Position numbers and translations under genes: made by a program. From assembly GCF_033096445.1 (NCBI RefSeq), contig NZ_AP028155.1, forward strand, positions 749,880-813,879: a stretch of 64,000 nt of DNA. The letters are read 5' to 3'. Position 1 is the first letter of the stretch, and each line of letters begins with the position of its first letter. This DNA comes from Butyricimonas faecihominis (lineage in GTDB: Bacteria > Bacteroidota > Bacteroidia > Bacteroidales > Marinifilaceae). The notes under the pieces are model-generated. The model did no database searches and was not told the DNA's origin. It was given only the letters and a program-made list of their open reading frames with translations. Of the stretch, positions 1-64,000 are shown in pieces.

Positions 1-2
1 CT

Positions 3-896
3 TTGGATGACATGATGGCCGGACATTCCGATAAGTTATTGAATAATACCTATTTCTTCGGTTTTCGGGATAGTGCCTGGATGATGATCCTTTTCGTGGT
101 TGGGTTGATATTCGTAAAAGTGATTGCCACGGCCTTAACCAATGGTAGTGGGGGTGTTGGTGGTGTTTTTGCTCCGAGTTTGTTCACGGGTGGTGTTGCC
201 GGGTATTTGTTGGCGATGTTGATTAATATGAGCGGAATCCGTATCGTGGAACCCAGTCATTTCGTCTTGGCGGGAATGGCGGGAACGATGTCCGGTGTCA
301 TGAAGGCCCCGTTAACAGCCATGTTCTTGATTGCCGAGATTTCGGGAGGTTATGCCTTATTTCTACCTTTGATGCTGACCTCGGTTATTTCTTACCTGAC
401 TAGCCAAGGGATGGAACCTTATTCTATTTATGCCCGTCGTTTAGCCATGCAGGGAGACTTGTTGACTCATAACAAGGATAAAGCCGTGTTGACTTTGATG
501 AAATTGAACAAGGTGGTGGAAACGGATTTTAAGACGATCGAGGTGGAGGCGACATTAGGTGATCTGGTAAAGGTGGTTTCCAAATCGAGCCGGAATCTAT
601 TCCCTGTTTTGAATTCCAACCAGCAATTGTTGGGGATTGTCTTGCTGGATGACATTCGTAAAGTGATGTTTAATCAAGAATTGTATTCGAAAACCTACGT
701 GCGGGATTTCATGACAACGCCTTCCGTGGTGATTGACATCAACGACTCGATGGAGGTTGTTATGAAGAAATTCGAGGATTCGAAAGCGTGGAACCTCCCC
801 GTCCTTCAAGATCATAAATATATTGGTTTTGTTTCTAAAGCGAAGATATTCAACACGTATCGAAAAGTGTTGATTCATTTCTCCGATGATGAATAG
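3..896 (+). CDS. ClC-family chloride channel/transporter with CBS pair (5' truncated)
   Basis: The gene begins before the window, so only about 297 C-terminal residues are visible. The first ~145 residues are membrane helices that include GGVFAPSLFTGG, the conserved GxFxP block that helps form the ClC anion pathway, and a following MSGVMKAPLTAMF helix. After residue ~150 the protein becomes cytosolic and holds two CBS-like repeats (about 175-232 and 235-292, the second starting near VRDFMTTPSVV). CBS pairs in ClC proteins usually bind adenine nucleotides and gate the pore. Whether it is a channel or an H+/Cl- exchanger cannot be told, because the gating-glutamate segment (GxEGP) lies upstream. 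The family call is secure. Confidence 0.93.
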   Translation: MDDMMAGHSDKLLNNTYFFGFRDSAWMMILFVVGLIFVKVIATALTNGSGGVGGVFAPSLFTGGVAGYLLAMLINMSGIRIVEPSHFVLAGMAGTMSGVMKAPLTAMFLIAEISGGYALFLPLMLTSVISYLTSQGMEPYSIYARRLAMQGDLLTHNKDKAVLTLMKLNKVVETDFKTIEVEATLGDLVKVVSKSSRNLFPVLNSNQQLLGIVLLDDIRKVMFNQELYSKTYVRDFMTTPSVVIDINDSMEVVMKKFEDSKAWNLPVLQDHKYIGFVSKAKIFNTYRKVLIHFSDDE

Positions 897-941
897 TTTT
901 TAGTGTAACAATTTAGATCGTTTTGCGTTATTTATGGCGAT

Positions 942-990
942 ACATTAGATTTAATGTGTCTAAATAACTTCTTATTAGAAAAAAGAAGTT
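942..990. repeat. Two small inverted repeats between ClC gene and DUF2795 gene
   Basis: ACATTA/TAATGT (942-947 and 952-957, 4-nt loop) is followed by AACTTCTT/AAGAAGTT (966-973 and 983-990, 9-nt loop). Neither is followed by a run of T, so termination is not obvious. They could be a weak terminator of the ClC transcript or operators for the next promoter. Confidence 0.4.
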
Positions 991-1008
991 GTATTATTAG
1001 AAATAAAC

Positions 1009-1016
1009 TATATATT
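1009..1016 (+). promoter_or_regulatory. Possible -7 element (TATATTCG) for the DUF2795 gene
   Basis: This is one base away from the Bacteroidota -7 consensus TAnnTTTG and lies 40 bp before the start codon. I see no clear -33 TTG at the right distance. Confidence 0.3.
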
Positions 1017-1056
1017 CGCGGCAAAAATAAGAAATTACATTAAAAACGATATAACT

Positions 1057-1278
1057 ATGTATTGGACACTAGAACTTGCCTCTAAATTGGAAGATGCGCC
1101 TTGGCCAGCATCAAAAGATGAGTTGATAGACTACGCCATTCGTTCCGGGGCACCTATGGAAGTGATCGAAAATCTTCAGGATATCGAGGATGATGAAGAA
1201 ATATTTGAAAGTATTGAAGATATTTGGCCAGACTATCCGAGTAAAGATGACTTTTTCTTTAACGAGGACGAGTATTGA
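1057..1278 (+). CDS. DUF2795-type small acidic protein
   Basis: A 73-residue, strongly acidic protein starting MYWTLELASKLEDAPWP. The phrase W-P-A-S-K-D-E-L-I-D-Y-A-I-R-S-G-A matches the DUF2795 pattern, in which a short helical domain follows a D/W-P element. The tail (residues ~45-73) is rich in D, E and F. It is a stand-alone gene with its own hairpin terminator. The family is widespread in Bacteroidales next to housekeeping genes and has no assigned function. The start is the only ATG that keeps the conserved N-terminus. Confidence 0.82.
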   Translation: MYWTLELASKLEDAPWPASKDELIDYAIRSGAPMEVIENLQDIEDDEEIFESIEDIWPDYPSKDDFFFNEDEY

Positions 1279-1301
1279 TTTATTCGGGTAAATGAAAAGA
1301 T

Positions 1302-1339
1302 AACGAACCACTCCGCAAGGGGTGGTTCGTTGTTTTATA
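1302..1339 (+). terminator. Intrinsic terminator after DUF2795 gene
   Basis: A 13-bp stem (1302-1314 with 1319-1331, one G-T pair) with a GCAA tetraloop is followed by GTTTTATAT. It starts 23 bp after the stop codon. Confidence 0.85.
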
Positions 1340-1557
1340 TGGCAACGTGAAATTTTCCTATTGTTTGGGCGTGGATATTTATTTTTCTCATGTATGAGGA
1401 TTGTCATTTTTGACATTGAAGGTTCATAAAAAGATAAATGTATGAACTGTTTTGATAAAGTTCACAGGTCGTGTTTATCATGTCATCAGATTATTATTAT
1501 ATACTTATTAGCATGTTAATATTTACTATGTAAGTATAATATATTATTATATAGATA

Positions 1558-1601
1558 GGAGCGGAATAGGGGAGGAATGGGAGCGGAATGGGAGCGGGTA
1601 A
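1558..1601 (+). repeat. Four tandem 11-bp units (GGAGCGGAATG type)
   Basis: The units are GGAGCGGAATA, GGGGAGGAATG, GGAGCGGAATG and GGAGCGGGTAA, head to tail with no spacer. The array is nearly pure purine on this strand and carries four runs of 3-4 G at 1569-1572, 1579-1581, 1590-1592 and 1596-1598, so it could fold as a G-quadruplex with loops of 6, 8 and 3. Confidence 0.85.
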
Positions 1602-1818
1602 CATGATGATAAGAATTTGGTCATAATTTTATAACATTTTGTTACACTTGATGCCTTATATTTATAGAATTTGTGGGAATGATGTGCTTTTGAGTAGATT
1701 TTGTATATATTGTTTTGTAAATCAGTGTATTAATAGTTGTGCTAAATAATAAAGATTATTTTTTCAAAAAAATGGGAAAATTTATCTAGTTGAGAAGGAG
1801 GGGAAGATAAATGTATAT

Positions 1819-1853
1819 AAGAAATGGTAACTTCGTGGAGGTTACCATTTCTT
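1819..1853. repeat. Perfect 13-bp inverted repeat before the sigma factor promoter
   Basis: AAGAAATGGTAAC (1819-1831) pairs with GTTACCATTTCTT (1841-1853) across a 9-nt loop. No T-run follows on the + strand, so a role as operator or RNA hairpin is as likely as termination. Confidence 0.65.
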
Positions 1854-1914
1854 GCTGTTCGCCCAGCACGAATATATTTTTAATTCCTTTAATAAAAAGT
1901 TTAATTTAATCTTT

Positions 1915-1922
1915 TATATTTG
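1915..1922 (+). promoter_or_regulatory. Bacteroidota -7 element TATATTTG for the ECF sigma gene
   Basis: An exact TAnnTTTG match whose last base is 14 bp before the first ATG (1936). Transcription would begin near 1928, leaving a leader of only about 8 nt, which may favour the second ATG at 1942 as start. No good -33 TTG is seen. Confidence 0.5.
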
Positions 1923-1935
1923 CATAAAAGAATGA

Positions 1936-2541
1936 ATGTACATGGTTGTGGATTATTCGGAAGATAGGGAAATGTTAACGTTATTGAGGCGTGGTGAAAT
2001 CTCTGCATTTGTAGATATATACACCACGTACTTCGACGCGTTGCTGAATTATGCCGATCGTTTGCTGAATGATATGGAGGCGGCCCGGGACGTGGTGCAA
2101 CAGGTGTACTATAAAATATGGGAAAACCGGGATGCGTTGAATATTTCTCTTTCTATTAAAGCTTATCTTTTTAAATCAGTTTATCATGGCAGCTTGAATA
2201 CGTTGGCTCATCAGAAAAATATCCAAAAGTACGAGCAGGAACAATTGACTGATTTCTACTTCTCTACAGTGATACAATCCCCCGAGGCGGAAGAGGCTTT
2301 GTGGAAATCGGATATAGAGCTGGCTGTTCAAGAGGCCATCGCAACTTTACCCGAGAAATGTTGGGAAGTTTTCGTGTTGAGTAAGATTGAAGGGTTGAAA
2401 AACCGGGAAATTGCCGAAAAACTGAATATTTCGGAAAAAACGGTTGAACGTCATATGTCAATAGCATTGAGTAAGTTACGAGACGAACTGGACTGGTTGT
2501 TACAAATTATTTTATTTTTTTCATTTTCTCATTGGGGGTAA
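1936..2541 (+). CDS. ECF-family RNA polymerase sigma-70 factor
   Basis: A ~200-residue extracytoplasmic-function sigma factor of the type that drives SusC/SusD loci. Region 2 is at residues ~18-85 (DALLNYADRLLNDMEAARDVVQQVYYKIWENR) and region 4 at ~125-185 (LPEKCWEVFVLSKIEGLKNREIA then LNISEKTVERHMSIALSKL, the helix-turn-helix). The gene lies 41 bp before a FecR-type anti-sigma gene, so the pair should respond to a signal passed on by the downstream STN-bearing SusC. The C-terminal ~10 residues are hydrophobic. Translation may begin at 1936 or 1942; both fit. Confidence 0.93.
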   Translation: MYMVVDYSEDREMLTLLRRGEISAFVDIYTTYFDALLNYADRLLNDMEAARDVVQQVYYKIWENRDALNISLSIKAYLFKSVYHGSLNTLAHQKNIQKYEQEQLTDFYFSTVIQSPEAEEALWKSDIELAVQEAIATLPEKCWEVFVLSKIEGLKNREIAEKLNISEKTVERHMSIALSKLRDELDWLLQIILFFSFSHWG

Positions 2542-2582
2542 AGTTTCCCTCGGCTGTCTTTAGTGTATAAAAGCACGAGAAG

Positions 2583-3749
2583 ATGGACGATAAAAAAATC
2601 AATATAGAAGAATTACTGGTCCGAATACTGGAAAACCGGGCAGGTTCGGAAGAAATACGATATTTCTCGAAATGGATGGAGGGGCAGGAAAATCGGGTGT
2701 ATTTTGAGAAGTTCAAGAAAATATGGAATTTTTCCGCGGGAAGTCACGCAAGCCCGGAAATGCTGGAGGCGGGGGTAAGAGATTACCGTCTGTTTATGGA
2801 AAAATCTCTGAAATCGAAAATGCGTGTGACGTTGATGTGGAGGATAGGTTCGGTTGCGGCAGTGTTATTGATGATCCTGTCTTCTGTCTTCTGGTTACGG
2901 AAAGATGTTCCGGAGGTTTCTTCGGGTGAAAAATATGTCGTTTCTTCGGGACGGGAAGTTATTTTGAAGTTGGCTGATAACAAAGAGATCATACTTGGTG
3001 ATTCGTTAAACCTGTCGGGGGTGGCGGGAGAGTGGGTCAGTATTAATAAAGTGGATCATCGGGGAATCGTGTATAGGCTAAAAGATTCGATGGGAATCGA
3101 AGAAGAAGAATTGAGCTATAATCAAATTATTGTTCCGGCAGGCGAGCGTTTTCTAGTGCAGCTGTCTGATGGAACCAAGGTATGGATTAATTCGGAAAGT
3201 GCTTTGCGTTACCCGGCTTATTTTGGTAAAAATATTCGGGAAGTCGAGGCCCGGGGAAACGTGTATTTTGAAGTGGCCAAGGATTCGACCCGCCCGTTCG
3301 TGGTGGCATCAAGGGAGTTGACCACGGAAGTGTTGGGAACCCGTTTTGAGGTGAACACCTACGGGGACCGGGATGAGGTGAGCGCGACGTTGGTGGAAGG
3401 AAGCGTGCGCGTCGGTGTTGGCAGTCGTTTTGTTGTTATCAAGCCTAATCAACAATTCACGTTTAACACGAAGAGTGGCACTATCAAGGTGAACGAGGTG
3501 GATGCCGCGAGGAAAGTGATGTGGAAGGACGGTATACTGGTGATTGATAACGAGGCTTTCCGGGATGTGGTCTGGAAGCTGGAACGCTGGTATGGAGTGT
3601 CGATCGTGAACGAGACCGGACTTGTATTTACCCAATCTTTTAGCGGGGAGTTCGACCGGGAAGATATTCATATGGCAATCGAGTCACTGTGTACAAATTT
3701 GAATATTACTTACATGATGGATAAGGATCGAATTATTCTGAAGAGGTAA
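2583..3749 (+). CDS. FecR-family anti-sigma factor
   Basis: A 388-residue single-pass inner-membrane regulator. Residues ~1-80 form the cytosolic sigma-binding part, a membrane helix is at ~84-103 (IGSVAAVLLMILSSVFWL), and the periplasmic part holds the FecR core (GTKVWINSESALRYPAYF, then REVEARGNVYFEV, then VLGTRFEVNTYGD) and a C-terminal DUF4974-like domain (~315-388, including FSGEFDREDIHMAIESLC). It should hold the upstream sigma factor and receive the signal from the STN domain of the downstream SusC. The start follows the sigma gene in the same orientation, so the two are probably co-transcribed. Confidence 0.94.
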   Translation: MDDKKINIEELLVRILENRAGSEEIRYFSKWMEGQENRVYFEKFKKIWNFSAGSHASPEMLEAGVRDYRLFMEKSLKSKMRVTLMWRIGSVAAVLLMILSSVFWLRKDVPEVSSGEKYVVSSGREVILKLADNKEIILGDSLNLSGVAGEWVSINKVDHRGIVYRLKDSMGIEEEELSYNQIIVPAGERFLVQLSDGTKVWINSESALRYPAYFGKNIREVEARGNVYFEVAKDSTRPFVVASRELTTEVLGTRFEVNTYGDRDEVSATLVEGSVRVGVGSRFVVIKPNQQFTFNTKSGTIKVNEVDAARKVMWKDGILVIDNEAFRDVVWKLERWYGVSIVNETGLVFTQSFSGEFDREDIHMAIESLCTNLNITYMMDKDRIILKR

Positions 3750-3753
3750 CAAA

Positions 3754-3792
3754 AAAGAGCATCCGTGCGACCAACACTATTCGATGCTCTTT
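3754..3792. repeat. Hairpin between fecR-type and susC-type genes
   Basis: AAAGAGCATC (3754-3763) pairs with GATGCTCTTT (3783-3792) across a 19-nt loop. On the + strand only three T follow, while the - strand reading ends in a six-T run. It may reduce read-through from the regulator genes into susC, or act as an mRNA end. Confidence 0.55.
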
Positions 3793-3834
3793 GCGCTAAG
3801 CCTTACTTATTAATAAACTTAACATGACAAAATT

Positions 3835-6800
3835 ATGAAAAAAAACAAGTATTCGTTGTCTTTGTCATTAAAATTTCTCTGTAGAGTCGTTTTATTGACA
3901 ATTTTTGGGACAAGTTTCTTATTCTTTTCAGTGAAAGGTGATCCGGTGGAGCCACAACGGGTGACGTTGGAGCTGAAAGATGTTTCTCTCTCCGAGTTGT
4001 TTCAGGAGATAAAGAAACAGACTTCTTTCAAGTTCTTCTATAACGACACGCAGGAGAAGGAGATGGGGAAGATCACGATCAGCGTGAAGAACGAGACGGT
4101 GGAAAACGTGTTGGATCGGGTATTCCAAGGTAAGGAGTACACGTATCGGGTTTCCGGAGAACAGATTATCGTGGTAAAGCGTCAAGAAGCGAGAAAGCCA
4201 ATACAAGAAGTGGTCATCGAGGGAACAGTCTTGGAAAGGGATTCGATGCCTATTATCGGGGCCACAATCGTGTTACAGGGAACGACAACCGGAGTAGCAA
4301 CCGATGTGAACGGTAAGTTCCGGTTAGTCGTGCCTATGGACGACGAGATTTATATCGAGGTTTCTTTTCTGGGAATGAAAAAACAGGTGCATAAAGTGTT
4401 GGGATTACCGACCCCGAAACCGATGCGGATTGTGATGCAGCCGGAAACGGTGGGCGTAGACGAGGTGATTGTGACCGGATATGCTAATATTCGGAAAGAG
4501 AGTTTTACAGGTGCAGCCACGACGGTGACAAAGGAGGATATTTTGAAGATTTCTCCGAGAAACGTGATTGACGTGTTACAGGTTTTTGATCCTTCGTTGC
4601 GTGTTGTGAAGAATAACGAGATGGGGTCAAACCCGAATGCGTTACCGGAGTTCTATATTCGTGGGCGTACCGGAATGGATGGGGTGAAACAGCTTGATCT
4701 TCTTGAAGCACAACAGGGAGGGAGTGTTTCAGAATTTTCATTGACAACTAATCCCAATTTGCCCGTTTTTATTCTGGATGGTTACGAGGTGAATGTCCAG
4801 AAAATATACGATATGGATCCGAACAGGATTGCCAATATCACGATTTTGAAAGATGCCGCAGCGACAGCCATGTACGGTTCCCGTGCTTCAAACGGTGTTA
4901 TTGTGATCGAAACGGTAACCCCTGAATTGGGTAAATTGCAGGTATCTTACACGTTCAATGCTTCTCTGACGGCTCCTGATCTTTCTGATTATAACTTGAT
5001 GAATGCGAAAGAAAAGTTAGAGGCCGAACTATTGTCTGGTTTGTACGATCTTTCCAAGGCTAATGATATGACGGCTTATGTCATGAAGAAAAACTATATT
5101 ACACAGGGTGTTGATACCGATTGGATGTCACAACCTTTGCAAAATCAATTTAATCACTCTCATAGTTTGTATGTATCGGGGGGAACGGAAGGGTTTCGGT
5201 TCGGAGCAGACTTGAGCTATAGTCATGAGGGGGGAGTTATGAAAAAATCTTATCGTAATCGTATGAGTGTTGGGGTATATGTTGATTATCGAGTGGGCAA
5301 GTTACAGATTCGGAACCATGTGTCATACGACCTTGCCAAATCATCAGATTCTCCCTATGGCTCGTTTAGTGACTACACGAAACAACAGCCTTATTATGCC
5401 ATACATGATGAGGACGGGAAACTGAAACAAACCTTGGCTACCGGTATTCCGAATCCTCTTTACGAGGCAACTTTAGGTAACTTTAGTCGTGGAGAATCCA
5501 CGAATTTAACGAATAACCTGAGTTTTTACTGGTTTATCAGCGATCATCTCCAATTACAAAGTCAATTCTCTGTTACGAAAAGTGATACAGAAGACAATAA
5601 TTTCACGGACCCTTTATCAACAAAGTATAGTTCTCAAGATAATCCTTTTACTCGTGGGGATTTGTCTGTTAGCAGTACGGACAATTTTAGTTGGAACGTG
5701 AACGCATTTTTGGCTTATAATAATTCGATCGGGAAGAATTATTTGAATTTGTCCTTGGGTATAAACGCTCAAGAGAATCAAACGAGTAGTTTATCGTCTC
5801 AATACAGAGGATTTCCTTCAGCAGCTTTACACACGATAGGACACGCCAAGGAGATCGTGAGTAAACCTTCCGGTGCGGATAACAAGACCCGTTTAATGGG
5901 AATCTTTATTTCCGGGAACTACTCTTGGGATAATATTATTCTGGGGGATGTGTCTATTCGTTTTGATGGTTCTTCCGAGTTTGGTTCCGATTCACAGTGG
6001 GGGTCTTTCTGGTCGGTTGGTGGTGGTATTAATGTTCACAATTTGAAGTTCATGAAGGCTCTCCCGTGGCTTAATCAATTTAAAATTCGCGGAACCTATG
6101 GTGCTACCGGTAAGGTGAACTATCCTCCTTATGCAGCACGTGATACTTACGAGGTTCTTTTTGATGACTGGTATTCCACGGGTGTCGGGGCTACCCTGCA
6201 AGGTATTGGAAACGAAAAGCTCGTTTGGGAGAAAACCAACACGACGAATATCGGTTTTGATCTTAGTTTTTTCCAAAGCAAGTACAGTTTAACTTTCTCA
6301 TGGTATAACCGTCAGACCGTGGATATGATTACAGATGTTACCATTCCGTCTTCAGCCGGTTTCACTTCCTACAAGGATAATATGGGGGAAACTCGTAATC
6401 GGGGATATGAAATTAGTTTAAGTGCTACCATTCTTAATACGAAGGATTTTGGAGTAAATGCTTTCATTAATTTCGCTCGTAACGAGGGGAGATTGATGAA
6501 AATATCCGAATCTTTGAAAGCGTATAATGAACGTGTGGATGATTATTTAACGTTACAACATACGGCATACGCGAATTCGGCTGAAAAATCCGAACCGTTC
6601 CTAAAATATGAAGAAGGTGGTTCCTTAACAGCTATTTACGGGATGAAATCATTGGGAATTAATCCTGCGGATGGGGAGGAATTATTTGTAGATCGTTCAG
6701 GGAATGTCACGGGGAAATGGTTATCATCCCAGCAGCAGATTATCGGAAATACAGAACCCAAAGGGCAAGGATCGTTCGGGATCAATATTCGGTGGAAACG

Positions 6801-7212
6801 TTTGACCCTGTACACGAGTTGCATGTACGAGTTCGGAGGGCAACAATATAACTCAACCTTGTTGGGTAAAGTGGAATGTGTTGATTTATCTTCGTCCAAT
6901 GCGGATAAACGGGTATTGACGCAACGTTGGCAAAAGCCGGGTGATGTCACACCTTTAAAGAATATTGCCAATCGGAAGCTGACCACCCAGTCGACCTCCC
7001 GTTTCGTGCAGGATAATAACGAGTTCACGATCAATTCGATCTCGTTATCCTATGAATTCAATCCTGAATGGGTGAGACGTATCGGGTTGGATGTCCTTCG
7101 AATACAGGCTAGTACGAACGATTTGGGTACATTTTCCTCTATTAAGCAGGAACGAGGATTGGATTACCCGTTTGCCCGTACCTTTAATTTGGGTTTAAGT
7201 GTTAGTTTCTAA
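3835..7212 (+). CDS. SusC/RagA-type TonB-linked outer membrane transporter with STN domain
   Basis: A 1125-residue protein. Residues 1-~35 form a signal peptide. An STN domain (~42-117, starting VTLELKDVSLSELF) links it to the sigma/FecR pair. A carboxypeptidase-regulatory-like domain follows (~128-210, with GATIVLQGTTTGVATDVNG), then the plug (~215-355, DEVIVTGYANIRKESFTGA and a GSRASNGVIVIET end) and a long beta-barrel that closes with a C-terminal aromatic residue (NLGLSVSF). It should import a ligand across the outer membrane with the SusD lipoprotein downstream and signal ligand binding inward. No degradative enzyme lies nearby, so the substrate may be a peptide, a metal complex or a small glycan; the sequence alone does not decide. 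Confidence 0.95.
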   Translation: MKKNKYSLSLSLKFLCRVVLLTIFGTSFLFFSVKGDPVEPQRVTLELKDVSLSELFQEIKKQTSFKFFYNDTQEKEMGKITISVKNETVENVLDRVFQGKEYTYRVSGEQIIVVKRQEARKPIQEVVIEGTVLERDSMPIIGATIVLQGTTTGVATDVNGKFRLVVPMDDEIYIEVSFLGMKKQVHKVLGLPTPKPMRIVMQPETVGVDEVIVTGYANIRKESFTGAATTVTKEDILKISPRNVIDVLQVFDPSLRVVKNNEMGSNPNALPEFYIRGRTGMDGVKQLDLLEAQQGGSVSEFSLTTNPNLPVFILDGYEVNVQKIYDMDPNRIANITILKDAAATAMYGSRASNGVIVIETVTPELGKLQVSYTFNASLTAPDLSDYNLMNAKEKLEAELLSGLYDLSKANDMTAYVMKKNYITQGVDTDWMSQPLQNQFNHSHSLYVSGGTEGFRFGADLSYSHEGGVMKKSYRNRMSVGVYVDYRVGKLQIRNHVSYDLAKSSDSPYGSFSDYTKQQPYYAIHDEDGKLKQTLATGIPNPLYEATLGNFSRGESTNLTNNLSFYWFISDHLQLQSQFSVTKSDTEDNNFTDPLSTKYSSQDNPFTRGDLSVSSTDNFSWNVNAFLAYNNSIGKNYLNLSLGINAQENQTSSLSSQYRGFPSAALHTIGHAKEIVSKPSGADNKTRLMGIFISGNYSWDNIILGDVSIRFDGSSEFGSDSQWGSFWSVGGGINVHNLKFMKALPWLNQFKIRGTYGATGKVNYPPYAARDTYEVLFDDWYSTGVGATLQGIGNEKLVWEKTNTTNIGFDLSFFQSKYSLTFSWYNRQTVDMITDVTIPSSAGFTSYKDNMGETRNRGYEISLSATILNTKDFGVNAFINFARNEGRLMKISESLKAYNERVDDYLTLQHTAYANSAEKSEPFLKYEEGGSLTAIYGMKSLGINPADGEELFVDRSGNVTGKWLSSQQQIIGNTEPKGQGSFGINIRWKRLTLYTSCMYEFGGQQYNSTLLGKVECVDLSSSNADKRVLTQRWQKPGDVTPLKNIANRKLTTQSTSRFVQDNNEFTINSISLSYEFNPEWVRRIGLDVLRIQASTNDLGTFSSIKQERGLDYPFARTFNLGLSVSF

Positions 7213-7224
7213 AATCATTCGCTT

Positions 7225-8721
7225 ATGAAAACGTATAAAAATATATTATTGTCCGGTTTGTTACTCTTTTCCCTTTCTTCTTGTTCCGATTGGTTTCAAG
7301 TGGAACCGGAAAACGAGATTGCTAAAGAAGATTTATTTTCCAGCTATGATGGTTACAGGACAGCACTAAACGGTATTTACCGGAACTTGTCCGGAACATC
7401 GCTTTACGGGCAGGACCTTTCGTTTGGTTTTATTAGTTTGCTCGGTCAGAATTATGAAGTCCCTTCTTGGCTAGCTTTGTACCCTGAATATTATTTTCTC
7501 GGTAATGCTATAAATTATAATTATGAGCATAATAATATCAAAAGTATCACTCAAGCTATTTGGGAAAAAGCGTATAATACCATCGCTAATTGTAACGTGC
7601 TTATCCAGAATACAGAGGCACACGGGAACGACTTTTTCTACGAGGGTGAAAACGAGAAAAATATTCTTATCGGGGAGGCGAAAGGGCTTCGGGCATTGAT
7701 GCATTTCGATATATTGAGGTTATTTGCCCCGGCTCCTGTAACGGGAGATGATGCGGCTTATGTTCCTTATGTAACGGTGTATTTGACTTCACACCCGACC
7801 CATCTGCCAACATCCGTGGTGCTGGATAGTATTATCAGTGACCTGAAACAGGCACAACGGCTATTGGCTTATAACGATACATTGTATAACTATAAAATGA
7901 TGGAAAGTGCGAGTATGCGTTTTGATGGTAATGTAACAGGTACGGCTCTTGGTGGTGATTTTTTTGCATACCGGGGAACTCGTATGAATTATGTTGCAGC
8001 GACGGCCTTGCTAGCTAGAGCTTATCAATACAAGGGAGATCGGGCGATGGCTTATCAATATGCTCAAGAAGTGTATCGTTTCCAAAGTGAAAAAGGTTGG
8101 TATCGTTTTACTCCCGAGGGGAATATCAGTAACACGAATGTTCAATATCGCCGATGTAAGTTATTTGATGATATTTTATTGGCTTTTTATAACACGAAAA
8201 TATTTGACGTTTATAATGACTGGTTCCAATCGTTTTATTCGTCTTATTCACAATTCCCGATTAAGAACAGAACGAATTTGTTTACGGGGGATTTGGCTGA
8301 CTTTAGGTATCGTTATTTGCTTCACGAGACCGGGTATTCCTTGAAGTGGGTTCCTGTAACGGATGCCAGTGCTTTATGGAATATACAGTATCAATATCCT
8401 CTTTTGCCTGTTATGCGTATGAGCGAGATATATTACATCATGTGTGAGTATTTGGCCGAGACGGATTTACCACGGGCAATTAATTTACTCAATACCTTGA
8501 AAATAGCTAGAGGTGCGGCCGAATTAAATACTTCCTTGACAAAGGATGAATTTCTGGATCGAATGTACATGGATGCCACACGTGAATCCATTGCTGAAGG
8601 GCAGACTTTTTACTTGTATAAACGACTGAATAGGGATATGTACAACGGGGAATACCCGATTGACATGAGTGGTGGAAAATACGTGATACCACTCCCGGAC
8701 AGTGAAACCATCATCCAATAA
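7225..8721 (+). CDS. SusD/RagB-type nutrient-binding lipoprotein
   Basis: A 498-residue surface lipoprotein. The signal peptide ends in the lipobox FSLSSC (Cys ~20). The following SDWFQVEPENEIAKEDLF is the standard SusD start, and the TPR-like helices continue through YNTIANCNVLI, AKGLRALMHFDILRLF and a C-terminal MRMSEIYYIMCEYLAE with the EAR/ESIAEGQTFYLYKRL end typical of RagB/SusD. It forms the lid on the SusC barrel encoded 12 bp upstream. The ligand is unknown. Confidence 0.95.
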   Translation: MKTYKNILLSGLLLFSLSSCSDWFQVEPENEIAKEDLFSSYDGYRTALNGIYRNLSGTSLYGQDLSFGFISLLGQNYEVPSWLALYPEYYFLGNAINYNYEHNNIKSITQAIWEKAYNTIANCNVLIQNTEAHGNDFFYEGENEKNILIGEAKGLRALMHFDILRLFAPAPVTGDDAAYVPYVTVYLTSHPTHLPTSVVLDSIISDLKQAQRLLAYNDTLYNYKMMESASMRFDGNVTGTALGGDFFAYRGTRMNYVAATALLARAYQYKGDRAMAYQYAQEVYRFQSEKGWYRFTPEGNISNTNVQYRRCKLFDDILLAFYNTKIFDVYNDWFQSFYSSYSQFPIKNRTNLFTGDLADFRYRYLLHETGYSLKWVPVTDASALWNIQYQYPLLPVMRMSEIYYIMCEYLAETDLPRAINLLNTLKIARGAAELNTSLTKDEFLDRMYMDATRESIAEGQTFYLYKRLNRDMYNGEYPIDMSGGKYVIPLPDSETIIQ

Positions 8722-8733
8722 AGAATAGGAATT

Positions 8734-9429
8734 ATGAAAAATAAAATATTAACCATATTAGCATTGGCCCTTTTATCGATAGGGTGTGATAAAAGGGAAA
8801 TTCCCACGTATAACACGGGAAGGCATTATATCGAATTTGAAAATGCGACGGTCGATTCTACTATTTTCACGTTTATCTATCATCCATATGATGAATATTA
8901 CGACCTTCCGGTTGCCGTGAAGATTGCCGGACAGGATGCAGATCGGGATTTAACTTATAAAATATACGTGGATGAGGAACTTTCCACGGCGGAAACCAAA
9001 CACTACACTCTGCCGGAGAAGACGGTTATTCGTCAAGGATTTTACCATGATACCTGTTATATTCGCCTAAACAAAACGAGCGATCTGGATAGTAAGAAGG
9101 TAAGACTCGTGATTCGTTTGGAAACGACTTCTGATTTAGCGATAGGTAAATTGGAGAATTCTGTGGCTATTATCCAATTTTCGAATACCGTTGATCGGCC
9201 GGAATGGTGGGATTCTAACGTGGAACAATATTACTTGGGAACTTACTCGCAGAAGAAATTTGTTCTATTCCTTCAAGTGACAGAGGCTGACCTGACGGGG
9301 GCAAGCGACAGCGAGAAACGAGCTTATGCTTTGGAATTTAAGCAATACCTGATTGACCATCGCGGGGAACCGGAAACGATAGACGAGAACGGGCAACCCA
9401 TGACAGTTCCGGTGTTAGGTTTGGAGTAA
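8734..9429 (+). CDS. DUF4843 domain lipoprotein
   Basis: A 231-residue protein with lipobox LLSIGC (Cys ~18). The body begins DKREIPTYNTGRHYIEFEN, the usual opening of DUF4843 proteins, which follow SusD in loci of this architecture. The fold is predicted to be a beta-sandwich exposed at the cell surface. It sits 12 bp after susD and just before the PKD-like gene, so it is an accessory surface component of the same operon. No catalytic residues are evident. Confidence 0.85.
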   Translation: MKNKILTILALALLSIGCDKREIPTYNTGRHYIEFENATVDSTIFTFIYHPYDEYYDLPVAVKIAGQDADRDLTYKIYVDEELSTAETKHYTLPEKTVIRQGFYHDTCYIRLNKTSDLDSKKVRLVIRLETTSDLAIGKLENSVAIIQFSNTVDRPEWWDSNVEQYYLGTYSQKKFVLFLQVTEADLTGASDSEKRAYALEFKQYLIDHRGEPETIDENGQPMTVPVLGLE

Positions 9430-9445
9430 TAATAGTTTGATAAAG

Positions 9446-10975
9446 ATGAGTATGAAAACAATAAAACTATTTTTAGGATATTTGATAGCAATAATAATGC
9501 TATATTCCTGTATTGACGATGAGGGGAATTATGATTACACGGAATTAAAAACCGTGGTGATCAGTAATGTATCCAGTAATTGGTCAACCCCTCTGGGTGA
9601 AGAATATGTTATTACCCCGGTTATTGATTATGGAGGTGCAGATTCTACCGAATTTGTTTATGCATGGGTAAGCGAGATTCAGGAGGAATGGAGTGATACT
9701 ATTTCAAGAGAGAAAGTGTTACGATATACTTTTAAGGAAATTGCACGTTACATGACCGTATTCATCGTGGAGCATGGACCGACCGGTTCATTGACATCGA
9801 AACAGATTGATATTAACACGGTATCACGTTATTCCACGGGGTGGACAATTTTATCCGAACAAAATAATAAATCTATTTTGAGTTATGTTCGGGCCGAGCA
9901 AGCGGGTGAAAATGAAATAACCTATAATCTTTTTGAAAATATTTACACGGAACTCCGTGGAGATGATTTGGGAACCGGGCCAATCCGCTTGGGACGACAT
10001 TTTTCTAGTGCAAGTGATGAGATTCTGGTTATCCAAGAAAGTGGTGCTGTAGAAATAAGTGGTCTTGATTTCTCGAAAGTGATTACCACGAAAGAGGAAT
10101 TTGTAAAAAAAGACTATCCTTCTGGTTTTGTACCGAAACAAGCGGAGTATGGCAGTCGGTTAGAGGCTATTTTAGGAACCGATGGAAATCTTTATACCCG
10201 AATAAACCCGAATGGAAGTTTTCAAGTATGCCAATATAATGATGTTCCTGCGATTAGTAATGCTAAAATTGCTAATATGTACTACTGTGCGTATTTGGGT
10301 TATATTTATATGTATGATGAATTGAACCACCGAATGATAGGTATGTATGATAGTCCTCAGCTATATACGGAGAAAATCATCTATGTTAGTATGCATCCGG
10401 ATAGTACGCATTTGCCAACTTTTACTCCAATAAATAATATGGGCGAAGGTACTCAAGTGATGTATATTGATTCGTATAGCGTGGAAGGTGCTTCCGGGAG
10501 AGATTTCGTGCAGATTATTAAAAAAGGGTCTGATTATTATTTCCAAACCTATAAAGCTGCTTTTCCTGCTTTAGGTGATGCGAACCTGTATGTCTATGGT
10601 GGTAAAGAAGAATTGTTTGTCGGGAATGGTTACGTGAACGATAATTCTAAATATTGCATGGATGGGAGTTCGTACTTCTATTTTACGGCGGGAAATGTTC
10701 TTTACTATTGGGATCGGGTGAGTAAGGTTGAGCCGTACTACACGTTTCCCGGTGGAGCCACAATTTTGGATATAGAGCGTTACGCTTACGAGGACAGGGA
10801 GGAAATAGCGGTAGGTCTGGATAACGGAGAATTCTATATACTGGATGCGTCTTTCGAGGCTATGACTGGTCAGAAGGAAAAAGTGCTGTTCAAAGCCGAG
10901 AATTTGGGACGTGTCGTGGATGTGCAGTATAAATACGGAAATTCGTCTAATTTTAATCAACAGTCAAGACAATAA
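9446..10975 (+). CDS. PKD-like family lipoprotein of the SusCD operon
   Basis: A ~509-residue lipoprotein with lipobox MLYSC. The N-terminal ~120 residues (CIDDEGNYDYTELKTVVIS, then EYVITPVIDYGG) match the PKD-like family found after DUF4843. The rest (from ~130, TGWTILSEQNN) has repeated strand-turn units with aromatic pairs such as YAYEDREEIAVGLDNGEFYI and looks like a beta-propeller; this last point is inference. I chose ATG 9446; ATG 9452 is equally good, and an in-frame TTG at 9437 is less likely. It completes a four-gene outer-membrane set. Function is probably ligand capture or support of the SusCD complex. Confidence 0.82.
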   Translation: MSMKTIKLFLGYLIAIIMLYSCIDDEGNYDYTELKTVVISNVSSNWSTPLGEEYVITPVIDYGGADSTEFVYAWVSEIQEEWSDTISREKVLRYTFKEIARYMTVFIVEHGPTGSLTSKQIDINTVSRYSTGWTILSEQNNKSILSYVRAEQAGENEITYNLFENIYTELRGDDLGTGPIRLGRHFSSASDEILVIQESGAVEISGLDFSKVITTKEEFVKKDYPSGFVPKQAEYGSRLEAILGTDGNLYTRINPNGSFQVCQYNDVPAISNAKIANMYYCAYLGYIYMYDELNHRMIGMYDSPQLYTEKIIYVSMHPDSTHLPTFTPINNMGEGTQVMYIDSYSVEGASGRDFVQIIKKGSDYYFQTYKAAFPALGDANLYVYGGKEELFVGNGYVNDNSKYCMDGSSYFYFTAGNVLYYWDRVSKVEPYYTFPGGATILDIERYAYEDREEIAVGLDNGEFYILDASFEAMTGQKEKVLFKAENLGRVVDVQYKYGNSSNFNQQSRQ

Positions 10976-10989
10976 TAATAATTAATTCT

Positions 10990-11038
10990 ATCGTGAGGAG
11001 GTGAGTTGAAAGCGATGTTTTTAACTCCCTCACACGAT
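10990..11038. repeat. Long imperfect hairpin after the SusCD operon
   Basis: ATCGTG (10990-10995), GAGG (10998-11001) and GAGTT (11003-11007) pair in order with CACGAT (11033-11038), CCTC (11028-11031) and AACTC (11023-11027). There is no T-run after it. It separates the SusCD operon from the ABC genes and could stabilise the mRNA 3' end. Confidence 0.6.
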
Positions 11039-11123
11039 GAATATTGGATATGATTAAGGATTGTAGTAACAATCTCTAAGGGAGTGTTGTGTATAAAAAA
11101 TAAGTCATTGTAAAAAGAAATTT

Positions 11124-12065
11124 ATGGAAGAACCAATTGTAAGAGTGGAGCATTTATCCCATCGCTATAGTGTTCAGTGGGCGATCAGGGATATAAACTT
11201 CGAAATTAACCAGAAGGGGATTTTGGGGCTTTTAGGCTCGAACGGGGCGGGGAAGTCGACCACGATGAATATTATCTGCGGGGTATTGAACCAGACGGAA
11301 GGAACGGTTTATATTAATGGTATCGATACCCGTAAGCAACCCGTGGAGGCCAAGAAGTACATCGGTTTTCTGCCACAGAAACCGCCATTGTACACGGATC
11401 ATAACGTGAGTGAATACCTCACGTATTGCGCTCATCTGCGGCTGATGGATGACCGGGAGGTGAAGGCCGCCGTGGAATCGGCCATGAAACGTTGCGGGAT
11501 CGCTCATTTTAGCAAGCGGCTCGTGAAGAACCTTTCGGGTGGGTATCAACAGCGCTTGGGAATAGCGCAGGCCATCGTGCATAACCCGAAATTGGTGGTG
11601 CTGGATGAACCGACAAATGGTTTGGACCCGAACCAGATCTTGGAAATCAGGGATTTGATTTGGGAGATTGCGCAAGATCATGCCGTTTTGCTTTCCACTC
11701 ATATTTTGTCGGAAATAGAGGCCATTTGTCAGAATATTAAAATGATAGAACACGGTAATTTGATCTTTTCCGGGACACTTGATGAATTTCATGACAGTGT
11801 TAAATCCAATACTTGTATTGTGAAGTTGGAGAATGCTCCTGCGGAAGGGGAATTAGGAAATATTCCGGGAGTGATCAAGGTGAAGAAACTCGATGAACAT
11901 TCTTTCCGGTTGCAGCTCGAACAGGAAGGAGAAGAGGTGGCCAAACGAGTTGCGGAAATTTGTGTGAACCGGGGATGGAGGTTGAGCGAGATGCAGATGG
12001 AAAAGGTATCCATGGATGAGATTTTTGCTCAGCTATCGGGAAAACGAGTGGTTGATAAATTTTAA
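11124..12065 (+). CDS. ABC transporter ATPase, GldA-like (module 1)
   Basis: A 313-residue nucleotide-binding subunit. Visible motifs are Walker A GSNGAGKST (~38-46), Q-loop FLPQKPPLYTDH, signature LSGGYQQRLG, Walker B LVVLDEPTNGLDP and switch His in LLSTHILSE. The C-terminal ~90 residues form the accessory domain seen in ABC-2 exporters and end IFAQLSGKRVVDKF. The stop codon overlaps the start of the permease (TAATG), so the two are translationally coupled. The closest named family is GldA of the GldAFG ABC system. The ATPase at 14402 is nearly identical over the first ~200 residues. Confidence 0.92.
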   Translation: MEEPIVRVEHLSHRYSVQWAIRDINFEINQKGILGLLGSNGAGKSTTMNIICGVLNQTEGTVYINGIDTRKQPVEAKKYIGFLPQKPPLYTDHNVSEYLTYCAHLRLMDDREVKAAVESAMKRCGIAHFSKRLVKNLSGGYQQRLGIAQAIVHNPKLVVLDEPTNGLDPNQILEIRDLIWEIAQDHAVLLSTHILSEIEAICQNIKMIEHGNLIFSGTLDEFHDSVKSNTCIVKLENAPAEGELGNIPGVIKVKKLDEHSFRLQLEQEGEEVAKRVAEICVNRGWRLSEMQMEKVSMDEIFAQLSGKRVVDKF

Positions 12066-14377
12066 TGTTACAGGATATGAAAACAATATATAGAATAGCG
12101 AAATCAGAACTAAACTCTTTATTTTGTTCCCCGATAGCTTGGTTAGTGCTGGTCATCTTTACTTTTCAGATGAGCATGACTTTCACGGACAGGATTATAT
12201 GGGAATTGAAAGATTTTGTCATCAATAACCGGGAAAAGGATGGAATGACGGCTTATTTTCTGCTTACCGGCTTCGGTACGCCATTATTTCCCGGTGTACT
12301 TTCCTATTTGTATCTTTATTTTCCGTTGTTGACGATGGGATTGATGAGCCGGGAATTTAGTAGTGGATCCATTAAATTACTATATTCTTCGCCGATTACT
12401 AGCACGCAGATCGTGTTGGGGAAATATTTGTCGATGATGCTCTACGGGTTGATCATGCTAGCGATTGTTACGGTTTACGTGGTTTTTTACATGTGCGTGC
12501 TGAAGGACTTTGATTATCCCGTGGCGATTACCGGATTGATAGGTATTTACTTGATCATGTGCCTTTATTCAGCTGTGGGATTGTTTGTTTCCTGTTTAAC
12601 CTCGTATCAAGTCGTGGCGGCTATCGGTACGTTTGCGGCGTTAACCATTTTGCAGGTTATTGGCGGAGTTTTACAAGGAGTGGATTTCTGGAGAGATATA
12701 ACTTACTGGATTTGTAGTGGACCTCACGGCCCGATAGCCGGGTTAATTAATAGTGGTGACGTGTTATACTATTTGTTAATGCCTGCGCTGTTTATCGGGA
12801 TGTCCATCATGAAATTGCAGTTTGCTCGGCAGAGTAAACCGTGGTACACGAAAGTGGTGAAGTATTTGGCTTTGGTGGTCGTGATCGTGGGGATTGGTTA
12901 TGCAACTTCCCGACGAAACACAGTATGTATTACGGACCTTTCCCGTGACGAACAGTTGACACTAACTCCAAAGAGTCGTGATATACTGGAACGTTACAAA
13001 GGGCAGGAACTAACACTGACAACCTATGTCAACATCATGGACGAACATACGGCTGCCAGAATGTTCCCGAAGAGTCGGATTGGGGATATGTCCGTGTTCA
13101 GCAAATATTACCGTTTCAAACCGGACATGAAGTTCAAATACATTTATTATTACGATCACGTGTTGAACGGGCATTCCTGTTGTGCACCGGGAGAAGATCT
13201 AGAAGAGGCTGCCCGAAAACAAGCTAAGGTGAACGGGTTGGATTTTGATGATGTGCTTTCTCCCGAGGAAATACGGAAGATTCATGATTTAAGCGGTGAA
13301 AATAATCAAGTTGTCCGTACGCTTGAGGATAGCGAGGGAAACTGGACCTATTTGCGAATGTTCAATGACCTGAATCCTTACCCGAGTGAACAGGAAATAT
13401 CTGTTGCCCTGTTGCGCATGAAGGATGGAGCCGTGAAAATGGGTTCTCTCTACGGACATGGTGAACGGGAAATGAACAAAAGTGGGGATCGGGAGATCGG
13501 GTGGCTTTTCACGAATGGTTCCGGTCGCGGGTCGTTGATTAACCAAGGTTTTGATCCGGTAAGCGTGCCGCTCACGGAAGAGTGGGCGATCCCGGATGAC
13601 GTGCAAATCCTTTTAATTATAGACCCGAAAGAACCTTTTTCAGCGGTGGAACTGGAAAAAATCCGTGCTTACGTGGCAAGCGGGCGCCATTTGATCCTCG
13701 CAACGGATGTTAATCGTTCGGGGGTGACGGGGGAATTACTCGAGGATTTTGGGGTGAAGGCTTTACCCGGAATGTTGATACAACCTCGTAAAGATGAGGA
13801 CCCGACGAATATTAACGCTGTTTTCACGCCACAGGCAGGAGCGATTCACCCGACGTTCGCCCAGTGGGCAAGCCGCAACTACCCGTTGAGCATGACGGGG
13901 GCCGTTGGGTTGAGTTACACGATGGATAAGGGGTATAACGTTGTACCGTTAGTGGTTTCCCCGGTAGGTTCGTGGACTGAATTGGAAACGACGGATTTCG
14001 AGGGGGAAGTCCCGGTGTTTAACCCGAAAGCAGGGGAAATCAATCAACAGTTACCCGTGGTGCTTGCCTTGACCCGCCAATTGAACGGGAAGGAGCAGCG
14101 TATTTTGATTTTCGGAGATGCTGACTGGATGACGACCGGGGAGTTTAGCAAGAGTAGATATTATGGAGTGGCAAACGGGCCGTTGACAACGCTTATGTGT
14201 AGCTGGATGGCTGATTATCAATACCCGACTTATTTTCCTCGCCCGGCACAACCGGATAATCACTTGAAATTGTCCTACCAGTCACGGGGGACCTTGAAGG
14301 TGGCGTTTGTTGTTGTCTTCCCGGCCGTGATCTTGTTGTTATATCTTTTGGTGTGGTTTAAGAGAAGAGGTAAGTAG
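12065..14377 (+). CDS. GldF-GldG fusion: ABC-2 permease with GldG-type domain (module 1)
   Basis: A 770-residue protein. Residues ~1-265 are an ABC-2 permease with six membrane spans (first at ~18-35; PLLTMGLMSREFSSGSIKLL is the conserved intracellular coupling segment). Residues ~300-735 form a large periplasmic domain of the GldG type with the motif LYGHGEREMN and an aspartate-rich ILLIIDPKEPFS stretch. A last membrane helix (~745-765) precedes an RRGK tail. GldF and GldG are separate proteins in flavobacteria; here they are one chain. It works with the ATPase just upstream. Bacteroidales do not glide, so the substrate is unknown; the family call is firm, the function is not. Confidence 0.88.
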   Translation: MLQDMKTIYRIAKSELNSLFCSPIAWLVLVIFTFQMSMTFTDRIIWELKDFVINNREKDGMTAYFLLTGFGTPLFPGVLSYLYLYFPLLTMGLMSREFSSGSIKLLYSSPITSTQIVLGKYLSMMLYGLIMLAIVTVYVVFYMCVLKDFDYPVAITGLIGIYLIMCLYSAVGLFVSCLTSYQVVAAIGTFAALTILQVIGGVLQGVDFWRDITYWICSGPHGPIAGLINSGDVLYYLLMPALFIGMSIMKLQFARQSKPWYTKVVKYLALVVVIVGIGYATSRRNTVCITDLSRDEQLTLTPKSRDILERYKGQELTLTTYVNIMDEHTAARMFPKSRIGDMSVFSKYYRFKPDMKFKYIYYYDHVLNGHSCCAPGEDLEEAARKQAKVNGLDFDDVLSPEEIRKIHDLSGENNQVVRTLEDSEGNWTYLRMFNDLNPYPSEQEISVALLRMKDGAVKMGSLYGHGEREMNKSGDREIGWLFTNGSGRGSLINQGFDPVSVPLTEEWAIPDDVQILLIIDPKEPFSAVELEKIRAYVASGRHLILATDVNRSGVTGELLEDFGVKALPGMLIQPRKDEDPTNINAVFTPQAGAIHPTFAQWASRNYPLSMTGAVGLSYTMDKGYNVVPLVVSPVGSWTELETTDFEGEVPVFNPKAGEINQQLPVVLALTRQLNGKEQRILIFGDADWMTTGEFSKSRYYGVANGPLTTLMCSWMADYQYPTYFPRPAQPDNHLKLSYQSRGTLKVAFVVVFPAVILLLYLLVWFKRRGK

Positions 14378-14401
14378 TAATTATTAAATGATAAAAAAGA
14401 T

Positions 14402-15337
14402 ATGGAATCTATTGTAAAAGTAGAGCATTTGTCCCATCGTTACACGGTGGATTGGGCAATTCAAGATATAAATTTCGAGGTGAACCGGAAGGGAATCTTG
14501 GGATTATTGGGATCTAACGGGGCGGGAAAGTCCACGACGATGAACATTATCTGCGGCGTGTTGAATCAAACGGATGGCACGGTGTATATTAACGGTATTG
14601 ATACTCGCAAGAATCCCGTGGAGGCAAAAAAGAATATCGGTTTCCTACCGCAGAAACCACCCTTGTATTCGGACCACACGGTTGATGAATATCTTGAATT
14701 TTGTGCGGAATTGCGATTGATGGAACCCAAGAAAATCAAGCAAGCTGTAGAGATGGCCAAGGAACGGTGCGGTATCGCTCATTTCAGCAAGCGGTTGATC
14801 CGTAATCTTTCCGGCGGGTATCAACAACGTTTGGGAATAGCGCAAGCCATCATACATAGTCCTAAATTCGTGGTGCTGGACGAGCCGACGAACGGGTTAG
14901 ACCCGAATCAAATTCTTGAGATTCGCAAGTTGATCAAGGAGATTGCTGTTGATCATGCCGTTTTGCTTTCCACGCATATCCTGTCGGAAGTGCAAGCTAT
15001 GTGCGACGATATCAAGATGATAGAACACGGGCATCTGGTCTTTTCCGGGACGCTGGAAGAATTCGATAATTACGTGAAACCGGACACGTTTATCGTGAAA
15101 CTTGACAACCCGCCTGCCGACGAGGATATATTGGCTATCCCCGGGGTGACACGTCTCAAACACTTGGATCGAAACACCTTGAGAGTGCAGTTTGACAAGC
15201 GGGACGACATCACCGAGGTGGTGGCCGACACGTGTGTGCGTCATGGTTGGGGATTAAGCGAGATTACGTTGGAAAGAATCTCTTTGGAAGAGATTTTTGC
15301 CCAGTTGTCAGGAAAAAGATTGATCGATAAATTTTAA
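14402..15337 (+). CDS. ABC transporter ATPase, GldA-like (module 2)
   Basis: A 311-residue paralogue of the 11124 gene with the same motifs: Walker A GSNGAGKST, signature LSGGYQQRLG, Walker B FVVLDEPTNGLDP and switch LLSTHILSE. The first ~200 residues differ at scattered conservative positions only; the C-terminal accessory domain is more diverged, as expected if it contacts a different permease. It begins 24 bp after module 1 ends and is followed 8 bp later by its own permease gene. The four genes look like a direct duplication of a two-gene unit. Confidence 0.92.
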   Translation: MESIVKVEHLSHRYTVDWAIQDINFEVNRKGILGLLGSNGAGKSTTMNIICGVLNQTDGTVYINGIDTRKNPVEAKKNIGFLPQKPPLYSDHTVDEYLEFCAELRLMEPKKIKQAVEMAKERCGIAHFSKRLIRNLSGGYQQRLGIAQAIIHSPKFVVLDEPTNGLDPNQILEIRKLIKEIAVDHAVLLSTHILSEVQAMCDDIKMIEHGHLVFSGTLEEFDNYVKPDTFIVKLDNPPADEDILAIPGVTRLKHLDRNTLRVQFDKRDDITEVVADTCVRHGWGLSEITLERISLEEIFAQLSGKRLIDKF

Positions 15338-15345
15338 TAAACGTT

Positions 15346-17634
15346 ATGAGAGTAATATATAAAATAGCAAAATCGGAGTTAGGTACACTCTTTTATTCTC
15401 CGATAGCTTGGTTAATCCTAGTCATATTTGTATTTCAGGTTTTTGGTAGTTTTGCGAACTTACTGGAATATACCGTTAACGCGAAAACTCTTGGACAAAT
15501 GCAGGGGTACCAGAGTTATATGCTTTTCGTGATCGGTGGTTTCGCCCCTTATACAACCATCCAATCTACCCTTTATCTTTACATTCCCTTGTTAACAATG
15601 GGGCTTATGAGTCGGGAATATAGTAGTGGTTCTATTAAATTACTTTTTTCTTCCCCAATCAGTAGTTTGCAGATCATATTGGGAAAATACTTTTCCATGT
15701 TGATTTATGGGCTGATCATGATGGGGAGCGTGTTGGTACTGGTGGTCGTGGCGTTTTTCTCGATCAAAGATTTTGATCTTTCGCTCGTACTTTCCGGTTG
15801 GTTGGGCTTGTACTTGCTCATGGCGACATACGCGGCTATCGGGCTTTTCATGTCGACCTTGACTTCTTACCAGATCATTGCGGCTTTAGGAACGTTAACT
15901 TTCATTAGCTTTTTAAACTTTATCGGTAGCTTGTGGCAACATATTGAGGGGGTGCGTGAAGTGATGTATTGGTTCTCGCTTAAAGGACGTGCGGATGAAT
16001 CTATCCGGGGATTGATTTGTAGCGAGGATATACTTTATTTTATTCTCGTTTCGGGAATGTTCCTCGGGTTCTCGGTGCTGAAACTGCAATTTGCTCGTCG
16101 GAGTTGTTCCATGAGCGTGAAAGTGGGCAAATACGTGGGATTGGTAGCCTGTGTTGCCCTACTCGGGTATGTCTCCACGATTCCTCAATTGAAGTGTTTC
16201 TACGATGCTACGGCTAACAAGGATCGTACGATCACCCCGAACAGTCAGGAAATACTGAAACAGGTGGACGGAGGCTTGACGATTACTTCTTACGTTAATC
16301 TCCTTGACAAGTTTGGCTATCTTGGAATGCCATCCAATTGGTTTAATACCCGGAATATCTTCGAGACATTTACTCGTTTCAAGCCGGAGACTAAACTGAA
16401 AAGCTATTATTATTACGATAATAGTGCAGGGATGAATCTTTCCCGCGAGGAAATGGATAAGGCAATAGAGAGACTCGTGCTGACTTCCGATATTAATCCC
16501 AAAAGCATACTCACCCCGGAACAGATGAGGGAGAAGATCGACCTCTCTGCCGAGGAATACCGCTACGTGTTCTTGATCGAGCGGGAGAACGGGCAGAAAG
16601 CTTTCCTACGTATGTTCGATGATCAGGGAAAGTATCCTTCCGAGGCGGAGATTTCCGCCGTATTGAAGACTATGGTGTCCGAGAGTCCGCGTATTGCTTT
16701 CTTGAATGGACATGGCGAACGCAATATTTATGATGGCTCTGGGGTTAATTATACTTCGTTCACGACAGTTCTTGATTCAAGAGGTGCGTTGGTCAATCAA
16801 GGCTACACGCCCTATACGCTAATGCTGACGGAAGGGGGAGATATTCCATCGGATGTGGATGTACTCGTTATCGCTGATTTACGAAAAGCTTTGACGGATG
16901 ATGAATTGATTCAAATTAAACGATATATCGAACACGGGGGAAACTTGGTGGTGATCGGGGAACCGCGTCGGCAGGAGTACATGGCACCCGTGCTGGAACA
17001 ATTGGGCCTCGCTTTTGTTCCCGGTGTGCTGGTGCAGCCTCGTGAGGGATATGTTGCTGATTATCTTTGGGCAACATTCACACCGGAAGGGGCAAGTTTG
17101 GAACCTATTTTTGCCCGTATGGTGGAATTGGGTAATGTCCTCACGATGCCTTCTGCGGCAGCTATTTGCGAGACGGAAAATAAGGGATTCGAGGTGATTC
17201 CCGTGTTCACGACGGCAACTCACGGGTGTTGGAATGAGTTGGAAACGAAGAACTTTTCTCTCGAAGAACCCCGTCTAAACACGGCATTAGGGGAGGAGGA
17301 AAAAGCCTACGTGACCGGTTATGCCTTGCGTCGTGACGTGCGGGGAAAGGAACAACGTGTCTTTGTGCTTGGGGATGCCGATTGTATCAGTAATGGGGAA
17401 CTTGGAGCAAATCGAGAGTTCCGTCGCTCGAATTACGCACTTACGGATGGAATGTTTCGTTGGCTTGTTTACGATGAGTATCCTATTGATGTTAGTCGTC
17501 CGGCAGCCAAGGATAATGACACGTACCTAACCCCGGGAGGATTTGCGTGGATCAAGATATTCTTGCGTTGGATATGTCCGGTACTGATCGTGGTGTGTGG
17601 TTGCGTGATCTGGGTGATGAGGCGGATGAAGTAA
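15346..17634 (+). CDS. GldF-GldG fusion: ABC-2 permease with GldG-type domain (module 2)
   Basis: A 762-residue paralogue of the 12065 gene. The N-terminal ABC-2 part (~1-260) keeps PLLTMGLMSREYSSGSIKLL, and the periplasmic part (~290-725) keeps the GldG motif FLNGHGERNIYDGSG and VLVIADLRKALTD. One C-terminal membrane helix ends in RRMK. It is much more diverged from module 1 than the two ATPases are from each other, which suggests different cargo or a heteromeric complex. A strong terminator follows. Confidence 0.88.
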   Translation: MRVIYKIAKSELGTLFYSPIAWLILVIFVFQVFGSFANLLEYTVNAKTLGQMQGYQSYMLFVIGGFAPYTTIQSTLYLYIPLLTMGLMSREYSSGSIKLLFSSPISSLQIILGKYFSMLIYGLIMMGSVLVLVVVAFFSIKDFDLSLVLSGWLGLYLLMATYAAIGLFMSTLTSYQIIAALGTLTFISFLNFIGSLWQHIEGVREVMYWFSLKGRADESIRGLICSEDILYFILVSGMFLGFSVLKLQFARRSCSMSVKVGKYVGLVACVALLGYVSTIPQLKCFYDATANKDRTITPNSQEILKQVDGGLTITSYVNLLDKFGYLGMPSNWFNTRNIFETFTRFKPETKLKSYYYYDNSAGMNLSREEMDKAIERLVLTSDINPKSILTPEQMREKIDLSAEEYRYVFLIERENGQKAFLRMFDDQGKYPSEAEISAVLKTMVSESPRIAFLNGHGERNIYDGSGVNYTSFTTVLDSRGALVNQGYTPYTLMLTEGGDIPSDVDVLVIADLRKALTDDELIQIKRYIEHGGNLVVIGEPRRQEYMAPVLEQLGLAFVPGVLVQPREGYVADYLWATFTPEGASLEPIFARMVELGNVLTMPSAAAICETENKGFEVIPVFTTATHGCWNELETKNFSLEEPRLNTALGEEEKAYVTGYALRRDVRGKEQRVFVLGDADCISNGELGANREFRRSNYALTDGMFRWLVYDEYPIDVSRPAAKDNDTYLTPGGFAWIKIFLRWICPVLIVVCGCVIWVMRRMK

Positions 17635-17656
17635 AGGATGTGTTTTCTGATCATAC

Positions 17657-17706
17657 AAAGATTCAGGTTTTAGCCGTAAGATGGCTGATACCTGAATCTT
17701 TTTTTA
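17657..17706 (+). terminator. Intrinsic terminator after the ABC modules
   Basis: AAAGATTCAGGT (17657-17668) pairs with ACCTGAATCTTT (17690-17701), with an inner AGCC/GGCT step, and a seven-T run overlaps its end. It ends the four-gene ABC operon. Confidence 0.9.
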
Positions 17707-17748
17707 GTAGATAATGGTTGAAGGTGTTTCAAGTCTCGGATTAAGCGT

Positions 17749-17756
17749 TAAATTTG
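17749..17756 (+). promoter_or_regulatory. -7 element TAAATTTG of the SWIM/MoxR cassette
   Basis: An exact TAnnTTTG match located 28 bp before the ATG at 17785 and after the preceding terminator. It is the only clear promoter of the cassette. A -33 TTG at ideal spacing is not evident. Confidence 0.55.
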
Positions 17757-17784
17757 TCGGAATGGATATTGAAATTTGGAGTAC

Positions 17785-19116
17785 ATGGAATTATCAGAAG
17801 ATCAAATTATAAAATTGGCCCCGGATGCGGCATCCGTGAAAGCCGGGAAGGGATTGGCCTCGGCGGCGAAATGGGTGTTACGGGGAGCGAGTGACCGGGC
17901 GTTATGGGGGCATTGTCAGGGAAGTGGTAAGAATCCCTACCAGACGCAGGTCGATTTGCAGAATATCGCTTTCAAATGTTCGTGTCCCAGCCATAAGTTT
18001 CCTTGTAAACATAGCTTGGGGCTTTTGTTTTTATATGCTTCTCAGCCGGATTTATTCACGACAGGGGAAGAACCCGACTGGGTAAAGGAGTGGTTGGAGA
18101 AACGTGCGGGAAAAGCGGAGGAGAAGAAGGAAAAAGCGGATAAACCCGTGGATGTAGAGGCTCAGGCAAAGAGGCAGGAGGCTCGACACAAAAAGGTGCT
18201 GAACGGTGTGGACGATTTGCAAGGGTGGTTAAAGGACCTTGTGCGAAGTGGTCTGTTAAACGTTCCGGAGCGGGCGCAAGCCCTGTTTGCTGGGATTTCC
18301 AAGCGTATGGTCGATGCACAGGCTCCCGGTTTGGCGGGGATGATGCGGCAGTTACAGGAGATTCATTATTTCGGTGAGGACTGGAAGTACGAGCTGACGG
18401 CGGGAGCAAGCCGGGCGTACCTCGTGGCGGAAAGCTACAAGCACCTCGATCAGTTGTCCCCGGAATGGCAGGATGAAATCCGTACTCTCGTGGGATACCC
18501 GCAGGCCAAGGAGGAGGTGTTGGCTAACGGGGAACAGGTTTCCGACGATTGGTTGGTTGTTGCCTCGGAAAGTCTGCAACAAGATCGGTTGACGGTAGAG
18601 TACAATTGGTTGTACGGCCGACAAACCTGTCGTTATGCGCTCTTCTTGCAATTCTTAACACCGGGAGCTTTGACGGAAACCGCTTTATTACCGGGTAGTG
18701 TTGTTGCGGCTGATGTGGCGTTTTACAAGGGCGTGACCCCGACCCGGGTATTATTCCGTGAACAGAAAGGTACAAGAGAACCCTTTATCCCATCCGGAAA
18801 AGGATGTTGTGCGGGATTGGCAGAGGCCATGCAAGTCTATCGGGAGAGTATGACCCGTAATCCTTTCACGTATGAAGTACCCGTGTTGGTTAGCGAGGTA
18901 CGCCTTGTGATGCACGAAAAACAGGTGTGGATTAAGGATAGCAACGAGTATCTGATTCCGTTAACCTTGGGTGAGGCCGGCAAATTGAAAGGTTTTGCCG
19001 TGACCGGCGGACGGGAATTCACGGGGTTCTTCCTTGCCGGGGAGCGGTCATGGAGAGTGTTATCGTTATGGATAGAAGATAAATATTACACGTTAAGCAA
19101 TGAGTATAACGGATAA
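17785..19116 (+). CDS. SWIM zinc-finger protein (YehQ-like), first gene of the MoxR-VWA cassette
   Basis: A 443-residue protein. The SWIM motif is at residues ~55-75 (FKCSCPSHKFPCKHSLGLL, i.e. C-x-C...C-x-H), a zinc-binding element that binds DNA or protein. A charged linker (~90-135, KRAGKAEEKKEKADK) follows, then a long domain with no motif that I recognise. The first ATG is at 17785; an in-frame TTG nine bases earlier is less likely. The 3' end overlaps the DUF5691 gene by 17 bp. Gene order SWIM-DUF5691-AAA-DUF5682-VWA recalls E. coli yehQ/yehL/yehM/yehP; this is from memory of those families. Function is unknown. Confidence 0.88.
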   Translation: MELSEDQIIKLAPDAASVKAGKGLASAAKWVLRGASDRALWGHCQGSGKNPYQTQVDLQNIAFKCSCPSHKFPCKHSLGLLFLYASQPDLFTTGEEPDWVKEWLEKRAGKAEEKKEKADKPVDVEAQAKRQEARHKKVLNGVDDLQGWLKDLVRSGLLNVPERAQALFAGISKRMVDAQAPGLAGMMRQLQEIHYFGEDWKYELTAGASRAYLVAESYKHLDQLSPEWQDEIRTLVGYPQAKEEVLANGEQVSDDWLVVASESLQQDRLTVEYNWLYGRQTCRYALFLQFLTPGALTETALLPGSVVAADVAFYKGVTPTRVLFREQKGTREPFIPSGKGCCAGLAEAMQVYRESMTRNPFTYEVPVLVSEVRLVMHEKQVWIKDSNEYLIPLTLGEAGKLKGFAVTGGREFTGFFLAGERSWRVLSLWIEDKYYTLSNEYNG

Positions 19117-20572
19117 TGTCATAAATATAGCCTTGTTGGGAACGGCTAACCGGGAGATGACTTCCGGCGAGTTACCGGAAGATCTTGCCGGGACGTTGGA
19201 GCGGGTAAAAGAGAACGCTACAGACGGGGAGGAGGTCTTCTATAAGGGGGCTGCGGCTTTTTTCGCTTACTATCGTTCGGGTTTGGAACCTTTGAAGTTA
19301 AAAGATCCTGTTCCAGTTTCAGAGGCTGGGCCGGAAATGCGGCCTTATGTCGGTCAGAAAGCGGCCGCAATACTAAGTATTTTGCTGGGGGAAAAGTATG
19401 CTAATATGTTGCTTTTTTGGTACCGGAAAGCGGCAGAGCGGGAACAGTTGATTCCGCCGGAATATTTGCCCCAAGTGCTGACACGGGTATTTCAACCGGG
19501 GAGCCAGACGGCAAAACGGGAGCGGCAATTACTAATCTCTCTGGTGGGTAACCGGGGACGTTGGTTATTACCCATTATGGGATATGCCGCTTTGCAGGAA
19601 GAGGATGATGATACGTGGGAAACGGCCACTCATGCTGACCGGAAACTGATACTTTCACGGGTACGTCGTGAGAATCCTGCCCGGGGTATCGAGATGTTAC
19701 GTGCTGAATGGAAAAACGAGTCTGCCCAGCATCGTGCGGAGTTTCTGGCTTGTCTGGAGACTGGTTTGTCGGTAGCGGATGAGGATTTTTTAGAGGAAGT
19801 ACGGGGTGGTGACCGGAGTTCTACCGTGCGGGACGAGGCGTTGCGTCTGTTACGTATGATCCCGGAATCCCGAATCTTGCACTTGTTTGCCGAGACGTTA
19901 AAGAAGCATTTGCATTATCGTCGTTTGCTTGGTTGGTCTGTGGATCCGATTGCTTACACGGAAGAATTCAAGAAGTTAGGAATAAACGAAGTGAGTAGTA
20001 ATAAAGGCGAGAGCGACAGTGATTATATCCTGCGACAAATGGCACAATGTATGCCTTTGTCCTTTTGGTGCGAGTTTTTCGATTGTGATCCGGAGACGGC
20101 AGCTCAGCGGATGCGTAAATCACCCCCTTTTTCAAAACATATTTACTTGACGGACACGATACTGGGTTATAAAGACCGGGATTGGGCTTACCACGTGCTG
20201 AAAGATGAACGGGTACTTCAGTCATCCGACTTGATGCAATTGGTTCCCTTACTATCCGTGGAACAGCGGGAGCAATTGAATTTAAGCGGGAAAGCCGACC
20301 GGAATTTTTATATCAGTCAATGGTTCGGCGAGGACGACGGCGAGTGGGGAGAGAAATTCTCCCGGGGTGTGTTGAAGATGATTTACGCCATGGATTATTG
20401 TTATTACGATCGTCCGACTTGTGAGGCGCTGGCTTTACGCCTTCCTGCCTCGATGTATGATTACGTGTCCACTTTAGGGGCGTCACGGGAGAGTAGTGCT
20501 AGCCACTGGGAGTTCACGGTTCGTTTGCAACAACTGTTATTGATGAAAAAGGAAATAATACAAGCGTTTTAA
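19100..20572 (+). CDS. DUF5691 family protein of the MoxR-VWA cassette
   Basis: A 490-residue soluble protein starting MSITDNVINIALLGTANREM, the usual opening of DUF5691. The middle and C-terminal parts are rich in leucine and paired helices (for example TVRDEALRLLRMIPESRILHLF), which suggests HEAT-like repeats; this is inference. No catalytic motif is visible. It starts inside the end of the SWIM gene, so the two are translationally coupled. It is probably a scaffold or adaptor for the AAA+ and VWA partners encoded next. Confidence 0.83.
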   Translation: MSITDNVINIALLGTANREMTSGELPEDLAGTLERVKENATDGEEVFYKGAAAFFAYYRSGLEPLKLKDPVPVSEAGPEMRPYVGQKAAAILSILLGEKYANMLLFWYRKAAEREQLIPPEYLPQVLTRVFQPGSQTAKRERQLLISLVGNRGRWLLPIMGYAALQEEDDDTWETATHADRKLILSRVRRENPARGIEMLRAEWKNESAQHRAEFLACLETGLSVADEDFLEEVRGGDRSSTVRDEALRLLRMIPESRILHLFAETLKKHLHYRRLLGWSVDPIAYTEEFKKLGINEVSSNKGESDSDYILRQMAQCMPLSFWCEFFDCDPETAAQRMRKSPPFSKHIYLTDTILGYKDRDWAYHVLKDERVLQSSDLMQLVPLLSVEQREQLNLSGKADRNFYISQWFGEDDGEWGEKFSRGVLKMIYAMDYCYYDRPTCEALALRLPASMYDYVSTLGASRESSASHWEFTVRLQQLLLMKKEIIQAF

Positions 20573-20573
20573 T

Positions 20574-20640
20574 TTTAGATTTATGATTTTAGATTTTAGA
20601 TTTTAGATTTCAGCCGCACGGGGCTAGCGCTTTTTAAAGG
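20574..20640. repeat. AT-rich word repeat with GC-richer core (copy A)
   Basis: Four TTTTAGATTT-type words (20574-20610) lead into a core CAGCCGCACGGGGCTAGCGC (20611-20630) and TTTTT. The same arrangement is found at 47625-47690 and, on the other strand, at 24185-24277; a partial copy is at 36678-36730. It fills the spacer between the DUF5691 and MoxR genes. Confidence 0.8.
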
Positions 20641-20695
20641 ATTCTTTCATCTAAAATTGTTTGGGTATAAGAGACAAATATCAAAAAGTAAAAAT

Positions 20696-21775
20696 ATGGG
20701 TTTATTATTAAGACAACACGCGGAACAGCAATTCGAGGAAGAGTTGCACGAGTTAAAGAAGAACGAGACAAATAAAGTACCGGAAAACTGGCAACTATCC
20801 CCGCAATCGGTGGTTACCTACCTGATGGGCGGGAAACTGGCAAACGGTTTCGAGGTGACCCCGAAGTATATCGGGCATCGTCGTTTGATGGAGATCGCCG
20901 TGGCCACGCTGGTCACGGATCGGGCATTATTGTTGTACGGTCTGCCGGGTACAGCCAAGAGCTGGGTAAGCGAGCATCTGGCGGCGGCTATATCCGGAGA
21001 TTCTACCTTGATCGTGCAGGGAACGGCAGGAACGGGCGAGGAGGCCATCCGTTACGGGTGGAACTATGCCAAGTTATTAGCCGAAGGTCCTAGCGAGGGG
21101 GCTCTCGTGCAAACTCCCGTCATGCGTGCAATGAAGGATGGTAAACTGGCCCGTATAGAGGAGTTGACCCGTGTCGGTTCGGACGTTCAGGACACGCTGA
21201 TCACGATTCTTTCCGAGAAGACATTGCCTATTCCCGAGCTGGATCGTGAAATACAGGCTATCCGGGGCTTTAACGTGATTGCTACTGCCAATAACCGGGA
21301 CAAGGGTGTAAATGACTTGTCAAGCGCTTTAAAACGCCGTTTTAACACGGTAATCCTGCCTTTGCCCGACACGATCGACGAGGAAATCGACATCGTGCGT
21401 CGCCGGGTGGAGAGTTTCGAGGCCGTTATGGACCTTCCGGCAGAGAAACCTGCACTGGAAGAGATTCGCCGAGTGGTTACCATTTTCCGGGAGTTACGTC
21501 AGGGAGCAACCGAAGATGGTAAGACCAAGTTGAAAACTCCCAGTGGTACGCTGAGTACGGCCGAGGCCATCTCCGTCGTGAATAACGGTTTGGCCATGTC
21601 CGGGTATTTCGGTGATGGCCGGTTAAACGCCACGGACCTTGTATCGGGAATTATCGGGGCGGTTGTGAAGGACCCCGTGCAGGATCAGGTGATATGGCAG
21701 GAGTACCTTGAAACGGTCGTGAAGGGACGCGATGGCTGGAAGGACATCTACCGGGCATCTAGGGAAATGTTATAG
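20696..21775 (+). CDS. MoxR-family AAA+ ATPase (YehL-like)
   Basis: A 359-residue AAA+ ATPase. Walker A is GLPGTAKS (~83-90). The Walker B position reads LARIEELTRV, with E-E where most AAA+ proteins have D-E. Sensor 1 is FNVIATANNRD and the arginine finger region is ALKRRFNTV. An insert FNTVILPLPDTIDEEIDIV and a helical lid follow. MoxR ATPases pair with VWA proteins and are thought to act as chaperones or assembly factors; the VWA partner is encoded two genes downstream. The ATG at 20696 gives the family-like N-terminus; an upstream in-frame TTG is unlikely. Confidence 0.9.
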   Translation: MGLLLRQHAEQQFEEELHELKKNETNKVPENWQLSPQSVVTYLMGGKLANGFEVTPKYIGHRRLMEIAVATLVTDRALLLYGLPGTAKSWVSEHLAAAISGDSTLIVQGTAGTGEEAIRYGWNYAKLLAEGPSEGALVQTPVMRAMKDGKLARIEELTRVGSDVQDTLITILSEKTLPIPELDREIQAIRGFNVIATANNRDKGVNDLSSALKRRFNTVILPLPDTIDEEIDIVRRRVESFEAVMDLPAEKPALEEIRRVVTIFRELRQGATEDGKTKLKTPSGTLSTAEAISVVNNGLAMSGYFGDGRLNATDLVSGIIGAVVKDPVQDQVIWQEYLETVVKGRDGWKDIYRASREML

Positions 21776-21789
21776 TGACTAGTTTTAGA

Positions 21790-21885
21790 TTTAGAAATCG
21801 GATTGATTCGGTGATTTAGTGATTTCCGATTCGGTGATTGTAGAATCACGGAATCATGTAATCGACAATCACGTAGTCATTTAAT
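21790..21885. repeat. GATT-word spacer repeat between MoxR and DUF5682 genes
   Basis: The spacer is built from GATT/AATC words in both orientations, such as GATTCGGTGATTTAGTGATT and AATCACGGAATCATGTAATC, and GTGATTG (21833-21839) can pair with CAATCAC (21866-21872). A similar spacer lies at 38211-38300. Confidence 0.65.
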
Positions 21886-21892
21886 TTATACA

Positions 21893-24196
21893 ATGGTTGA
21901 TGGAATACATTTTTTAGGCATACGGCATCATGGTCCGGGGTCAGCCAAGAACGTACGAGCGTACTTGGAAGAACTGGAACCCGATGTTATTTTATTGGAA
22001 GGTCCCCCGGAGGCGGAGCCGCTTTTGCCGGGAGTACTTCATGAGCAGATGAAACCGCCCGTGGCCTTGCTGGCGTATCAGCCCGACGAGCCTCGAAGGG
22101 CCGTGTTTTATCCTTTTGCCGAGTTTTCACCCGAATGGCAGGCCATGTGCTATGCCATGAAAAAGGAGGTGTCATTACGCTTTTTTGACTTACCTTTGGT
22201 GCATCATTTAGCTCTTTGGAAAGAACGGGAGGAACAAGCCGTGGCCGGGAAAACCGGCGAAGAGGGGGAGTGCGATGAAGTACAGGGGGAGGCGTCCGCA
22301 ACCGAGACCCCGGAAGAAGTTCGGGTAGTTGACGTTCCGGAATTACTGCCCGTTGATCCTTTTGCTCATCTGGCGAAAGCGGCCGGGTACGATGATCCGG
22401 AATTGTGGTGGGAAGTGAACTTTGAGAATCGTCAGCGTAACGAGGAGGTGTTTGCCGCCGTGAAAGAGGCTGTTTCGGTGTTACGGGAGTATTTCCCCAA
22501 GACCGATCGGGAGACTTTGTTGCGGGAGGCGTGGATGCGTAAGATGATCCGGGCTGCCCAAAAAGAGGGTTTCAAACGTATAGCCGTGGTGTGCGGGGCT
22601 TGGCACGTGCCGGGTCTGGAGAAGATGCCCACGCAGAAAGAAGACAACGAGTTATTGAAGGGATTACCGAAAGTGAAGGTGGAGTGTACGTGGATTCCGT
22701 GGACTTACGATCGGTTGTCTTTCCGGAGCGGTTACGGGGCGGGAATCGTTTCCCCGGGGTGGTACGATCATTTATGGCATTATCCGGATGACGACGGAAC
22801 CCGTTGGATGAGCAAGGTGGCCGCCCTTTTCCGGACGAAAGGAATGGATATTTCCGTGGCTCACGTGATCGAGGCCGTGCGTTTGGCACAAGTTGCAGCC
22901 GCGTTACGCGGTTTGCCCCGTCCTTCTTTGGAGGAATACAATGATGCCGTGACCACGGTGATGGGATTCGGTGATCCGATTCTGTTACAAGTGATCCGGG
23001 AGGCCTTGGTGATTAGTGATCGCATGGGGAGCGTACCGGATGATGTGCCTAAAGTTCCTCTTCTCGTGGATGTAGAGAAGTTATTGAAACGCTTGCGCTT
23101 ACCCCTCACGACCGAGGTGAAGGAATTCCAGCTGGATTTGCGGAAACCGATGGATTTGGAGCGGAGTATCTTTTTCCACCGCCTGAACTTGCTCGGTATA
23201 AAGATGGCCCGTCCGTTACGGGTTGACGGGAAGGGGACTTTCAAGGAGGCTTGGTCCGTTTATTACGAACCGGAGCAGACCCTTGCCGTGATCGAGAAGG
23301 CCGTGTGGGGAAATACTTTGTCCGAGGCAGTTATCGCGTATAACACCCATTTGTCGAAAGACATCACGTCTATATCCGAGTTGGTGGACTTGCTGGAACG
23401 GGTGATTCCCGCGGATTTGCCCGCTCTCGTGGAAGAAATGACTTCCCGGCTGGATGCGCTTTCCGCCTCGACAACCGATGTGCTGGAGATGATGAAGACC
23501 ATCCCCGGTATGGTGAACGTGGTTCGTTACGGGAGTGTGCGGAACTTGGATTACGGGAAGGTTAACGATATGTTGAACGCCATGATGGCCCGTGTGCTTG
23601 CCGGGGGAGTGCTGGCTTGCACGAACGTGGACGAGGATGCGGCAGCAGAGGTCATGGAGCGATTGGTGGCTGTCGATTACGCTATGGCCACGGCGAACCA
23701 ACCGGGATTGATGGAGATGTGGACGGAACTGGTGAATAAGATCCGGGAAGCACGGGGTTCTCATCCCTTGTTGTCCGGTTATTGTACTCGTTTACTGCGG
23801 GATAAGAATATCCTTGGATACGAGGAAACGGCCCAAACGTTGAGTTATTACACGTCTCCCGGGAACACGGCATCCGACACGGCATTTTGGTTTGAAGGAT
23901 TCCTTAAATCATCGGGTACTATCTTGTTGCTGGACGATCAGTTATGGGATTTGGTGAATAGCTGGCTGGCCACTCTGAACGACGGGAGTTTCATGGAGTT
24001 ATTGCCCATACTCCGTAGAACCTTCAGCGAGTACAGCCTGCCGGAACGTCGTAAACTCGGTGAGAAAGCCAAGGGAACTTCTGCCGTGAAACGGGTAAAT
24101 GCGGAAAGCGAGGCGTTTAACGGTGAAGATGCCCGGAAGGTAATTCCGTTGATTGAGCGGTTATTAGGCATTTGGAACGAGAAAAGTAAAAGATAA
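21893..24196 (+). CDS. DUF5682 protein (YehM-like) with TIKI/TraB-like N-terminal motifs
   Basis: A 767-residue soluble protein. The N-terminus reads FLGIRHHGPGSAKNVRAYLE then PDVILLEGPPEAEPL, and further on LREAWMRKMIRAAQ and IAVVCGAWHVPGLEKM (~236-251). In order, these resemble the four motifs of the TIKI/TraB/PrgY superfamily (G-x-x-H..S, E, R..M, GxxH-x-x-G), which contains metal-dependent hydrolases. A long helical C-terminus (~290-767) is specific to this family. It sits between the MoxR and VWA genes, so it may be a substrate or effector of that pair. Family identity is good; the enzymatic prediction is inference. The C-terminal KSKR and stop are encoded by the AT-rich repeat that follows. 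Confidence 0.85.
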   Translation: MVDGIHFLGIRHHGPGSAKNVRAYLEELEPDVILLEGPPEAEPLLPGVLHEQMKPPVALLAYQPDEPRRAVFYPFAEFSPEWQAMCYAMKKEVSLRFFDLPLVHHLALWKEREEQAVAGKTGEEGECDEVQGEASATETPEEVRVVDVPELLPVDPFAHLAKAAGYDDPELWWEVNFENRQRNEEVFAAVKEAVSVLREYFPKTDRETLLREAWMRKMIRAAQKEGFKRIAVVCGAWHVPGLEKMPTQKEDNELLKGLPKVKVECTWIPWTYDRLSFRSGYGAGIVSPGWYDHLWHYPDDDGTRWMSKVAALFRTKGMDISVAHVIEAVRLAQVAAALRGLPRPSLEEYNDAVTTVMGFGDPILLQVIREALVISDRMGSVPDDVPKVPLLVDVEKLLKRLRLPLTTEVKEFQLDLRKPMDLERSIFFHRLNLLGIKMARPLRVDGKGTFKEAWSVYYEPEQTLAVIEKAVWGNTLSEAVIAYNTHLSKDITSISELVDLLERVIPADLPALVEEMTSRLDALSASTTDVLEMMKTIPGMVNVVRYGSVRNLDYGKVNDMLNAMMARVLAGGVLACTNVDEDAAAEVMERLVAVDYAMATANQPGLMEMWTELVNKIREARGSHPLLSGYCTRLLRDKNILGYEETAQTLSYYTSPGNTASDTAFWFEGFLKSSGTILLLDDQLWDLVNSWLATLNDGSFMELLPILRRTFSEYSLPERRKLGEKAKGTSAVKRVNAESEAFNGEDARKVIPLIERLLGIWNEKSKR

Positions 24197-24277
24197 AAAC
24201 TAAAAGATAAAAGTAGGAAATCAAAAAACGTTGGCCTGTGTAGGAGGAATTTAAAATCTAAAATTTAAAATCTAAAA
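24185..24277. repeat. AT-rich word repeat with core, reverse orientation (copy B)
   Basis: Read on the - strand this has TTTTAGATTTTAAATTTTAG words, then a core with CACAGGCCAACGTTTTTTGA, then TTTTATCTTTTAGTTTTTAT words. It overlaps the stop codon of the DUF5682 gene and touches the start codon of the VWA gene (CTAAAATGG). Confidence 0.8.
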
Positions 24278-25401
24278 TGGAAGAAGCTCTTTTAAAGCGA
24301 TGGCGATTAATACTGGGAGGAAACGAGGCGGATGGAACGGGAGTTTCTCTCTCTGCCGAGGAGAGTCGCGTGGATGCTGCCTTGAATGCTTTGTACGATA
24401 GTGACCGTAAAGGGGGATTGAGTGGTTCGACTCCCAAGGTAAGCCGTTGGTTGGGAGACATCCGGGAGTTTTTCCCGCAGACGGTTGTACAAGTGATTCA
24501 AAAGGACGCTATCAAGCGATTGAACTTGACTTCGTTACTGACCGAGAAAGAGATGCTTGAATCGGTGGTGCCGGACGTGCATCTGGTGGCAACGTTGATG
24601 TCCTTGAGCCGGGTGATACCGGAGAAGAACAAGGCTATTGCCCGGGAAGTGGTGCGTAAAGTGGTGGACGAGCTGATGAAAAAGCTATCGTCACCCATGC
24701 AACAGGCCGTTACCGGGGCTTTGAACCGTTCCAGCAGGCGGCGAAATCCCCGCTACAACGAGATTGATTGGAAGACGACGATCGAGAAAAACCTACGGAA
24801 CTATCAGCCGGAATACAAGACAATTATCCCGGAGGTTCGTATCGGTTTCGGCCGGAAACGCCGGGCGTTGAAGGACATCGTGCTGTGTCTCGACCAGAGT
24901 GGTTCGATGGGGGCGTCCGTGGTTTATTCGGGAATATTCGGCTCCGTGCTAGCCTCGATCCCGTCCGTGCAGACCCGTATGGTGGTGTTTGACACCTCGG
25001 TAGTTGACTTGACGGATGATTTGCAGGACCCGGTGGACTTGCTTTTCGGCGTGCAACTGGGTGGCGGTACGGATATTGACCGGGCCTTGGGGTATTGCCA
25101 GACGGTGATTACCCGTCCTGCGGACACGGTGCTGGTTCTCGTGACCGACTTGTGCGAGGGGGGTAACGAGCGGGAGATGCGCAAGAAGATGATTTCTCTC
25201 GTGCAGAGTGGGGTGCAGTTGATCGTGTTGTTGGCTCTGAATGACGACGGGGCGCCTTTCTACGACAAGGAGAACGCCCAATTCTTGGCAGAACTGGGTG
25301 TTTCGGCATTTGCCTGTACCCCGGACAAGTTCCCGGACTTGATGGCGGCGGCCTTGGCAAAACAAGATATCGGGATGTGGTTATCAAAGAATATGCAATG
25401 A
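24277..25401 (+). CDS. VWA-domain protein (YehP-like), MIDAS intact
   Basis: A 374-residue cytosolic protein. Residues ~1-190 are helical and family-specific. The von Willebrand A domain (~200-360) keeps the metal-ion site: DQSGSMGAS (DxSxS), a threonine in GGGTDIDRALG, and VLVTDLCEGG (final Asp). VWA proteins of this type work as partners of MoxR AAA+ ATPases, here encoded two genes upstream. The stop codon overlaps the ATG of the GNAT gene (ATGA), which ties that gene to the cassette. No signal peptide is present, so the complex is cytosolic. Confidence 0.9.
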   Translation: MEEALLKRWRLILGGNEADGTGVSLSAEESRVDAALNALYDSDRKGGLSGSTPKVSRWLGDIREFFPQTVVQVIQKDAIKRLNLTSLLTEKEMLESVVPDVHLVATLMSLSRVIPEKNKAIAREVVRKVVDELMKKLSSPMQQAVTGALNRSSRRRNPRYNEIDWKTTIEKNLRNYQPEYKTIIPEVRIGFGRKRRALKDIVLCLDQSGSMGASVVYSGIFGSVLASIPSVQTRMVVFDTSVVDLTDDLQDPVDLLFGVQLGGGTDIDRALGYCQTVITRPADTVLVLVTDLCEGGNEREMRKKMISLVQSGVQLIVLLALNDDGAPFYDKENAQFLAELGVSAFACTPDKFPDLMAAALAKQDIGMWLSKNMQ

Positions 25402-26264
25402 AAGAAAAGAGAAACCGAGCGGAAATCGTGGAACGATGTGTGGAATTATGGGAGGCCTCCGTGCGAGCCACCCATGATTTCCTCGTGGAAGGAGATATAG
25501 AGTTTTACAGGCCTTTTGTGCGTGAGAATTGCGAGAAGTTGCCCTTGCTACTTCATTATGAAGGGGATGAAATTGTAGCCTTTTTGGGGTATGACATGAC
25601 ATCTATCGAGATGCTTTTCGTGGACCCGGATTACCGGGGAAAGGGCATCGGTCGTGATCTTATCGAGTGGGCGATCGAGGATGTTCACGCGGAGACGGTG
25701 GCCGTGAACGAGCAAAACGGGCAGGCCGTGAGCTTTTATGCCCGGATGGGGTTTGAGGTGGAACGCCGCACGGAAACGGACGGTTGCGGGAAACCTTACC
25801 CGATCCTATACCTGCGTTTAAAGAATCCCCCGCAGCGAATGGTAAAGGTGACGGGGGATAAGAAAGCGTATCTTCATCTTCTACTGGATGCGGACCCGTG
25901 CGAGGCGATGGTTGACCGTTACTTGGAGGAGAGCGATATGTTCGTTTTGGAGAGGGACGGGAAGGTGATCGGGGAGGCTGTCGTTGACGAAAAGGGGGAA
26001 ATCAAGAATTTGGCCGTGTTGCCGGAGTATCAAGGGAAACTGTACGGAATGTACATTCTTTCTTTTCTGGCCGGTTACTATAAAGATCGTTTTTCTTGCT
26101 TGTGGGTAGGGACGAGCGAGGGTGGCGTGGGGTATTACGAGCGTTACGGTTTCGTGCAGGACCACGTGGTGAAGAATTTCTTCACGGATAATTACCCGGA
26201 ACCGATCATCGATAACGGGAGGCCTTGCGTGGATATGACTTTACTGCGTTTGGAGATTCGTTAA
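25398..26264 (+). CDS. Tandem GNAT acetyltransferase, coupled to the VWA gene
   Basis: A 288-residue protein with two GNAT folds. The first (~1-145) is YjaB-like, with WEASVRATHDFLVEGD, the acetyl-CoA loop in YRGKGIGRDLIEW and the C-terminal NEQNGQAVSFYARMGFEVE. The second (~150-288) keeps the fold (NLAVLPEYQGKLYGMYILSF, GVGYYERYGFV) but its acetyl-CoA loop reads QGKLYG rather than the usual R/Q-G-x-G-x-G/A, so it may be weak or inactive. The start codon overlaps the VWA stop. The acceptor is unknown; modification of a cassette component is possible. Confidence 0.85.
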   Translation: MKEKRNRAEIVERCVELWEASVRATHDFLVEGDIEFYRPFVRENCEKLPLLLHYEGDEIVAFLGYDMTSIEMLFVDPDYRGKGIGRDLIEWAIEDVHAETVAVNEQNGQAVSFYARMGFEVERRTETDGCGKPYPILYLRLKNPPQRMVKVTGDKKAYLHLLLDADPCEAMVDRYLEESDMFVLERDGKVIGEAVVDEKGEIKNLAVLPEYQGKLYGMYILSFLAGYYKDRFSCLWVGTSEGGVGYYERYGFVQDHVVKNFFTDNYPEPIIDNGRPCVDMTLLRLEIR

Positions 26265-26618
26265 AAAGAACTATTTTTTGGATATACTTGCTATTCTCTC
26301 TGGATGGTAGGCTGGTTGCTTAACTAAATGTAGCCTGTTTTAGGCTTGGTACTAGCCTAGGTAGAGCAGGCTAATACCAAGCTTTTAGCAGGCTTTAAGC
26401 AGGCTATGAACCTTCTGAGCCCTTTGCTGGCGCGGGTTACGAGAGGGTGGAAACGTAGATTTGTTGTAATATGCTTTATTTCAGCCACTTAAAAATGTGT
26501 TATGTTAACGAATATTTGGAGTTAATGAGTGTGCTTATACTTAAAATAAAGTTAATAGAAATCTAGGCTTTTATTTCTAACTTTTATTTTTTAGCTTTTA
26601 ACTTTTAGTTTCTTTTTG
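26265..26618. other. Non-coding gap after the GNAT gene
   Basis: About 390 bp without a credible gene. The left half holds an 11-bp periodic array (26310-26419). The right half is T-rich, with TTTTATTTTTTAGC-type words like those in other spacers, and leads into the promoter of the DUF1963 gene. Confidence 0.6.
26310..26419. repeat. Degenerate array of ~10 units with 11-bp period (AGCAGGCTxxx)
   Basis: From 26332 the sequence falls into 11-bp units: AGCCTGTTTTA, GGCTTGGTACT, AGCCTAGGTAG, AGCAGGCTAAT, ACCAAGCTTTT, AGCAGGCTTTA, AGCAGGCTATG and AACCTTCTGAG. Three exact AGCAGGCT copies start at 26365, 26387 and 26398 (steps of 22 and 11). Inverted relations also exist: GCTTGGTA (26344-26351) against TACCAAGC (26375-26382). 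Confidence 0.8.
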
Positions 26619-26626
26619 TATTTTTG
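26619..26626 (+). promoter_or_regulatory. -7 element TATTTTTG for the DUF1963 gene
   Basis: An exact TAnnTTTG match 29 bp before the start codon. Upstream sequence is T-rich, with no clear TTG at -33. Confidence 0.5.
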
Positions 26627-26655
26627 GCACGGAAATCATTTAATAAGACGATATT

Positions 26656-27660
26656 ATGGGATTCTTTAATAAAATATTCGGAGGTGGAGGAAATGAAGGG
26701 AAGAAAGAGACTTCAGCAGATCGAATACTGCGGGTTATCAAGGAGAAAACAACGACAGAGTGCGTGACGCTGATCCCGTCAAAAGGAACGACTAAACCTT
26801 GGGAGAGCAAGATCGGGGGGATGCCTTATATGCCTAAAGGGTTTGACTATCCTTACGAGGAGGCGGGGAGTACGGTTGTCACGGAAGGACAAGCACCTGC
26901 GGTGGCTGCGAGCGTGGTAGCCGGGCCGTTTGCCGGGTTGGATGGAGGCACAACCACCGTGCCTTCCGCAGCCGCAGGAGAGGCTGTTGAACAGGTGGAA
27001 GAACGAAAGTTGTTGCCCTTGCGTTTCTTGGCACAGGTGAATTTCAGCGAGATGCCGCCGTTGGATGGTTTCCCGACAAAGGGAATTCTCCAGTTTTATA
27101 TTGCGGGAGAAAATGCCCACGGGTTGAATTTCGAGAATCCGGAAGAGCAGAAGGGATTCCGGGTGATTTATCACGAGGAAGTCGTGGAAGACGAGACGGC
27201 CTTACTTTCCGTTTTGCCGACAGATGGCGTGGAGTACCCGGATGGTTTCCCGGTGGATGGTGAATTAAGACTGAATTTCGAGAAATCGTCCATGCCGATG
27301 GGGGGCGGAGACTATCGTTTCGATAAATTGCTGTTGGATGCCTATAACGAGGCAAATCCCGATGCCCGGGTGGCCTCTCTGGACCGAGCCCCGGAGGATG
27401 AGCTGGATAAGGTTTACGACCAACTGGATATGGGAGGGCATCGCATGGGAGGGTATCCCTTCTTCACGCAGCTTGACCCGCGGGAGTATCATCAGGAGTT
27501 GAAGGAAAATTCAATCTTGTTGTTCCAGTTGGATTCGGACGAGACGGACGATTACAAGATCGTGTGGGGGGATTCCGGCGTGTGCAATTTCTTTATCCGT
27601 CCGGAGAACTTGGCTAAACGGGATTTTAGCCGGGTGTTGTATCATTGGGATTGCTACTAG
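26656..27660 (+). CDS. DUF1963 (YwqG-like) protein
   Basis: A 334-residue soluble protein. The N-terminus has a glycine-rich stretch (FGGGGNEGK). The YwqG/DUF1963 core includes SKIGGMPYMPKGFDYPY, RFLAQVNFSEMPPLDGFPTK, LQFYIAGENAHG, the paired MGGYPFFTQLDPRE and the C-terminal IVWGDSGVCNFFIRPENL, all typical of the family. A low-complexity A/G/V segment at ~75-115 is an insertion. The family has no settled function. It is monocistronic with its own promoter, and it ends tail-to-tail with the MscS gene. Confidence 0.9.
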   Translation: MGFFNKIFGGGGNEGKKETSADRILRVIKEKTTTECVTLIPSKGTTKPWESKIGGMPYMPKGFDYPYEEAGSTVVTEGQAPAVAASVVAGPFAGLDGGTTTVPSAAAGEAVEQVEERKLLPLRFLAQVNFSEMPPLDGFPTKGILQFYIAGENAHGLNFENPEEQKGFRVIYHEEVVEDETALLSVLPTDGVEYPDGFPVDGELRLNFEKSSMPMGGGDYRFDKLLLDAYNEANPDARVASLDRAPEDELDKVYDQLDMGGHRMGGYPFFTQLDPREYHQELKENSILLFQLDSDETDDYKIVWGDSGVCNFFIRPENLAKRDFSRVLYHWDCY

Positions 27661-27667
27661 AAAGATA

Positions 27668-27734
27668 AAAACTAAAAGATAAAAGTTGGAGGCCGTGAAT
27701 GACTTCCAACTTTTAGTTTATAGCTTTTAGTTTT
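27668..27734. terminator. Bidirectional terminator between convergent genes
   Basis: Outer stem AAAACTAAAAG/CTTTTAGTTTT (27668-27678 with 27724-27734) and inner stem AAAAGTTGGA/TCCAACTTTT (27681-27690 with 27705-27714). It is built from the same AT-rich words as other spacers, and the stop codon of the MscS gene (27727-27729) lies in its outer arm. Confidence 0.75.
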
Positions 27735-28956
27735 CCTGCATCCACTCCATGTTTGTTGGGTATTGGAACACTTTCAGTTTGAAAAGTGGGAGAATGGCAA
27801 ACAAGTGGTCGAAAATGTCGGCTTGTACTCGTTCGTAGATTACCCATTGTTTTTGTGCCGAAAAACAATAGATTTCTAACGGGATTCCCGTCGGGGTGGG
27901 TTGTAGTTGCCGTACCATGTGGGTCATGTCGAGGTTGATGTTGGGGTTGGCGGCAAGCCACGCCTCCATGTATTCCCGGAAAGTCCCGATGTTGGTCAGG
28001 CGGCGTTTGTCAAGCGGGTTTTCCACGTTGGCATTATACTCGTTCAGCTCCTTCATCTTTCCCTCTATGTAGCTTTTGAGCAGGGCTGATTGTTTCAGGT
28101 TTTCAAGGTCTTCGTTCGTGAGGTAATGCACGGAATAGATGTCGATGTTGACGGATCGTTTAATGCGTCGTCCGCCGGATTCCTGCATTCCCCGCCAGTT
28201 GGTGAATGACTCGGAAACGAGCTTGTAAGTGGGGATCGTGGAGATGGTTTTGTCCCAGTTCTGCACTTTCACGGTGGTGAGGTTGATCTCGATCACGTCA
28301 CCATCCGCGTTACTACTGGGCATGACAATCCAGTCCCCGATGTTTACCATACGGTTGGAGATTAACTGTATTCCGGCCACGAACCCTAGAATAGAATCCT
28401 TGAATACCAGCATGAGGACGGCGGAGATGGCTCCCAGTCCGGCAAGTAGTGCAACGGGGTCTCTATCGATCAGTATGCTGATCACGATGATGGTGGCGGC
28501 ACAGTAGAAAAATATCTTGATCACTTGGATGAACACCTTGATCGGGCGGTCCTTGGCCATCGGGTAACTATCGTATATCCGGTTGATGCCGTCCAGTATG
28601 CTCGACACGATGAGCAGGAAGGAGAGTGTGATCCAGACATTGATCAGTTTCATAAGGAAGGCAAATTGAGTCCACTCGAATTCCTTGAATACGATTTGTA
28701 TCACGATGGGGGCGATGAGAAGTCCCAGCCGGTTAAAGAATCGTTGATCGAGCATGAGATCATCCCAGTTCGTTGCCGTCCGTTTGGTCAGCTTTAGTAC
28801 GATACGTGCTAGCCATTGGCGGGTAAGCACGTGGATAATCCAGTTGATGATACCGATAATCACAAGCAGGGCCATGAAGTAGATGATGTCGGAAATACTT
28901 TCCGAGTAAACCCCCAAATGCTGTAAGCCGGCTTGAATGTAATTTTCAATCGTCAT
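27727..28956 (-). CDS. MscS-family mechanosensitive channel (YbdG-like)
   Basis: A 409-residue membrane protein. Four or five helices occupy residues ~20-185, the last being the pore-lining segment AALIAGLGAISAVLMLVFKD-like (sequence LLAGLGAISAVLMLVFKDS). The soluble vestibule follows, with NIGDWIVMPSSNADGDVIEI and NWRGMQESGGRRIKRSV, a phrase that marks the YbdG/MscM branch rather than classical MscS. It should release ions during osmotic downshift. The stop codon is formed by the AT-rich spacer repeat. A -7 element lies 34 bp before the start. Confidence 0.92.
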   Translation of the reverse strand: MTIENYIQAGLQHLGVYSESISDIIYFMALLVIIGIINWIIHVLTRQWLARIVLKLTKRTATNWDDLMLDQRFFNRLGLLIAPIVIQIVFKEFEWTQFAFLMKLINVWITLSFLLIVSSILDGINRIYDSYPMAKDRPIKVFIQVIKIFFYCAATIIVISILIDRDPVALLAGLGAISAVLMLVFKDSILGFVAGIQLISNRMVNIGDWIVMPSSNADGDVIEINLTTVKVQNWDKTISTIPTYKLVSESFTNWRGMQESGGRRIKRSVNIDIYSVHYLTNEDLENLKQSALLKSYIEGKMKELNEYNANVENPLDKRRLTNIGTFREYMEAWLAANPNINLDMTHMVRQLQPTPTGIPLEIYCFSAQKQWVIYERVQADIFDHLFAILPLFKLKVFQYPTNMEWMQEN

Positions 28957-28989
28957 GTTTCAAATATTTTAGTTGGTTTAACGCAGGAA

Positions 28990-28997
28990 CAAAATTA
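28990..28997 (-). promoter_or_regulatory. -7 element TAATTTTG for the MscS gene
   Basis: An exact TAnnTTTG match on the - strand, 34 bp before the start codon at 28956. Confidence 0.5.
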
Positions 28998-29114
28998 ATA
29001 ATTTTAACTCAATATATAGAATTTACTGCCATTTTGGATTGTTTTATTTCTGGGAAGGGCTTTGGAAAGGGAGTTATCAGGTCTATAAAGCCCGTGGACC
29101 TCTAGCGGGGCGCT

Positions 29115-29271
29115 TTGGGGTGTGTCAAAAGTCTTGTATGGTATTGTCAACTACCCCCTCCGGCTCCCCCTTACACAGGGGGAGAGCTGATTACCAAACG
29201 GTTTCTCCCCCCTGTGTAAGGGGGAGTTAGTGGGGGTAGTTGTTTAAAATTGACTTCTTGGACAGCCCCTT
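29115..29271. repeat. Palindromic element, copy 1 (CCCCCTTACACAGGGGG arms)
   Basis: Two 21-22-bp arms (29164-29184 and 29205-29226) are reverse complements of each other, and each can also fold on itself. They are flanked by CAACTACCCCC (29148-29158) and GGGGGTAGTTG (29232-29242) and by an imperfect outer pair, GGGGTGTGTCAAAAGTC near 29117-29133 and GACTTCTTGGACAGCCCC near 29252-29269. The right flank reads TTTAAAATTGACTTC. The element ends about 6 bp from the stop codon of the PPDK_N gene. No coding sequence is inside. Confidence 0.85.
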
Positions 29272-29276
29272 TATGA

Positions 29277-32240
29277 CTAATACGTAACCACCGACGTCTG
29301 TTTCTTCCCGTCCATCCACACGGTCAGCGGGGCCTTGAAGCGCACGTGGCGGGAGTATTTAAACTCCTCGATAACGTCCTGTTGCCGGAGGATGTCAAAG
29401 TTGATGAAGGCATCTGCGGACTGGAAGGGGATAGCGAAGTAACCCACTTTCATGGAGGTGACGTTATGGAAGAAGTGCGAGCCGAGGGAGGCATCCAGCG
29501 GGAAGTCGGGAAGTCCTTGCTCCACGATGACTTTGGCATTGGCGATGTCTGACCATTGCACGGGTATCCCGGTGAGCGGGTCGCGTGTACCCCAGCGTCC
29601 CGGTCCGATGAGCAAGTACTTATCGCCTTCCCGGGCGATCTGCGAGTTATGACGTTTGATTTCCTCGGCGATTTCTTCGGTGCGTAATCGGTCAAATTTG
29701 TCGGGATCGACGTACACGACATCCCGGATATATTGCAATTTTCCGTTCCCCATTCCTTTATCAGCCTTTAACAGCACGTGTGTCGGGTCGATGGACAGGT
29801 CGTCGATGTCGATGTTATACTCGTTTTTGATTAGCGGTTTGATCTGCAAGAGGTAGAAGATGGGGGTGCCGCTCTCGAAGTTAACGGAGAATTCGATCTC
29901 GACGGGGGAACCCATGGCCTGCGAGAAAATGTTCAGTAGGATTTGCAGGGTAGGTGCCAACGGGAAATAGTCGTACTGGAGTATTTTGGAGAAATCCACG
30001 ATGCGGGGTCCTTTGACGGAAAAGTCGTAAGTAATCTGGTCGTTCATGAAGTCGTAGACGGAGGCGGTGTATTCCAGCGTACCGTCACGCTCGGCCTCCG
30101 AGATGTCATACGCTTTGATAGCAGCATTTTCCCCGTCCCGGTAGAGGTCGTAATCCTGCGCAAGCATATTCACTCCATAGAAGTAACGTTGCGATGCCTT
30201 GATTTTGTCCTGCGTGGAGGCCAGTTGCAACTTGGGATAGGCGGGACTGAAACGATGCGTCTTTTCACCACCCACGACGTAGGCTCCCAACCCGATGGCA
30301 GTGACGGCGAACCCGTCTTCCGGCTGGATATAGGAGAAGGGGTAAAAGTTGTAGGACTGGGCGACACCACTGATTTCGGGGTAGTATCGTCCGTTATGTT
30401 CGTTACCGATGACTTCCTGTATGATGACGGCCATTTTCTCTTCCTCGATCATGTAGTCGATGGCGTTGAAGTATGCCCGGGATTCCGGCGAGTAGATGGA
30501 GGCGAAGACGAGCTTGATGGCGTTCTCAACATCCTCCAGCCGACGCTCGAAGTCCGGGTGGTTGTTGGGGAGCAAGTAGGTGGAATAGACCCCGGCAAAC
30601 GGTTGATTGAGCGAGTCCTCGAAAAGCCCGGAGGAACGCACTGCTAGCGGTTTAGTCATGACCTGAAGGTACTTCCGCAGGTTGTCACGTAACTTCTCGG
30701 AGAGGCGTGCGGTGCGGAAGGCCTCCAGAACGTGATCATATTCTTTGTCCTCAAAGATGACGTCGTAGAGGTTGTTGGTCTCTAGGAAGTTGTCGAATTC
30801 ATCCACGCCGATAACGGCTGTCTTGGGGATAGCCACGCGTAGGTCGGGGATGAGTTTCTTGAGGTAAACATTCTCGATGAAGTTGGAGAGGAACGCCAAT
30901 CCTCGCCCCTTGCCACCGAGCGATCCGTCGCCGAGCAGGGTGATGTAGCGATTGGAGTTCACGAGTTTCGGGTTGAACTTGATGATGCGTCCCCGTAGTT
31001 TCTTGAGTTTCGATGCCTCGAAGACGTTCGCTATGAAACGGCGTATTTCGTCCGGGCTTTTGAAGTAACTGAAACTGTAACGGCGTAGTTTTTTCGCTAG
31101 ATTGATTTCGGCCCGTGCCATGAGCCACGTGGAGATCCCGTTGCGAATAGCATGGTATTCCAGTGATTCGTCGGGGATGGTCATGAGTTTCTGGCGGAAT
31201 TCCTCGATATTGTGTGCCCGGTCGATGGCCTTTCCATTGTGGTCCCGGAAGATGAAATCTCCAAAACCGAGTTGGTTTTTGATGAAGTCCTGTATTTCCC
31301 GTGCCAGCGTGAGAGAGTTTTTGTTGATGAAATGGGCGTTCACTTCCCGTGCCCGGCGCTCGTTGTTGGCCTCGTGGCTTTGGAGTAGGCAAGGAATCTT
31401 GTTGTCAAGTTGCTGCACGTATTTTATGAGACTGACCCCGGCGTCTTCGTCTTCCACGCCGTTGTGGGCGTAGCGGACGTCGGAGATGACACCGATAATG
31501 TTGTTGCGATATTTGTTGATGATGCCCACGGCATCCTCGAAGTTACTGACAAGGATCAGTTTCGGGCGCACCCGCATCCGGAGGATCACGCCCATCTCGT
31601 CGTTGGAGGGTTCCTCGGCTATGATGGCCTGCGTCTGGCTCATGATCTCGGTGTAGAGTAGGGGCAGGTAGCGGGAATAATACTTTACAGAGTCCTCGAC
31701 GACGAGGATCACCCGCACGTCGCCCAGCTTGGTATCGGCTTCTAGGTTAATCTTGTCCTCCAAGTATTTGGCCATGGCGAGAAACACTTTCGTGGAACCG
31801 TTCCACACGAATACCCGCTCGATGGATTCGCTGATCTCTTTTTCAGAACTCAGCAGGTAAGAGAGGTCCGCGTTATTGTTGACCAGCATGAGTTGGCAGA
31901 TGTCGGGGTAGAGTTCTTTGATGTGACGGCTGGTGAGGATAGGGGTTTCTTTGTCCAATCCTGCCATGATGATGATCAAGTCGAAATGGCGTTTTTTCAG
32001 CTCGTGCAAGGCTCCTTCCTCGTTTGCCACGGAGGTGAAACGGGGAGCTGCGAAAAGGTTCAGTTGGAGATATTCACCGAATATCTTCCCGGAGAATTGT
32101 CCTTCCCGTTCGATGGTGTAGGAGTCGTAGTAGTTGGCGATGAGCAGGATTTCTTTTACCTTGAAGGGCATGAGTTCCTGAAATATGTCGCGGTCGCTCT
32201 TTTTCCGCTTGTATATTTTGTTCAAGTCTATTTTTTCCAT
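29277..32240 (-). CDS. Receiver-like + PEP synthase/PPDK N-terminal (ATP-grasp) fusion protein
   Basis: A 987-residue soluble protein. Two receiver-like domains come first (~28-125, VKEILLIANYYDS; and ~172-290, VRVILVVEDSVKYYSRYL with VISDVRYA). The ATP-grasp nucleotide-binding part of PEP synthase/pyruvate phosphate dikinase follows (~440-780), with GDGSLGGKGRGLAFL, PLAVRSSGLFEDSLNQPFAG and a C-terminal LLQIKPL. The ~200 residues after that are specific to this family (LLIGPGRWGTRDPLTGIP). The swivelling phosphohistidine domain and the PEP-binding TIM barrel of true dikinases are absent, so it cannot run the full reaction alone. Its role is unknown; signalling through nucleotide or phosphoryl transfer is possible. 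Confidence 0.87.
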   Translation of the reverse strand: MEKIDLNKIYKRKKSDRDIFQELMPFKVKEILLIANYYDSYTIEREGQFSGKIFGEYLQLNLFAAPRFTSVANEEGALHELKKRHFDLIIIMAGLDKETPILTSRHIKELYPDICQLMLVNNNADLSYLLSSEKEISESIERVFVWNGSTKVFLAMAKYLEDKINLEADTKLGDVRVILVVEDSVKYYSRYLPLLYTEIMSQTQAIIAEEPSNDEMGVILRMRVRPKLILVSNFEDAVGIINKYRNNIIGVISDVRYAHNGVEDEDAGVSLIKYVQQLDNKIPCLLQSHEANNERRAREVNAHFINKNSLTLAREIQDFIKNQLGFGDFIFRDHNGKAIDRAHNIEEFRQKLMTIPDESLEYHAIRNGISTWLMARAEINLAKKLRRYSFSYFKSPDEIRRFIANVFEASKLKKLRGRIIKFNPKLVNSNRYITLLGDGSLGGKGRGLAFLSNFIENVYLKKLIPDLRVAIPKTAVIGVDEFDNFLETNNLYDVIFEDKEYDHVLEAFRTARLSEKLRDNLRKYLQVMTKPLAVRSSGLFEDSLNQPFAGVYSTYLLPNNHPDFERRLEDVENAIKLVFASIYSPESRAYFNAIDYMIEEEKMAVIIQEVIGNEHNGRYYPEISGVAQSYNFYPFSYIQPEDGFAVTAIGLGAYVVGGEKTHRFSPAYPKLQLASTQDKIKASQRYFYGVNMLAQDYDLYRDGENAAIKAYDISEAERDGTLEYTASVYDFMNDQITYDFSVKGPRIVDFSKILQYDYFPLAPTLQILLNIFSQAMGSPVEIEFSVNFESGTPIFYLLQIKPLIKNEYNIDIDDLSIDPTHVLLKADKGMGNGKLQYIRDVVYVDPDKFDRLRTEEIAEEIKRHNSQIAREGDKYLLIGPGRWGTRDPLTGIPVQWSDIANAKVIVEQGLPDFPLDASLGSHFFHNVTSMKVGYFAIPFQSADAFINFDILRQQDVIEEFKYSRHVRFKAPLTVWMDGKKQTSVVTY

Positions 32241-32256
32241 GATGTTTTGTTTTGTA

Positions 32257-32287
32257 CAAAGCTAAAGATTTGTTGGCGGAATGACAA
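32257..32287 (-). promoter_or_regulatory. Promoter of the PPDK_N gene (TAGCTTTG with -33 TTG)
   Basis: On the - strand, TTG (32287-32285) is 20 bp from TAGCTTTG (32264-32257), matching the Bacteroidota -33/-7 layout. The start codon is 17 bp downstream. Confidence 0.6.
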
Positions 32288-32406
32288 GAGAAAATAAGAT
32301 AGGATTTACGATTTATGCTTCATGGCCACGATCGTTTAAATTAACGTTCGGTTGAAAATAATAATCAAAAATATAGCCGCATAGCTATATTTTGTAAAAA
32401 TATTTG

Positions 32407-32414
32407 TATATTTG
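32407..32414 (+). promoter_or_regulatory. -7 element TATATTTG of the candidate RNA at 32420
   Basis: An exact TAnnTTTG match. The predicted start of transcription, ~32420, is immediately before the closing helix of the candidate structured RNA. A TTTG at 32391-32394 is too close to be an ideal -33. Confidence 0.55.
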
Positions 32415-32419
32415 ACAAA

Positions 32420-32640
32420 TCGTTATATGAAAATCTATCGTCGAGATGACGAAAGCGAAAAACGGGACCCCCGGGATTTCATATTCTCCCGGGGGATTTA
32501 CAAAAGGAAAGACAATTATATACTTAACCTGAACTTAAGTTTCGCGCTACATATTTTTTTCATGACGAAAAGATGGATTTTTATATATTGATGCGCGATT
32601 TTCCGGGTGGCATTAGTCACCCGGCCTTTTTATATTTTTA
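32420..32640 (+). ncRNA. Candidate structured small RNA upstream of the biotin operon
   Basis: About 215 nt between a good -7 element and a strong terminator. A 15-bp closing helix pairs 32425-32439 with 32572-32586 (two G-U pairs). Inside it are a TCGTC/GACGA hairpin (32438-32442/32448-32452), a GCGAAA/TTTCGC helix (32455-32460/32540-32545), a GC hairpin CCCCCGGG/CCCGGGGG (32468-32475/32488-32495) and ACTTAA/TTAAGT (32522-32527/32535-32540). Helices sharing bases cannot all form at once. An outer AAATCG/CGATTT pair (32417-32422/32596-32601) may extend it. The size and rod-like closing helix recall 6S RNA, but I see no diagnostic sequence. A 54-codon ORF overlaps it, but its ATG lies at the very 5' end. 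Confidence 0.5.
32603..32640 (+). terminator. Intrinsic terminator of the candidate small RNA
   Basis: CCGGGTG (32603-32609) pairs with CACCCGG (32618-32624) across an 8-nt loop and is followed by CCTTTTTATATTTTTATT. Confidence 0.88.
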
Positions 32641-32784
32641 TTGGGAGTAGTTTGTCATGATTCTACTCATGTGTAGAGTCGGAGTACATGGAATTATCCG
32701 TGGGAGAAATACACGAATTTATTCCTCCGATTAAAAAGATTTTTATTAACTTGCGACGTTTTATTGTAATGGTAACATTTTGAT

Positions 32785-33138
32785 ATGAACAAACGTGCTA
32801 TGCGATCCGGTTTGATGTTGTGCTTTTCCCGTTGGAACAGGAAAGGGTACGCTATTTTCGCCTCACTGGGACGGAATGTTCGGATCGGGCGGCTGGCTAT
32901 TCATATTTGCGAAATGTCGTTACAGAAATCTTCGAGGAAGGGCGTGATCGTGATGCTGGCGGAAGTGTTCGAGCGGTTGGAGAGGTTGTTCGAAGGGTAC
33001 GTGGAGAAGGTGAAACGAGCGGGGTGCGAGTTATTGCCGACTCGTATGGGTATGGAGGATGTCTTCATTAATTCTTATCATAATTTGAAATTTGAAGGTA
33101 TTCCTGTCCTTGGGCAGGGTACCTTTTTTATTTTTTAA
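32785..33138 (+). CDS. Small protein upstream of bioB, resembling a TonB-receptor N-terminus
   Basis: A possible 117-residue protein. The segment FSRWNRKGYAIFASLGRNVRIGRLAI resembles the odd N-terminal leader of many Bacteroidota TonB-dependent vitamin receptors (pattern SRKGYAxFxSLxxxVxIG), but no receptor follows. The rest is charged (RLERLFEGYVEKVKRAG) and unrecognised. Its last codons run through a strong terminator hairpin and T-run, so the true end is uncertain. It could be a leader peptide, a remnant of a receptor gene, or a small real protein. The ATGs at 32800 and 32815 are alternatives. Confidence 0.4.
   Translation: MNKRAMRSGLMLCFSRWNRKGYAIFASLGRNVRIGRLAIHICEMSLQKSSRKGVIVMLAEVFERLERLFEGYVEKVKRAGCELLPTRMGMEDVFINSYHNLKFEGIPVLGQGTFFIF
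33097..33137 (+). terminator. Strong terminator/attenuator immediately before bioB
   Basis: GGTA..CCTGTCC (33097-33109) pairs with GGGCAGGGTACC (33112-33123) and is followed by TTTTTTATTTTTT. It ends only 14 bp before the bioB start codon, leaving no room for a separate promoter, so bioB transcription must read through it. Confidence 0.8.
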
Positions 33139-33151
33139 CAGGAAACAGAAA

Positions 33152-34132
33152 ATGAAAGAAGAAAATATTATAGAGGAATTAAAGCGAAAGGTGGAAGAGG
33201 GAGGACAGGTTACCCGGGAAGAGGCGTTGGTATTGTCACGGGTGGAAGATAAGAAGGCTTTGTACGAGGCGGCCGGGGCTATTCGGGATCGTTTTGCCGG
33301 GCGGTATTTTGATACTTGCTCGATCGTGAACGCCCGTTCGGGACGTTGTTCCGAGAATTGTAAGTGGTGTGCGCAGTCGGCCGTGTTCAAAACGCACGTG
33401 CAGGAGTACGAGCTGATTGACGAGGAGAGCTGCGTGGAGCTGGCCCGGTTGAATGCCAAGTACGGGGTGAACAAGTTTTCGTTCGTCACGAGCGGGCGTT
33501 CCTTGTCGGATAAGAATATTAACAAGTTGTGCGAGTATGCCGTCAAGATCAAGCAGGAGATGAAGATTAACCTTTGCGCTTCCATGGGGTTACTGACGAG
33601 AGAGCAATTGAAAAGACTGAAAGATGCGGGTATAACCCGCTATCATTGTAACTTGGAAACGTCCCGCCGTTATTTCTCTACTCTTTGCACGTCCCACACG
33701 ATGGACGAGAAGATCGAGACGATTCGCCATGCGCTTGAGCTGGGGATGGAAGTGTGTTCCGGGGGTATCATCGGCATGGGCGAGACGATGGAAGATCGCA
33801 TGGACTTGGCGCTGACGGTACGGGAGTTGGGCGTGAAATCTATCCCGATGAACGTGCTGAACCCGATTCCGGGTACCCCGCTGGAAGGAGCAGCGCCACT
33901 TACGGACGAGGAGGTGTTGACGACGGTGGCAGTTTTCCGTTTCATCAATCCCGATGCCTTTTTGCGCTTTGCCGGGGGACGGGCGCTGATCGCTCATATC
34001 GAGGAAGATGCCATCCGGGCCGGGATTAACTCGGCTATCGTGGGTGATCTTCTGACCACGATCGGCTCGAAGGTGATAGAGGATATGGAGAAGGTGAAAA
34101 GATTAGGCTTTACGACAGAAGATAATCTTTAA
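33152..34132 (+). CDS. bioB: Biotin synthase
   Basis: A 326-residue radical SAM enzyme that inserts sulfur into dethiobiotin. The 4Fe-4S cysteines are in SGRCSENCKWCAQS (CxxxCxxC). NLCASMG, YHCNLETS and the C-terminal FRFINPDAFLRFAGGR match BioB and supply the 2Fe-2S cysteines and arginine ligand. The ATG at 33152 fits the family start and follows the GGAAACAG leader; an upstream in-frame start would lie inside the terminator. The stop codon is part of the AT-rich word CTTTAACTTTTAG. First gene of bioBAFGCD. Confidence 0.97.
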   Translation: MKEENIIEELKRKVEEGGQVTREEALVLSRVEDKKALYEAAGAIRDRFAGRYFDTCSIVNARSGRCSENCKWCAQSAVFKTHVQEYELIDEESCVELARLNAKYGVNKFSFVTSGRSLSDKNINKLCEYAVKIKQEMKINLCASMGLLTREQLKRLKDAGITRYHCNLETSRRYFSTLCTSHTMDEKIETIRHALELGMEVCSGGIIGMGETMEDRMDLALTVRELGVKSIPMNVLNPIPGTPLEGAAPLTDEEVLTTVAVFRFINPDAFLRFAGGRALIAHIEEDAIRAGINSAIVGDLLTTIGSKVIEDMEKVKRLGFTTEDNL

Positions 34133-34169
34133 CTTTTAGTTTTTAACTTATAACTTTTAACTTTATAAA

Positions 34170-35453
34170 GTGAACACGGCAGAATTATTGAAGTTTGACA
34201 GGGAGCATTTGTGGCATCCCTATACGTCAACGGTTAACCCACTTCCGGTTTATCCGGTGAAGAGGGCGGAAGGTGTGTATATTGAACTGGAGGACGGGAC
34301 GCGTCTGATTGACGGGATGTCCTCGTGGTGGTGCGTGGTACACGGGTATAATCACCCGGTTATTAATGCCGCTATTGAAGAGCAATTAAAGAGTATGTCA
34401 CATGTCATGTTTGGCGGGCTAACACATCGCCCTGCAGTAGAACTGGCCGAGAAACTGGTGGAACTGGCCCCCGATGGGATTGACAAGGTATTCTATTGTG
34501 ATTCCGGCTCGGTGGCCGTGGAAGTGGCGATGAAGATGGCCCTACAATATTGGTACGCTGCCGGGAGAGACGATAAACGCCATTTTCTGACGATCACGAA
34601 GGGATACCACGGGGATACGTGGAATGCCATGTCCGTGTGTGATCCCGTGACGGGAATGCATAATATATTCCGGGGATCACTGCCCATGCAGTATTTTATT
34701 CACCGGCCGGAAACCCGTTACGGGGAGCCTTGCCTACCGGAGCATATTGAAGAACTGAAACAAAGCCTGCGGAATAACCACAACCGTATTGCTGCCGTGA
34801 TACTGGAACCTATTGTGCAGGGTGCCGGGGGAATGTGGTTTTACTCGGCGGATTACTTGCGGCAGGTGAGTGAGTTATGTAACGATTACGACGTGTTGCT
34901 GATTTGTGACGAGATTGCCACGGGGTTTGGGCGCACGGGTAAGATGTGGGGAGTGGATCATGCGGGTATCGTGCCAGACATCATGTGTGTAGGGAAAGCG
35001 ATTACGGGCGGGTATATGAGTTTTGCTGCCACGATGGCGACGGAGAATGTAGCTACCCAGATTTGTGCGAAAGATCCCGGTGTGTTCATGCACGGTCCGA
35101 CGTTCATGGGTAACCCGTTGGCTTGTGCCGCGGCAAATGCCTCGCTGGATCTGATCAAGAGTTATGACTTGACGACCATGATCGGGCATATTCAAGACCA
35201 GTTGGAAAGAGAGCTTGCCCCGGCTCGGGAATTCCCGAACGTGGCGGACGTGCGGGTGTTGGGCGCTATCGGCGTGGTGGAGATGAAGGAACCCGTGAAC
35301 ATGGGGCTGATCCAAGCCGCTTTCGTGAAAGAGGGCGTGTGGGTGCGTCCGTTCGGTAAGCTGGTGTATGTCATGCCGCCTTTCATCATCCGTGATTGGG
35401 AACTGCAAAGGCTGACATCCGCCTTGTTGCACGTGATTTCGTATTTGAAGTAA
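34170..35453 (+). CDS. bioA: Adenosylmethionine-8-amino-7-oxononanoate aminotransferase
   Basis: A 427-residue class III PLP aminotransferase that uses SAM as amino donor to convert KAPA to DAPA. The conserved start [17 protein letters not shown], the substrate-site [15 protein letters not shown], the PLP aspartate in [15 protein letters not shown] and the PLP lysine in [12 protein letters not shown] are all present, as is [15 protein letters not shown]. The start codon is GTG at 34170. The AT-rich repeat TTTTTAACTTATAACTTTTA fills the 37-bp gap after bioB. Confidence 0.97.
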
Positions 35454-35518
35454 TTGAAAATGCAAGGATTTGTAACCTGTAACTTGCTAACTTGTAACTT
35501 TGCCGAAGGCAAAACACT
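35454..35518 (+). repeat. TAACTTG-word spacer with TTTGCC/GGCAAA hairpin before bioF
   Basis: The 65-bp spacer holds TGTAACCTGTAACTTGC and TAACTTGTAACTTTG words, and a hairpin TTTGCC-GAA-GGCAAA (35499-35513) five bases before the bioF start codon. A hairpin that close may affect initiation. Confidence 0.6.
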
Positions 35519-36676
35519 ATGAATAAAGAACGATATATTAATAAACTGAACAAGATAAAGGAATCGGGGAATTACCGGGTGCTGCGAGACGTGCAGCATA
35601 ACGGTTTCCTGATACATTATAATGGACGGGAGATGCTGAATCTCTCGTCGAACGATTATTTGGGGTTGGCGTCGAACCCGGTGTTATACGAGGATTTTCG
35701 TAAGGAGACGGACGTGAAATTGTTGTCGTATAGTGCCGTGTCGTCCCGCTTGTTATCGGGGAATCACGAGTATTATAACTTGTTAGAGAATGATTTGAGC
35801 GATTTGTACGGGAAGGAGGCCGCCTTGGTGTTAAATTCCGGTTATCATGCAAATATCGGAATATTACCCGCATTAGCAGGGAAACGGGACTTGATCGTGG
35901 CAGATAAGCTGGTACACGCCAGTATTATCGACGGCTTGCGGTTGAGTGAGGCCGAGATGTTGCGTTACCATCATTTAGATTACGAGCATTTACGGGAAAT
36001 CTTGTTTAATCATCGGGAGGAGTACGAGAACGTGTTTATCGTGACGGAGTCAATCTTTAGCATGGATGGTGACGTGGCAGACTTGCAGGAGTTGTGTGAT
36101 CTGAAGAGGGAATACGATACGTTCCTGTATGTGGATGAGGCGCACGCTGTCGGGGTTCGGGGTACGAACGGGCTGGGATGTTGCGAGGAGCAGGGCTGCA
36201 TGGATGATATTGATTTTATCGTGGGTACTTTCGGGAAGGCATTTGCATCTTACGGGGCTTTCGTGGTTTGTGACGAGATGTTTCGGGATTTCTTGGTGAA
36301 CACGCAGCGCAGTTTGATTTTCACCACGGCATTGCCTCCGGTAAACGTGGCATGGACTCGTTTTATCCTTAACCGGATGCCGGATTTTTACTCTTATCGT
36401 ATGAAACTGACCGGTCTTGCCGAACGACTGCGAGTGACACTGGCAAACCGGGGATTCGAGACCCGGGGAGATTCTCATATCGTGCCTTTCCTGTGTGGGA
36501 GTAACGAGAATAGTGTTTATATGTCCGAGTTGTTCCAAGATAATGGTTTTTTTGTGTTGCCTGTGAGATACCCGACCGTGCCGAAGAACGAGGCACGTAT
36601 CCGGTTCTCGTTGAATGCAGCGATTCCGGAGGAGGATTATGATTGTTTGATGGAGTTTATAGAAATTAGTCTTTAA
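35519..36676 (+). CDS. bioF: 8-amino-7-oxononanoate synthase
   Basis: A 385-residue alpha-oxoamine synthase that joins pimeloyl-thioester and alanine. Family features include MLNLSSNDYLGLASNP, VLNSGYHANIGILPAL, the PLP aspartate in YVDEAHAVGVRGTNG and the PLP lysine in IVGTFGKAFASYGAF. The N-terminal ~20 residues are lysine/arginine rich. It lies third in the biotin operon. Confidence 0.96.
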   Translation: MNKERYINKLNKIKESGNYRVLRDVQHNGFLIHYNGREMLNLSSNDYLGLASNPVLYEDFRKETDVKLLSYSAVSSRLLSGNHEYYNLLENDLSDLYGKEAALVLNSGYHANIGILPALAGKRDLIVADKLVHASIIDGLRLSEAEMLRYHHLDYEHLREILFNHREEYENVFIVTESIFSMDGDVADLQELCDLKREYDTFLYVDEAHAVGVRGTNGLGCCEEQGCMDDIDFIVGTFGKAFASYGAFVVCDEMFRDFLVNTQRSLIFTTALPPVNVAWTRFILNRMPDFYSYRMKLTGLAERLRVTLANRGFETRGDSHIVPFLCGSNENSVYMSELFQDNGFFVLPVRYPTVPKNEARIRFSLNAAIPEEDYDCLMEFIEISL

Positions 36677-36677
36677 T

Positions 36678-36730
36678 AATTTTAGATTTCATGATTTTAG
36701 ATTTTAAATTTCATCCGCACAGGTCTGATC
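36678..36730 (+). repeat. AT-rich word repeat with partial core (copy D)
   Basis: TTTTAGATTTCATGATTTTAG words are followed by a core CATCCGCACAGGTCTGATC that matches copies A-C in its first ten bases and then differs. It fills the bioF-bioG gap. Confidence 0.7.
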
Positions 36731-36767
36731 CTCAACTTGAAACTGATAACTCGTCAAAGGCGATCTC

Positions 36768-37418
36768 ATGAAAAGGAAATGGATTACTAAAGAGGGAAAC
36801 CGGGTGCTCACGTTATTTTTTTGCGGTTGGGGTATGGATGAACATACTGTGCAACACGTGAGGGGTATGGGTGATTTGCTTTTGTTCTACGATTACCGGG
36901 ATATTTCCGGGGAGGATGCACCGGAGGTTGAGGGGTACGAGAGTGTCCGGGTCGTGGCTTGGTCGATGGGAGTGTGGGCAGCATCGGTGTTGTTGAGTCG
37001 TTGGAATATTCCTGTTTCCTGCCGGGTGGCTATCAACGGGACAGAACGCCCGGTGGATGAGCATTATGGGATTCATCCTAAGATATATTTGCTGACCGAA
37101 CGGGGTATGACCGAACAAGGAAGAGACAAGTTCTTTGCCCGTATGTTTTCCGGGAAGGAAGAAATGGAACGTTTCAAGGAAAACAGGCCTTGCAGGGCTA
37201 TTGATGAGCAAAGGGACGAATTGCGACTTATCCGGGAGCAGTCGGCACGGGAAATGCCCGAAATGCACTGGGAGCGGGTTTATGTTTCCGAGGGGGATGT
37301 TATCTTCCCGGTGGAAAATCAACGAAACTGGTGGGGGAATCGTGTCGAGATTATTACGCTACCGGGGGGACATTACCCGTTTTACGTGTTAGATAATTGG
37401 GAAAAGATATGGAAATAA
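36768..37418 (+). CDS. bioG: Pimeloyl-[ACP] methyl ester esterase (DUF452)
   Basis: A 216-residue alpha/beta hydrolase of the BioG type. The N-terminus has FFCGWGMDEH, the nucleophile serine sits in VAWSMGVWAA, an acidic member is likely in the SEGDVIFPVENQ segment and the catalytic histidine in LPGGHYPFYV. It removes the methyl group from pimeloyl-ACP after two elongation cycles, replacing BioH. Its 3' end overlaps bioC by 10 bp, so the two pimelate-pathway enzymes are translationally coupled. Confidence 0.93.
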   Translation: MKRKWITKEGNRVLTLFFCGWGMDEHTVQHVRGMGDLLLFYDYRDISGEDAPEVEGYESVRVVAWSMGVWAASVLLSRWNIPVSCRVAINGTERPVDEHYGIHPKIYLLTERGMTEQGRDKFFARMFSGKEEMERFKENRPCRAIDEQRDELRLIREQSAREMPEMHWERVYVSEGDVIFPVENQRNWWGNRVEIITLPGGHYPFYVLDNWEKIWK

Positions 37419-38167
37419 ATAAAGAAGAGGTAGAACAGCGTTTTAGGCGGAGTCGGGTCAGTTACAATGACAATGCGCGAGTGCAGAAAATGGTCGTTGA
37501 TCGGATGGTTCCCATGATTTTGTCATCCGTGGAGCGTGTGCCGGAGAAGATATTGGAGATCGGTTGCGGTACGGGTTTGTTGACCTCGCAACTGCAACGA
37601 ACTTTTCCGAGTGACGGGTTGTACTTGAATGATCTGGTGGAGGAGTTGTGTTATCACGCGGCGACGGTTAATCATGTGCCGCTGAAGCATTGTTTCCCGG
37701 GGGATGTGGAGAAGTTGTTTTTGCCCCTTAGTTTTGATCTGATTGCTTCTGCGTCCACTTTTCAGTGGTTTACGACTCCGGAAGAAACGTTCAAGAAATT
37801 GTCCAAGCGATTGGAGCAAAGGGGGGTGTTGGTGTTCAGTACCTTTGGGAAATTTAACTTGCGTGAAATTCGACTGACCACGGGGGGCGGGCTTGATTAT
37901 CGGAATAAGGAAGAACTGGAAAAGATGCTGAAACCTTACTTTGAAATCGAATTGATAGAGGAAGAATTTCATATGCTTGAATTTGATACCCCGTTAGCGG
38001 TACTCCAACATCTGAAAAAGACGGGGGTGAATGTTTCGGGTGATCCGACAATCTGGACGAAAGGACGGGTGGATGCCTTTATCAAGGACTATAACGCCCG
38101 CTTTGCCATTGACGGAAAGGTTGCCCTAACTTACCATCCGCTTTATTTTGTGTGTAGGAGGAAATGA
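37409..38167 (+). CDS. bioC: Malonyl-[ACP] O-methyltransferase
   Basis: A 252-residue SAM-dependent methyltransferase. The N-terminus EQRFRRSRVSYNDNARVQ and glycine motif ILEIGCGTGLLTSQL are diagnostic, as are ASASTFQWFTTPEETF and the C-terminal VALTYHPLYFVCRRK. It methylates malonyl-ACP to disguise it for fatty-acid elongation toward pimelate. ATG 37409 gives the natural start; an upstream TTG is in frame but would lie deeper in bioG. Confidence 0.95.
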   Translation: MEINKEEVEQRFRRSRVSYNDNARVQKMVVDRMVPMILSSVERVPEKILEIGCGTGLLTSQLQRTFPSDGLYLNDLVEELCYHAATVNHVPLKHCFPGDVEKLFLPLSFDLIASASTFQWFTTPEETFKKLSKRLEQRGVLVFSTFGKFNLREIRLTTGGGLDYRNKEELEKMLKPYFEIELIEEEFHMLEFDTPLAVLQHLKKTGVNVSGDPTIWTKGRVDAFIKDYNARFAIDGKVALTYHPLYFVCRRK

Positions 38168-38343
38168 AGCTAAAAGTTAAAAGCTAAAAACTAAAAGTGG
38201 AGAGTGGAAAGATTCAGTGATTGCCGATTCAATGATTAGGTGATTAAAAAGAGCGTCGCGTAGAGGGTGGGAATCACTAAATCGGAAATCACTAAATCAA
38301 GAAATTAGTAGGATCTAAAATTATTAAATCTAAAATCAATAAG
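38168..38343. repeat. Mixed word-repeat spacer between bioC and bioD
   Basis: Begins with AAAAGTTAAAAGCTAAAAAC words (38171-38199), then GATT/AATC words (38211-38300; GATTCAGTGATTGCCGATTC and AATCACTAAATCGGAAATCA) and ends with ATCTAAAATTATTAAATCTA (38313-38332). It combines both spacer-repeat types seen in the window. Confidence 0.7.
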
Positions 38344-39024
38344 GTGGTATATTTTGTAAGTGGAATAGATACAGATGCCGGAAAGTCGGTGGTGACCGGG
38401 TTACTGGCTCGCTCTTTGAGAAAGAGAGGGGTAAACGTGATTACCCAGAAGTTTATACAGACGGGATGGGTCGGTATATCAGAGGATATTCTGAAACACC
38501 GGGAGATTATGGGAATCGAACCGCAACCCGTGGATAAGGATGGGACGACGTGTCCTTACGTGATGACGTATCCGGCCTCGCCTCATTTGGCGGCGGAGAT
38601 TGATAAGGTGACGCTGGATATGGAGCGGATTACGGTTTCAACCCGTAAACTGGAAGCTTTGTACGATATGGTGTTGCTGGAGGGAGCCGGGGGACTGTAC
38701 GTGCCTGTTACTAGGGATTATTTCACGATAGATTATATTCAGGAGTATGATTATCCTTTGATTCTCGTGGCGTCTTCCAAACTGGGAAGTATTAACCACA
38801 CGCTGATGAGCCTAGAGCTTTGCCGTACGCGGGGAATTAAGGTGGCGTGTCTCGTGTACAATCGTTTCCCGAATGATAGTGAGTGGATCACGAATGACTC
38901 GATTACGATATTCAAACATTACTTGGAACAATATTTCCCGTCGACAGCGTTGATTGAGGTTCCCGTGGTACACGGAACCGATTATCCGGACGTGGATGTC
39001 AGCGCATTGGAGGGTAGAAGATGA
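38344..39024 (+). CDS. bioD: ATP-dependent dethiobiotin synthetase
   Basis: A 226-residue P-loop enzyme that closes the ureido ring of dethiobiotin. The modified Walker A is SGIDTDAGKSVVTG, followed by TQKFIQTGWVG and the conserved LLEGAGGLYVPV. It uses a GTG start at 38344 directly after the spacer repeat. Its stop overlaps the U32 peptidase start (ATGA). Confidence 0.95.
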   Translation: MVYFVSGIDTDAGKSVVTGLLARSLRKRGVNVITQKFIQTGWVGISEDILKHREIMGIEPQPVDKDGTTCPYVMTYPASPHLAAEIDKVTLDMERITVSTRKLEALYDMVLLEGAGGLYVPVTRDYFTIDYIQEYDYPLILVASSKLGSINHTLMSLELCRTRGIKVACLVYNRFPNDSEWITNDSITIFKHYLEQYFPSTALIEVPVVHGTDYPDVDVSALEGRR

Positions 39025-40829
39025 GAAGAGTGGAGCTACTTTCCCCGGCAAAGAATGTTGATGTGGCGATTGCCGCTATCAATAACGGTGCGGATGCCGT
39101 GTATATCGGTGGTCCGGCTTTCGGGGCCCGGAAAGCGGTAGGGAACAGTCTGGAGGACATAGAGAAGGCCGTATGCTATGCACATCGGTTTTATTGCCGG
39201 GTGTTTGTCACGCTGAACACGATTCTTTATGACGAGGAGTTGCCGGAGGTAGAACGATTGATTCACAGCCTGTACCGGATCGGCGTGGATGCTATTATCG
39301 TGCAGGACCCGGCCATATTGAAGTTGGATTTGCCACCGATAGCGTTGCACGCCAGCACACAGATGCATAATTATGATCTGGAGCGTATCAAGTTTCTCGA
39401 TCGGCTAGGATTCCAACGTATCGTGTTGGCGCGGGAATTGTCACTGGAACAATTACGGGAGATTCGCCGGGAAGTGAAAGCCGAGCTGGAGTATTTCGTT
39501 CACGGGGCCTTGTGTGTCAGTTTAAGCGGACAATGCTATATGTCACATTACTTGACGAAACGATCGGCTAACCGGGGCGAGTGTGCCCAAGCCTGCCGGA
39601 TGCAGTGGACGGTGGAGGATGATGCGGGAAAGGTGGTGCTGAAGGATAAGTATGTGCTTTCGCTGAAGGATTTGAACTTATCGGCTCATTTGTCGGAGTT
39701 GGTTGAAGTAGGCATTGATTCTTTCAAGATCGAGGGACGGTTGAAGGAGGCGGATTACGTGGCAAATGTCACGAGTTATTACTCCGGCCGTCTGGATGAA
39801 ATTGTGGCTCGCAATGAGGATTTGGCACGAGTGGGAGCCGGATACGTGAAGACCGGTTTCGAGGCCGATCCCGAGCGGAGTTTTAACCGGGGATACACGG
39901 ACTACTTCTTCGTGCAGAGGAAAACGGGTATGGTGAGCATGGATTCCCCGAAGTCGATGGGGAAGAAGGTGGCCATGGTGAAGCAGGTGAAGGGAAATCA
40001 GATGTGGGTAGAGTTGTTGGAACCCGTGCATAACGCTGATGGGTTGTGTTACTTTGATGGCCGGGAATTGCGGGGAGTGAAGGTGAATACGGCCGAGGGA
40101 AATCGTCTGACTTGTAACGAGAGATTGAACGTGAAACCGGGAACGTTGTTGTACCGGAATTATGACCACGAGTTTGTAACACGTCTTGCTAAAGGGACTT
40201 CCGTGCGTAAGATTAAAGTGAAGGTTGACGTGTATGCGGAGGATGCTCGGCTGGTACTGGTGGCCACGGACGAGAATGGGGTTTCCGTGATGATACGGAG
40301 TGACGAGACGTTCGAGGTGGCCACGAATCCCGCACAGATGGAACGTGTGGTGGGACAATTGCGGAAGAGCGGGGACACGGAGTACGATTGTTGCGAGGTG
40401 GAATATCTCGATGAAACGGTGCTTTTCATTCCTTCTTCCGTGGTGAATGGCTATCGTCGGCAATTGCTGGATACCTTGAGCCGGGAACGGGAGGAGCAAC
40501 GGGAGAGATGGGTGCAGGAGCCTTTGAACCGGGATGTGAAGTATACTGGGAGTGCCGACTGGCGGCTGAACGTGGTGAACCGTCTTGCAACGGAGTTCTA
40601 CCGGGAGCATGGCGTGGAGACGGTAGAACCGGGATTCGAGAAGGAAAACAAGCGGGGCGGTCGGGAAGTAATGACTACCCGCTATTGCCTGTTGTTCGAG
40701 CTGGGGATGTGTCGTAAGACGGGGAAGGATAAGGTGTTGAAATTTCCGTTGTATCTTTCCAACAATTTGGGACGGTTCCGGCTTGAATTCGATTGTAAGA
40801 ATTGTTTCATGAAGGTGTTATCTATTTAA
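39021..40829 (+). CDS. U32-family peptidase/hydroxylase-type protein
   Basis: A 602-residue protein starting RRVELLSPAKNVDVAIAAIN, with the U32 signature at ~155-190 (EYFVHGALCVSLSGQCYMSH and RSANRGECAQACRM) that supplies cysteines for an Fe-S cluster. The size and two-part C-terminus resemble YdcP/RlhA-like members, which modify RNA, rather than proteases; this is family knowledge, not proof. It overlaps the bioD stop by four bases, so it is co-translated with the biotin operon although no biotin role is known. Confidence 0.87.
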   Translation: MRRVELLSPAKNVDVAIAAINNGADAVYIGGPAFGARKAVGNSLEDIEKAVCYAHRFYCRVFVTLNTILYDEELPEVERLIHSLYRIGVDAIIVQDPAILKLDLPPIALHASTQMHNYDLERIKFLDRLGFQRIVLARELSLEQLREIRREVKAELEYFVHGALCVSLSGQCYMSHYLTKRSANRGECAQACRMQWTVEDDAGKVVLKDKYVLSLKDLNLSAHLSELVEVGIDSFKIEGRLKEADYVANVTSYYSGRLDEIVARNEDLARVGAGYVKTGFEADPERSFNRGYTDYFFVQRKTGMVSMDSPKSMGKKVAMVKQVKGNQMWVELLEPVHNADGLCYFDGRELRGVKVNTAEGNRLTCNERLNVKPGTLLYRNYDHEFVTRLAKGTSVRKIKVKVDVYAEDARLVLVATDENGVSVMIRSDETFEVATNPAQMERVVGQLRKSGDTEYDCCEVEYLDETVLFIPSSVVNGYRRQLLDTLSREREEQRERWVQEPLNRDVKYTGSADWRLNVVNRLATEFYREHGVETVEPGFEKENKRGGREVMTTRYCLLFELGMCRKTGKDKVLKFPLYLSNNLGRFRLEFDCKNCFMKVLSI

Positions 40830-41150
40830 TTAATGCACTAGTTTCAGCCCGACAACTCCCGTTAGGATCAGGAACACGAAAAGGAGACGGTATATATTCG
40901 TCGAGTCATGGAAAAAGAAAATTCCCAATAGCACGGTACCGACTGCACCGATTCCGGTCCAGATGACGTATGCCGTGCCGATGGGGATGCTCTTTTGTGC
41001 CAGATAGAGCAGGAATCCGCTCAGCCCCATAGAGACCACGGAAAGGGCGATGAAGTGGTAGAAGTATTTCTCGTGTAATCCGGCAAGTTTAAAGCCGAGG
41101 GGCCAACCGATTTCCAATAATCCGGCACATACCAGTAAAATCCATTGCAT
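40830..41150 (-). CDS. sugE: SMR-family transporter, SugE/Gdx type
   Basis: A 106-residue protein with four membrane helices. The essential glutamate is in the first helix (AGLLEIGWPLGFK), and the Gdx-type signature GTAYVIWTGIGAVGTVLLG is present. SugE/Gdx proteins export guanidinium and quaternary ammonium ions as antiparallel dimers. It is divergent from the Crp/Fnr gene with an FNR-type box between them. I see no guanidine riboswitch in the 109-bp interval. Confidence 0.92.
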   Translation of the reverse strand: MQWILLVCAGLLEIGWPLGFKLAGLHEKYFYHFIALSVVSMGLSGFLLYLAQKSIPIGTAYVIWTGIGAVGTVLLGIFFFHDSTNIYRLLFVFLILTGVVGLKLVH

Positions 41151-41206
41151 AGTTGTATTTATTAAGTGTTACGGGACAAAGTTAGGGCGACCGGGAGGGA
41201 AAATAC

Positions 41207-41236
41207 TTGATAATTATCAAGAAGTCTGTATATTTG
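41207..41236 (+). promoter_or_regulatory. Crp/Fnr promoter with FNR-type box over the -33 element
   Basis: TTGATAATTATCAA (41207-41220) is a perfect TTGAT-N4-ATCAA palindrome within a 16-bp palindrome at 41206-41221. Its first TTG serves as -33 and is 19 bp from TATATTTG (41229-41236). The layout suggests autoregulation and shared control of sugE. Confidence 0.75.
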
Positions 41237-41259
41237 TTTTTACAATAATAATATCTTGT

Positions 41260-41802
41260 ATGATTGATGAAAACGTGTTGGAACGCTTGAAACCCTACCT
41301 GACGGAAGTGAGTTACCCGAAAGGGTATGTTTTGTTCAACAACGAGAAGTTGGAGAGAAATATCTACTTTATCAAGCGGGGAATGGCGAGGGCATTTGTC
41401 GAGGTTGATGGCCGGGAGGTCACGATCTGGTTCGGACAGGAGGGAGACGTGATTATATCTGCCAGAGGGTACGTGTACGGGGAGAAAGGTTACGAGACTA
41501 TGGTGCTTTTGGAAGATTCGGAACTCTACCGGGTGAGTGGGAAGGATTTACAGGATTTGTATTGTAACGATATTGTTATTTGTAACTGGGCAAGGCGATT
41601 GATTGAGCGGGAATTTGTGAGGACAGAACACCATCTGATTGCCAACCTCTCGGAACCTGCAGCCGATAGGTATATGCAGTTATTGCGGGAAAAACCGGAG
41701 ATACTGCGTCGGGTGCAGTTGCAGCATATCGCATCTTTCTTGGGGATTTCCTCGGAACATCTGAGCCGGATTCGGGCGATCACTAAAAACAGAACGAAGT
41801 AA
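41260..41802 (+). CDS. Crp/Fnr-family transcriptional regulator
   Basis: A 180-residue regulator, short for the family. The cyclic-nucleotide-type effector domain (~20-110) includes YPKGYVLFNNEKLERNIYFIK and REVTIWFGQEGDVI. The C-terminal helix-turn-helix is IASFLGISSEHLSRIRA. The FNR four-cysteine cluster is absent (two cysteines lie in YCNDIVICNW), so direct oxygen sensing by Fe-S is unlikely. It probably binds the palindrome in its own promoter, which would also control sugE. Confidence 0.9.
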   Translation: MIDENVLERLKPYLTEVSYPKGYVLFNNEKLERNIYFIKRGMARAFVEVDGREVTIWFGQEGDVIISARGYVYGEKGYETMVLLEDSELYRVSGKDLQDLYCNDIVICNWARRLIEREFVRTEHHLIANLSEPAADRYMQLLREKPEILRRVQLQHIASFLGISSEHLSRIRAITKNRTK

Positions 41803-41943
41803 CGAAAAGTTTCACGAACTGAAACTGTCCTGTTTTTTCCGTGTATGATTTTGTCAACCATGAAAGAAAGGCTTGATAAAATGGGAATATATCAGTGATT
41901 TTTACTATCTTGCACAAATTTATGTAATTATTGCAAGGAAGTT

Positions 41944-43125
41944 ATGCGAATTATTCAATATATCGGTGTGATTCTTTTCTTTTTCCTCGTGTCCTGCGAG
42001 AAAAATGACGTGGAGCCACAGAAGACAAGGACGTTGATGGTTTATTTGGCGGGAGATAATAATCTTTCGGGGCATATGCAGAAGAATATCAGTTCCATGA
42101 TGTCCGCTTGGAAGAAGAGTTATAATGCGAATATTGTGATTTATTTTGATGCTCCCAATGCCGCACCGGAGCTTTACACGTTCCGATTTAACGGAAAAGA
42201 GGTGGAGAAACAAGTGCTAAAAACGTATGAGGAGATGGATTCCGCAGATCCGGAAGTGCTGAAAGAGGTGTTGAACGAGATGCAGGATTTGTACCCGTCG
42301 GATTCTTACGGGTTGATTCTCGGTTCACACGCTTCGGGGTGGATTCCTTCTGGTGGGAGCGGTCGGAGTAGTCGGATGTTATATGCCGAACCCGTGCTGA
42401 CCCGGAGTTTCGGTACGGATTATACCGGACCGAACGAGATGGACACGCGGGATATGGCAAAGGCAATTCCTTTCAACAAGGAGAATCTGGAGTTTATCCT
42501 GTTCGATGCTTGTCTGATGTCTTCTATTGAAGTGCTTTATGATTTGCGGGACAAGGCAAAATACGTGATTGCCTCCCCGGCTGAACTTCCGGCACCGGGT
42601 TTCCCTTATGCCCGGGTGATGCCTTATTTCTGGGGGAAGGGGACGAATTTGGAAAAGGATTTGGTGAAAGTGTGTGATGAGTTTTGGGATTATTATAACA
42701 CGTATAATGCCGCTAATCGGTTTGGTACGATTGCCTTGATAAAGATGGACGGGATGGAGCATTTATTTGATCTTACTCGTGAGGTTTTGCAAGGGAAGAA
42801 GGATTACGTGGCTGATATATACCAGAAAGCTGTTTATTGTTATCCTATGGTGGAATACTCCAAGCATGACAGGTTTTTTGATTTGGGAGAGTATATGAAG
42901 TATATGACCGAGGGGAGAGAAGGACTTTACAAGGAGTATCGTGATTTTTTGGATAATCAGGTCGTGATCTATAAAAATGCAACGAATCCATTTTATTATA
43001 CGGAGATACCGGAAGAAAAATTTAGCGGGATTGCAACTTACATACCACTCAGTATATGGCCTACCGAGACAAACGCTTATTGGGGATTTTCATGGTCGGG
43101 TGTCTATGATGTGGTAACGGAATAG
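41944..43125 (+). CDS. Clostripain-like (C11) cysteine peptidase, lipoprotein
   Basis: A 393-residue lipoprotein with lipobox FLVSC (Cys ~18). The C11 catalytic histidine is in LILGSHASGWIP and the catalytic cysteine in EFILFDACLMSSIEVLYDL, with the usual strand TLMVYLAGDNNLS at the start. C11 enzymes cleave after Arg or Lys and are often self-activated. It should sit on the outer membrane or in the periplasm and degrade peptides. It is a single gene with no obvious partner. Confidence 0.93.
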   Translation: MRIIQYIGVILFFFLVSCEKNDVEPQKTRTLMVYLAGDNNLSGHMQKNISSMMSAWKKSYNANIVIYFDAPNAAPELYTFRFNGKEVEKQVLKTYEEMDSADPEVLKEVLNEMQDLYPSDSYGLILGSHASGWIPSGGSGRSSRMLYAEPVLTRSFGTDYTGPNEMDTRDMAKAIPFNKENLEFILFDACLMSSIEVLYDLRDKAKYVIASPAELPAPGFPYARVMPYFWGKGTNLEKDLVKVCDEFWDYYNTYNAANRFGTIALIKMDGMEHLFDLTREVLQGKKDYVADIYQKAVYCYPMVEYSKHDRFFDLGEYMKYMTEGREGLYKEYRDFLDNQVVIYKNATNPFYYTEIPEEKFSGIATYIPLSIWPTETNAYWGFSWSGVYDVVTE

Positions 43126-43262
43126 GTGATGTATTCCTAAATCCCGGCTTTTCTTGGGGATATAATGGCTCGTAATTTTATTTTTGAGAATAAATAGTCT
43201 CGTTGTTGGTTTATTTGACAGGATATTTGTTCATGTTATTTTTAATTATCGTCTGTTAAAAT

Positions 43263-43383
43263 GGCGGCTATGATCGGGCGATAAGCGGGCGAGTATCGGG
43301 CGATGGCGCCTAATTGTCACCTAACAATCGCTCAACTATCAGGTAACGGGGATGGATAACCCCGTGGAAAGGGATGTTAACCC
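43263..43383. repeat. Eleven units with 11-bp period, three related unit types
   Basis: Cut every 11 bp from 43263, the sequence reads GGCGGCTATGA, TCGGGCGATAA, GCGGGCGAGTA, TCGGGCGATGG, CGCCTAATTGT, CACCTAACAAT, CGCTCAACTAT, CAGGTAACGGG, GATGGATAACC, CCGTGGAAAGG and GATGTTAACCC. Neighbouring units resemble each other in three groups while the period is kept throughout. Confidence 0.8.
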
Positions 43384-43485
43384 CCTCATTATTGCCAGTG
43401 ACTTGCAGGTATGTTGTGCCGTACTCTCCTTAATATCTCATGTGTATTTCAAGAGGAGATCAATTAAAAAAATACAGTTCGTGTA

Positions 43486-43529
43486 GTTAACCTATCGTTA
43501 ACCTATCGTTGACCTATCGTTAACCTACT
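43486..43529 (+). repeat. Four tandem 11-bp units (GTTAACCTATC)
   Basis: GTTAACCTATC, GTTAACCTATC, GTTGACCTATC and GTTAACCTACT, head to tail without spacer, ending 40 bp before the stop codon of the M20 gene on the other strand. Confidence 0.9.
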
Positions 43530-43568
43530 AACGAAACTACGGCACAAGTATAGAGAGACACGCCTACA

Positions 43569-44708
43569 TCATAGTTCTTGATTTTCTTCGGCGATCGTGT
43601 AAAACAGGGTTGCTCCTGTTTCAATCACTGCGTCCGGGAAGTCATACTGCGGGGAGTGGAGCGGGGCGCAGTTTTCCCCGGAACCCAGACCGAACATGGC
43701 TCCTTTATATTGCTGTGTGAATAAGCCGAAGTCTTCGCCCCAGCTGAATGGTGTCTGTAATTCTAAGTATGGTAAATTGTTGCGAATGGCTGCACTTTTT
43801 ACCAGACTCACGGACTGCGGGTCGTTTTCATTGGCGGAGAACGGTTCCAACCATTCCATCTCGTGTTGCAAGCCGGGAGTACGTTCGCACTCGGTGGCTA
43901 CCAGATTTTTTAGTTGCTCGGCGTGTTGGTGTAGCAGTTTGTCTGTCTTGGCTCGAAGCGTGGCCCGGATCACGCCGTTTCCAGCCGACACGCCGTATGC
44001 TTCTTCCCCGACGTGTATTTCTACTATGGTAGAGAGAAAGTAGTCGTCGGATTGCATATCGGTGTTATTCCAGCGTGATAACTCATCAACAATTGTGAGC
44101 ATGGCGGGAATAGGGCTGATACCCTTCTGTGGTTCTGCGGCGTGTGAGGTTTTTCCCGTGAGCGTGATGGAAACGCTCACCACGGCACACGTGAAACTAC
44201 CTTCCTTGCAGAGAACGGCGTGCAACGGGTAGCCCGGTATGTTGTGCAGGGCAAACGTCTTGTCGATCTGGTAATAGTCCAGCACCTTCGTGTCCAGCAC
44301 GGCTTTTGAGCCAGAGCCGTTCTCTTCTGCCGGTTGGAAAAGGAGCAGTATGCGTCCTTTTGTCAACGGGTGTTCCGATAACATTCGAGCAAACCGGAGC
44401 AGTATGGTCGTGTGGCCATCGTGACCGCACTTGTGCGCCACTCCCGGAGTTTGTGAATGGTGGGGTATCTCGTCCGGTTCTTGTACAGCGACGGCATCTA
44501 TGTCTGCTCGGAACAGGACGGTGGGACCGTCTTCCGAGAAAAAGTATTCTACGAGCAGCCCGTGGCCGCCCACGTGACGGATGATTTTGGTCGGGTTGAA
44601 TGCTTGTAATTTATCCTCGGCGAAACGGGCCGTCCGAGCTTCGTGTCCCGAGAGTTCGGGGTGTTGGTGTAGCTCACGGCGTATTTGATAAAAAGTATCT
44701 TCTTGCAT
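43569..44708 (-). CDS. M20-family amidohydrolase
   Basis: A 379-residue metallopeptidase of the aminoacylase/IAL-hydrolase group. Metal and catalytic motifs are FRADIDAVAVQE, HKCGHDGHTTILL, FQPAEENGSGS and a late histidine in CAPLHSPQYDFPD. The dimerisation lid lies between ~175 and 285 (GKTSHAAEPQKGISP). It removes acyl groups from amino acids or conjugates; the exact substrate is unknown. A possible -7 element TACCTTCG is at 44735-44728. Confidence 0.92.
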   Translation of the reverse strand: MQEDTFYQIRRELHQHPELSGHEARTARFAEDKLQAFNPTKIIRHVGGHGLLVEYFFSEDGPTVLFRADIDAVAVQEPDEIPHHSQTPGVAHKCGHDGHTTILLRFARMLSEHPLTKGRILLLFQPAEENGSGSKAVLDTKVLDYYQIDKTFALHNIPGYPLHAVLCKEGSFTCAVVSVSITLTGKTSHAAEPQKGISPIPAMLTIVDELSRWNNTDMQSDDYFLSTIVEIHVGEEAYGVSAGNGVIRATLRAKTDKLLHQHAEQLKNLVATECERTPGLQHEMEWLEPFSANENDPQSVSLVKSAAIRNNLPYLELQTPFSWGEDFGLFTQQYKGAMFGLGSGENCAPLHSPQYDFPDAVIETGATLFYTIAEENQEL

Positions 44709-44804
44709 AGCTTTTCAATTTACACCGCGAAGGTAAAATAATTAATTATTCGTGTGGTTACATTTATTTTCTATCTTTACGTCGAATTATAAAAGAATGC
44801 AGGC

Positions 44805-45869
44805 ATGAAGTTAAATAAGTCGCAAGGGGATTTGTTGAAAAGGGTGATCGAGCGATGGGAGGCGGACGGCACGATTGACGTGAGTACGGCGGATCGGTTG
44901 AAGGAAAGTTACACGGTGCGATCTTTCGAGTGGAAGGAGTTGGCGAAGTATTCGTTCTGGATAGCCATCGTGTGCGGGGTGATTGCCGTGGTGTCAGTGT
45001 TGGCGGATCATTTGATCATGGATTTACTTGAAAGATTGTTTCTTTCCTCCTATTCTTTGACCAGCGGCGTGTTTGCCGTGGGAGCGGCCTTGGTGTATTA
45101 CTGGGGGTGGCGACGACGGAAACGGATGCCTTACAAGGTTTTCAGTAACGAGACAATTCTTTTTTTGGGCGTGTTGCTGACGGCAGTCTCGGTCGGTTAC
45201 TTGGGGGCGGCCATGGATAACGGGAGCGGGCATTTTTCCTTGCTTTTCCTACTGGCGGCGGTGATTTATGCCGTGCTGGGCTTTTACTTCTCGTCGGTGC
45301 AGGTGTGGGTGTTTGCCTTGTTGTCGCTGGGAGCGTGGTACGGGGCCGAGACAGGGTATCTGAGTGACTGGGGCAATCATTTTCTGGGACTGAATTACCC
45401 GCAGCGTTACGTGGCTTTCGGGGGATTGCTGGTAGCATGTCGTTTCTTGCTGGCCGGAAAGAAGTGGTTCACGACTTTTGATTACTCTACATACGTGGTG
45501 GGAATGCTTTACCTGTTTATCTCGTTGTGGTTCCTTTCTATATTCGGGAATTCGGAAAGCTGGATTCGTTGGTATTCCATGAAACAGGTGGAGTTGTGGG
45601 CTTGGAATTTGCTGATCCTTTTCGGTTCGGTAGTGGCTATATTTGTAGGTTTGAAACGGGATGATGCCGTTGCCCGTGGGTTCGGGATCACTTTTTTTCT
45701 GTTGGGTATTTACACGTTGTATTTCTCCCTGCTGTGGGATGTCATGCATGCCGGGTTGTTCTTTTTTATACTGGCTGTATCTTTCTGGTTGCTGGGGCGT
45801 AAAGCAGAGAAGGTATGGAACTTGGAGTTTCTGCGAGACCCGAAGAAATTGAATGATGATATGAATTAA
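44805..45869 (+). CDS. DUF2157 membrane protein
   Basis: A 354-residue polytopic protein. A cytosolic N-terminus (~1-45, KSQGDLLKRVIERWEADGTI and STADRLKESY) is the DUF2157 signature, followed by about ten hydrophobic helices. The function is unknown. It is three bases from the next gene, so the two membrane proteins are probably made together. Confidence 0.85.
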   Translation: MKLNKSQGDLLKRVIERWEADGTIDVSTADRLKESYTVRSFEWKELAKYSFWIAIVCGVIAVVSVLADHLIMDLLERLFLSSYSLTSGVFAVGAALVYYWGWRRRKRMPYKVFSNETILFLGVLLTAVSVGYLGAAMDNGSGHFSLLFLLAAVIYAVLGFYFSSVQVWVFALLSLGAWYGAETGYLSDWGNHFLGLNYPQRYVAFGGLLVACRFLLAGKKWFTTFDYSTYVVGMLYLFISLWFLSIFGNSESWIRWYSMKQVELWAWNLLILFGSVVAIFVGLKRDDAVARGFGITFFLLGIYTLYFSLLWDVMHAGLFFFILAVSFWLLGRKAEKVWNLEFLRDPKKLNDDMN

Positions 45870-45872
45870 GTT

Positions 45873-46337
45873 ATGGATACACTGGTAAGTTTAGGATACT
45901 GGGGGTTGTTTATCGGTTCTTTTCTGGCGTCAACGATTATCCCGATGAGTGCCGACGTGCTGTTGGTAGGCGTGCTGGCTTTAGGGGGGAACGTGTGGGG
46001 ATGCTTGGCGATAGCCACGGTGGGTAACTGGCTGGGAGGGTTGACCTCGTACTGGATCGGGTGGCTGGGACGCTGGGACTGGATTGAACGCTGGTTCAAG
46101 GTGAAACGAGAGAAGTTGGAGCAACAGAAAGGACACGTGGATCGTTACGGCGTTTGGCTTGCTCTTTTCACGTGGTTGCCGATCGTGGGAGATTTGTTTG
46201 CCATTGCCCTCGGATTTTATCGTGTCCGTCCGAAGATGTCCGCTTTCTATATGCTCGTGGGGCGTTTCGCCCGCTTTCTGGTGTGGGTATTGCTGTATAT
46301 CAAGTACGCTGATCGTTTTATCGAGTGGATCAGTTGA
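45873..46337 (+). CDS. YqaA/DedA-type membrane protein
   Basis: A 154-residue protein of the SNARE-associated/DedA superfamily, YqaA branch. It starts MDTLVSLGYWGLFIGSFLAST and includes MSADVLLVGVLALGGN, GNWLGGLTSYWIG and LFTWLPIVGDLFAIALGFYR with the P and G residues typical of the family's re-entrant loops. DedA-like proteins are linked to lipid flipping and membrane stress. It follows the DUF2157 gene directly. Confidence 0.88.
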   Translation: MDTLVSLGYWGLFIGSFLASTIIPMSADVLLVGVLALGGNVWGCLAIATVGNWLGGLTSYWIGWLGRWDWIERWFKVKREKLEQQKGHVDRYGVWLALFTWLPIVGDLFAIALGFYRVRPKMSAFYMLVGRFARFLVWVLLYIKYADRFIEWIS

Positions 46338-46348
46338 TCCGGTGACCG

Positions 46349-47122
46349 TTACCAGCTACCACTGGAACCACCGCCACCGAATGAACCACCGCCGAATCCA
46401 CCAAATGACCCGCCACCGCTGCTGAATCCACCGAATCCGCCGCTACTGCCACCGCCCATGGGGAAGATGAAGAACCCGCCGCGACCGGAGGTGTGACCGG
46501 GTGAGTAACCTCCGCCGCCCCGTTTTCGGAATATGAGTGACAGGATGATCACGAAAACAATGAACCCGATCACGATGTCAAAAGGACTGCCTTCGTTCTT
46601 TTTCTTGTACTCGTCCGCGGTGTATTCTCCTTTTGATAAGTCGATTAGCACGTCAGTGGCTTTGTCAATACCTTTGTAGTAGTTGTCAGCTTGGAAAGCG
46701 GGAATGATTTCATTACGGATGATGCGGGAGGCCGTCACGTCCGGAACGACACCTTCCAACCCGTAACCGACGGAAATGGCCACTTCTCCTTTTTCTCTTC
46801 CGGATTTGGGTTTAATCAGAATGACGATACCGTTGTCTTTTCCCTTTTGTCCGATACCCCATTTTTCCCCGAGACGGGCAGCATAGTCGTTGATGTCGTA
46901 CCCGTTGAGTGAAGGTACGGTGACCACGGCGATTTGGGTGGAGGAGTTATTATTGAAGTTTACCAGTTTCTTTTCCAGCGCAGCCCGTTCTTGGGTGCTG
47001 AATAATCCCGTGAAGTCATTCACGATGCGTTTCGGGGTCATGGGTTCCGGAATATCCTGAGCATGAACGGAGAGCAGGGTTCCCGCGATGACGGTGAATA
47101 ATATGAGGAGTTTTTTTATCAT
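46349..47122 (-). CDS. TPM-domain protein with glycine-rich tail (YgcG-like)
   Basis: A 257-residue secreted membrane protein. A signal peptide (~1-21, ending VHA-QD) precedes the TPM domain (~25-170, NDFTGLFSTQERAALEKKL, STQIAVVTVPSL, KDNGIVILI, SVGYGLEGVVPDV). A membrane helix at ~185-200 is followed by a tail of Gly/Ser/Phe repeats. TPM proteins of this shape accompany LemA. It is the third gene of the lemA-TPM-TPM group. Confidence 0.92.
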   Translation of the reverse strand: MIKKLLILFTVIAGTLLSVHAQDIPEPMTPKRIVNDFTGLFSTQERAALEKKLVNFNNNSSTQIAVVTVPSLNGYDINDYAARLGEKWGIGQKGKDNGIVILIKPKSGREKGEVAISVGYGLEGVVPDVTASRIIRNEIIPAFQADNYYKGIDKATDVLIDLSKGEYTADEYKKKNEGSPFDIVIGFIVFVIILSLIFRKRGGGGYSPGHTSGRGGFFIFPMGGGSSGGFGGFSSGGGSFGGFGGGSFGGGGSSGSW

Positions 47123-47180
47123 TTTGCTATATATTACAAATTAGAAGTTCAGGTTGTTCGTGTAAACCTGTGATGTTCCT

Positions 47181-47615
47181 TTACTGAAAGGAGATTTCGT
47201 CGGGAAGTTCATTCACGTCATCGGTTTGATAGGGGAAGTATACTTTCAATTGTTCACCGGCGGTGATGACGGCTTCGCAGATGCCTTCCGTGATCTTGCC
47301 TTCCTTGAATTTTGCAACCATGTTTTTCATGATTGAATCCCAGAAGTCCGCGGGTACTTTGGCATTAATCCCGGCATCTCCAAGGATCGCGGATTTGTGG
47401 TCGAGTAAGGCCACGTAGATCAGTACACCGTTTCTTTGCGCCGTTTTGTGCATGTTTAAGTGGGCAAAAACGTCGGCAGCCCGGTCAAGTACGTCTATTT
47501 TACTACGGTTTTCGATATGTACCCGGATTTCCCCGGACGTGTCTTTTTCCGCTTGCTTGATAGCGGCTACCATGGCATCTTTTTGTTGTTGGGTAAAAGC
47601 TTTTTCGGGAGACAT
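47181..47615 (-). CDS. Short TPM-domain protein, no signal peptide
   Basis: A 144-residue TPM protein without signal or membrane helix. Motifs are TQQQKDAMVAAIKQAEKDTS, GEIRVHIENRSK, RNGVLIYVALLDHKSAILGD and GIN-AKVP. The middle of the lemA-TPM-TPM set, transcribed in the same direction. It may act at the inner face of the membrane. Confidence 0.88.
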   Translation of the reverse strand: MSPEKAFTQQQKDAMVAAIKQAEKDTSGEIRVHIENRSKIDVLDRAADVFAHLNMHKTAQRNGVLIYVALLDHKSAILGDAGINAKVPADFWDSIMKNMVAKFKEGKITEGICEAVITAGEQLKVYFPYQTDDVNELPDEISFQ

Positions 47616-47624
47616 AAGCTGATG

Positions 47625-47690
47625 ATTTTAGATTTTAAATTTTAGATTCCAGTCGCACGAGGCCAACGCTTTTTGATTTTTATCTTTTCA
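47625..47690 (+). repeat. AT-rich word repeat with core (copy C)
   Basis: GATTTTAGATTTTAAATTTT words lead into CCAGTCGCACGAGGCCAACG, a T-run and GATTTTTATCTTTT. It matches copy A (20574) in the same orientation and copy B (24185) in reverse. It lies between the short TPM gene and the palindromic element. Confidence 0.8.
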
Positions 47691-47815
47691 ACTACCTCCT
47701 CTAACTCCCCCTTACACAGGGGGAGGACATGCTATATTGTAGCATTCTAGCATTCCTTGCATCCATCTCTCCCCCTGTGTAAGGGGGAGTCGGAGGGGGG
47801 TGTTTAAAATTTAAC
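47689..47815. repeat. Palindromic element, copy 2 (CCCCCTTACACAGGGGG arms)
   Basis: Arms of 21 bp (47705-47725 and 47769-47789) are exact reverse complements and match those of the copy at 29164, while the 43-nt loop is unrelated to that copy. The right flank, TTTAAAATTTAACTTC, overlaps the last codons and stop of lemA and matches the flank of copy 1. Confidence 0.88.
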
Positions 47816-48394
47816 TTCCGGAGCTTTTTCTGCACCGGCGGCAGCCTCAAAGTAAGGTTTCGGGAGGAAACCGAACATCCCGGCGATGATGTTTTTGGGG
47901 AATGAACGAATGTAGGCGTTATAACCTTTCACTTCCTCGTTGAATTTGCGTCTTTCAACGGCAATTCGGTTTTCTGTTCCTTCCAGTTGGGCTTGCAAGT
48001 CACGGAAGTTCTCGTTGGCTTTCAAGTCCGGGTATTGCTCGGAGATCGCCATCAAACGGGAGAGGGCAGAGGAAAGTTCGCCTTGCATATTATTGAATTT
48101 CTGGATGGTTTGCTCGTCCAGTTGATCAAAGTTTACTCGCATTTGCGTGGCTTTTGCACGGGCCTCCACGACTTGGGTCAACGTGTTCTGTTCATGCTCC
48201 GCGTAGCCTTTCACCGTGTTCACGAGGTTCGGGATCAGGTCCAGACGACGTTGGTATTGATTTTCCACGTTCGACCATTGGGAGGATACATTCTCACTCC
48301 GGGTTACCATCTGATTGTAACTTCCTTTGAACCACATGAAGATTCCAATCACGATGACGATAATTACTCCTATTACAATATAACTCTTTTTCAT
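47804..48394 (-). CDS. LemA-family membrane protein
   Basis: A 196-residue protein with an N-terminal membrane helix (~5-22) followed by a helical bundle: SYNQMVTRSENVSSQWSNVE, YQRRLDLIPNLVNTVKGYAE and the conserved AYIRSFPKNIIAGMFGFLPK. LemA proteins are seen with TPM proteins in many Bacteroidota; the joint function is not settled. The last residues and stop are inside the palindromic repeat. A -7 element lies 30 bp upstream of the start. Confidence 0.94.
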   Translation of the reverse strand: MKKSYIVIGVIIVIVIGIFMWFKGSYNQMVTRSENVSSQWSNVENQYQRRLDLIPNLVNTVKGYAEHEQNTLTQVVEARAKATQMRVNFDQLDEQTIQKFNNMQGELSSALSRLMAISEQYPDLKANENFRDLQAQLEGTENRIAVERRKFNEEVKGYNAYIRSFPKNIIAGMFGFLPKPYFEAAAGAEKAPEVKF

Positions 48395-48423
48395 GTTTTG
48401 CTTTTATTTTAGTGTTACGAGTA

Positions 48424-48431
48424 CAAATATA
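48424..48431 (-). promoter_or_regulatory. -7 element TATATTTG for the lemA-TPM group
   Basis: An exact TAnnTTTG match on the - strand, 30 bp before the start codon. Confidence 0.55.
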
Positions 48432-48471
48432 ATGCTTTATTGATTGTCCTCTGCAGAATGAGGATGTTAAG

Positions 48472-48518
48472 ATTTAAGATTTTAAACTTTTATCCTTTAG
48501 TTTTTATCTTTTAGTTTT
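48472..48518. repeat. AT-rich word repeat at the end of the POT transporter gene
   Basis: On the - strand it reads AAAACTAAAAGATAAAAAC then words of the same kind. It encodes the last residues (KTKR) and stop of the transporter, the same way the DUF5682 gene ends. Confidence 0.75.
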
Positions 48519-49928
48519 ATTTATCACCCGGTCGTAAATGTAGAGCAACAAGGTAGTGCCTAGCCCGATAGCCAGTATTACCATCCATATGTCGGAGGGG
48601 GAATACTCGTTCCATAGTAGGTTGGTTAACTCGTGAGGGGTGAGGTTGACTTGTTGGGCTACATGATCGAAATAGGCGTTATTTGACAAACCGTCCGGTA
48701 GCTGGAGGTCTTTTTTTGCAACAAATTGACGAGTGATCATCACTTTATCCGCCATGTTTTGGTAGACTACACCGGAGATAATTCCGGCAAAAACGTTACC
48801 AATGAAGACGGGGATAAAGGAGTAGCCCATGTAGAGAGCCTTTTTGTCGTGTGGGGCAATTCGGCCGATATATTCCGTGATTTTCGGAGATCCGGCCATT
48901 TCTCCCAGCGAGAAGATCAGTATCGCCACAAGCGTGAACAGCACGTTTTGCGAGAATAGGGTGAGGGCCATTCCGATGGAGCAGACAAGGAATCCCGAAA
49001 TCATGGATTTAAGGGGTTTCATGCGCATCACGACACTTGACACGATAATCTGGAAAATAATAATGTAGAGGGCATCGAAGTTCGTCACGAATTCAGCATC
49101 CATAACTCCCGGAGCCGGACTGTAGTTGGTGCTGATGAAAGGGATATACTTTTCAAAGAAATGGTACAACACGCTCGTGTCTATCCATTGCGAGATAAAG
49201 ACGGGTAGGGTGAAGAAGAGTTGGTTGTACATGGTCCAGAATCCGGCCACGATGAGCAGGAATACCACGAATTTCAAGTCTTTCACAATACTGAACATAT
49301 TCCGGAATATATCCCCGAAGGTGCGAGTGAGAGAAGTCTGTTGTACGACTCCCCGGTGGGGTTCCTTGTAGAAAAGAAGTAGCACGAAGTTCAGCGCGAT
49401 AATACCAGCCGATACATAGAACACGAGGTTGGACGATCCTTTGAACAAAAGGGTGACCATCGGTCCGAAGAAGGCGCCTATGTTAACCATCATGTAGTAG
49501 ATGCCGAACCCGATGGAGGCTGTTTCATCCGTTGTGGTCTTGGCAATTGTGGCCGAGATGATCGGTTTGAACAGGGCGGCACCCAGAGCCAAGTAAAGGT
49601 ACATGAGGAATACTCCCGTGAACGTGGAGAACATGGGTAGGAGGACGAAGGCGGACGTGTAGATCACGAAAGCGAGGGCCAGTACTTTTTTATAACCGTA
49701 GCGATCAGCTATGGCCCCGGTCAAGACGGGCAGGAAGTAGAGTATTCCCGTTCCCACACCCATCAGGATTCCTTTTTGACTTTGCGTGAATTCCAGACCA
49801 CCCATGTCGGATGATCCCGTAAGGTAATTGGCAAAAAGCATGAAGAAACCATACCATGCCCAGCGTTCAAATAATTCAATAGTATTAGCCACCCAAAAGG
49901 TGCGGGGAAATTTACGAAACACGCCCAT
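48504..49928 (-). CDS. POT/PTR-like MFS transporter
   Basis: A 474-residue polytopic transporter. ANTIELFERWAWYGFFMLFANY is a POT-type ExxERxxYYG segment, and FGIYYMMVNIGAFFGPMV matches the second POT signature. GTGILYFLPVLTGAIADRYGYKK is the MFS loop 2-3 motif. It probably imports di- or tripeptides with protons; the substrate is inferred. A -7 element (TATATTTG) lies 27 bp before the start. Confidence 0.87.
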   Translation of the reverse strand: MGVFRKFPRTFWVANTIELFERWAWYGFFMLFANYLTGSSDMGGLEFTQSQKGILMGVGTGILYFLPVLTGAIADRYGYKKVLALAFVIYTSAFVLLPMFSTFTGVFLMYLYLALGAALFKPIISATIAKTTTDETASIGFGIYYMMVNIGAFFGPMVTLLFKGSSNLVFYVSAGIIALNFVLLLFYKEPHRGVVQQTSLTRTFGDIFRNMFSIVKDLKFVVFLLIVAGFWTMYNQLFFTLPVFISQWIDTSVLYHFFEKYIPFISTNYSPAPGVMDAEFVTNFDALYIIIFQIIVSSVVMRMKPLKSMISGFLVCSIGMALTLFSQNVLFTLVAILIFSLGEMAGSPKITEYIGRIAPHDKKALYMGYSFIPVFIGNVFAGIISGVVYQNMADKVMITRQFVAKKDLQLPDGLSNNAYFDHVAQQVNLTPHELTNLLWNEYSPSDIWMVILAIGLGTTLLLYIYDRVINKTKR

Positions 49929-49954
49929 CTTTTACGTTTTTAGTGATTGATTGG

Positions 49955-49962
49955 CAAATATA
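49955..49962 (-). promoter_or_regulatory. -7 element TATATTTG for the POT transporter
   Basis: An exact TAnnTTTG match on the - strand, 27 bp upstream of the start codon. Confidence 0.55.
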
Positions 49963-50076
49963 ACGAATTCGACAGATGAAAGGAAGTAAACGTTCTTTTT
50001 TCTGAGAAATAAGCTATTGAGATAAGGGTTTTTGCAATTATTCCAAGAAATATGGTGTAAACTGAATTATATTAAC

Positions 50077-50278
50077 TATCTTTGTGCCGTGAAACATTGT
50101 GAGTTCATTTTGATCTTTATCTTCTTTGTATTTTCCGGACATATTCCGTTCGGCTCTTTCCATCGTTGAATTGACCTTTGTAAGCTTTCTTTGTTCAGAC
50201 AGTTTCTTTGCCCGAGTAGGTTTATATGTACGAACCGAAAATGGCTGGAGGCAATTTTAAACGTAACAATTATTTATT
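50077..50278 (+). promoter_or_regulatory. -7 element TATCTTTG and ~190-nt leader of the DEAD-box gene
   Basis: TATCTTTG (50077-50084) is an exact TAnnTTTG match. Transcription from ~50090 would give an unusually long leader before the ATG at 50279. Long leaders on DEAD-box helicase mRNAs are often cold-responsive; here this is inference. A weak GGTTT/GAACC hairpin is near 50219-50236. The rest of the 350-bp gap (49929-50076) holds only the divergent promoter of the POT gene. Confidence 0.5.
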
Positions 50279-51439
50279 ATGACATTTAGAGAATTAGAAA
50301 TTGCAGAGCCTATTTTAAAGGCTATCTGTGAAAAAGGATATGAAAAGCCCACCCCGATACAAGAGAAGGGTATACCTGTGGCTCTTGGTGGTGGCGATAT
50401 GCTGGGAATTGCCCAGACCGGAACCGGTAAGACAGCGACGTTCGCTATACCGATCCTGCAACATTTACTGGCTGATCGTTCGGAGGAAAAAAGTTCGGAA
50501 ACACGAGGCAATAAAGGACGTCTCGTGAAAAGACGGGCAATTAAGGCTTTAATCTTAACGCCAACCCGTGAATTGGCTATCCAGATCGGAGAGAATATCA
50601 CGGATTACGGGAAGTACACGGGGATTAGGCACGCAATTATATTCGGCGGAGTGAAACAAGGACCGCAGACGGATCTGTTGCAGGCAGGAGTAGATATTCT
50701 TGTTGCCACACCGGGACGTTTGCTCGATTTGATCCGGCAGGGATACGTGAATCTTTCATCAATTACGCATTTTGTTCTGGATGAGGCTGACAGGATGCTG
50801 GATATGGGATTTATTGCGGATATACGACGTTTGTTACCCATGCTGCCGACAAAGCGGCAGACGCTGTTTTTCTCGGCAACGATGCCTAAGGATATAGTGA
50901 ATTTGTCGAGAAGTATTCTTTCAAACCCGACGAGGGTGGAGGTAACCCCGGTTTCTTCTGCCGTTGACACGGTGGAACAATGTGTCTATTTCGTGGAGAA
51001 ACCGGAAAAGAAGAAACTTCTTGTTTCCTTGTTGAAACAAGAGAAAAAGTCGGTGCTTGTTTTTTCACGTACCAAGCATGGGGCAGATAATATATCCCGC
51101 TTGTTGAAGAAGTCCGGCATCAAGAGTGAGGCGATTCACGGGGATAAATCACAAGGACAACGCCAGCGAGCTCTGTCGAACTTTAAGGCAGGAGCTATCC
51201 GGGTGATGGTAGCCACTGACATTGCAGCTCGAGGAATTGATATTCAGGAGTTGGAGATTGTCATAAATTATGATCTGCCTGATGTGGCTGAAACATACGT
51301 ACATCGTATCGGGCGCACCGGGCGTGCGGGACATTTCGGTACAGCGGTGACGTTTTGTTCGGAAGAGGAACAGTCTAAGATTCGGGAAATCCAAGTTCTA
51401 ACTGGCAAGAAAATCAATCGGTTGTCTTTTCAAGCATGA
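50279..51439 (+). CDS. DEAD-box RNA helicase, RhlE-like
   Basis: A 386-residue helicase core with all motifs: Q motif YEKPTPIQEKGIP, motif I AQTGTGKTA, Ia PTRELAIQI, motif II VLDEADRMLDMGF, motif III FSATMP, motif V VATDIAARGIDI and motif VI HRIGRTGRAG. The C-terminal tail is short, lacking the basic extension of larger RhlE or CsdA proteins. It probably unwinds RNA during ribosome assembly or decay. Confidence 0.94.
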   Translation: MTFRELEIAEPILKAICEKGYEKPTPIQEKGIPVALGGGDMLGIAQTGTGKTATFAIPILQHLLADRSEEKSSETRGNKGRLVKRRAIKALILTPTRELAIQIGENITDYGKYTGIRHAIIFGGVKQGPQTDLLQAGVDILVATPGRLLDLIRQGYVNLSSITHFVLDEADRMLDMGFIADIRRLLPMLPTKRQTLFFSATMPKDIVNLSRSILSNPTRVEVTPVSSAVDTVEQCVYFVEKPEKKKLLVSLLKQEKKSVLVFSRTKHGADNISRLLKKSGIKSEAIHGDKSQGQRQRALSNFKAGAIRVMVATDIAARGIDIQELEIVINYDLPDVAETYVHRIGRTGRAGHFGTAVTFCSEEEQSKIREIQVLTGKKINRLSFQA

Positions 51440-51454
51440 TGACTGAACGTATAT

Positions 51455-51493
51455 AAAAAAGAACGATCTGTGATGCAGATCGTTCTTTTTTTA
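51455..51493. terminator. Bidirectional terminator between DEAD-box gene and ackA
   Basis: GAACGATCTG (51461-51470) pairs with CAGATCGTTC (51476-51485); six A precede and seven T follow, so it can stop transcription from both sides. Confidence 0.92.
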
Positions 51494-51508
51494 TATAGAA
51501 ATAATAGC

Positions 51509-52708
51509 TTATTTCACTAGATTCATGGTGTCCGTCGCGATAACCAATTCTTCGTCCGTGGTGATGCTCATCACGATTACTTTGGAATCGGTGGTAGACA
51601 GTACTTTGTCTTGTCCGCGAACGCCTTTATTGGCGGCAACATCAAAGTGAATACCCATGTATTCCATGTTGGTACATACTTGTTCACGTACTTCACTGTC
51701 ATTTTCCCCGATACCCCCGGTGAAGACGATCAAATCCGCTCCGTTTAGGGCGGCAGCATAGCTACCCACGTATTTTTTCACGTCGTAAGCAAGAATATCA
51801 AGGGCGAGGCGAGCCTTGTCGTTTCCGGATTCAGCTGCAGCCTGTAAGTCACGACAATCGGAAGAAACTTCAGATACTCCTTGCAATCCTGATTTCTTAT
51901 TTACTAGGTCGTTTGCCTGTGCTGCGTTTAAACCTTCTTTCTCGCAGATATACAATAATGCTCCCAAGTCAAGGTCTCCCGTACGGGTTCCCATGATCAC
52001 ACCAGCATTGGGAGTGAAACCCATGGAGGTGTCAACGGATTTACCTTTGTTGATGGCGGTTATGGATGAACCATTACCCAAGTGGCAAGTGATGATTTTT
52101 TTCTCCTCAATATTCCATCCCAGTATTTTACATGCTTTTTCAGCCACGAACTTGTGAGAGGTTCCGTGGAATCCGTAACGACGGATACGATAATCCTCGT
52201 AGTATTTGTATGGGAGCCCGTAGATATATGCTTCTTTCGGAAGAGTTTGGTGGAATGACGTGTCGAATACTGCTACTTGTGGTACGCCCGGTAACAGTTT
52301 CTCCATGGTCTCGATTCCTTTCAAGTTTGCGGGGTTATGAAGTGGGGCTAACTCGCAGCAAGCGGCGATCTTTTTCTTGGCATCCTCGTCAACACGGGCG
52401 CTCTTAGCAAAGAATTCACCTCCATGAGCTACGCGGTGTCCCACGGCATTAATGTCCGTCAAGGCCTTGATTACCCCATGTTTCGGGTCAACCAGAGCTT
52501 TCAAGATCAGATCGATCCCGGCTGTATGGTCCGCGATAGGTTCTTCTACCACGTATTTATCTTTTCCTTCCGGTTTGTGAGTGAAACTTCCCACGGGTAA
52601 ACCGATCTTTTCCACCAATCCTTTAGCGAGTAACGTCGGTTCTCCTGCCATGTCAAGCAATTGATATTTAATAGAGGAGCTACCGCAGTTTAAAACTAAT
52701 ACGTTCAT
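51509..52708 (-). CDS. ackA: Acetate kinase
   Basis: A 399-residue ASKHA-fold kinase. VLNCGSSSIKYQLLD at the start, VAVFDTSFHQTLP, RYGFHGTSHKFV, CHLGNGSSITAI and VFTGGIGENDSEVRE are all diagnostic. It makes ATP and acetate from acetyl phosphate. It is 46 bp after pta in the same direction, giving the standard fermentative pair in the order pta-ackA. Confidence 0.97.
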   Translation of the reverse strand: MNVLVLNCGSSSIKYQLLDMAGEPTLLAKGLVEKIGLPVGSFTHKPEGKDKYVVEEPIADHTAGIDLILKALVDPKHGVIKALTDINAVGHRVAHGGEFFAKSARVDEDAKKKIAACCELAPLHNPANLKGIETMEKLLPGVPQVAVFDTSFHQTLPKEAYIYGLPYKYYEDYRIRRYGFHGTSHKFVAEKACKILGWNIEEKKIITCHLGNGSSITAINKGKSVDTSMGFTPNAGVIMGTRTGDLDLGALLYICEKEGLNAAQANDLVNKKSGLQGVSEVSSDCRDLQAAAESGNDKARLALDILAYDVKKYVGSYAAALNGADLIVFTGGIGENDSEVREQVCTNMEYMGIHFDVAANKGVRGQDKVLSTTDSKVIVMSITTDEELVIATDTMNLVK

Positions 52709-52754
52709 TATAATTTAATTTGAAAATGGTAATACTTGTTGAGTCTATAAAAGT

Positions 52755-53756
52755 CTATTTTGCCGCTGCCTGATTTACCGTGATGGCAACAAGGTTCACG
52801 ATGTCGCTTACGGAACAACCTCTTGACAGGTCGTTAATCGGGGCTGCCATTCCTTGGAGGACGGGACCCACCGCTTCAATTCCTGCAATACGTTGCACGA
52901 GTTTATAGCTGATGTTTCCAACTTCAAGACTCGGGAATATCAACACGTTAGCTTTACCGGCCACGGGACTGCCCGGGGCTTTGCTGGCACCTACCGATGC
53001 CACGAGGGCCGCGTCAGCTTGCATTTCACCGTCGATCATCACGTCGGGAGCCATTTGTTTGGCGAGTTCCGTTGCTTTCACTACTTTGTCAACCAGTTCG
53101 TTTTTAGCTGATCCTTTGGTGGAGAAACTTAACATGGCAACTCTCGGTTCGATTTTAGCGATAGCTCTGGCTGTTCCGGCAGTAGCCACGGCGATCTGGG
53201 CCAATTCTTCCGCGGTCGGATTAGGCAGTACGGCACAGTCGGCACATACGATTAGGCCGTTTTCTCCATATTCCGGTTTGTTGGTTAATAACAAGAATGC
53301 TCCTGATACAACAGACATACCCGGTAAGGTTTTCACGATCTGTAACGCGGGACGTAACACGTCTCCGGTAGCATTTTTTGCCCCGGCAACTTCACCATCG
53401 GCATCCCCGCTCTTAATCATCAAAGTGGCAAGGTATAGCGGGTCAAGAACGAGTTTCAAAGCTTGTTCTTTTGTCATACCTTTACTCTTGCGAAGTTCAA
53501 CCAAAAGGTCTGCATACGCTTCTTTCTTCTCGTGATTTTCGGGATCGATGATTGTGGCTTTACCGATATTTTTCAATTCGAATTTCTCGGCCAACGCTTT
53601 AATTTCAGCCGGATTACCGATCAAGATGATTTGAGCAATACCTTCAGCTATCAAGATGTCGGCTGCTTTCAACGTACGTTCTTCTGTTCCTTCCGGAAGT
53701 ACAATCCGTTTGTTGCACTTCTTCGCATTTTCTTTGATTTGTTCAAGGAGATTCAT
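52755..53756 (-). CDS. pta: Phosphate acetyltransferase
   Basis: A 333-residue short-form Pta without the N-terminal DRTGG regulatory domain. RIVLPEGTEERTLKAADILI opens the protein; the C-terminal part has VMIDGEMQADAALV, KANVLIFPSLEVGNISYKLVQR and GPVLQGMAAPINDLSRGCSV. It converts acetyl-CoA and phosphate to acetyl phosphate for the kinase encoded downstream. A possible -7 element TACTTTCG is at 53807-53800. Confidence 0.97.
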   Translation of the reverse strand: MNLLEQIKENAKKCNKRIVLPEGTEERTLKAADILIAEGIAQIILIGNPAEIKALAEKFELKNIGKATIIDPENHEKKEAYADLLVELRKSKGMTKEQALKLVLDPLYLATLMIKSGDADGEVAGAKNATGDVLRPALQIVKTLPGMSVVSGAFLLLTNKPEYGENGLIVCADCAVLPNPTAEELAQIAVATAGTARAIAKIEPRVAMLSFSTKGSAKNELVDKVVKATELAKQMAPDVMIDGEMQADAALVASVGASKAPGSPVAGKANVLIFPSLEVGNISYKLVQRIAGIEAVGPVLQGMAAPINDLSRGCSVSDIVNLVAITVNQAAAK

Positions 53757-53885
53757 GATATTTTTATTTTAAATATATAGTTACTCGCAATCGTTAGCGC
53801 GAAAGTAGAAATAAATAATCAATTTGTAATGCAGACATTACAAAAAAGTTCATTTTCGGGGAAAAGTTTATTATTTACTCTTATT

Positions 53886-54377
53886 TCATTTTCCGAGCTT
53901 GAAACGAATACGCAATACTCCATCATTGAAATCGAACGAGATGATGCGGAACGTGCCGATCTCGGCCGTGTTGGTGACATGAAGTCCGATGCAGGCGCAT
54001 TGATCGTAATCCCCGATACGAATTACCCGCACGGTCTTTATACCCGGTTCAGGAAGGCGGGTAAGGTTGATGCCTGCCGGCACCTGATCGATCGGGTAGA
54101 AAATTTCTTCCACGTTGATGTTTTGTTGTATAATGTCGTTTACCGCTTGCTCCACGGTGGCAATGTCTTCGGCAGAAGGTGCCGTTTTGAAGTGGTAATC
54201 ACATTTGGATTTCTTTTTCTCTATATGGGCGGAGAAAGAACGTTCACAATGGAAGTATTTGACCATCTGAGAATTTAGTAGGTGTTCCGCTGTGTGCATC
54301 GGTGCGATTGACACATCCTGAAATTTTGGGGCTGCTTGGCTTATTTCCATCATAGACAAGTTTTTATTTTTAGACAT
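53886..54377 (-). CDS. AlaX-like trans-editing domain protein
   Basis: A 163-residue protein related to the editing/SAD domain of alanyl- and threonyl-tRNA synthetases. The zinc ligands are visible as HTAEHLLN (HxxxH) and CACIGLHV (CxxxH). Such proteins clear mischarged tRNA-Ala. The promoter element TACTTTTG (54390-54383) ends six bases before the first ATG, so the true start may be the ATG at 54353 or 54350. It lies upstream of pta on the same strand. Confidence 0.78.
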   Translation of the reverse strand: MSKNKNLSMMEISQAAPKFQDVSIAPMHTAEHLLNSQMVKYFHCERSFSAHIEKKKSKCDYHFKTAPSAEDIATVEQAVNDIIQQNINVEEIFYPIDQVPAGINLTRLPEPGIKTVRVIRIGDYDQCACIGLHVTNTAEIGTFRIISFDFNDGVLRIRFKLGK

Positions 54378-54382
54378 AAAGA

Positions 54383-54390
54383 CAAAAGTA
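54383..54390 (-). promoter_or_regulatory. -7 element TACTTTTG for the AlaX-like gene
   Basis: An exact TAnnTTTG match on the - strand. Transcription would begin at or inside the first possible start codon, which argues for a downstream start. Confidence 0.45.
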
Positions 54391-54410
54391 CATATTTTTC
54401 TGATGGGTGG

Positions 54411-54788
54411 TTATATATGTTTATATTCTCTGAATTTTCTTTTTATTTCGATACGTTCACCACCAAAGTTTATTAATAAGCCGTGGTCTGTATTGGTAGC
54501 GGTTAAGTAATTTACTAATTGGGTTTCGTGTATGGGAAGGAGATGTTGTACCGCTTTAAGCTCAATGATTATTTTTCCTTCTACGATTATGTCCGCTCTA
54601 AATTCTCCTACAATTTCATTTTTGTAATATACATTTATAGGAGTTTCTGTATCTGCATGAATACCTTTTTCTTTTAATTCTATTATCAATGCTTTCTGAT
54701 AAACATTCTCAAGAAAACCCGCAGCAAGATGTGTTCTTACATCATAAGCACACTGAATAACAGTTTTTATCAGATTTTCTATTTCCAT
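54411..54788 (-). CDS. GxxExxY protein
   Basis: A 125-residue protein with the eponymous motif GFLENVY and a PD-(D/E)xK-like core EFRADIIVEGKIIIELKA, then ETQLVNYLTATNTDHGLLINFG. The family is widespread and resembles nuclease folds; no function is established. It is a short stand-alone gene between the AlaX-like and lipoprotein genes. Confidence 0.92.
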   Translation of the reverse strand: MEIENLIKTVIQCAYDVRTHLAAGFLENVYQKALIIELKEKGIHADTETPINVYYKNEIVGEFRADIIVEGKIIIELKAVQHLLPIHETQLVNYLTATNTDHGLLINFGGERIEIKRKFREYKHI

Positions 54789-54899
54789 ATTTCTTTTTTG
54801 TTCTTATGTTCTTCTGTCTTATAAACAAGATAATATGTCTCCTTTGTGTACGTTGGGGAATGCTCTTGTTTGTTGGGTTGAATCTTTTGTTCCATATTT

Positions 54900-55349
54900 T
54901 TATTCGTGTTTGTCAAAGATGAGTTCATATTTTCTTAATCTTCGTTTGGATTTAAATGTCCATTTTTCCGGATTCCAGTAGGAGTATTCCACGGGAGTTG
55001 TATTGGCATAGATATGTTGAATCCATTTTCCCCAGAATTGAAGGTCATTGTCTTCAAACCTGTAATCATCTGGTTTATAATATTTGCCGCATAGTTCAGA
55101 TCCTTCTTCCAGTACTATTTTGGTGTGGGGGTAGACGATATGGGTAGTATCATTCAATCGAGTGTCCATGTTTTCTTCGGTTCTCCAATTCCCATATAGC
55201 CGGAGCGTGTCGTAATTCACGATGATCCGGAGCGTGTCGTCTGTATTGTTAATCACGTGGTACTCGTCTTGACACCAGTAATCGCATCCTGTAAATAGAA
55301 TTGTTAGTAGGGAGAAAAGTAATGTTTTTAGTCGGTTCTTGTTTTTCAT
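54900..55349 (-). CDS. Small lipoprotein of unknown family
   Basis: A 149-residue lipoprotein with lipobox LFTGC (Cys ~22). The body is rich in Tyr, Trp and Asp with strand-like spacing (DTLRIIVNYDTLRLYG, EYSYWNPEKWTF). I do not recognise the family. Nothing in the neighbourhood suggests a partner. Confidence 0.72.
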   Translation of the reverse strand: MKNKNRLKTLLFSLLTILFTGCDYWCQDEYHVINNTDDTLRIIVNYDTLRLYGNWRTEENMDTRLNDTTHIVYPHTKIVLEEGSELCGKYYKPDDYRFEDNDLQFWGKWIQHIYANTTPVEYSYWNPEKWTFKSKRRLRKYELIFDKHE

Positions 55350-55475
55350 GTTGTATTGTTATTGGTTGCGTGTAATATAAAATGCCTGAGGTGTATCTTG
55401 TAACTACAAGTGTAATGCTTTTTAGGAGAATAAACAATCGAAGTGAAAATAATTTCTTGGTTTGAATTAAATCAC

Positions 55476-55483
55476 TAACTTTG
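55476..55483 (+). promoter_or_regulatory. -7 element TAACTTTG for fabG
   Basis: An exact TAnnTTTG match 86 bp before the fabG start codon, with TTG at 55457-55459 a little closer than ideal for -33. Confidence 0.55.
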
Positions 55484-55495
55484 TCGCTTGATCGG

Positions 55496-55531
55496 GTGGG
55501 ATTTTCCCGCCGCGGGATCACTTGACAAGTG
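55496..55531 (+). promoter_or_regulatory. Leader hairpins upstream of fabG
   Basis: GGTGGGA (55496-55502) can pair with TCCCGCC (55505-55511, with one G-T), although the loop is only two to three bases, and CACTTGACAAGTG (55519-55531) is a perfect 13-bp palindrome. Both lie inside the predicted 5' leader and could be an operator or a stabilising element. Confidence 0.4.
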
Positions 55532-55569
55532 GTTCCGGTTTAAATTTAGGTTTAAATAAAACTGTAATT

Positions 55570-56316
55570 ATGAAGTTATTAGAAGGAAAGACCGCCATTA
55601 TCACGGGGGCATCAAGAGGAATCGGAAAGGCTGTGGCATTGGAATTTGCCCGTCAAGGAGCGAACATCGCTTTCACCGATTTAAGATATGATGAAATAGC
55701 TCAGGAAACCGAAAAAGAAATTGCCGCTTTGGGTGTGAAAGCTAAAATGTTTGCTTCCAATGCTGCTGATTTCGCGGCTACGAATGCTACCGTGGATGAG
55801 ATTGTTAAAGAATTCGGACGTGTAGATATACTTGTAAATAATGCTGGTATCACGAAAGACACCTTGTTAATGCGTATGAGTGAAGAACAATGGGATGCCG
55901 TGATCAACGTGAATTTGAAATCTGTGTTTAATTTCACGAAAGCCGTGTCTGCCGTTATGTTACGTCAGAAATCGGGTTCCATTATCAGCATGAGTTCCGT
56001 GGTAGGAGTGAGTGGTAATGCCGGACAAGCAAACTATGCTGCATCTAAAGCCGGGATTATCGGATTCACGAAGAGCGTGGCCAAAGAACTTGGCTCTCGT
56101 AATATTCGTGCTAACGCTGTTGCTCCGGGATTTATCATTACCGATATGACCGCGCAATTGTCTGAGGACGTGCGTAAGGAGTGGGCTGCTAAAATTCCAT
56201 TGAAGAGAGGCGGTACTCCGGAAGATATTGCAAAGGTATGCGTATTCTTGGCTTCTGATTTGTCTGCTTACGTGACAGGTCAGACAATCCACGTTTGTGG
56301 GGGAATGAATATGTAA
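55570..56316 (+). CDS. fabG: 3-oxoacyl-[ACP] reductase
   Basis: A 248-residue short-chain dehydrogenase of the fatty-acid cycle. NADP motif TGASRGIGKAVALEFARQG, NNAGITKD, the catalytic serine in SMSSVVGVSGN and the YxxxK tyrosine/lysine in NYAASKAGIIGF are present; the end YVTGQTIHVCGGMNM is typical FabG. ATG 55570 gives the family start; the in-frame ATG-less upstream extension would cover the leader hairpins. It is single, not beside acpP or fabF. Confidence 0.95.
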   Translation: MKLLEGKTAIITGASRGIGKAVALEFARQGANIAFTDLRYDEIAQETEKEIAALGVKAKMFASNAADFAATNATVDEIVKEFGRVDILVNNAGITKDTLLMRMSEEQWDAVINVNLKSVFNFTKAVSAVMLRQKSGSIISMSSVVGVSGNAGQANYAASKAGIIGFTKSVAKELGSRNIRANAVAPGFIITDMTAQLSEDVRKEWAAKIPLKRGGTPEDIAKVCVFLASDLSAYVTGQTIHVCGGMNM

Positions 56317-56362
56317 TATCCGCCTAAAAGTTTGGTTATAATTGTCGTAGATGGAGACGGTA

Positions 56363-56394
56363 GGGGTATTGAAATTCAATACCCCATTTTTTTT
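56363..56394 (+). terminator. Terminator of fabG overlapping the end of the kinase gene
   Basis: GGGGTATTGA (56363-56372) pairs with TCAATACCCC (56376-56385) and is followed by A and eight T. The stop codon of the convergent histidine kinase (56376-56378) lies inside the hairpin, so its last codons are part of the terminator. Confidence 0.92.
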
Positions 56395-58001
56395 ACCGGA
56401 TGTTGAATTGTGAAACAGGAGCCTTCTCCAACTTTGGAGGTTACTGTGATCGTCCCTTTTAGATGCTCTATGATTGTATGGCTGATTGCCAAGCCTAGTC
56501 CTGTTCCTTGAACAAAATTGTCACCCTTGTAGAAACGTTCGAAAATACGGTTTATCTTATCTTCGTCAATTCCGCTACCTGTGTCTTTCACGAAAATGGA
56601 AACCTGATCGTTATTCTGCTTGTAACCAAGTGTGACTGCTCCTTTGGAGGTGAACTTGATAGCATTGTTGATCAAGTTGTTAATGACTTGTTTTAAGCGT
56701 AGGGGATCGGTCGTGATGATCGTGTCGGTTGCAGGAAGGTCCAAAAGTAATTCTACCTCTTGCGGGACATTTATTTGTTGGGCTCGTAGGATATTTTGTA
56801 ATAAAGGCGTAAGCGGTTGTTCTGTTATGTTGAAAACCATCGTGTTGGATTCTATTTTTGAGAGATCGAGTATGTCGGATATAAGTGCTAGTAGCTGTTC
56901 GCAATTCAGGTATATCAATGATAAAAATTCTTTGATCTCCTCTTTCTGGAAAGACATATCTCCATCAACCAGTAAATTGGAAAAGCCGACAATGGCATTT
57001 AACGGTGTCCGTATTTCATGGCTCATGTTGGCAAGGAATGCACTTTTAAGTTTATCGCTTTGTTGTGCTTTGTCACGGGCTTTGGTTAATTCTTCTTCAA
57101 TTTTCTTGTGTTCCTGTGTACTCATGCAGACACCAACGAGCCGGAAAGGAGTTTGTGTTCCTTGACCGAGATAAGTGGATTGGGCCTCGAACCATTCCCA
57201 TTGTCCGTCGCCTCGCCGAAGACGGTAGCTCACGGGGGTCTCGATTAAACTTCCATGAACAGTGAGCGTAAGAGCCGTGATTACCCCTTCAATATCATTG
57301 GGATGCACCATTTGGGCAAATTGTTCGTTTGTTAGCGTGCAATCCCCGGCAGGAATTCCAAGGTATTCGAAATAACGGGGATCAATAATCATCAGATTAC
57401 ATTTTATATCGTATGACCAAGGAAATATTTTCGTGCGGTGTAGGGCCATGTTCAACACGTATTCTTGGGTAAGTTCGGTCACGACGTTTCGGAACGTGAA
57501 TATGATATAATTTGAATCTTCTTCTCCGGTAACATTTTTGAAATAGCCTTTCACTAGAAAAGAGATGGCATTGGTTGCCCCGTGGATGAACGTGTCAGGT
57601 GGGAGTGTAACTTCCTGCTCGTCTTTTTGTAGGAGACTCAAAAGTTTATCCAGAATATTGAGGTTCTCGTGGAAAATTGAAAATACTTCCCGAATGTTTT
57701 TATCCCTTATGTCTTGTTTTTGTACTCCGAGTTCGGTAGCGGCCTGACGATTTACCTGTTTGATTGTCCCATTCGGGGTTAATAGAATAAATCCCGCCGG
57801 TACGGAATCAAGAAGTTCTCGAGCGAACTTTTGTTGCGTGTCTAATTGCTTCTCCTTTACCAGTCTTTCGTATTTTCGCTTTCGTGCTATCAAGTAGAAA
57901 ATGAGGGTAAGAATGACGATAGCGGCCAATAGAATAATGTTTAATGTTATACTATATTGAATAGATGCGTCGCCAGTGAATAAATTTATCTGGTCAATCA
58001 T
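56376..58001 (-). CDS. PAS-domain sensor histidine kinase, no receiver
   Basis: A 541-residue kinase. One membrane helix is at ~20-40 (LNIILLAAIVILTLIFYLIA) after a short periplasmic stretch, then a PAS domain at ~60-170 (DSVPAGFILLTPNGTIKQVN), a second PAS_3-type at ~190-300 (MVHPNDIEGVI, GQWEWFEAQSTYLG), HisKA (FLANMSHEIRTPLNAIVGFSNLL) and HATPase_c (QVINNLINNAIKFT, DTGSGIDEDKINRIFERFY, GTGLGLAISHTII). Its start overlaps the stop of the AraC gene by four bases (ATGA), so they are co-translated. No receiver domain is encoded on either chain. Confidence 0.93.
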   Translation of the reverse strand: MIDQINLFTGDASIQYSITLNIILLAAIVILTLIFYLIARKRKYERLVKEKQLDTQQKFARELLDSVPAGFILLTPNGTIKQVNRQAATELGVQKQDIRDKNIREVFSIFHENLNILDKLLSLLQKDEQEVTLPPDTFIHGATNAISFLVKGYFKNVTGEEDSNYIIFTFRNVVTELTQEYVLNMALHRTKIFPWSYDIKCNLMIIDPRYFEYLGIPAGDCTLTNEQFAQMVHPNDIEGVITALTLTVHGSLIETPVSYRLRRGDGQWEWFEAQSTYLGQGTQTPFRLVGVCMSTQEHKKIEEELTKARDKAQQSDKLKSAFLANMSHEIRTPLNAIVGFSNLLVDGDMSFQKEEIKEFLSLIYLNCEQLLALISDILDLSKIESNTMVFNITEQPLTPLLQNILRAQQINVPQEVELLLDLPATDTIITTDPLRLKQVINNLINNAIKFTSKGAVTLGYKQNNDQVSIFVKDTGSGIDEDKINRIFERFYKGDNFVQGTGLGLAISHTIIEHLKGTITVTSKVGEGSCFTIQHPVKKMGY

Positions 58002-58936
58002 GATATTTTGTGTGTTGTGTTGTTTAATTGATTGTTCCTGTATTCCCGAGGGGACATCTTCATGATACGTTTGAAGAATTTCGTGAAGGTGGATGGAGAA
58101 GGGAAATTCAGGCTATAACTGATTTCCTGTATGGTCTTGGTACTTGAAACAAGTAGGGATTTTGCCAGCGTGATCACGTAATCGTCAATCCATTCCCCCG
58201 CAAATTTTCCGCTAGCGGCATGAATGACTGATGATAGGTATTTAGGGGTTAGACATAATTTGTTTGCATAGAAAATAATGTCTCGTTCTTTGAGGTGATA
58301 TTCTTCGACGAGCGTGATGAAGCGGTTGAATATGCTATTGGGGTGTGATAACTCAAAATCTTTATCTTGCATATGACGATAAACGAAATTGTAAAGATCA
58401 TAAAATAAAGCATGTGCTAGTTTATGTACGGCTAGTTCAGAAAAATGAGGATTCAGTTTATCTGTTTTCCTAGATAATAGTGAATAATATGATTCCAATA
58501 GTTTAATTTCACCCTCTTTAAGTCCAACAACCGGATGGAATTGCATTTTAAATCGCAAGGGAATCATTTCTTGGCATTTCTCTTTGAAGTAGTCTGACGA
58601 GATGAAAATAATCTTTGTCTCGTAATCCAGTGTTGTATGAATCGGTTTGATGACTTGCTTGGGAAGTACGACAATCAAGTGGTTCTTTTTGATATGATAG
58701 TTTTGAGTATTGATCATGATTTCCGCTTCTCCCCGGGTACAAAGCGAAAAAGAACAGGTTTCTGTCACGATGAACCCCTGCCTACTGATTTCTTCTCCAA
58801 TGAATGCTTTTTCATGGGTCACATGGTTATAAATGATTAGACTTTCCGAGGTATAATCCGGGGGTACCCGCCGGGCGAGTTCCTTGATATTGATAGTCGC
58901 ATATTCTTTCATTTTTCCATCTAAATAGTTAAGCAA
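57998..58936 (-). CDS. AraC-family transcriptional regulator
   Basis: A 312-residue regulator. Residues ~40-190 form a cupin-like ligand domain (FSLCTRGEAEIMINTQNYHI, KKNHLIVVLPKQV). The two AraC helix-turn-helix motifs are at ~210-300 (YANKLCLTPKYLSSVIHAAS and IQEISYSLNFPSPSTFTKFF, then MSPREYRN). ATG 58912 is an alternative start. It is directly upstream of, and overlaps, the kinase gene, so the kinase may control this activator, although no phospho-acceptor is visible. Confidence 0.93.
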   Translation of the reverse strand: MLNYLDGKMKEYATINIKELARRVPPDYTSESLIIYNHVTHEKAFIGEEISRQGFIVTETCSFSLCTRGEAEIMINTQNYHIKKNHLIVVLPKQVIKPIHTTLDYETKIIFISSDYFKEKCQEMIPLRFKMQFHPVVGLKEGEIKLLESYYSLLSRKTDKLNPHFSELAVHKLAHALFYDLYNFVYRHMQDKDFELSHPNSIFNRFITLVEEYHLKERDIIFYANKLCLTPKYLSSVIHAASGKFAGEWIDDYVITLAKSLLVSSTKTIQEISYSLNFPSPSTFTKFFKRIMKMSPREYRNNQLNNTTHKIS

Positions 58937-59212
58937 AGGAATGAATAATCTACTACATATCCAACGACATTCCGACGTTTAGTTTATTTATACCGTCCTA
59001 AAGGAAACTAATAATTTATTGACAATTCGCACGCTTTATCCGGGAAGTTGTTTTTTCTCGATGACCGTTTGGTTATTTCCCGGAATATTTCTACTTTTAA
59101 AACATCGTATTTGAATGGTTGCCGAAAAGTCAGGCCGTGATTGTGGCTCACTTTTTGTAAACTTAAAATAAAACAAACAAGTAATTTCATGGAAAGGCGT
59201 GTAAAATATAAG

Positions 59213-60172
59213 ATGAAGGCCGGGCTAAAGATAGTCGGGGCATTTTTATTTGTGGGCTTATTAGCCTCATGTAGTAGTTACAAAGTGCTGAATATAGACG
59301 TGTTGCATCCGGGAGAGCTGAATATCGGAAACAAGAATGCACAAATTTTGTTTATCGACCGGAAATTGGTGCATGAGTCGGATTCTCTCTCTGCGTACCA
59401 GTTGTTTGCTAGTTTGCGGTTACGGCGGGACGAGGTTGTCAATCATTTCTATAATGGGGTGCGTGATGGGTTACGTAACGGGGTACAACCTATCTTACTG
59501 GTTAAAGGGTTGGGATTGAACACGGGATATATTCCGGACGGGTATACTCCTGCACCGATTTCCCCGGCAGGTATTGCCGCATTGGAAAAGATTTCCGGAC
59601 AAACATACGTTCTCTCGGTGGAATATTGTAAGTTCGGGTTGGATGGTGCGAGTCGGTTGATGCTTGATACCAATCTTTTCGTGCGTTTATATGACCCGGA
59701 TGGTGTTGTGGTGGATTCCGCAACTACTCATAAATTGGATGATGTGGACGAGACGCTGTTCGAGGGAAATAATTATGATATAATATGTAATTTTTTCTAC
59801 AATAACGGGGTGAAGTACGCGGAACGTTTGACGCCGACATGGAAACCCGAACAACGTAGGATTTACACGAATAACCGTCTGTTGAATCTCGGTTACTATC
59901 ATTTTGAGAACGAGAATGATGAAGAGGCTCAGCGGATATGGAATGCGGCCTTGAACCTGAAGCCCAGAGTAGCGGCTCGTGCTGCGGTGAACTTGGCATG
60001 GTTCTATGAAAAAGATGGTAACTTCTCGTCAGCGAAAGCTTTATTGGAGGCGGCTTTGAAAACATTACAAGCAAATAACATCAATGACAATTTGTCCGTA
60101 TATATTACGGATTACATAAAGCGTTTAGAGAAACGTATCAAGGATGAAACCAAAATTATGGAACAGTTATAA
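59213..60172 (+). CDS. Lipoprotein with DUF6340-like and TPR-like parts
   Basis: A 319-residue lipoprotein with lipobox LLASC (Cys ~20). The N-terminal two thirds (SSYKVLNIDVLHPGELNIG, LSVEYCKFGLDG) match a Bacteroidota-specific lipoprotein family (DUF6340 by recollection). The C-terminus (~225-300) has TPR-like helix pairs LGYYHFENENDEEAQRIWNA and LAWFYEKDGNFSSAKALLEA. An in-frame ATG at 59189 would add eight residues before the signal peptide and is possible. It is 13 bp before the dehydrogenase gene and probably co-transcribed. Confidence 0.78.
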   Translation: MKAGLKIVGAFLFVGLLASCSSYKVLNIDVLHPGELNIGNKNAQILFIDRKLVHESDSLSAYQLFASLRLRRDEVVNHFYNGVRDGLRNGVQPILLVKGLGLNTGYIPDGYTPAPISPAGIAALEKISGQTYVLSVEYCKFGLDGASRLMLDTNLFVRLYDPDGVVVDSATTHKLDDVDETLFEGNNYDIICNFFYNNGVKYAERLTPTWKPEQRRIYTNNRLLNLGYYHFENENDEEAQRIWNAALNLKPRVAARAAVNLAWFYEKDGNFSSAKALLEAALKTLQANNINDNLSVYITDYIKRLEKRIKDETKIMEQL

Positions 60173-60185
60173 ACGATTTTAAAGC

Positions 60186-61343
60186 ATGAGAAATTTCGAT
60201 TATTACAATCCCGTGAAAATTCTTTTCGGGAAAGGAAAAATTGCCGAGATCGCAAAATGGATTCCGAAAGGGATGAAAGTTATGATGACCTACGGTGGTG
60301 GAAGCATCAAGAAAAACGGTGTCTACGAACAAGTGATGGATGCGTTGCAAGGGTTTGATATTGTAGAGTTCGGGGGTATCGAACCGAACCCGAAATACGA
60401 GACTTTGATGCGGGCCGTGGAATTGGCAAAACAGGAAAACGTGGGATTTCTTCTGGCTGTAGGAGGAGGTTCCGTGATTGACGGGACGAAATTTATTGCA
60501 GCTGCAACTTGTTTCGAGGGGAATGAACCTTGGGACATCGTGGCAAAAGGCGCACGGGTGAATGCGGCACTGCCGTTGGGAGCTGTACTGACCCTTCCGG
60601 CTACAGGATCGGAAATGAATAGTGGCGGTGTGATCACTCGCCAGTCCACTTTGGAAAAACTGGCGTTCAATTCTCGCCACGTGTTCCCGAAATTCTCTGT
60701 ACTGGACCCGATGGTGACTTATTCATTGCCCATGAAACAAGTGGCTAACGGGGTGGTTGACACTTTTGTGCATGTCATGGAACAATATTATACTTTCCCG
60801 GAACAAGCTGAGATTCAAGATCGTTTCTCTGAATCAATCTTGAAGACTTTGATTGAGTTGGGACCGAAGTTGATTCATGCCGAGAAACCGAATTATGAAG
60901 ATCGGGCCAACTTCATGTGGGCAGCCACGATGGGGTTGAACGGTTTGATTGCCTGCGGGGTATCGCAAGACTGGTCAACTCACCATATCGGTCATGAATT
61001 GACCGCTTTCAACGGGTTGGATCATGGGATCACGCTGGCGATCGTTTTACCGGGAGTGATGAATGCCACAAAAATTAAACGTCGTGAGAAATTGTTGCAA
61101 TATGCCGCACGTGTGTGGAATATTGACACAGATCAACCTGATGCTGCCGATCAAGCGATTGCCCGTACGGAACAATTTTTCAATGAATTGGGCGTGAAGA
61201 CCCGCCTGTCTGATTACGGCGTGGGTATCGACACGATCGACCGTATTGAAAAGCGTTTCCGTGAACGGGGGGATTTTGCCCTAGGTGGTATCGATGATGT
61301 GAACGTGGATAATGTGAGAGCGATATTAACTTCAAGACTTTAA
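60186..61343 (+). CDS. Iron-containing alcohol dehydrogenase, YqhD/BdhA-like
   Basis: A 385-residue group III alcohol dehydrogenase. The NADPH site has GGGSIKKNG and AVGGGSVIDGTKFIA; the iron ligands are in GVVDTFVHVMEQY (Asp and His), STHHIGHELTAF and NGLDHGITLAIV. YqhD/BdhA-type enzymes reduce aldehydes such as butanal or methylglyoxal with NADPH. It lies just after the lipoprotein gene. The spacer repeat (61350) follows. Confidence 0.94.
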   Translation: MRNFDYYNPVKILFGKGKIAEIAKWIPKGMKVMMTYGGGSIKKNGVYEQVMDALQGFDIVEFGGIEPNPKYETLMRAVELAKQENVGFLLAVGGGSVIDGTKFIAAATCFEGNEPWDIVAKGARVNAALPLGAVLTLPATGSEMNSGGVITRQSTLEKLAFNSRHVFPKFSVLDPMVTYSLPMKQVANGVVDTFVHVMEQYYTFPEQAEIQDRFSESILKTLIELGPKLIHAEKPNYEDRANFMWAATMGLNGLIACGVSQDWSTHHIGHELTAFNGLDHGITLAIVLPGVMNATKIKRREKLLQYAARVWNIDTDQPDAADQAIARTEQFFNELGVKTRLSDYGVGIDTIDRIEKRFRERGDFALGGIDDVNVDNVRAILTSRL

Positions 61344-61349
61344 TAATTG

Positions 61350-61500
61350 AAAATGGAGAATTGAAAATTGAAAATGGCAAAAGTGTCTTTTTTCAAATTC
61401 AATTCTCCATTTTATTCTGTTTACAGAAATTGAAAATCGACTTTTAGTTTAGGATTAATCCTTCTAATTTTCAATTTTCAATTTTCAATTTTCAATTGCC
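61350..61500. repeat. TTGAAAATTG word-repeat spacer with 16-bp inverted repeat
   Basis: AAAATGGAGAATTGAA (61350-61365) pairs perfectly with TTCAATTCTCCATTTT (61398-61413). The rest is built of TTGAAAATTG words in both directions, four TTTTCAA copies at 61468-61496. It probably ends the dehydrogenase transcript and is the same class of spacer repeat seen elsewhere, with another vocabulary. Confidence 0.8.
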
Positions 61501-61501
61501 T

Positions 61502-64000
61502 ATGTTGCGTGTATATCGGGCCTCAGCCGGTGCGGGGAAAACGTTTGCTTTAACGATGGAATATTTCAAGATCGTTTTCAATGTTTCTTCTGAGTATAAA
61601 AATGTGCTTGCCGTGACCTTTACCAATAAGGCCACGGAAGAAATGAAATCCCGTATAGTGCGGGAATTGAACAAGCTGGCGGAAGGTCAGAAGAGTGATT
61701 ACCGGGAGGAACTTAAACGGACGCTGAAATTGACAGACGATCAGGTAAGGGAACGGGCCGGAGTGTTACGTACTTTGATTCTGCACGATTACGGGCGGTT
61801 ATCCGTGACGACAATTGATCGTTTTTTTCAACGGGTAATCAAAGCGTTTACCCGTGAACTGGGGATATTTCCCGGTTATAATGTCGAGTTGGATAGTGAC
61901 TACGTGTTACAGCGAGCCGTGGATCAAGTGATGCAACGCATGAATAAGGATAAGGAGCTAAGGGCGTGGATTACCGAGTTGATGAGTGATAGCGTGGAGG
62001 ATGCCAAATCGTGGAGCGTGAAGAGTAAGATCGCGGAGCTGGGGAAGGAGTTGTTTGGAGAGAGTTATATGCTTTTCGACAAGGATGTGAGGGACAAGTT
62101 TAACGATCGAGGATTCCTGAAAGGTTATAAGATGTTCTTGCAAGGTGTGATCTCCCGTTTCGAGGATCGCATGGAGATGTTCGGTCAGTCTGCTTGCCGG
62201 AATATCGAGGAGAATGGATTGCACGCGGAAGATTTTAAAGGAGGGAAACGAAGTTTTATAAATTATTTTTACAAATTGCGGGATAAAAGTCTGGATAAGA
62301 TTCCCGATTCTGCCCGAAAAGCAATAGATAATCCGGATGAATGGGTGACCAAAAAGCATGATTCGTCGATCCGGACATTGATTGAGCATATCTACCCGGA
62401 ACTGAATACGAACTTGCGGGAAAGTGTTGAGTATTATGACGAGAATTTTCGGGATTACGTGTCTGCGGTTTTGCTCTCGAAGAATCTTTACCAATTGGGG
62501 ATTCTGAATGACTTGTACGGGGAGGTGAGAGATTATTGTGACGAAAAAGGGCTCATGTTACTGAGTGACACCACCCGGTTACTTAACATGCTGATTGCCG
62601 GGAATGATACTTCTTTCCTGTTCGAGAAAACAGGGAATTTCTACAAGCATATCATGATTGACGAGTTTCAAGACACCTCGACCATGCAATGGGGAAACTT
62701 CCTGCCACTTGTCGTGAACACGCTTTCAGAGGGAGGAAGGGCTATGATCGTGGGGGACGTGAAACAAAGCATCTATCGATGGCGTAACGGGGACTGGCGT
62801 TTGTTGGCGGAAGGGGTAGAGCGTGATTTGGCTACTTTCGGTACGGATAACGTGATTCTGGAGCATAATTGGCGGAGTTACAAGGAGGTGGTGGAATTCA
62901 ATAACCAGTTCTTTATCCTAGCTGCACGGCAATTAAAGGAGTTGTATGACAATGAATGTGGAGAAGAGAATGTTTATTCCCGTTCGATCACCGAAGCCTA
63001 TTCCCGGCCGGAGCAACTTGTGAGCCGTTCGGGAAGTGGGTACGTGGAGATCCGTTTCAGTGGGGAAAAACAAGAAGAGGGGAGTGATGCGGAGATCATG
63101 GACTCTGTCGTGGATGTTGTCAATGACACGATGCACCGGGGTGGAGAACTGAAAGACTGTGTGATTCTTGTGCGTAACGGTAAGGAAGGTGCTTTCGTGG
63201 CTGATTACTTGATAGAATATAACAAGCGGGAGAATATTCCTTTTCCGATACCTTTTATATCTAATGATTCGCTATACGTTTCCTCGTCGCCTTACGTGGA
63301 ATTAATTATTAACGTGCTACGTTACATGGTGGAACCGTATGATGCGGTGAATCGAACGGTGTTGCTTTATAATTACCGAACTTTTGTCAGGGGTGAAGAT
63401 ACTTCACGGGAAGATGTTCTTTTCAAGGCCGGTAGTACGGACGAGAGTTTTCTTGACACGATCGACTTGCCGTTTTTACGGGAGCCGGAGAAACTGACAT
63501 TTAGTTCCTTGTTCGAGATCACGGAGACGATTATTGAGGCTTTCGGTTTACGGGCTAGGATGGAAGAATTGCCTTACTTGATCGCTTTCCAAGATATTCT
63601 CTTTGATTACGAGAAAAACAACACGAACAGTATTCCTATTTTCCTTGAATGGTGGGAGAAGGAAAAGGATAAAAAAGTGTTATCTACCTCGGAAGAAGTG
63701 GATGCCGTGCGAATTCTCACGATACATAAATCCAAAGGGTTGGAATTTAAAACGGTTATTATTCCTTTCTGTGCTTGGGAGCTTGATGATATCCGTCACG
63801 GGCGCCGGATATGGTGTAAGAACCGGGAGGAGGGGTTTAGGGATTTGGAGTATGCACCATTGAACTATTCCTCTAAACTGGCAGATAGTCATTTCCGGGA
63901 GGATTACCTCAGTGAACACGTGAAGGCTTATGTTGACAACTTGAATCTGCTTTACGTGGCGTTCACGCGGGCGGAACGGGAGTTGTATGTTCTGCCTTAC
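61502..64000 (+). CDS. RecB/AddA-like UvrD-family helicase (3' truncated by window)
   Basis: An open frame of 833 codons that runs off the right end. Motif I is ASAGAGKTFAL at residues 8-18, motif Ia VTFTNKATEEM, motif II HIMIDEFQDTSTMQW, motif III IVGDVKQSIYRWRNGD, motif V TIHKSKGLEFKTVII and motif VI LLYVAFTRAERELYV. The large insert between motifs Ia and II is the 1B region typical of RecB/AddA, not UvrD. It should work with a PD-(D/E)xK nuclease in recombinational repair and defence against foreign DNA; that partner would lie outside the window. The C-terminal part, perhaps with its own nuclease, is not visible. Confidence 0.93.
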   Translation, partial: MLRVYRASAGAGKTFALTMEYFKIVFNVSSEYKNVLAVTFTNKATEEMKSRIVRELNKLAEGQKSDYREELKRTLKLTDDQVRERAGVLRTLILHDYGRLSVTTIDRFFQRVIKAFTRELGIFPGYNVELDSDYVLQRAVDQVMQRMNKDKELRAWITELMSDSVEDAKSWSVKSKIAELGKELFGESYMLFDKDVRDKFNDRGFLKGYKMFLQGVISRFEDRMEMFGQSACRNIEENGLHAEDFKGGKRSFINYFYKLRDKSLDKIPDSARKAIDNPDEWVTKKHDSSIRTLIEHIYPELNTNLRESVEYYDENFRDYVSAVLLSKNLYQLGILNDLYGEVRDYCDEKGLMLLSDTTRLLNMLIAGNDTSFLFEKTGNFYKHIMIDEFQDTSTMQWGNFLPLVVNTLSEGGRAMIVGDVKQSIYRWRNGDWRLLAEGVERDLATFGTDNVILEHNWRSYKEVVEFNNQFFILAARQLKELYDNECGEENVYSRSITEAYSRPEQLVSRSGSGYVEIRFSGEKQEEGSDAEIMDSVVDVVNDTMHRGGELKDCVILVRNGKEGAFVADYLIEYNKRENIPFPIPFISNDSLYVSSSPYVELIINVLRYMVEPYDAVNRTVLLYNYRTFVRGEDTSREDVLFKAGSTDESFLDTIDLPFLREPEKLTFSSLFEITETIIEAFGLRARMEELPYLIAFQDILFDYEKNNTNSIPIFLEWWEKEKDKKVLSTSEEVDAVRILTIHKSKGLEFKTVIIPFCAWELDDIRHGRRIWCKNREEGFRDLEYAPLNYSSKLADSHFREDYLSEHVKAYVDNLNLLYVAFTRAERELYVLPY

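Follow-up and report, generated by a model that had tools for sequence, protein, structure and literature searches.

A conserved five-gene bacterial cassette that may link a MoxR-VWA chaperone to a TIKI/TraB-like hydrolase

Gene organization of the locus

The window analysed here, a stretch of 64,000 nucleotides from Butyricimonas faecihominis, contains five co-directional genes between positions 17785 and 25401, for which open reading frames (ORFs) and Pfam assignments agree, followed by a gene coding for a tandem acetyltransferase. The features are the following:

17785..19116, + strand: SWIM zinc-finger protein, first gene of the cassette (443 aa, ATG start; Pfam SWIM, 22.4 bits with a cut-off of 19.6)
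19100..20572, + strand: DUF5691 protein (490 aa, HEAT-like and almost entirely helical; Pfam E 7.7e-80)
20573..20695, no strand: intergenic AT-rich spacer (DUF5691/MoxR) that contains TTTAGATTTTAGATTT repeats
20696..21775, + strand: MoxR AAA+ ATPase, YehL-like (359 aa; AAA_5, E 1e-35)
21893..24196, + strand: DUF5682 protein (767 aa; Pfam E 2e-253; predicted alpha/beta N-domain at about 1-275, the rest mostly helical)
24277..25401, + strand: CoxE-type VWA protein (374 aa, intact MIDAS; VWA_CoxE, E 8.2e-49)
25398..26264, + strand: tandem GNAT acetyltransferase (288 aa; Pfam Acetyltransf_10, 7 and 1, two stretches each)

This layout agrees with the original prediction, its single promoter excepted, and includes a 17-bp overlap between the SWIM and DUF5691 genes (19100..19116) and a 4-bp ATGA overlap between the VWA and GNAT genes (25398-25401). 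The other genes are separated by spacers of 123 bp (DUF5691/MoxR), 117 bp (MoxR/DUF5682) and 80 bp (DUF5682/VWA). The start of MoxR was placed at the ATG at 20696, which gives the length found in many orthologues, a TTG at 20657 being the alternative in the ORF list. A TAnnTTTG sequence, the Bacteroidota-type promoter box, is located at 17749, upstream of the SWIM gene, but such boxes occur at chance level (46 in the window, with 45.6 expected). The TTTAGATTTTAGATTT repeat is palindromic, in the sense that it is the same backwards, and the control for its genome count is consequently uninformative.

Conservation of the cassette

The five families adjoin one another in nine phyla. Among 80 loci collected, in a set ranked by similarity to the window, 55 had enough flank for judgement, and all five genes were present in 49 of these, in the same order in 48. 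The unit therefore stands as a set of shared neighbours, and the cassette is a real and widely shared bacterial gene unit; in an even sample of the phylum, only three of the seven DUF5682 loci were complete. The genes are closely packed across loci, with median gaps of -4 to 12.5 bp (n=58), figures that are lower bounds because starts were set at the first possible codon, and some of them are fused (SWIM-DUF5691 in L008, L062 and L068, and DUF5682-VWA in L015). Mirror-tree correlations (r 0.66-0.84, n=63, with L049 omitted from the distance comparison as a near-duplicate) fit co-inheritance, although they are not counted as evidence, since shared species history alone leads to high values and the gene pairs compared were all within the cassette.

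The occurrence of the cassette is patchy. DUF5682 is present in 7 of 296 genomes of the phylum sample and the cassette in 6 of 56 genomes of the family, and the whole unit is absent from two of the six genomes of the genus (G297 and G296). L016 and G300, apparently one assembly, were counted once. A scan of viral contigs confirmed no relative. Additionally, DUF5682 was found without any detected partner at four of the 55 loci (L033, L056, L079 and L085) and in G037; it can thus manage without the MoxR-VWA pair, an observation that speaks against the mechanism proposed below. Among the papers searched, none contains the words DUF5682 or DUF5691, in line with the description of the cassette as an undescribed system.

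The adjacent GNAT gene

The original prediction also made the GNAT a part of the cassette that adds a modification, and this part was not supported. Wherever the genus carries the cassette (four genomes), the tandem GNAT is coupled to the VWA gene and probably co-transcribed with the cassette, and G296 lacks both, which speaks against rejecting its membership. Nevertheless, we judged it most likely a non-member because it remains intact without the cassette in G297 and is rare elsewhere. In G297, the cassette is deleted while the GNAT, with 88% identity, has a dN of 0.064 and a dS of 1.386, values that indicate purifying selection and are similar to those of the flanking DUF1963 and ABC genes. 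Among the 55 of 61 downstream genes scanned (L019, L054 and L072 run into contig ends, and L038, L046 and L049 were omitted for length), only two are GNATs, one from Butyricimonas and one from Odoribacter, the latter being a different, single-domain GNAT; a third one suspected in L021 (Tannerella) is actually a sigma factor. Consequently, the link is confined to close relatives, and the GNAT looks like a local neighbour, a separate gene rather than a part of the cassette.

The MoxR-VWA pair

As had been predicted, the AAA+ and VWA members pair as in other MoxR systems, with an AAA_5 ATPase and a CoxE-type VWA that keep the Walker A and MIDAS motifs, respectively. The glycines and the lysine of Walker A are found in 76 of 79 aligned MoxR proteins and an RRF motif in 77 of 79, the rest being gaps. 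The canonical Walker B consensus, hhhhDE, was not found in this alignment (n=79), where its place reads R-h-E-E in 76 proteins and is a gap in the rest; an R-x-E-E segment also occurs in E. coli YehL. Judging from the alignment, R-h-E-E is a shared variant and not the sign of a broken gene and, because of it, ATP hydrolysis by the cassette MoxR is only assumed. The protein is an AAA_5-type ATPase of the YehL subfamily, with 38% identity to YehL, and its nearest solved relatives in the PDB are Midasin and then NorQ. Other named MoxR subfamily models remained far under their cut-offs (38.6 of 475 bits for MadB and 32.4 of 266.8 for GvpN). YehL itself is one of seven named MoxR subfamilies, according to PMC3893208.

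In the VWA protein, the MIDAS residues are DxSxS in 77 of 78 sequences (one gap), T in 75 and D in all 78; the identity with E. coli YehP is 35%, and a PDB sequence search gave no matches. NorQD, CoxDE and CbbQO likewise combine a MoxR AAA+ protein with a MIDAS-bearing VWA and, by analogy, the same ATP-driven remodelling might be expected here. For instance, NorQD puts iron into cNOR through VWA-mediated remodelling, as stated in PMC13036017. By contrast with these systems, the cassette has no recurrent adjacent metalloenzyme client, contains additional SWIM, HEAT-like and DUF5682 proteins, and carries R-h-E-E at the Walker B place.

The SWIM and DUF5691 proteins and the E. coli yeh genes

The CxCx6CxH motif of the SWIM protein is intact in 63 of 64 aligned sequences, the remaining one having a gap. 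DUF5691 has a confident predicted model (pLDDT 92), for which Foldseek returned engineered and designed armadillo proteins (the lowest E was 1.1e-3, and no match reached 0.001), and its sequence matches to alphaRep/HEAT proteins are weak (best E 0.0054). In profile comparisons, it resembles seven DUF4132 proteins of Chitinophaga-like loci (P 6.6e-5, probability 64%), with a P of 0.046 for the E. coli/Iodobacter DUF4132 pair.

The E. coli cluster yehI-yehL-yehM-yehP-yehQ has DUF4132 (YehI) where the window has DUF5691. It contains homologues of MoxR, DUF5682 and VWA in the same order, plus a SWIM protein, and YehM shares 27% identity with the DUF5682 protein over 62% of the protein. Its SWIM gene, yehQ, comes last, and the product aligns with that of the window only at the zinc finger. 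The similarity that had been claimed for yehQ/L/M/P is thus homology for YehL, YehM and YehP and a shared zinc finger for YehQ. We regard E. coli yehLMP(Q) as a variant of the cassette. No report of yehL/M/P/Q function appeared among the literature matches listed.

The DUF5682 N-domain and the TIKI/TraB superfamily

In the predicted model of DUF5682 (pLDDT 89.4), strands 5-10, 32-35 and 230-235 precede conserved residues that follow the order GxxH...E...R...GxxH, and H12, E36, R211 and H238 are invariant in all 95 aligned proteins. This order may correspond to that of TIKI/TraB/EreA-like hydrolases, with which the N-domain gives weak, repeated profile and fold matches. In PMC6254334, the TIKI active site is described as combining two His and two Glu with a basic residue, a description that the invariants of DUF5682 (two His, one Glu and one Arg) resemble, with one of the two Glu assigned.

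The commonest non-self Pfam family on the N-domains is TraB_PrgY_gumN (6 of 77, best E 0.0069), and DUF5694 (2 of 77) has the best non-self E listed, 4.4e-4, although unrelated families reach similar values on single N-domains (0.0049 for CBM46, and 0.0061 for CC4_CEP85, which is found in 3 of 77). DUF5694 may serve as an intermediate, as its profile (with locus L179 omitted) matched DUF5682 with a P of 9.4e-4 over 210 columns, although the program probability was only 22%, and TraB with a P of 4.5e-5 over 73 columns (program probability 69%). A direct match between DUF5682 and TraB was rejected as not significant. With 29 Bacteroidia TraB proteins (one of the 30 loci, L128, gave no ORF), P was 0.29 for the whole protein, 0.07 for the N-domain and 0.016 and 0.9 for the motif pieces, and another run gave 0.12, a value that did not improve on that of the DUF5691 control; the hhalign control with VWA was dropped, as a DUF5682-VWA fusion inside that alignment produced a strong match. 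In Foldseek searches, a TraB family protein ranked first among viral models (prob 1.00, E 0.014, rmsd 11.8), with nothing at E<=0.001 either there or in the PDB, where karyopherins came first, and a PDB sequence search gave weak HAD-type matches only (best E 0.25). DUF5682 also differs from these hydrolases in its far greater size, in the helical remainder of the protein and in being encoded in a chaperone operon.

Three results, the DUF5694 comparison, the Pfam counts and the viral-model match, are why the link is still considered, as no more than suggestive. We propose, as a new assignment that is suggested by profiles and models rather than proven, that the DUF5682 N-domain is probably a member of the TIKI/TraB hydrolase superfamily.

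Possible functions of the cassette

Our preferred reading, held with a little less than even confidence, is that the cassette encodes an ATP-driven control machine of the cytosol. The MoxR ATPase would partner the CoxE-type VWA and spend ATP on remodelling the DUF5682 protein, which is the likely client because it is the constant enzyme-like partner beside the pair. Its N-domain would be a putative TIKI/TraB-like hydrolase, with H12, E36 and H238 and R211 as candidate residues for catalysis on some substrate, and remodelling might turn the enzyme on, for instance by opening it, loading its metal or releasing it from a scaffold. SWIM and the HEAT-like DUF5691 would complete the complex as a targeting or scaffolding part deciding when or where this happens. 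The proposal builds on the gene set, its order and fusions, on Walker A, MIDAS and zinc motifs that are all intact, on the invariant residues of DUF5682 and on predicted folds. From the original prediction, it preserves the NTP-dependent machine handling DUF5682, with the conserved unit and the MoxR-VWA pair in its favour, and drops the GNAT.

An unlikely alternative, though a slightly more probable one than the two that follow, is a cofactor-insertion machine like NorQD, CoxDE or CbbQO, in which the MoxR-VWA pair would supply a client encoded elsewhere with a metal or cofactor, or reactivate it, and DUF5682 would be a cofactor carrier or adaptor instead of the client enzyme. The CoxE-type VWA and the position of NorQ as nearest solved MoxR after Midasin are consistent with it, as is DUF4132 as a recurrent extra neighbour (6 of 55 downstream genes), and the haem-binding protein ChaN is also in the TIKI/TraB superfamily. 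Known insertion systems mostly adjoin their client, but no metalloenzyme family occurred more than once among the 55 downstream genes and, among 110 flank proteins from 28 Bacteroidota loci, only the peptidase families M28 and M20 recur, twice each. The invariant H/E/H residues suggest catalysis instead. Moreover, in Deinococcus radiodurans, induction of DRA0166 was not accompanied by differential expression of moeA and moeB, according to PMC8533742.

It seems still less probable that the cassette is an anti-phage or biological-conflict system, in which a MoxR-VWA threshold switch would release DUF5682 as a toxic effector on infection. MoxR-vWA ternary conflict systems were reportedly described by Kaur et al. 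in 2020. They share the MoxR-vWA core and add a third component (PMC7159879), which in the cassette is the conserved DUF5682, with a VWA mostly lacking extra domains; the main text of that paper contains none of the terms SWIM, WGR, MolR, yeh, TraB or EreA. The patchy occurrence described above, the location of some copies on plasmids, next to restriction or toxin-antitoxin genes (L013, L011), and the GmrSD restriction domains in two of the 55 downstream genes also fit a role in conflict. Against it, PADLOC matches were only weak for the seven proteins scanned (the best, MoxR to IetA, had an E of 0.0012), and bpMoxR, the sole ternary-system family listed, reached 26.9 bits, just below its cut-off of 27. 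Flanks were not enriched either, with eight PADLOC models, every one of them matched by a single protein among 110 from the flanks, versus 31 over 110 random-region proteins, a rough comparison, as models are counted, several of them redundant, and the control derives partly from other genomes; proteins were drawn at random from 232 near and 176 control ORFs after removing those of at least 1300 aa. In addition, the cassette is core in E. coli, where 80% or more of it is present in 5155 of 5426 genomes, and most VWA ORFs (65 of 78 have 360-410 aa) leave no room for an effector tail.

Comparably improbable is a stress or DNA-damage accessory, in which SWIM (with DUF4132 elsewhere) would direct the hydrolase to proteins bound to nucleic acid, which the machine would remove or process under genotoxic stress: DUF4132 recurs more often than any other extra neighbour, being found also at L029, and D. 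radiodurans DRA0166 (DUF4132) and DR2173 (WGR) rise after mitomycin C in the wild type only, not in an irrE mutant, but no DUF4132 gene adjoins the cassette in the window, and the text of PMC8533742, the source of these data, names no SWIM, MoxR or VWA, so that the regulon link is through DUF4132 only.

Returning to the control of a hydrolase by remodelling, its extension to a multi-phylum system, in which a MoxR-VWA chaperone gates a TIKI-like hydrolase via a SWIM/HEAT module and E. coli yehLMPQ is a variant, is a slightly more tentative proposal. We know of no earlier MoxR-VWA system with a TIKI-family client. If true, this would be the first one having such an enzyme as client, and the roles of MoxR-VWA chaperones, now comprising the insertion of cofactors and the assembly of complexes, would extend to hydrolase control. 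Genes without an assigned function, core in E. coli and with relatives in nine phyla, would thereby gain one testable mechanism.

Organization of the cassette

Open reading frames and Pfam searches confirmed the five cassette genes (SWIM, DUF5691, MoxR AAA+, DUF5682 and CoxE-type VWA; 17785-25401, forward strand) and the tandem GNAT gene that follows (25398-26264) at the positions and with the families originally predicted, together with the 17-bp overlap of the SWIM and DUF5691 genes (19100..19116) and the ATGA that the VWA and GNAT genes have in common. The proposal of a single promoter is not supported, as the upstream box belongs to a type, TAnnTTTG, that is no commoner in the window than chance predicts. 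In addition, further promoters could lie in three spacers, 80-123 bp long:

Long intergenic spacers between cassette genes
20573-20695, first long spacer
21776-21892, second long spacer
24197-24276, third long spacer

Repeats of the TTTAGATTTTAGATTT type are found in two of these three spacers, and four of the six near-matches in the whole window (versus 0.02 expected) lie in the cassette spacers. The equivalent spacers in Butyricimonas synergistica (locus L016) measure 30, 16 and 30 bp; those of the window have possibly expanded in its lineage. The DUF5682 gene is present as a single copy in the 4.85-Mb single-contig genome that carries the window, and its closest named relative is that of B. 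synergistica (81%); the genus is taken here to be Butyricimonas. Upstream, an ABC permease/ABC_transp_aux fusion (window 15346-17634) belongs to a large paralogous family, matched 18 times in G296 and 14 times in G297, two genomes of the genus that lack the cassette.

Conservation of the five-gene unit

When 84,980 species genomes were scanned, at least 593 pattern matches came up, at least 585 of them encoding DUF5682 relatives; the best 80 were retained, and those judged were the 55 whose DUF5682 gene had no less than 4.5 kb of sequence ahead of it and 1.5 kb behind it. Among these, which had been ranked by how closely they resemble the window and are therefore biased, all five families were present in 49 and their order was kept in 48, in agreement with the expected shared neighbourhood. 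The order differs in L071, and some families are absent from L033, L045, L056, L079, L084 and L085. To judge by their record titles, loci with the full set come from Bacteroidota (L016), Cyanobacteriota (L044), Chloroflexota (L059), Pseudomonadota (L050), Planctomycetota (L062), Armatimonadota (L080), Verrucomicrobiota (L086), Acidobacteriota (L090) and Deinococcota (L010, a plasmid). Of 296 genomes sampled evenly by phylum, seven had DUF5682, and an HMM search (E 1e-4) recovered the complete set only in G000, G126 and G023; G166 lacked SWIM, G162 lacked SWIM and VWA, G178 had only VWA, and none of the partners was found in G037.

The SWIM and DUF5691 genes are fused in L008, L062 and L068, and those of DUF5682 and VWA in L015, which suggests a physical association of the products. 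Additionally, MoxR, DUF5682 and VWA are contained in L014 (MT835988.1), an unverified record from human faeces labelled Bacteriophage sp. that is more likely bacterial than phage DNA.

Features of the component proteins

The usual Walker B consensus is hhhhDE. The window's MoxR protein (20696-21775) has a Walker A motif and RRF, and its Walker B place reads R-h-E-E, as it does in YehL and in 76 of 79 aligned homologues (the others having gaps); this motif may be characteristic of the YehL subfamily of MoxR, named in PMC3893208. Midasin (E 9e-14) and NorQ (E 6e-5) are the closest relatives of this MoxR protein with a solved structure. The MIDAS of the CoxE-type VWA protein and the zinc-finger motif of the SWIM protein are intact, and helices make up nearly all of DUF5691, which is HEAT-like.

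DUF5682 is modelled (pLDDT 89.4) as an alpha/beta domain up to about residue 275, followed mostly by helices. In an alignment of 95 sequences, which took in the E. coli sequence and those from loci where no partner was detected, R11, H12, E36, D99, R198, R211, E212, M215 and H238 are invariant and H13 is kept in 93. In the predicted structure, H12 follows strand 1 (GIRH), E36 strand 2 and H238 a later strand (GAWH). TIKI enzymes have two His, two Glu and a basic residue in common (PMC6254334), whereas only one Glu could be assigned in DUF5682.

Among 77 N-terminal domains searched with Pfam, the commonest non-self family was TraB_PrgY_gumN (6/77, best E 0.0069), with DUF5694 in 2/77 (best E 4.4e-4) and single unrelated families at E 0.005-0.006, one of them in 3/77. 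The TraB matches, where detailed, scored 10-16 bits, short of the 26.8-bit cut-off, and the two best fell at co-linear places. Profile comparison matched DUF5682 to DUF5694 (P 9.4e-4 over 210 columns, probability 22%) and DUF5694 to TraB (P 4.5e-5 over 73 columns, 69%); by our reading of its motifs and this TraB match, rather than by annotation, DUF5694 would belong to the TraB superfamily. Direct comparison of DUF5682 with TraB was not significant (P 0.12; controls: MoxR 0.31, SWIM 0.21, DUF5691 0.12, DUF4132 0.63). With Foldseek, the top-ranking viral model was a Marseillevirus TraB family protein (prob 1.00, E 0.014, rmsd 11.8); no PDB entry matched at E<=0.001, and karyopherins came first (best 50 of 566 matches), presumably because of the helical part. 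A link of the N-terminal domain to the TIKI/TraB superfamily is thus probable, although not proven.

The GNAT gene and the cassette site in the genus

The GNAT gene had been proposed as a member of the cassette, and this was not sustained beyond close relatives: only 2 of 55 scanned downstream genes encode GNATs, those of L016 (Butyricimonas) and L020 (an Odoribacter, of the same family as Butyricimonas), and the L020 protein has one GNAT domain and aligns poorly to the tandem GNAT of the window. L134 has a non-adjacent GNAT gene close to the cassette and on the opposite strand. Against this, the pairing is constant in the cassette-bearing genomes of the genus: DUF5682 is found in four of six genomes, and the tandem GNAT gene overlaps VWA in all four. 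In the two others, the cassette is missing from this position, where synteny is otherwise kept:

Cassette sites with conserved flanks in G297 and G296
L147 9780-9965 (G297), decayed site, scarred by a deletion that left remnants of SWIM and VWA
L150 13710-13971 (G296), empty site

In G297, approximately the first 35 bases of SWIM are followed by a VWA fragment and an intact GNAT gene, whose divergence from that of the window (dN 0.064, dS 1.386) is as in neighbouring genes; in G296, the whole SWIM-to-GNAT stretch is absent. The cassette is therefore accessory in the genus, G297 lost it by deletion, and the GNAT has its own use apart from it.

A variable spot also adjoins the cassette: between GNAT and DUF1963, B. 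synergistica has a gene for an 889-aa superfamily 2 helicase (ResIII/DEAD; L016 14339-17008), and L133 has a 900-aa gene at this position, with none in the window or L132.

Variants with DUF4132

The E. coli cluster is composed of YehI (DUF4132), YehL (MoxR), YehM (DUF5682), YehP (VWA) and YehQ (SWIM). The likeness originally drawn to it amounts to clear homology for YehL and YehP; YehM has 27% identity over 62% of the protein, and YehQ can be aligned only by its zinc finger. A match is present in 5311 of 5426 E. coli genomes, and 5155 contain 80% or more of the four-gene stretch. A copy of this normally chromosomal yehI/L-Q cluster is borne by an E. coli plasmid typed as conjugative IncF (L012 2176-13394); plasmids account for 2 of 5332 such places in E. 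coli.

DUF4132 proteins are also encoded by 6 of the 55 scanned downstream genes; size places these six in Niastella, Chitinophaga, Terrimonas and like loci (974-987 aa; L022 checked singly). L029 has a DUF4132 gene within the cassette. DUF5691 matches the DUF4132 proteins of Chitinophaga-like loci over helical parts (P 6.6e-5, probability 64%), so the fifth component may be an exchangeable helical protein, either DUF5691 or DUF4132.

Possible functions

The one route to a stress response leads through DUF4132: in D. radiodurans, the DUF4132 protein DRA0166 and the WGR protein DR2173 increase after mitomycin C in the wild type, a response that an irrE mutant does not show (PMC8533742). A role in anti-phage defence, to which the patchy occurrence of DUF5682 and the cassette in phylum and family genome samples and the restriction or toxin-antitoxin genes beside some copies would point, is not supported, as the E. 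coli variant is core, PADLOC gave only weak matches (best IetA, E 0.0012) and the flanks were not enriched (eight models, each in 1/110 proteins, versus 31 over 110 control proteins, counting models rather than proteins and with a control partly from other genomes). MoxR-vWA conflict systems have been described in PMC7159879, from whose main text SWIM, WGR, MolR, yeh, TraB and EreA are absent.

In the 5.39 million papers searched, which cover only a minority of subscription papers, DUF5682, DUF5691 and DUF5694 were not mentioned. Among the matches listed, co-mentions of yeh genes were a genome announcement (at least two of yehL, yehP and yehQ), a Shigella genome paper (yehL, yehM) and otherwise mostly unrelated. 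To that extent, the cassette is undescribed.

A function as a remodelling system is suggested by analogy. MoxR-VWA pairs remodel clients. NorQD does this by means of a VWA-protein finger located in the ATPase pore and thereby enables iron insertion (PMC13036017), while the targets of related pairs are RuBisCO or fumarate reductase (PMC9976466). As the constant enzyme-like partner in the cassette, DUF5682 would be the likeliest client. The MoxR-VWA pair would form a complex with DUF5682 and remodel it, which would activate it as an enzyme on a putative substrate, while SWIM and DUF5691 would serve as targeting and scaffold parts. The cassette is a real, conserved and uncharacterized MoxR-VWA system of the YehL kind, to which we add the hypothesis of an enzyme.
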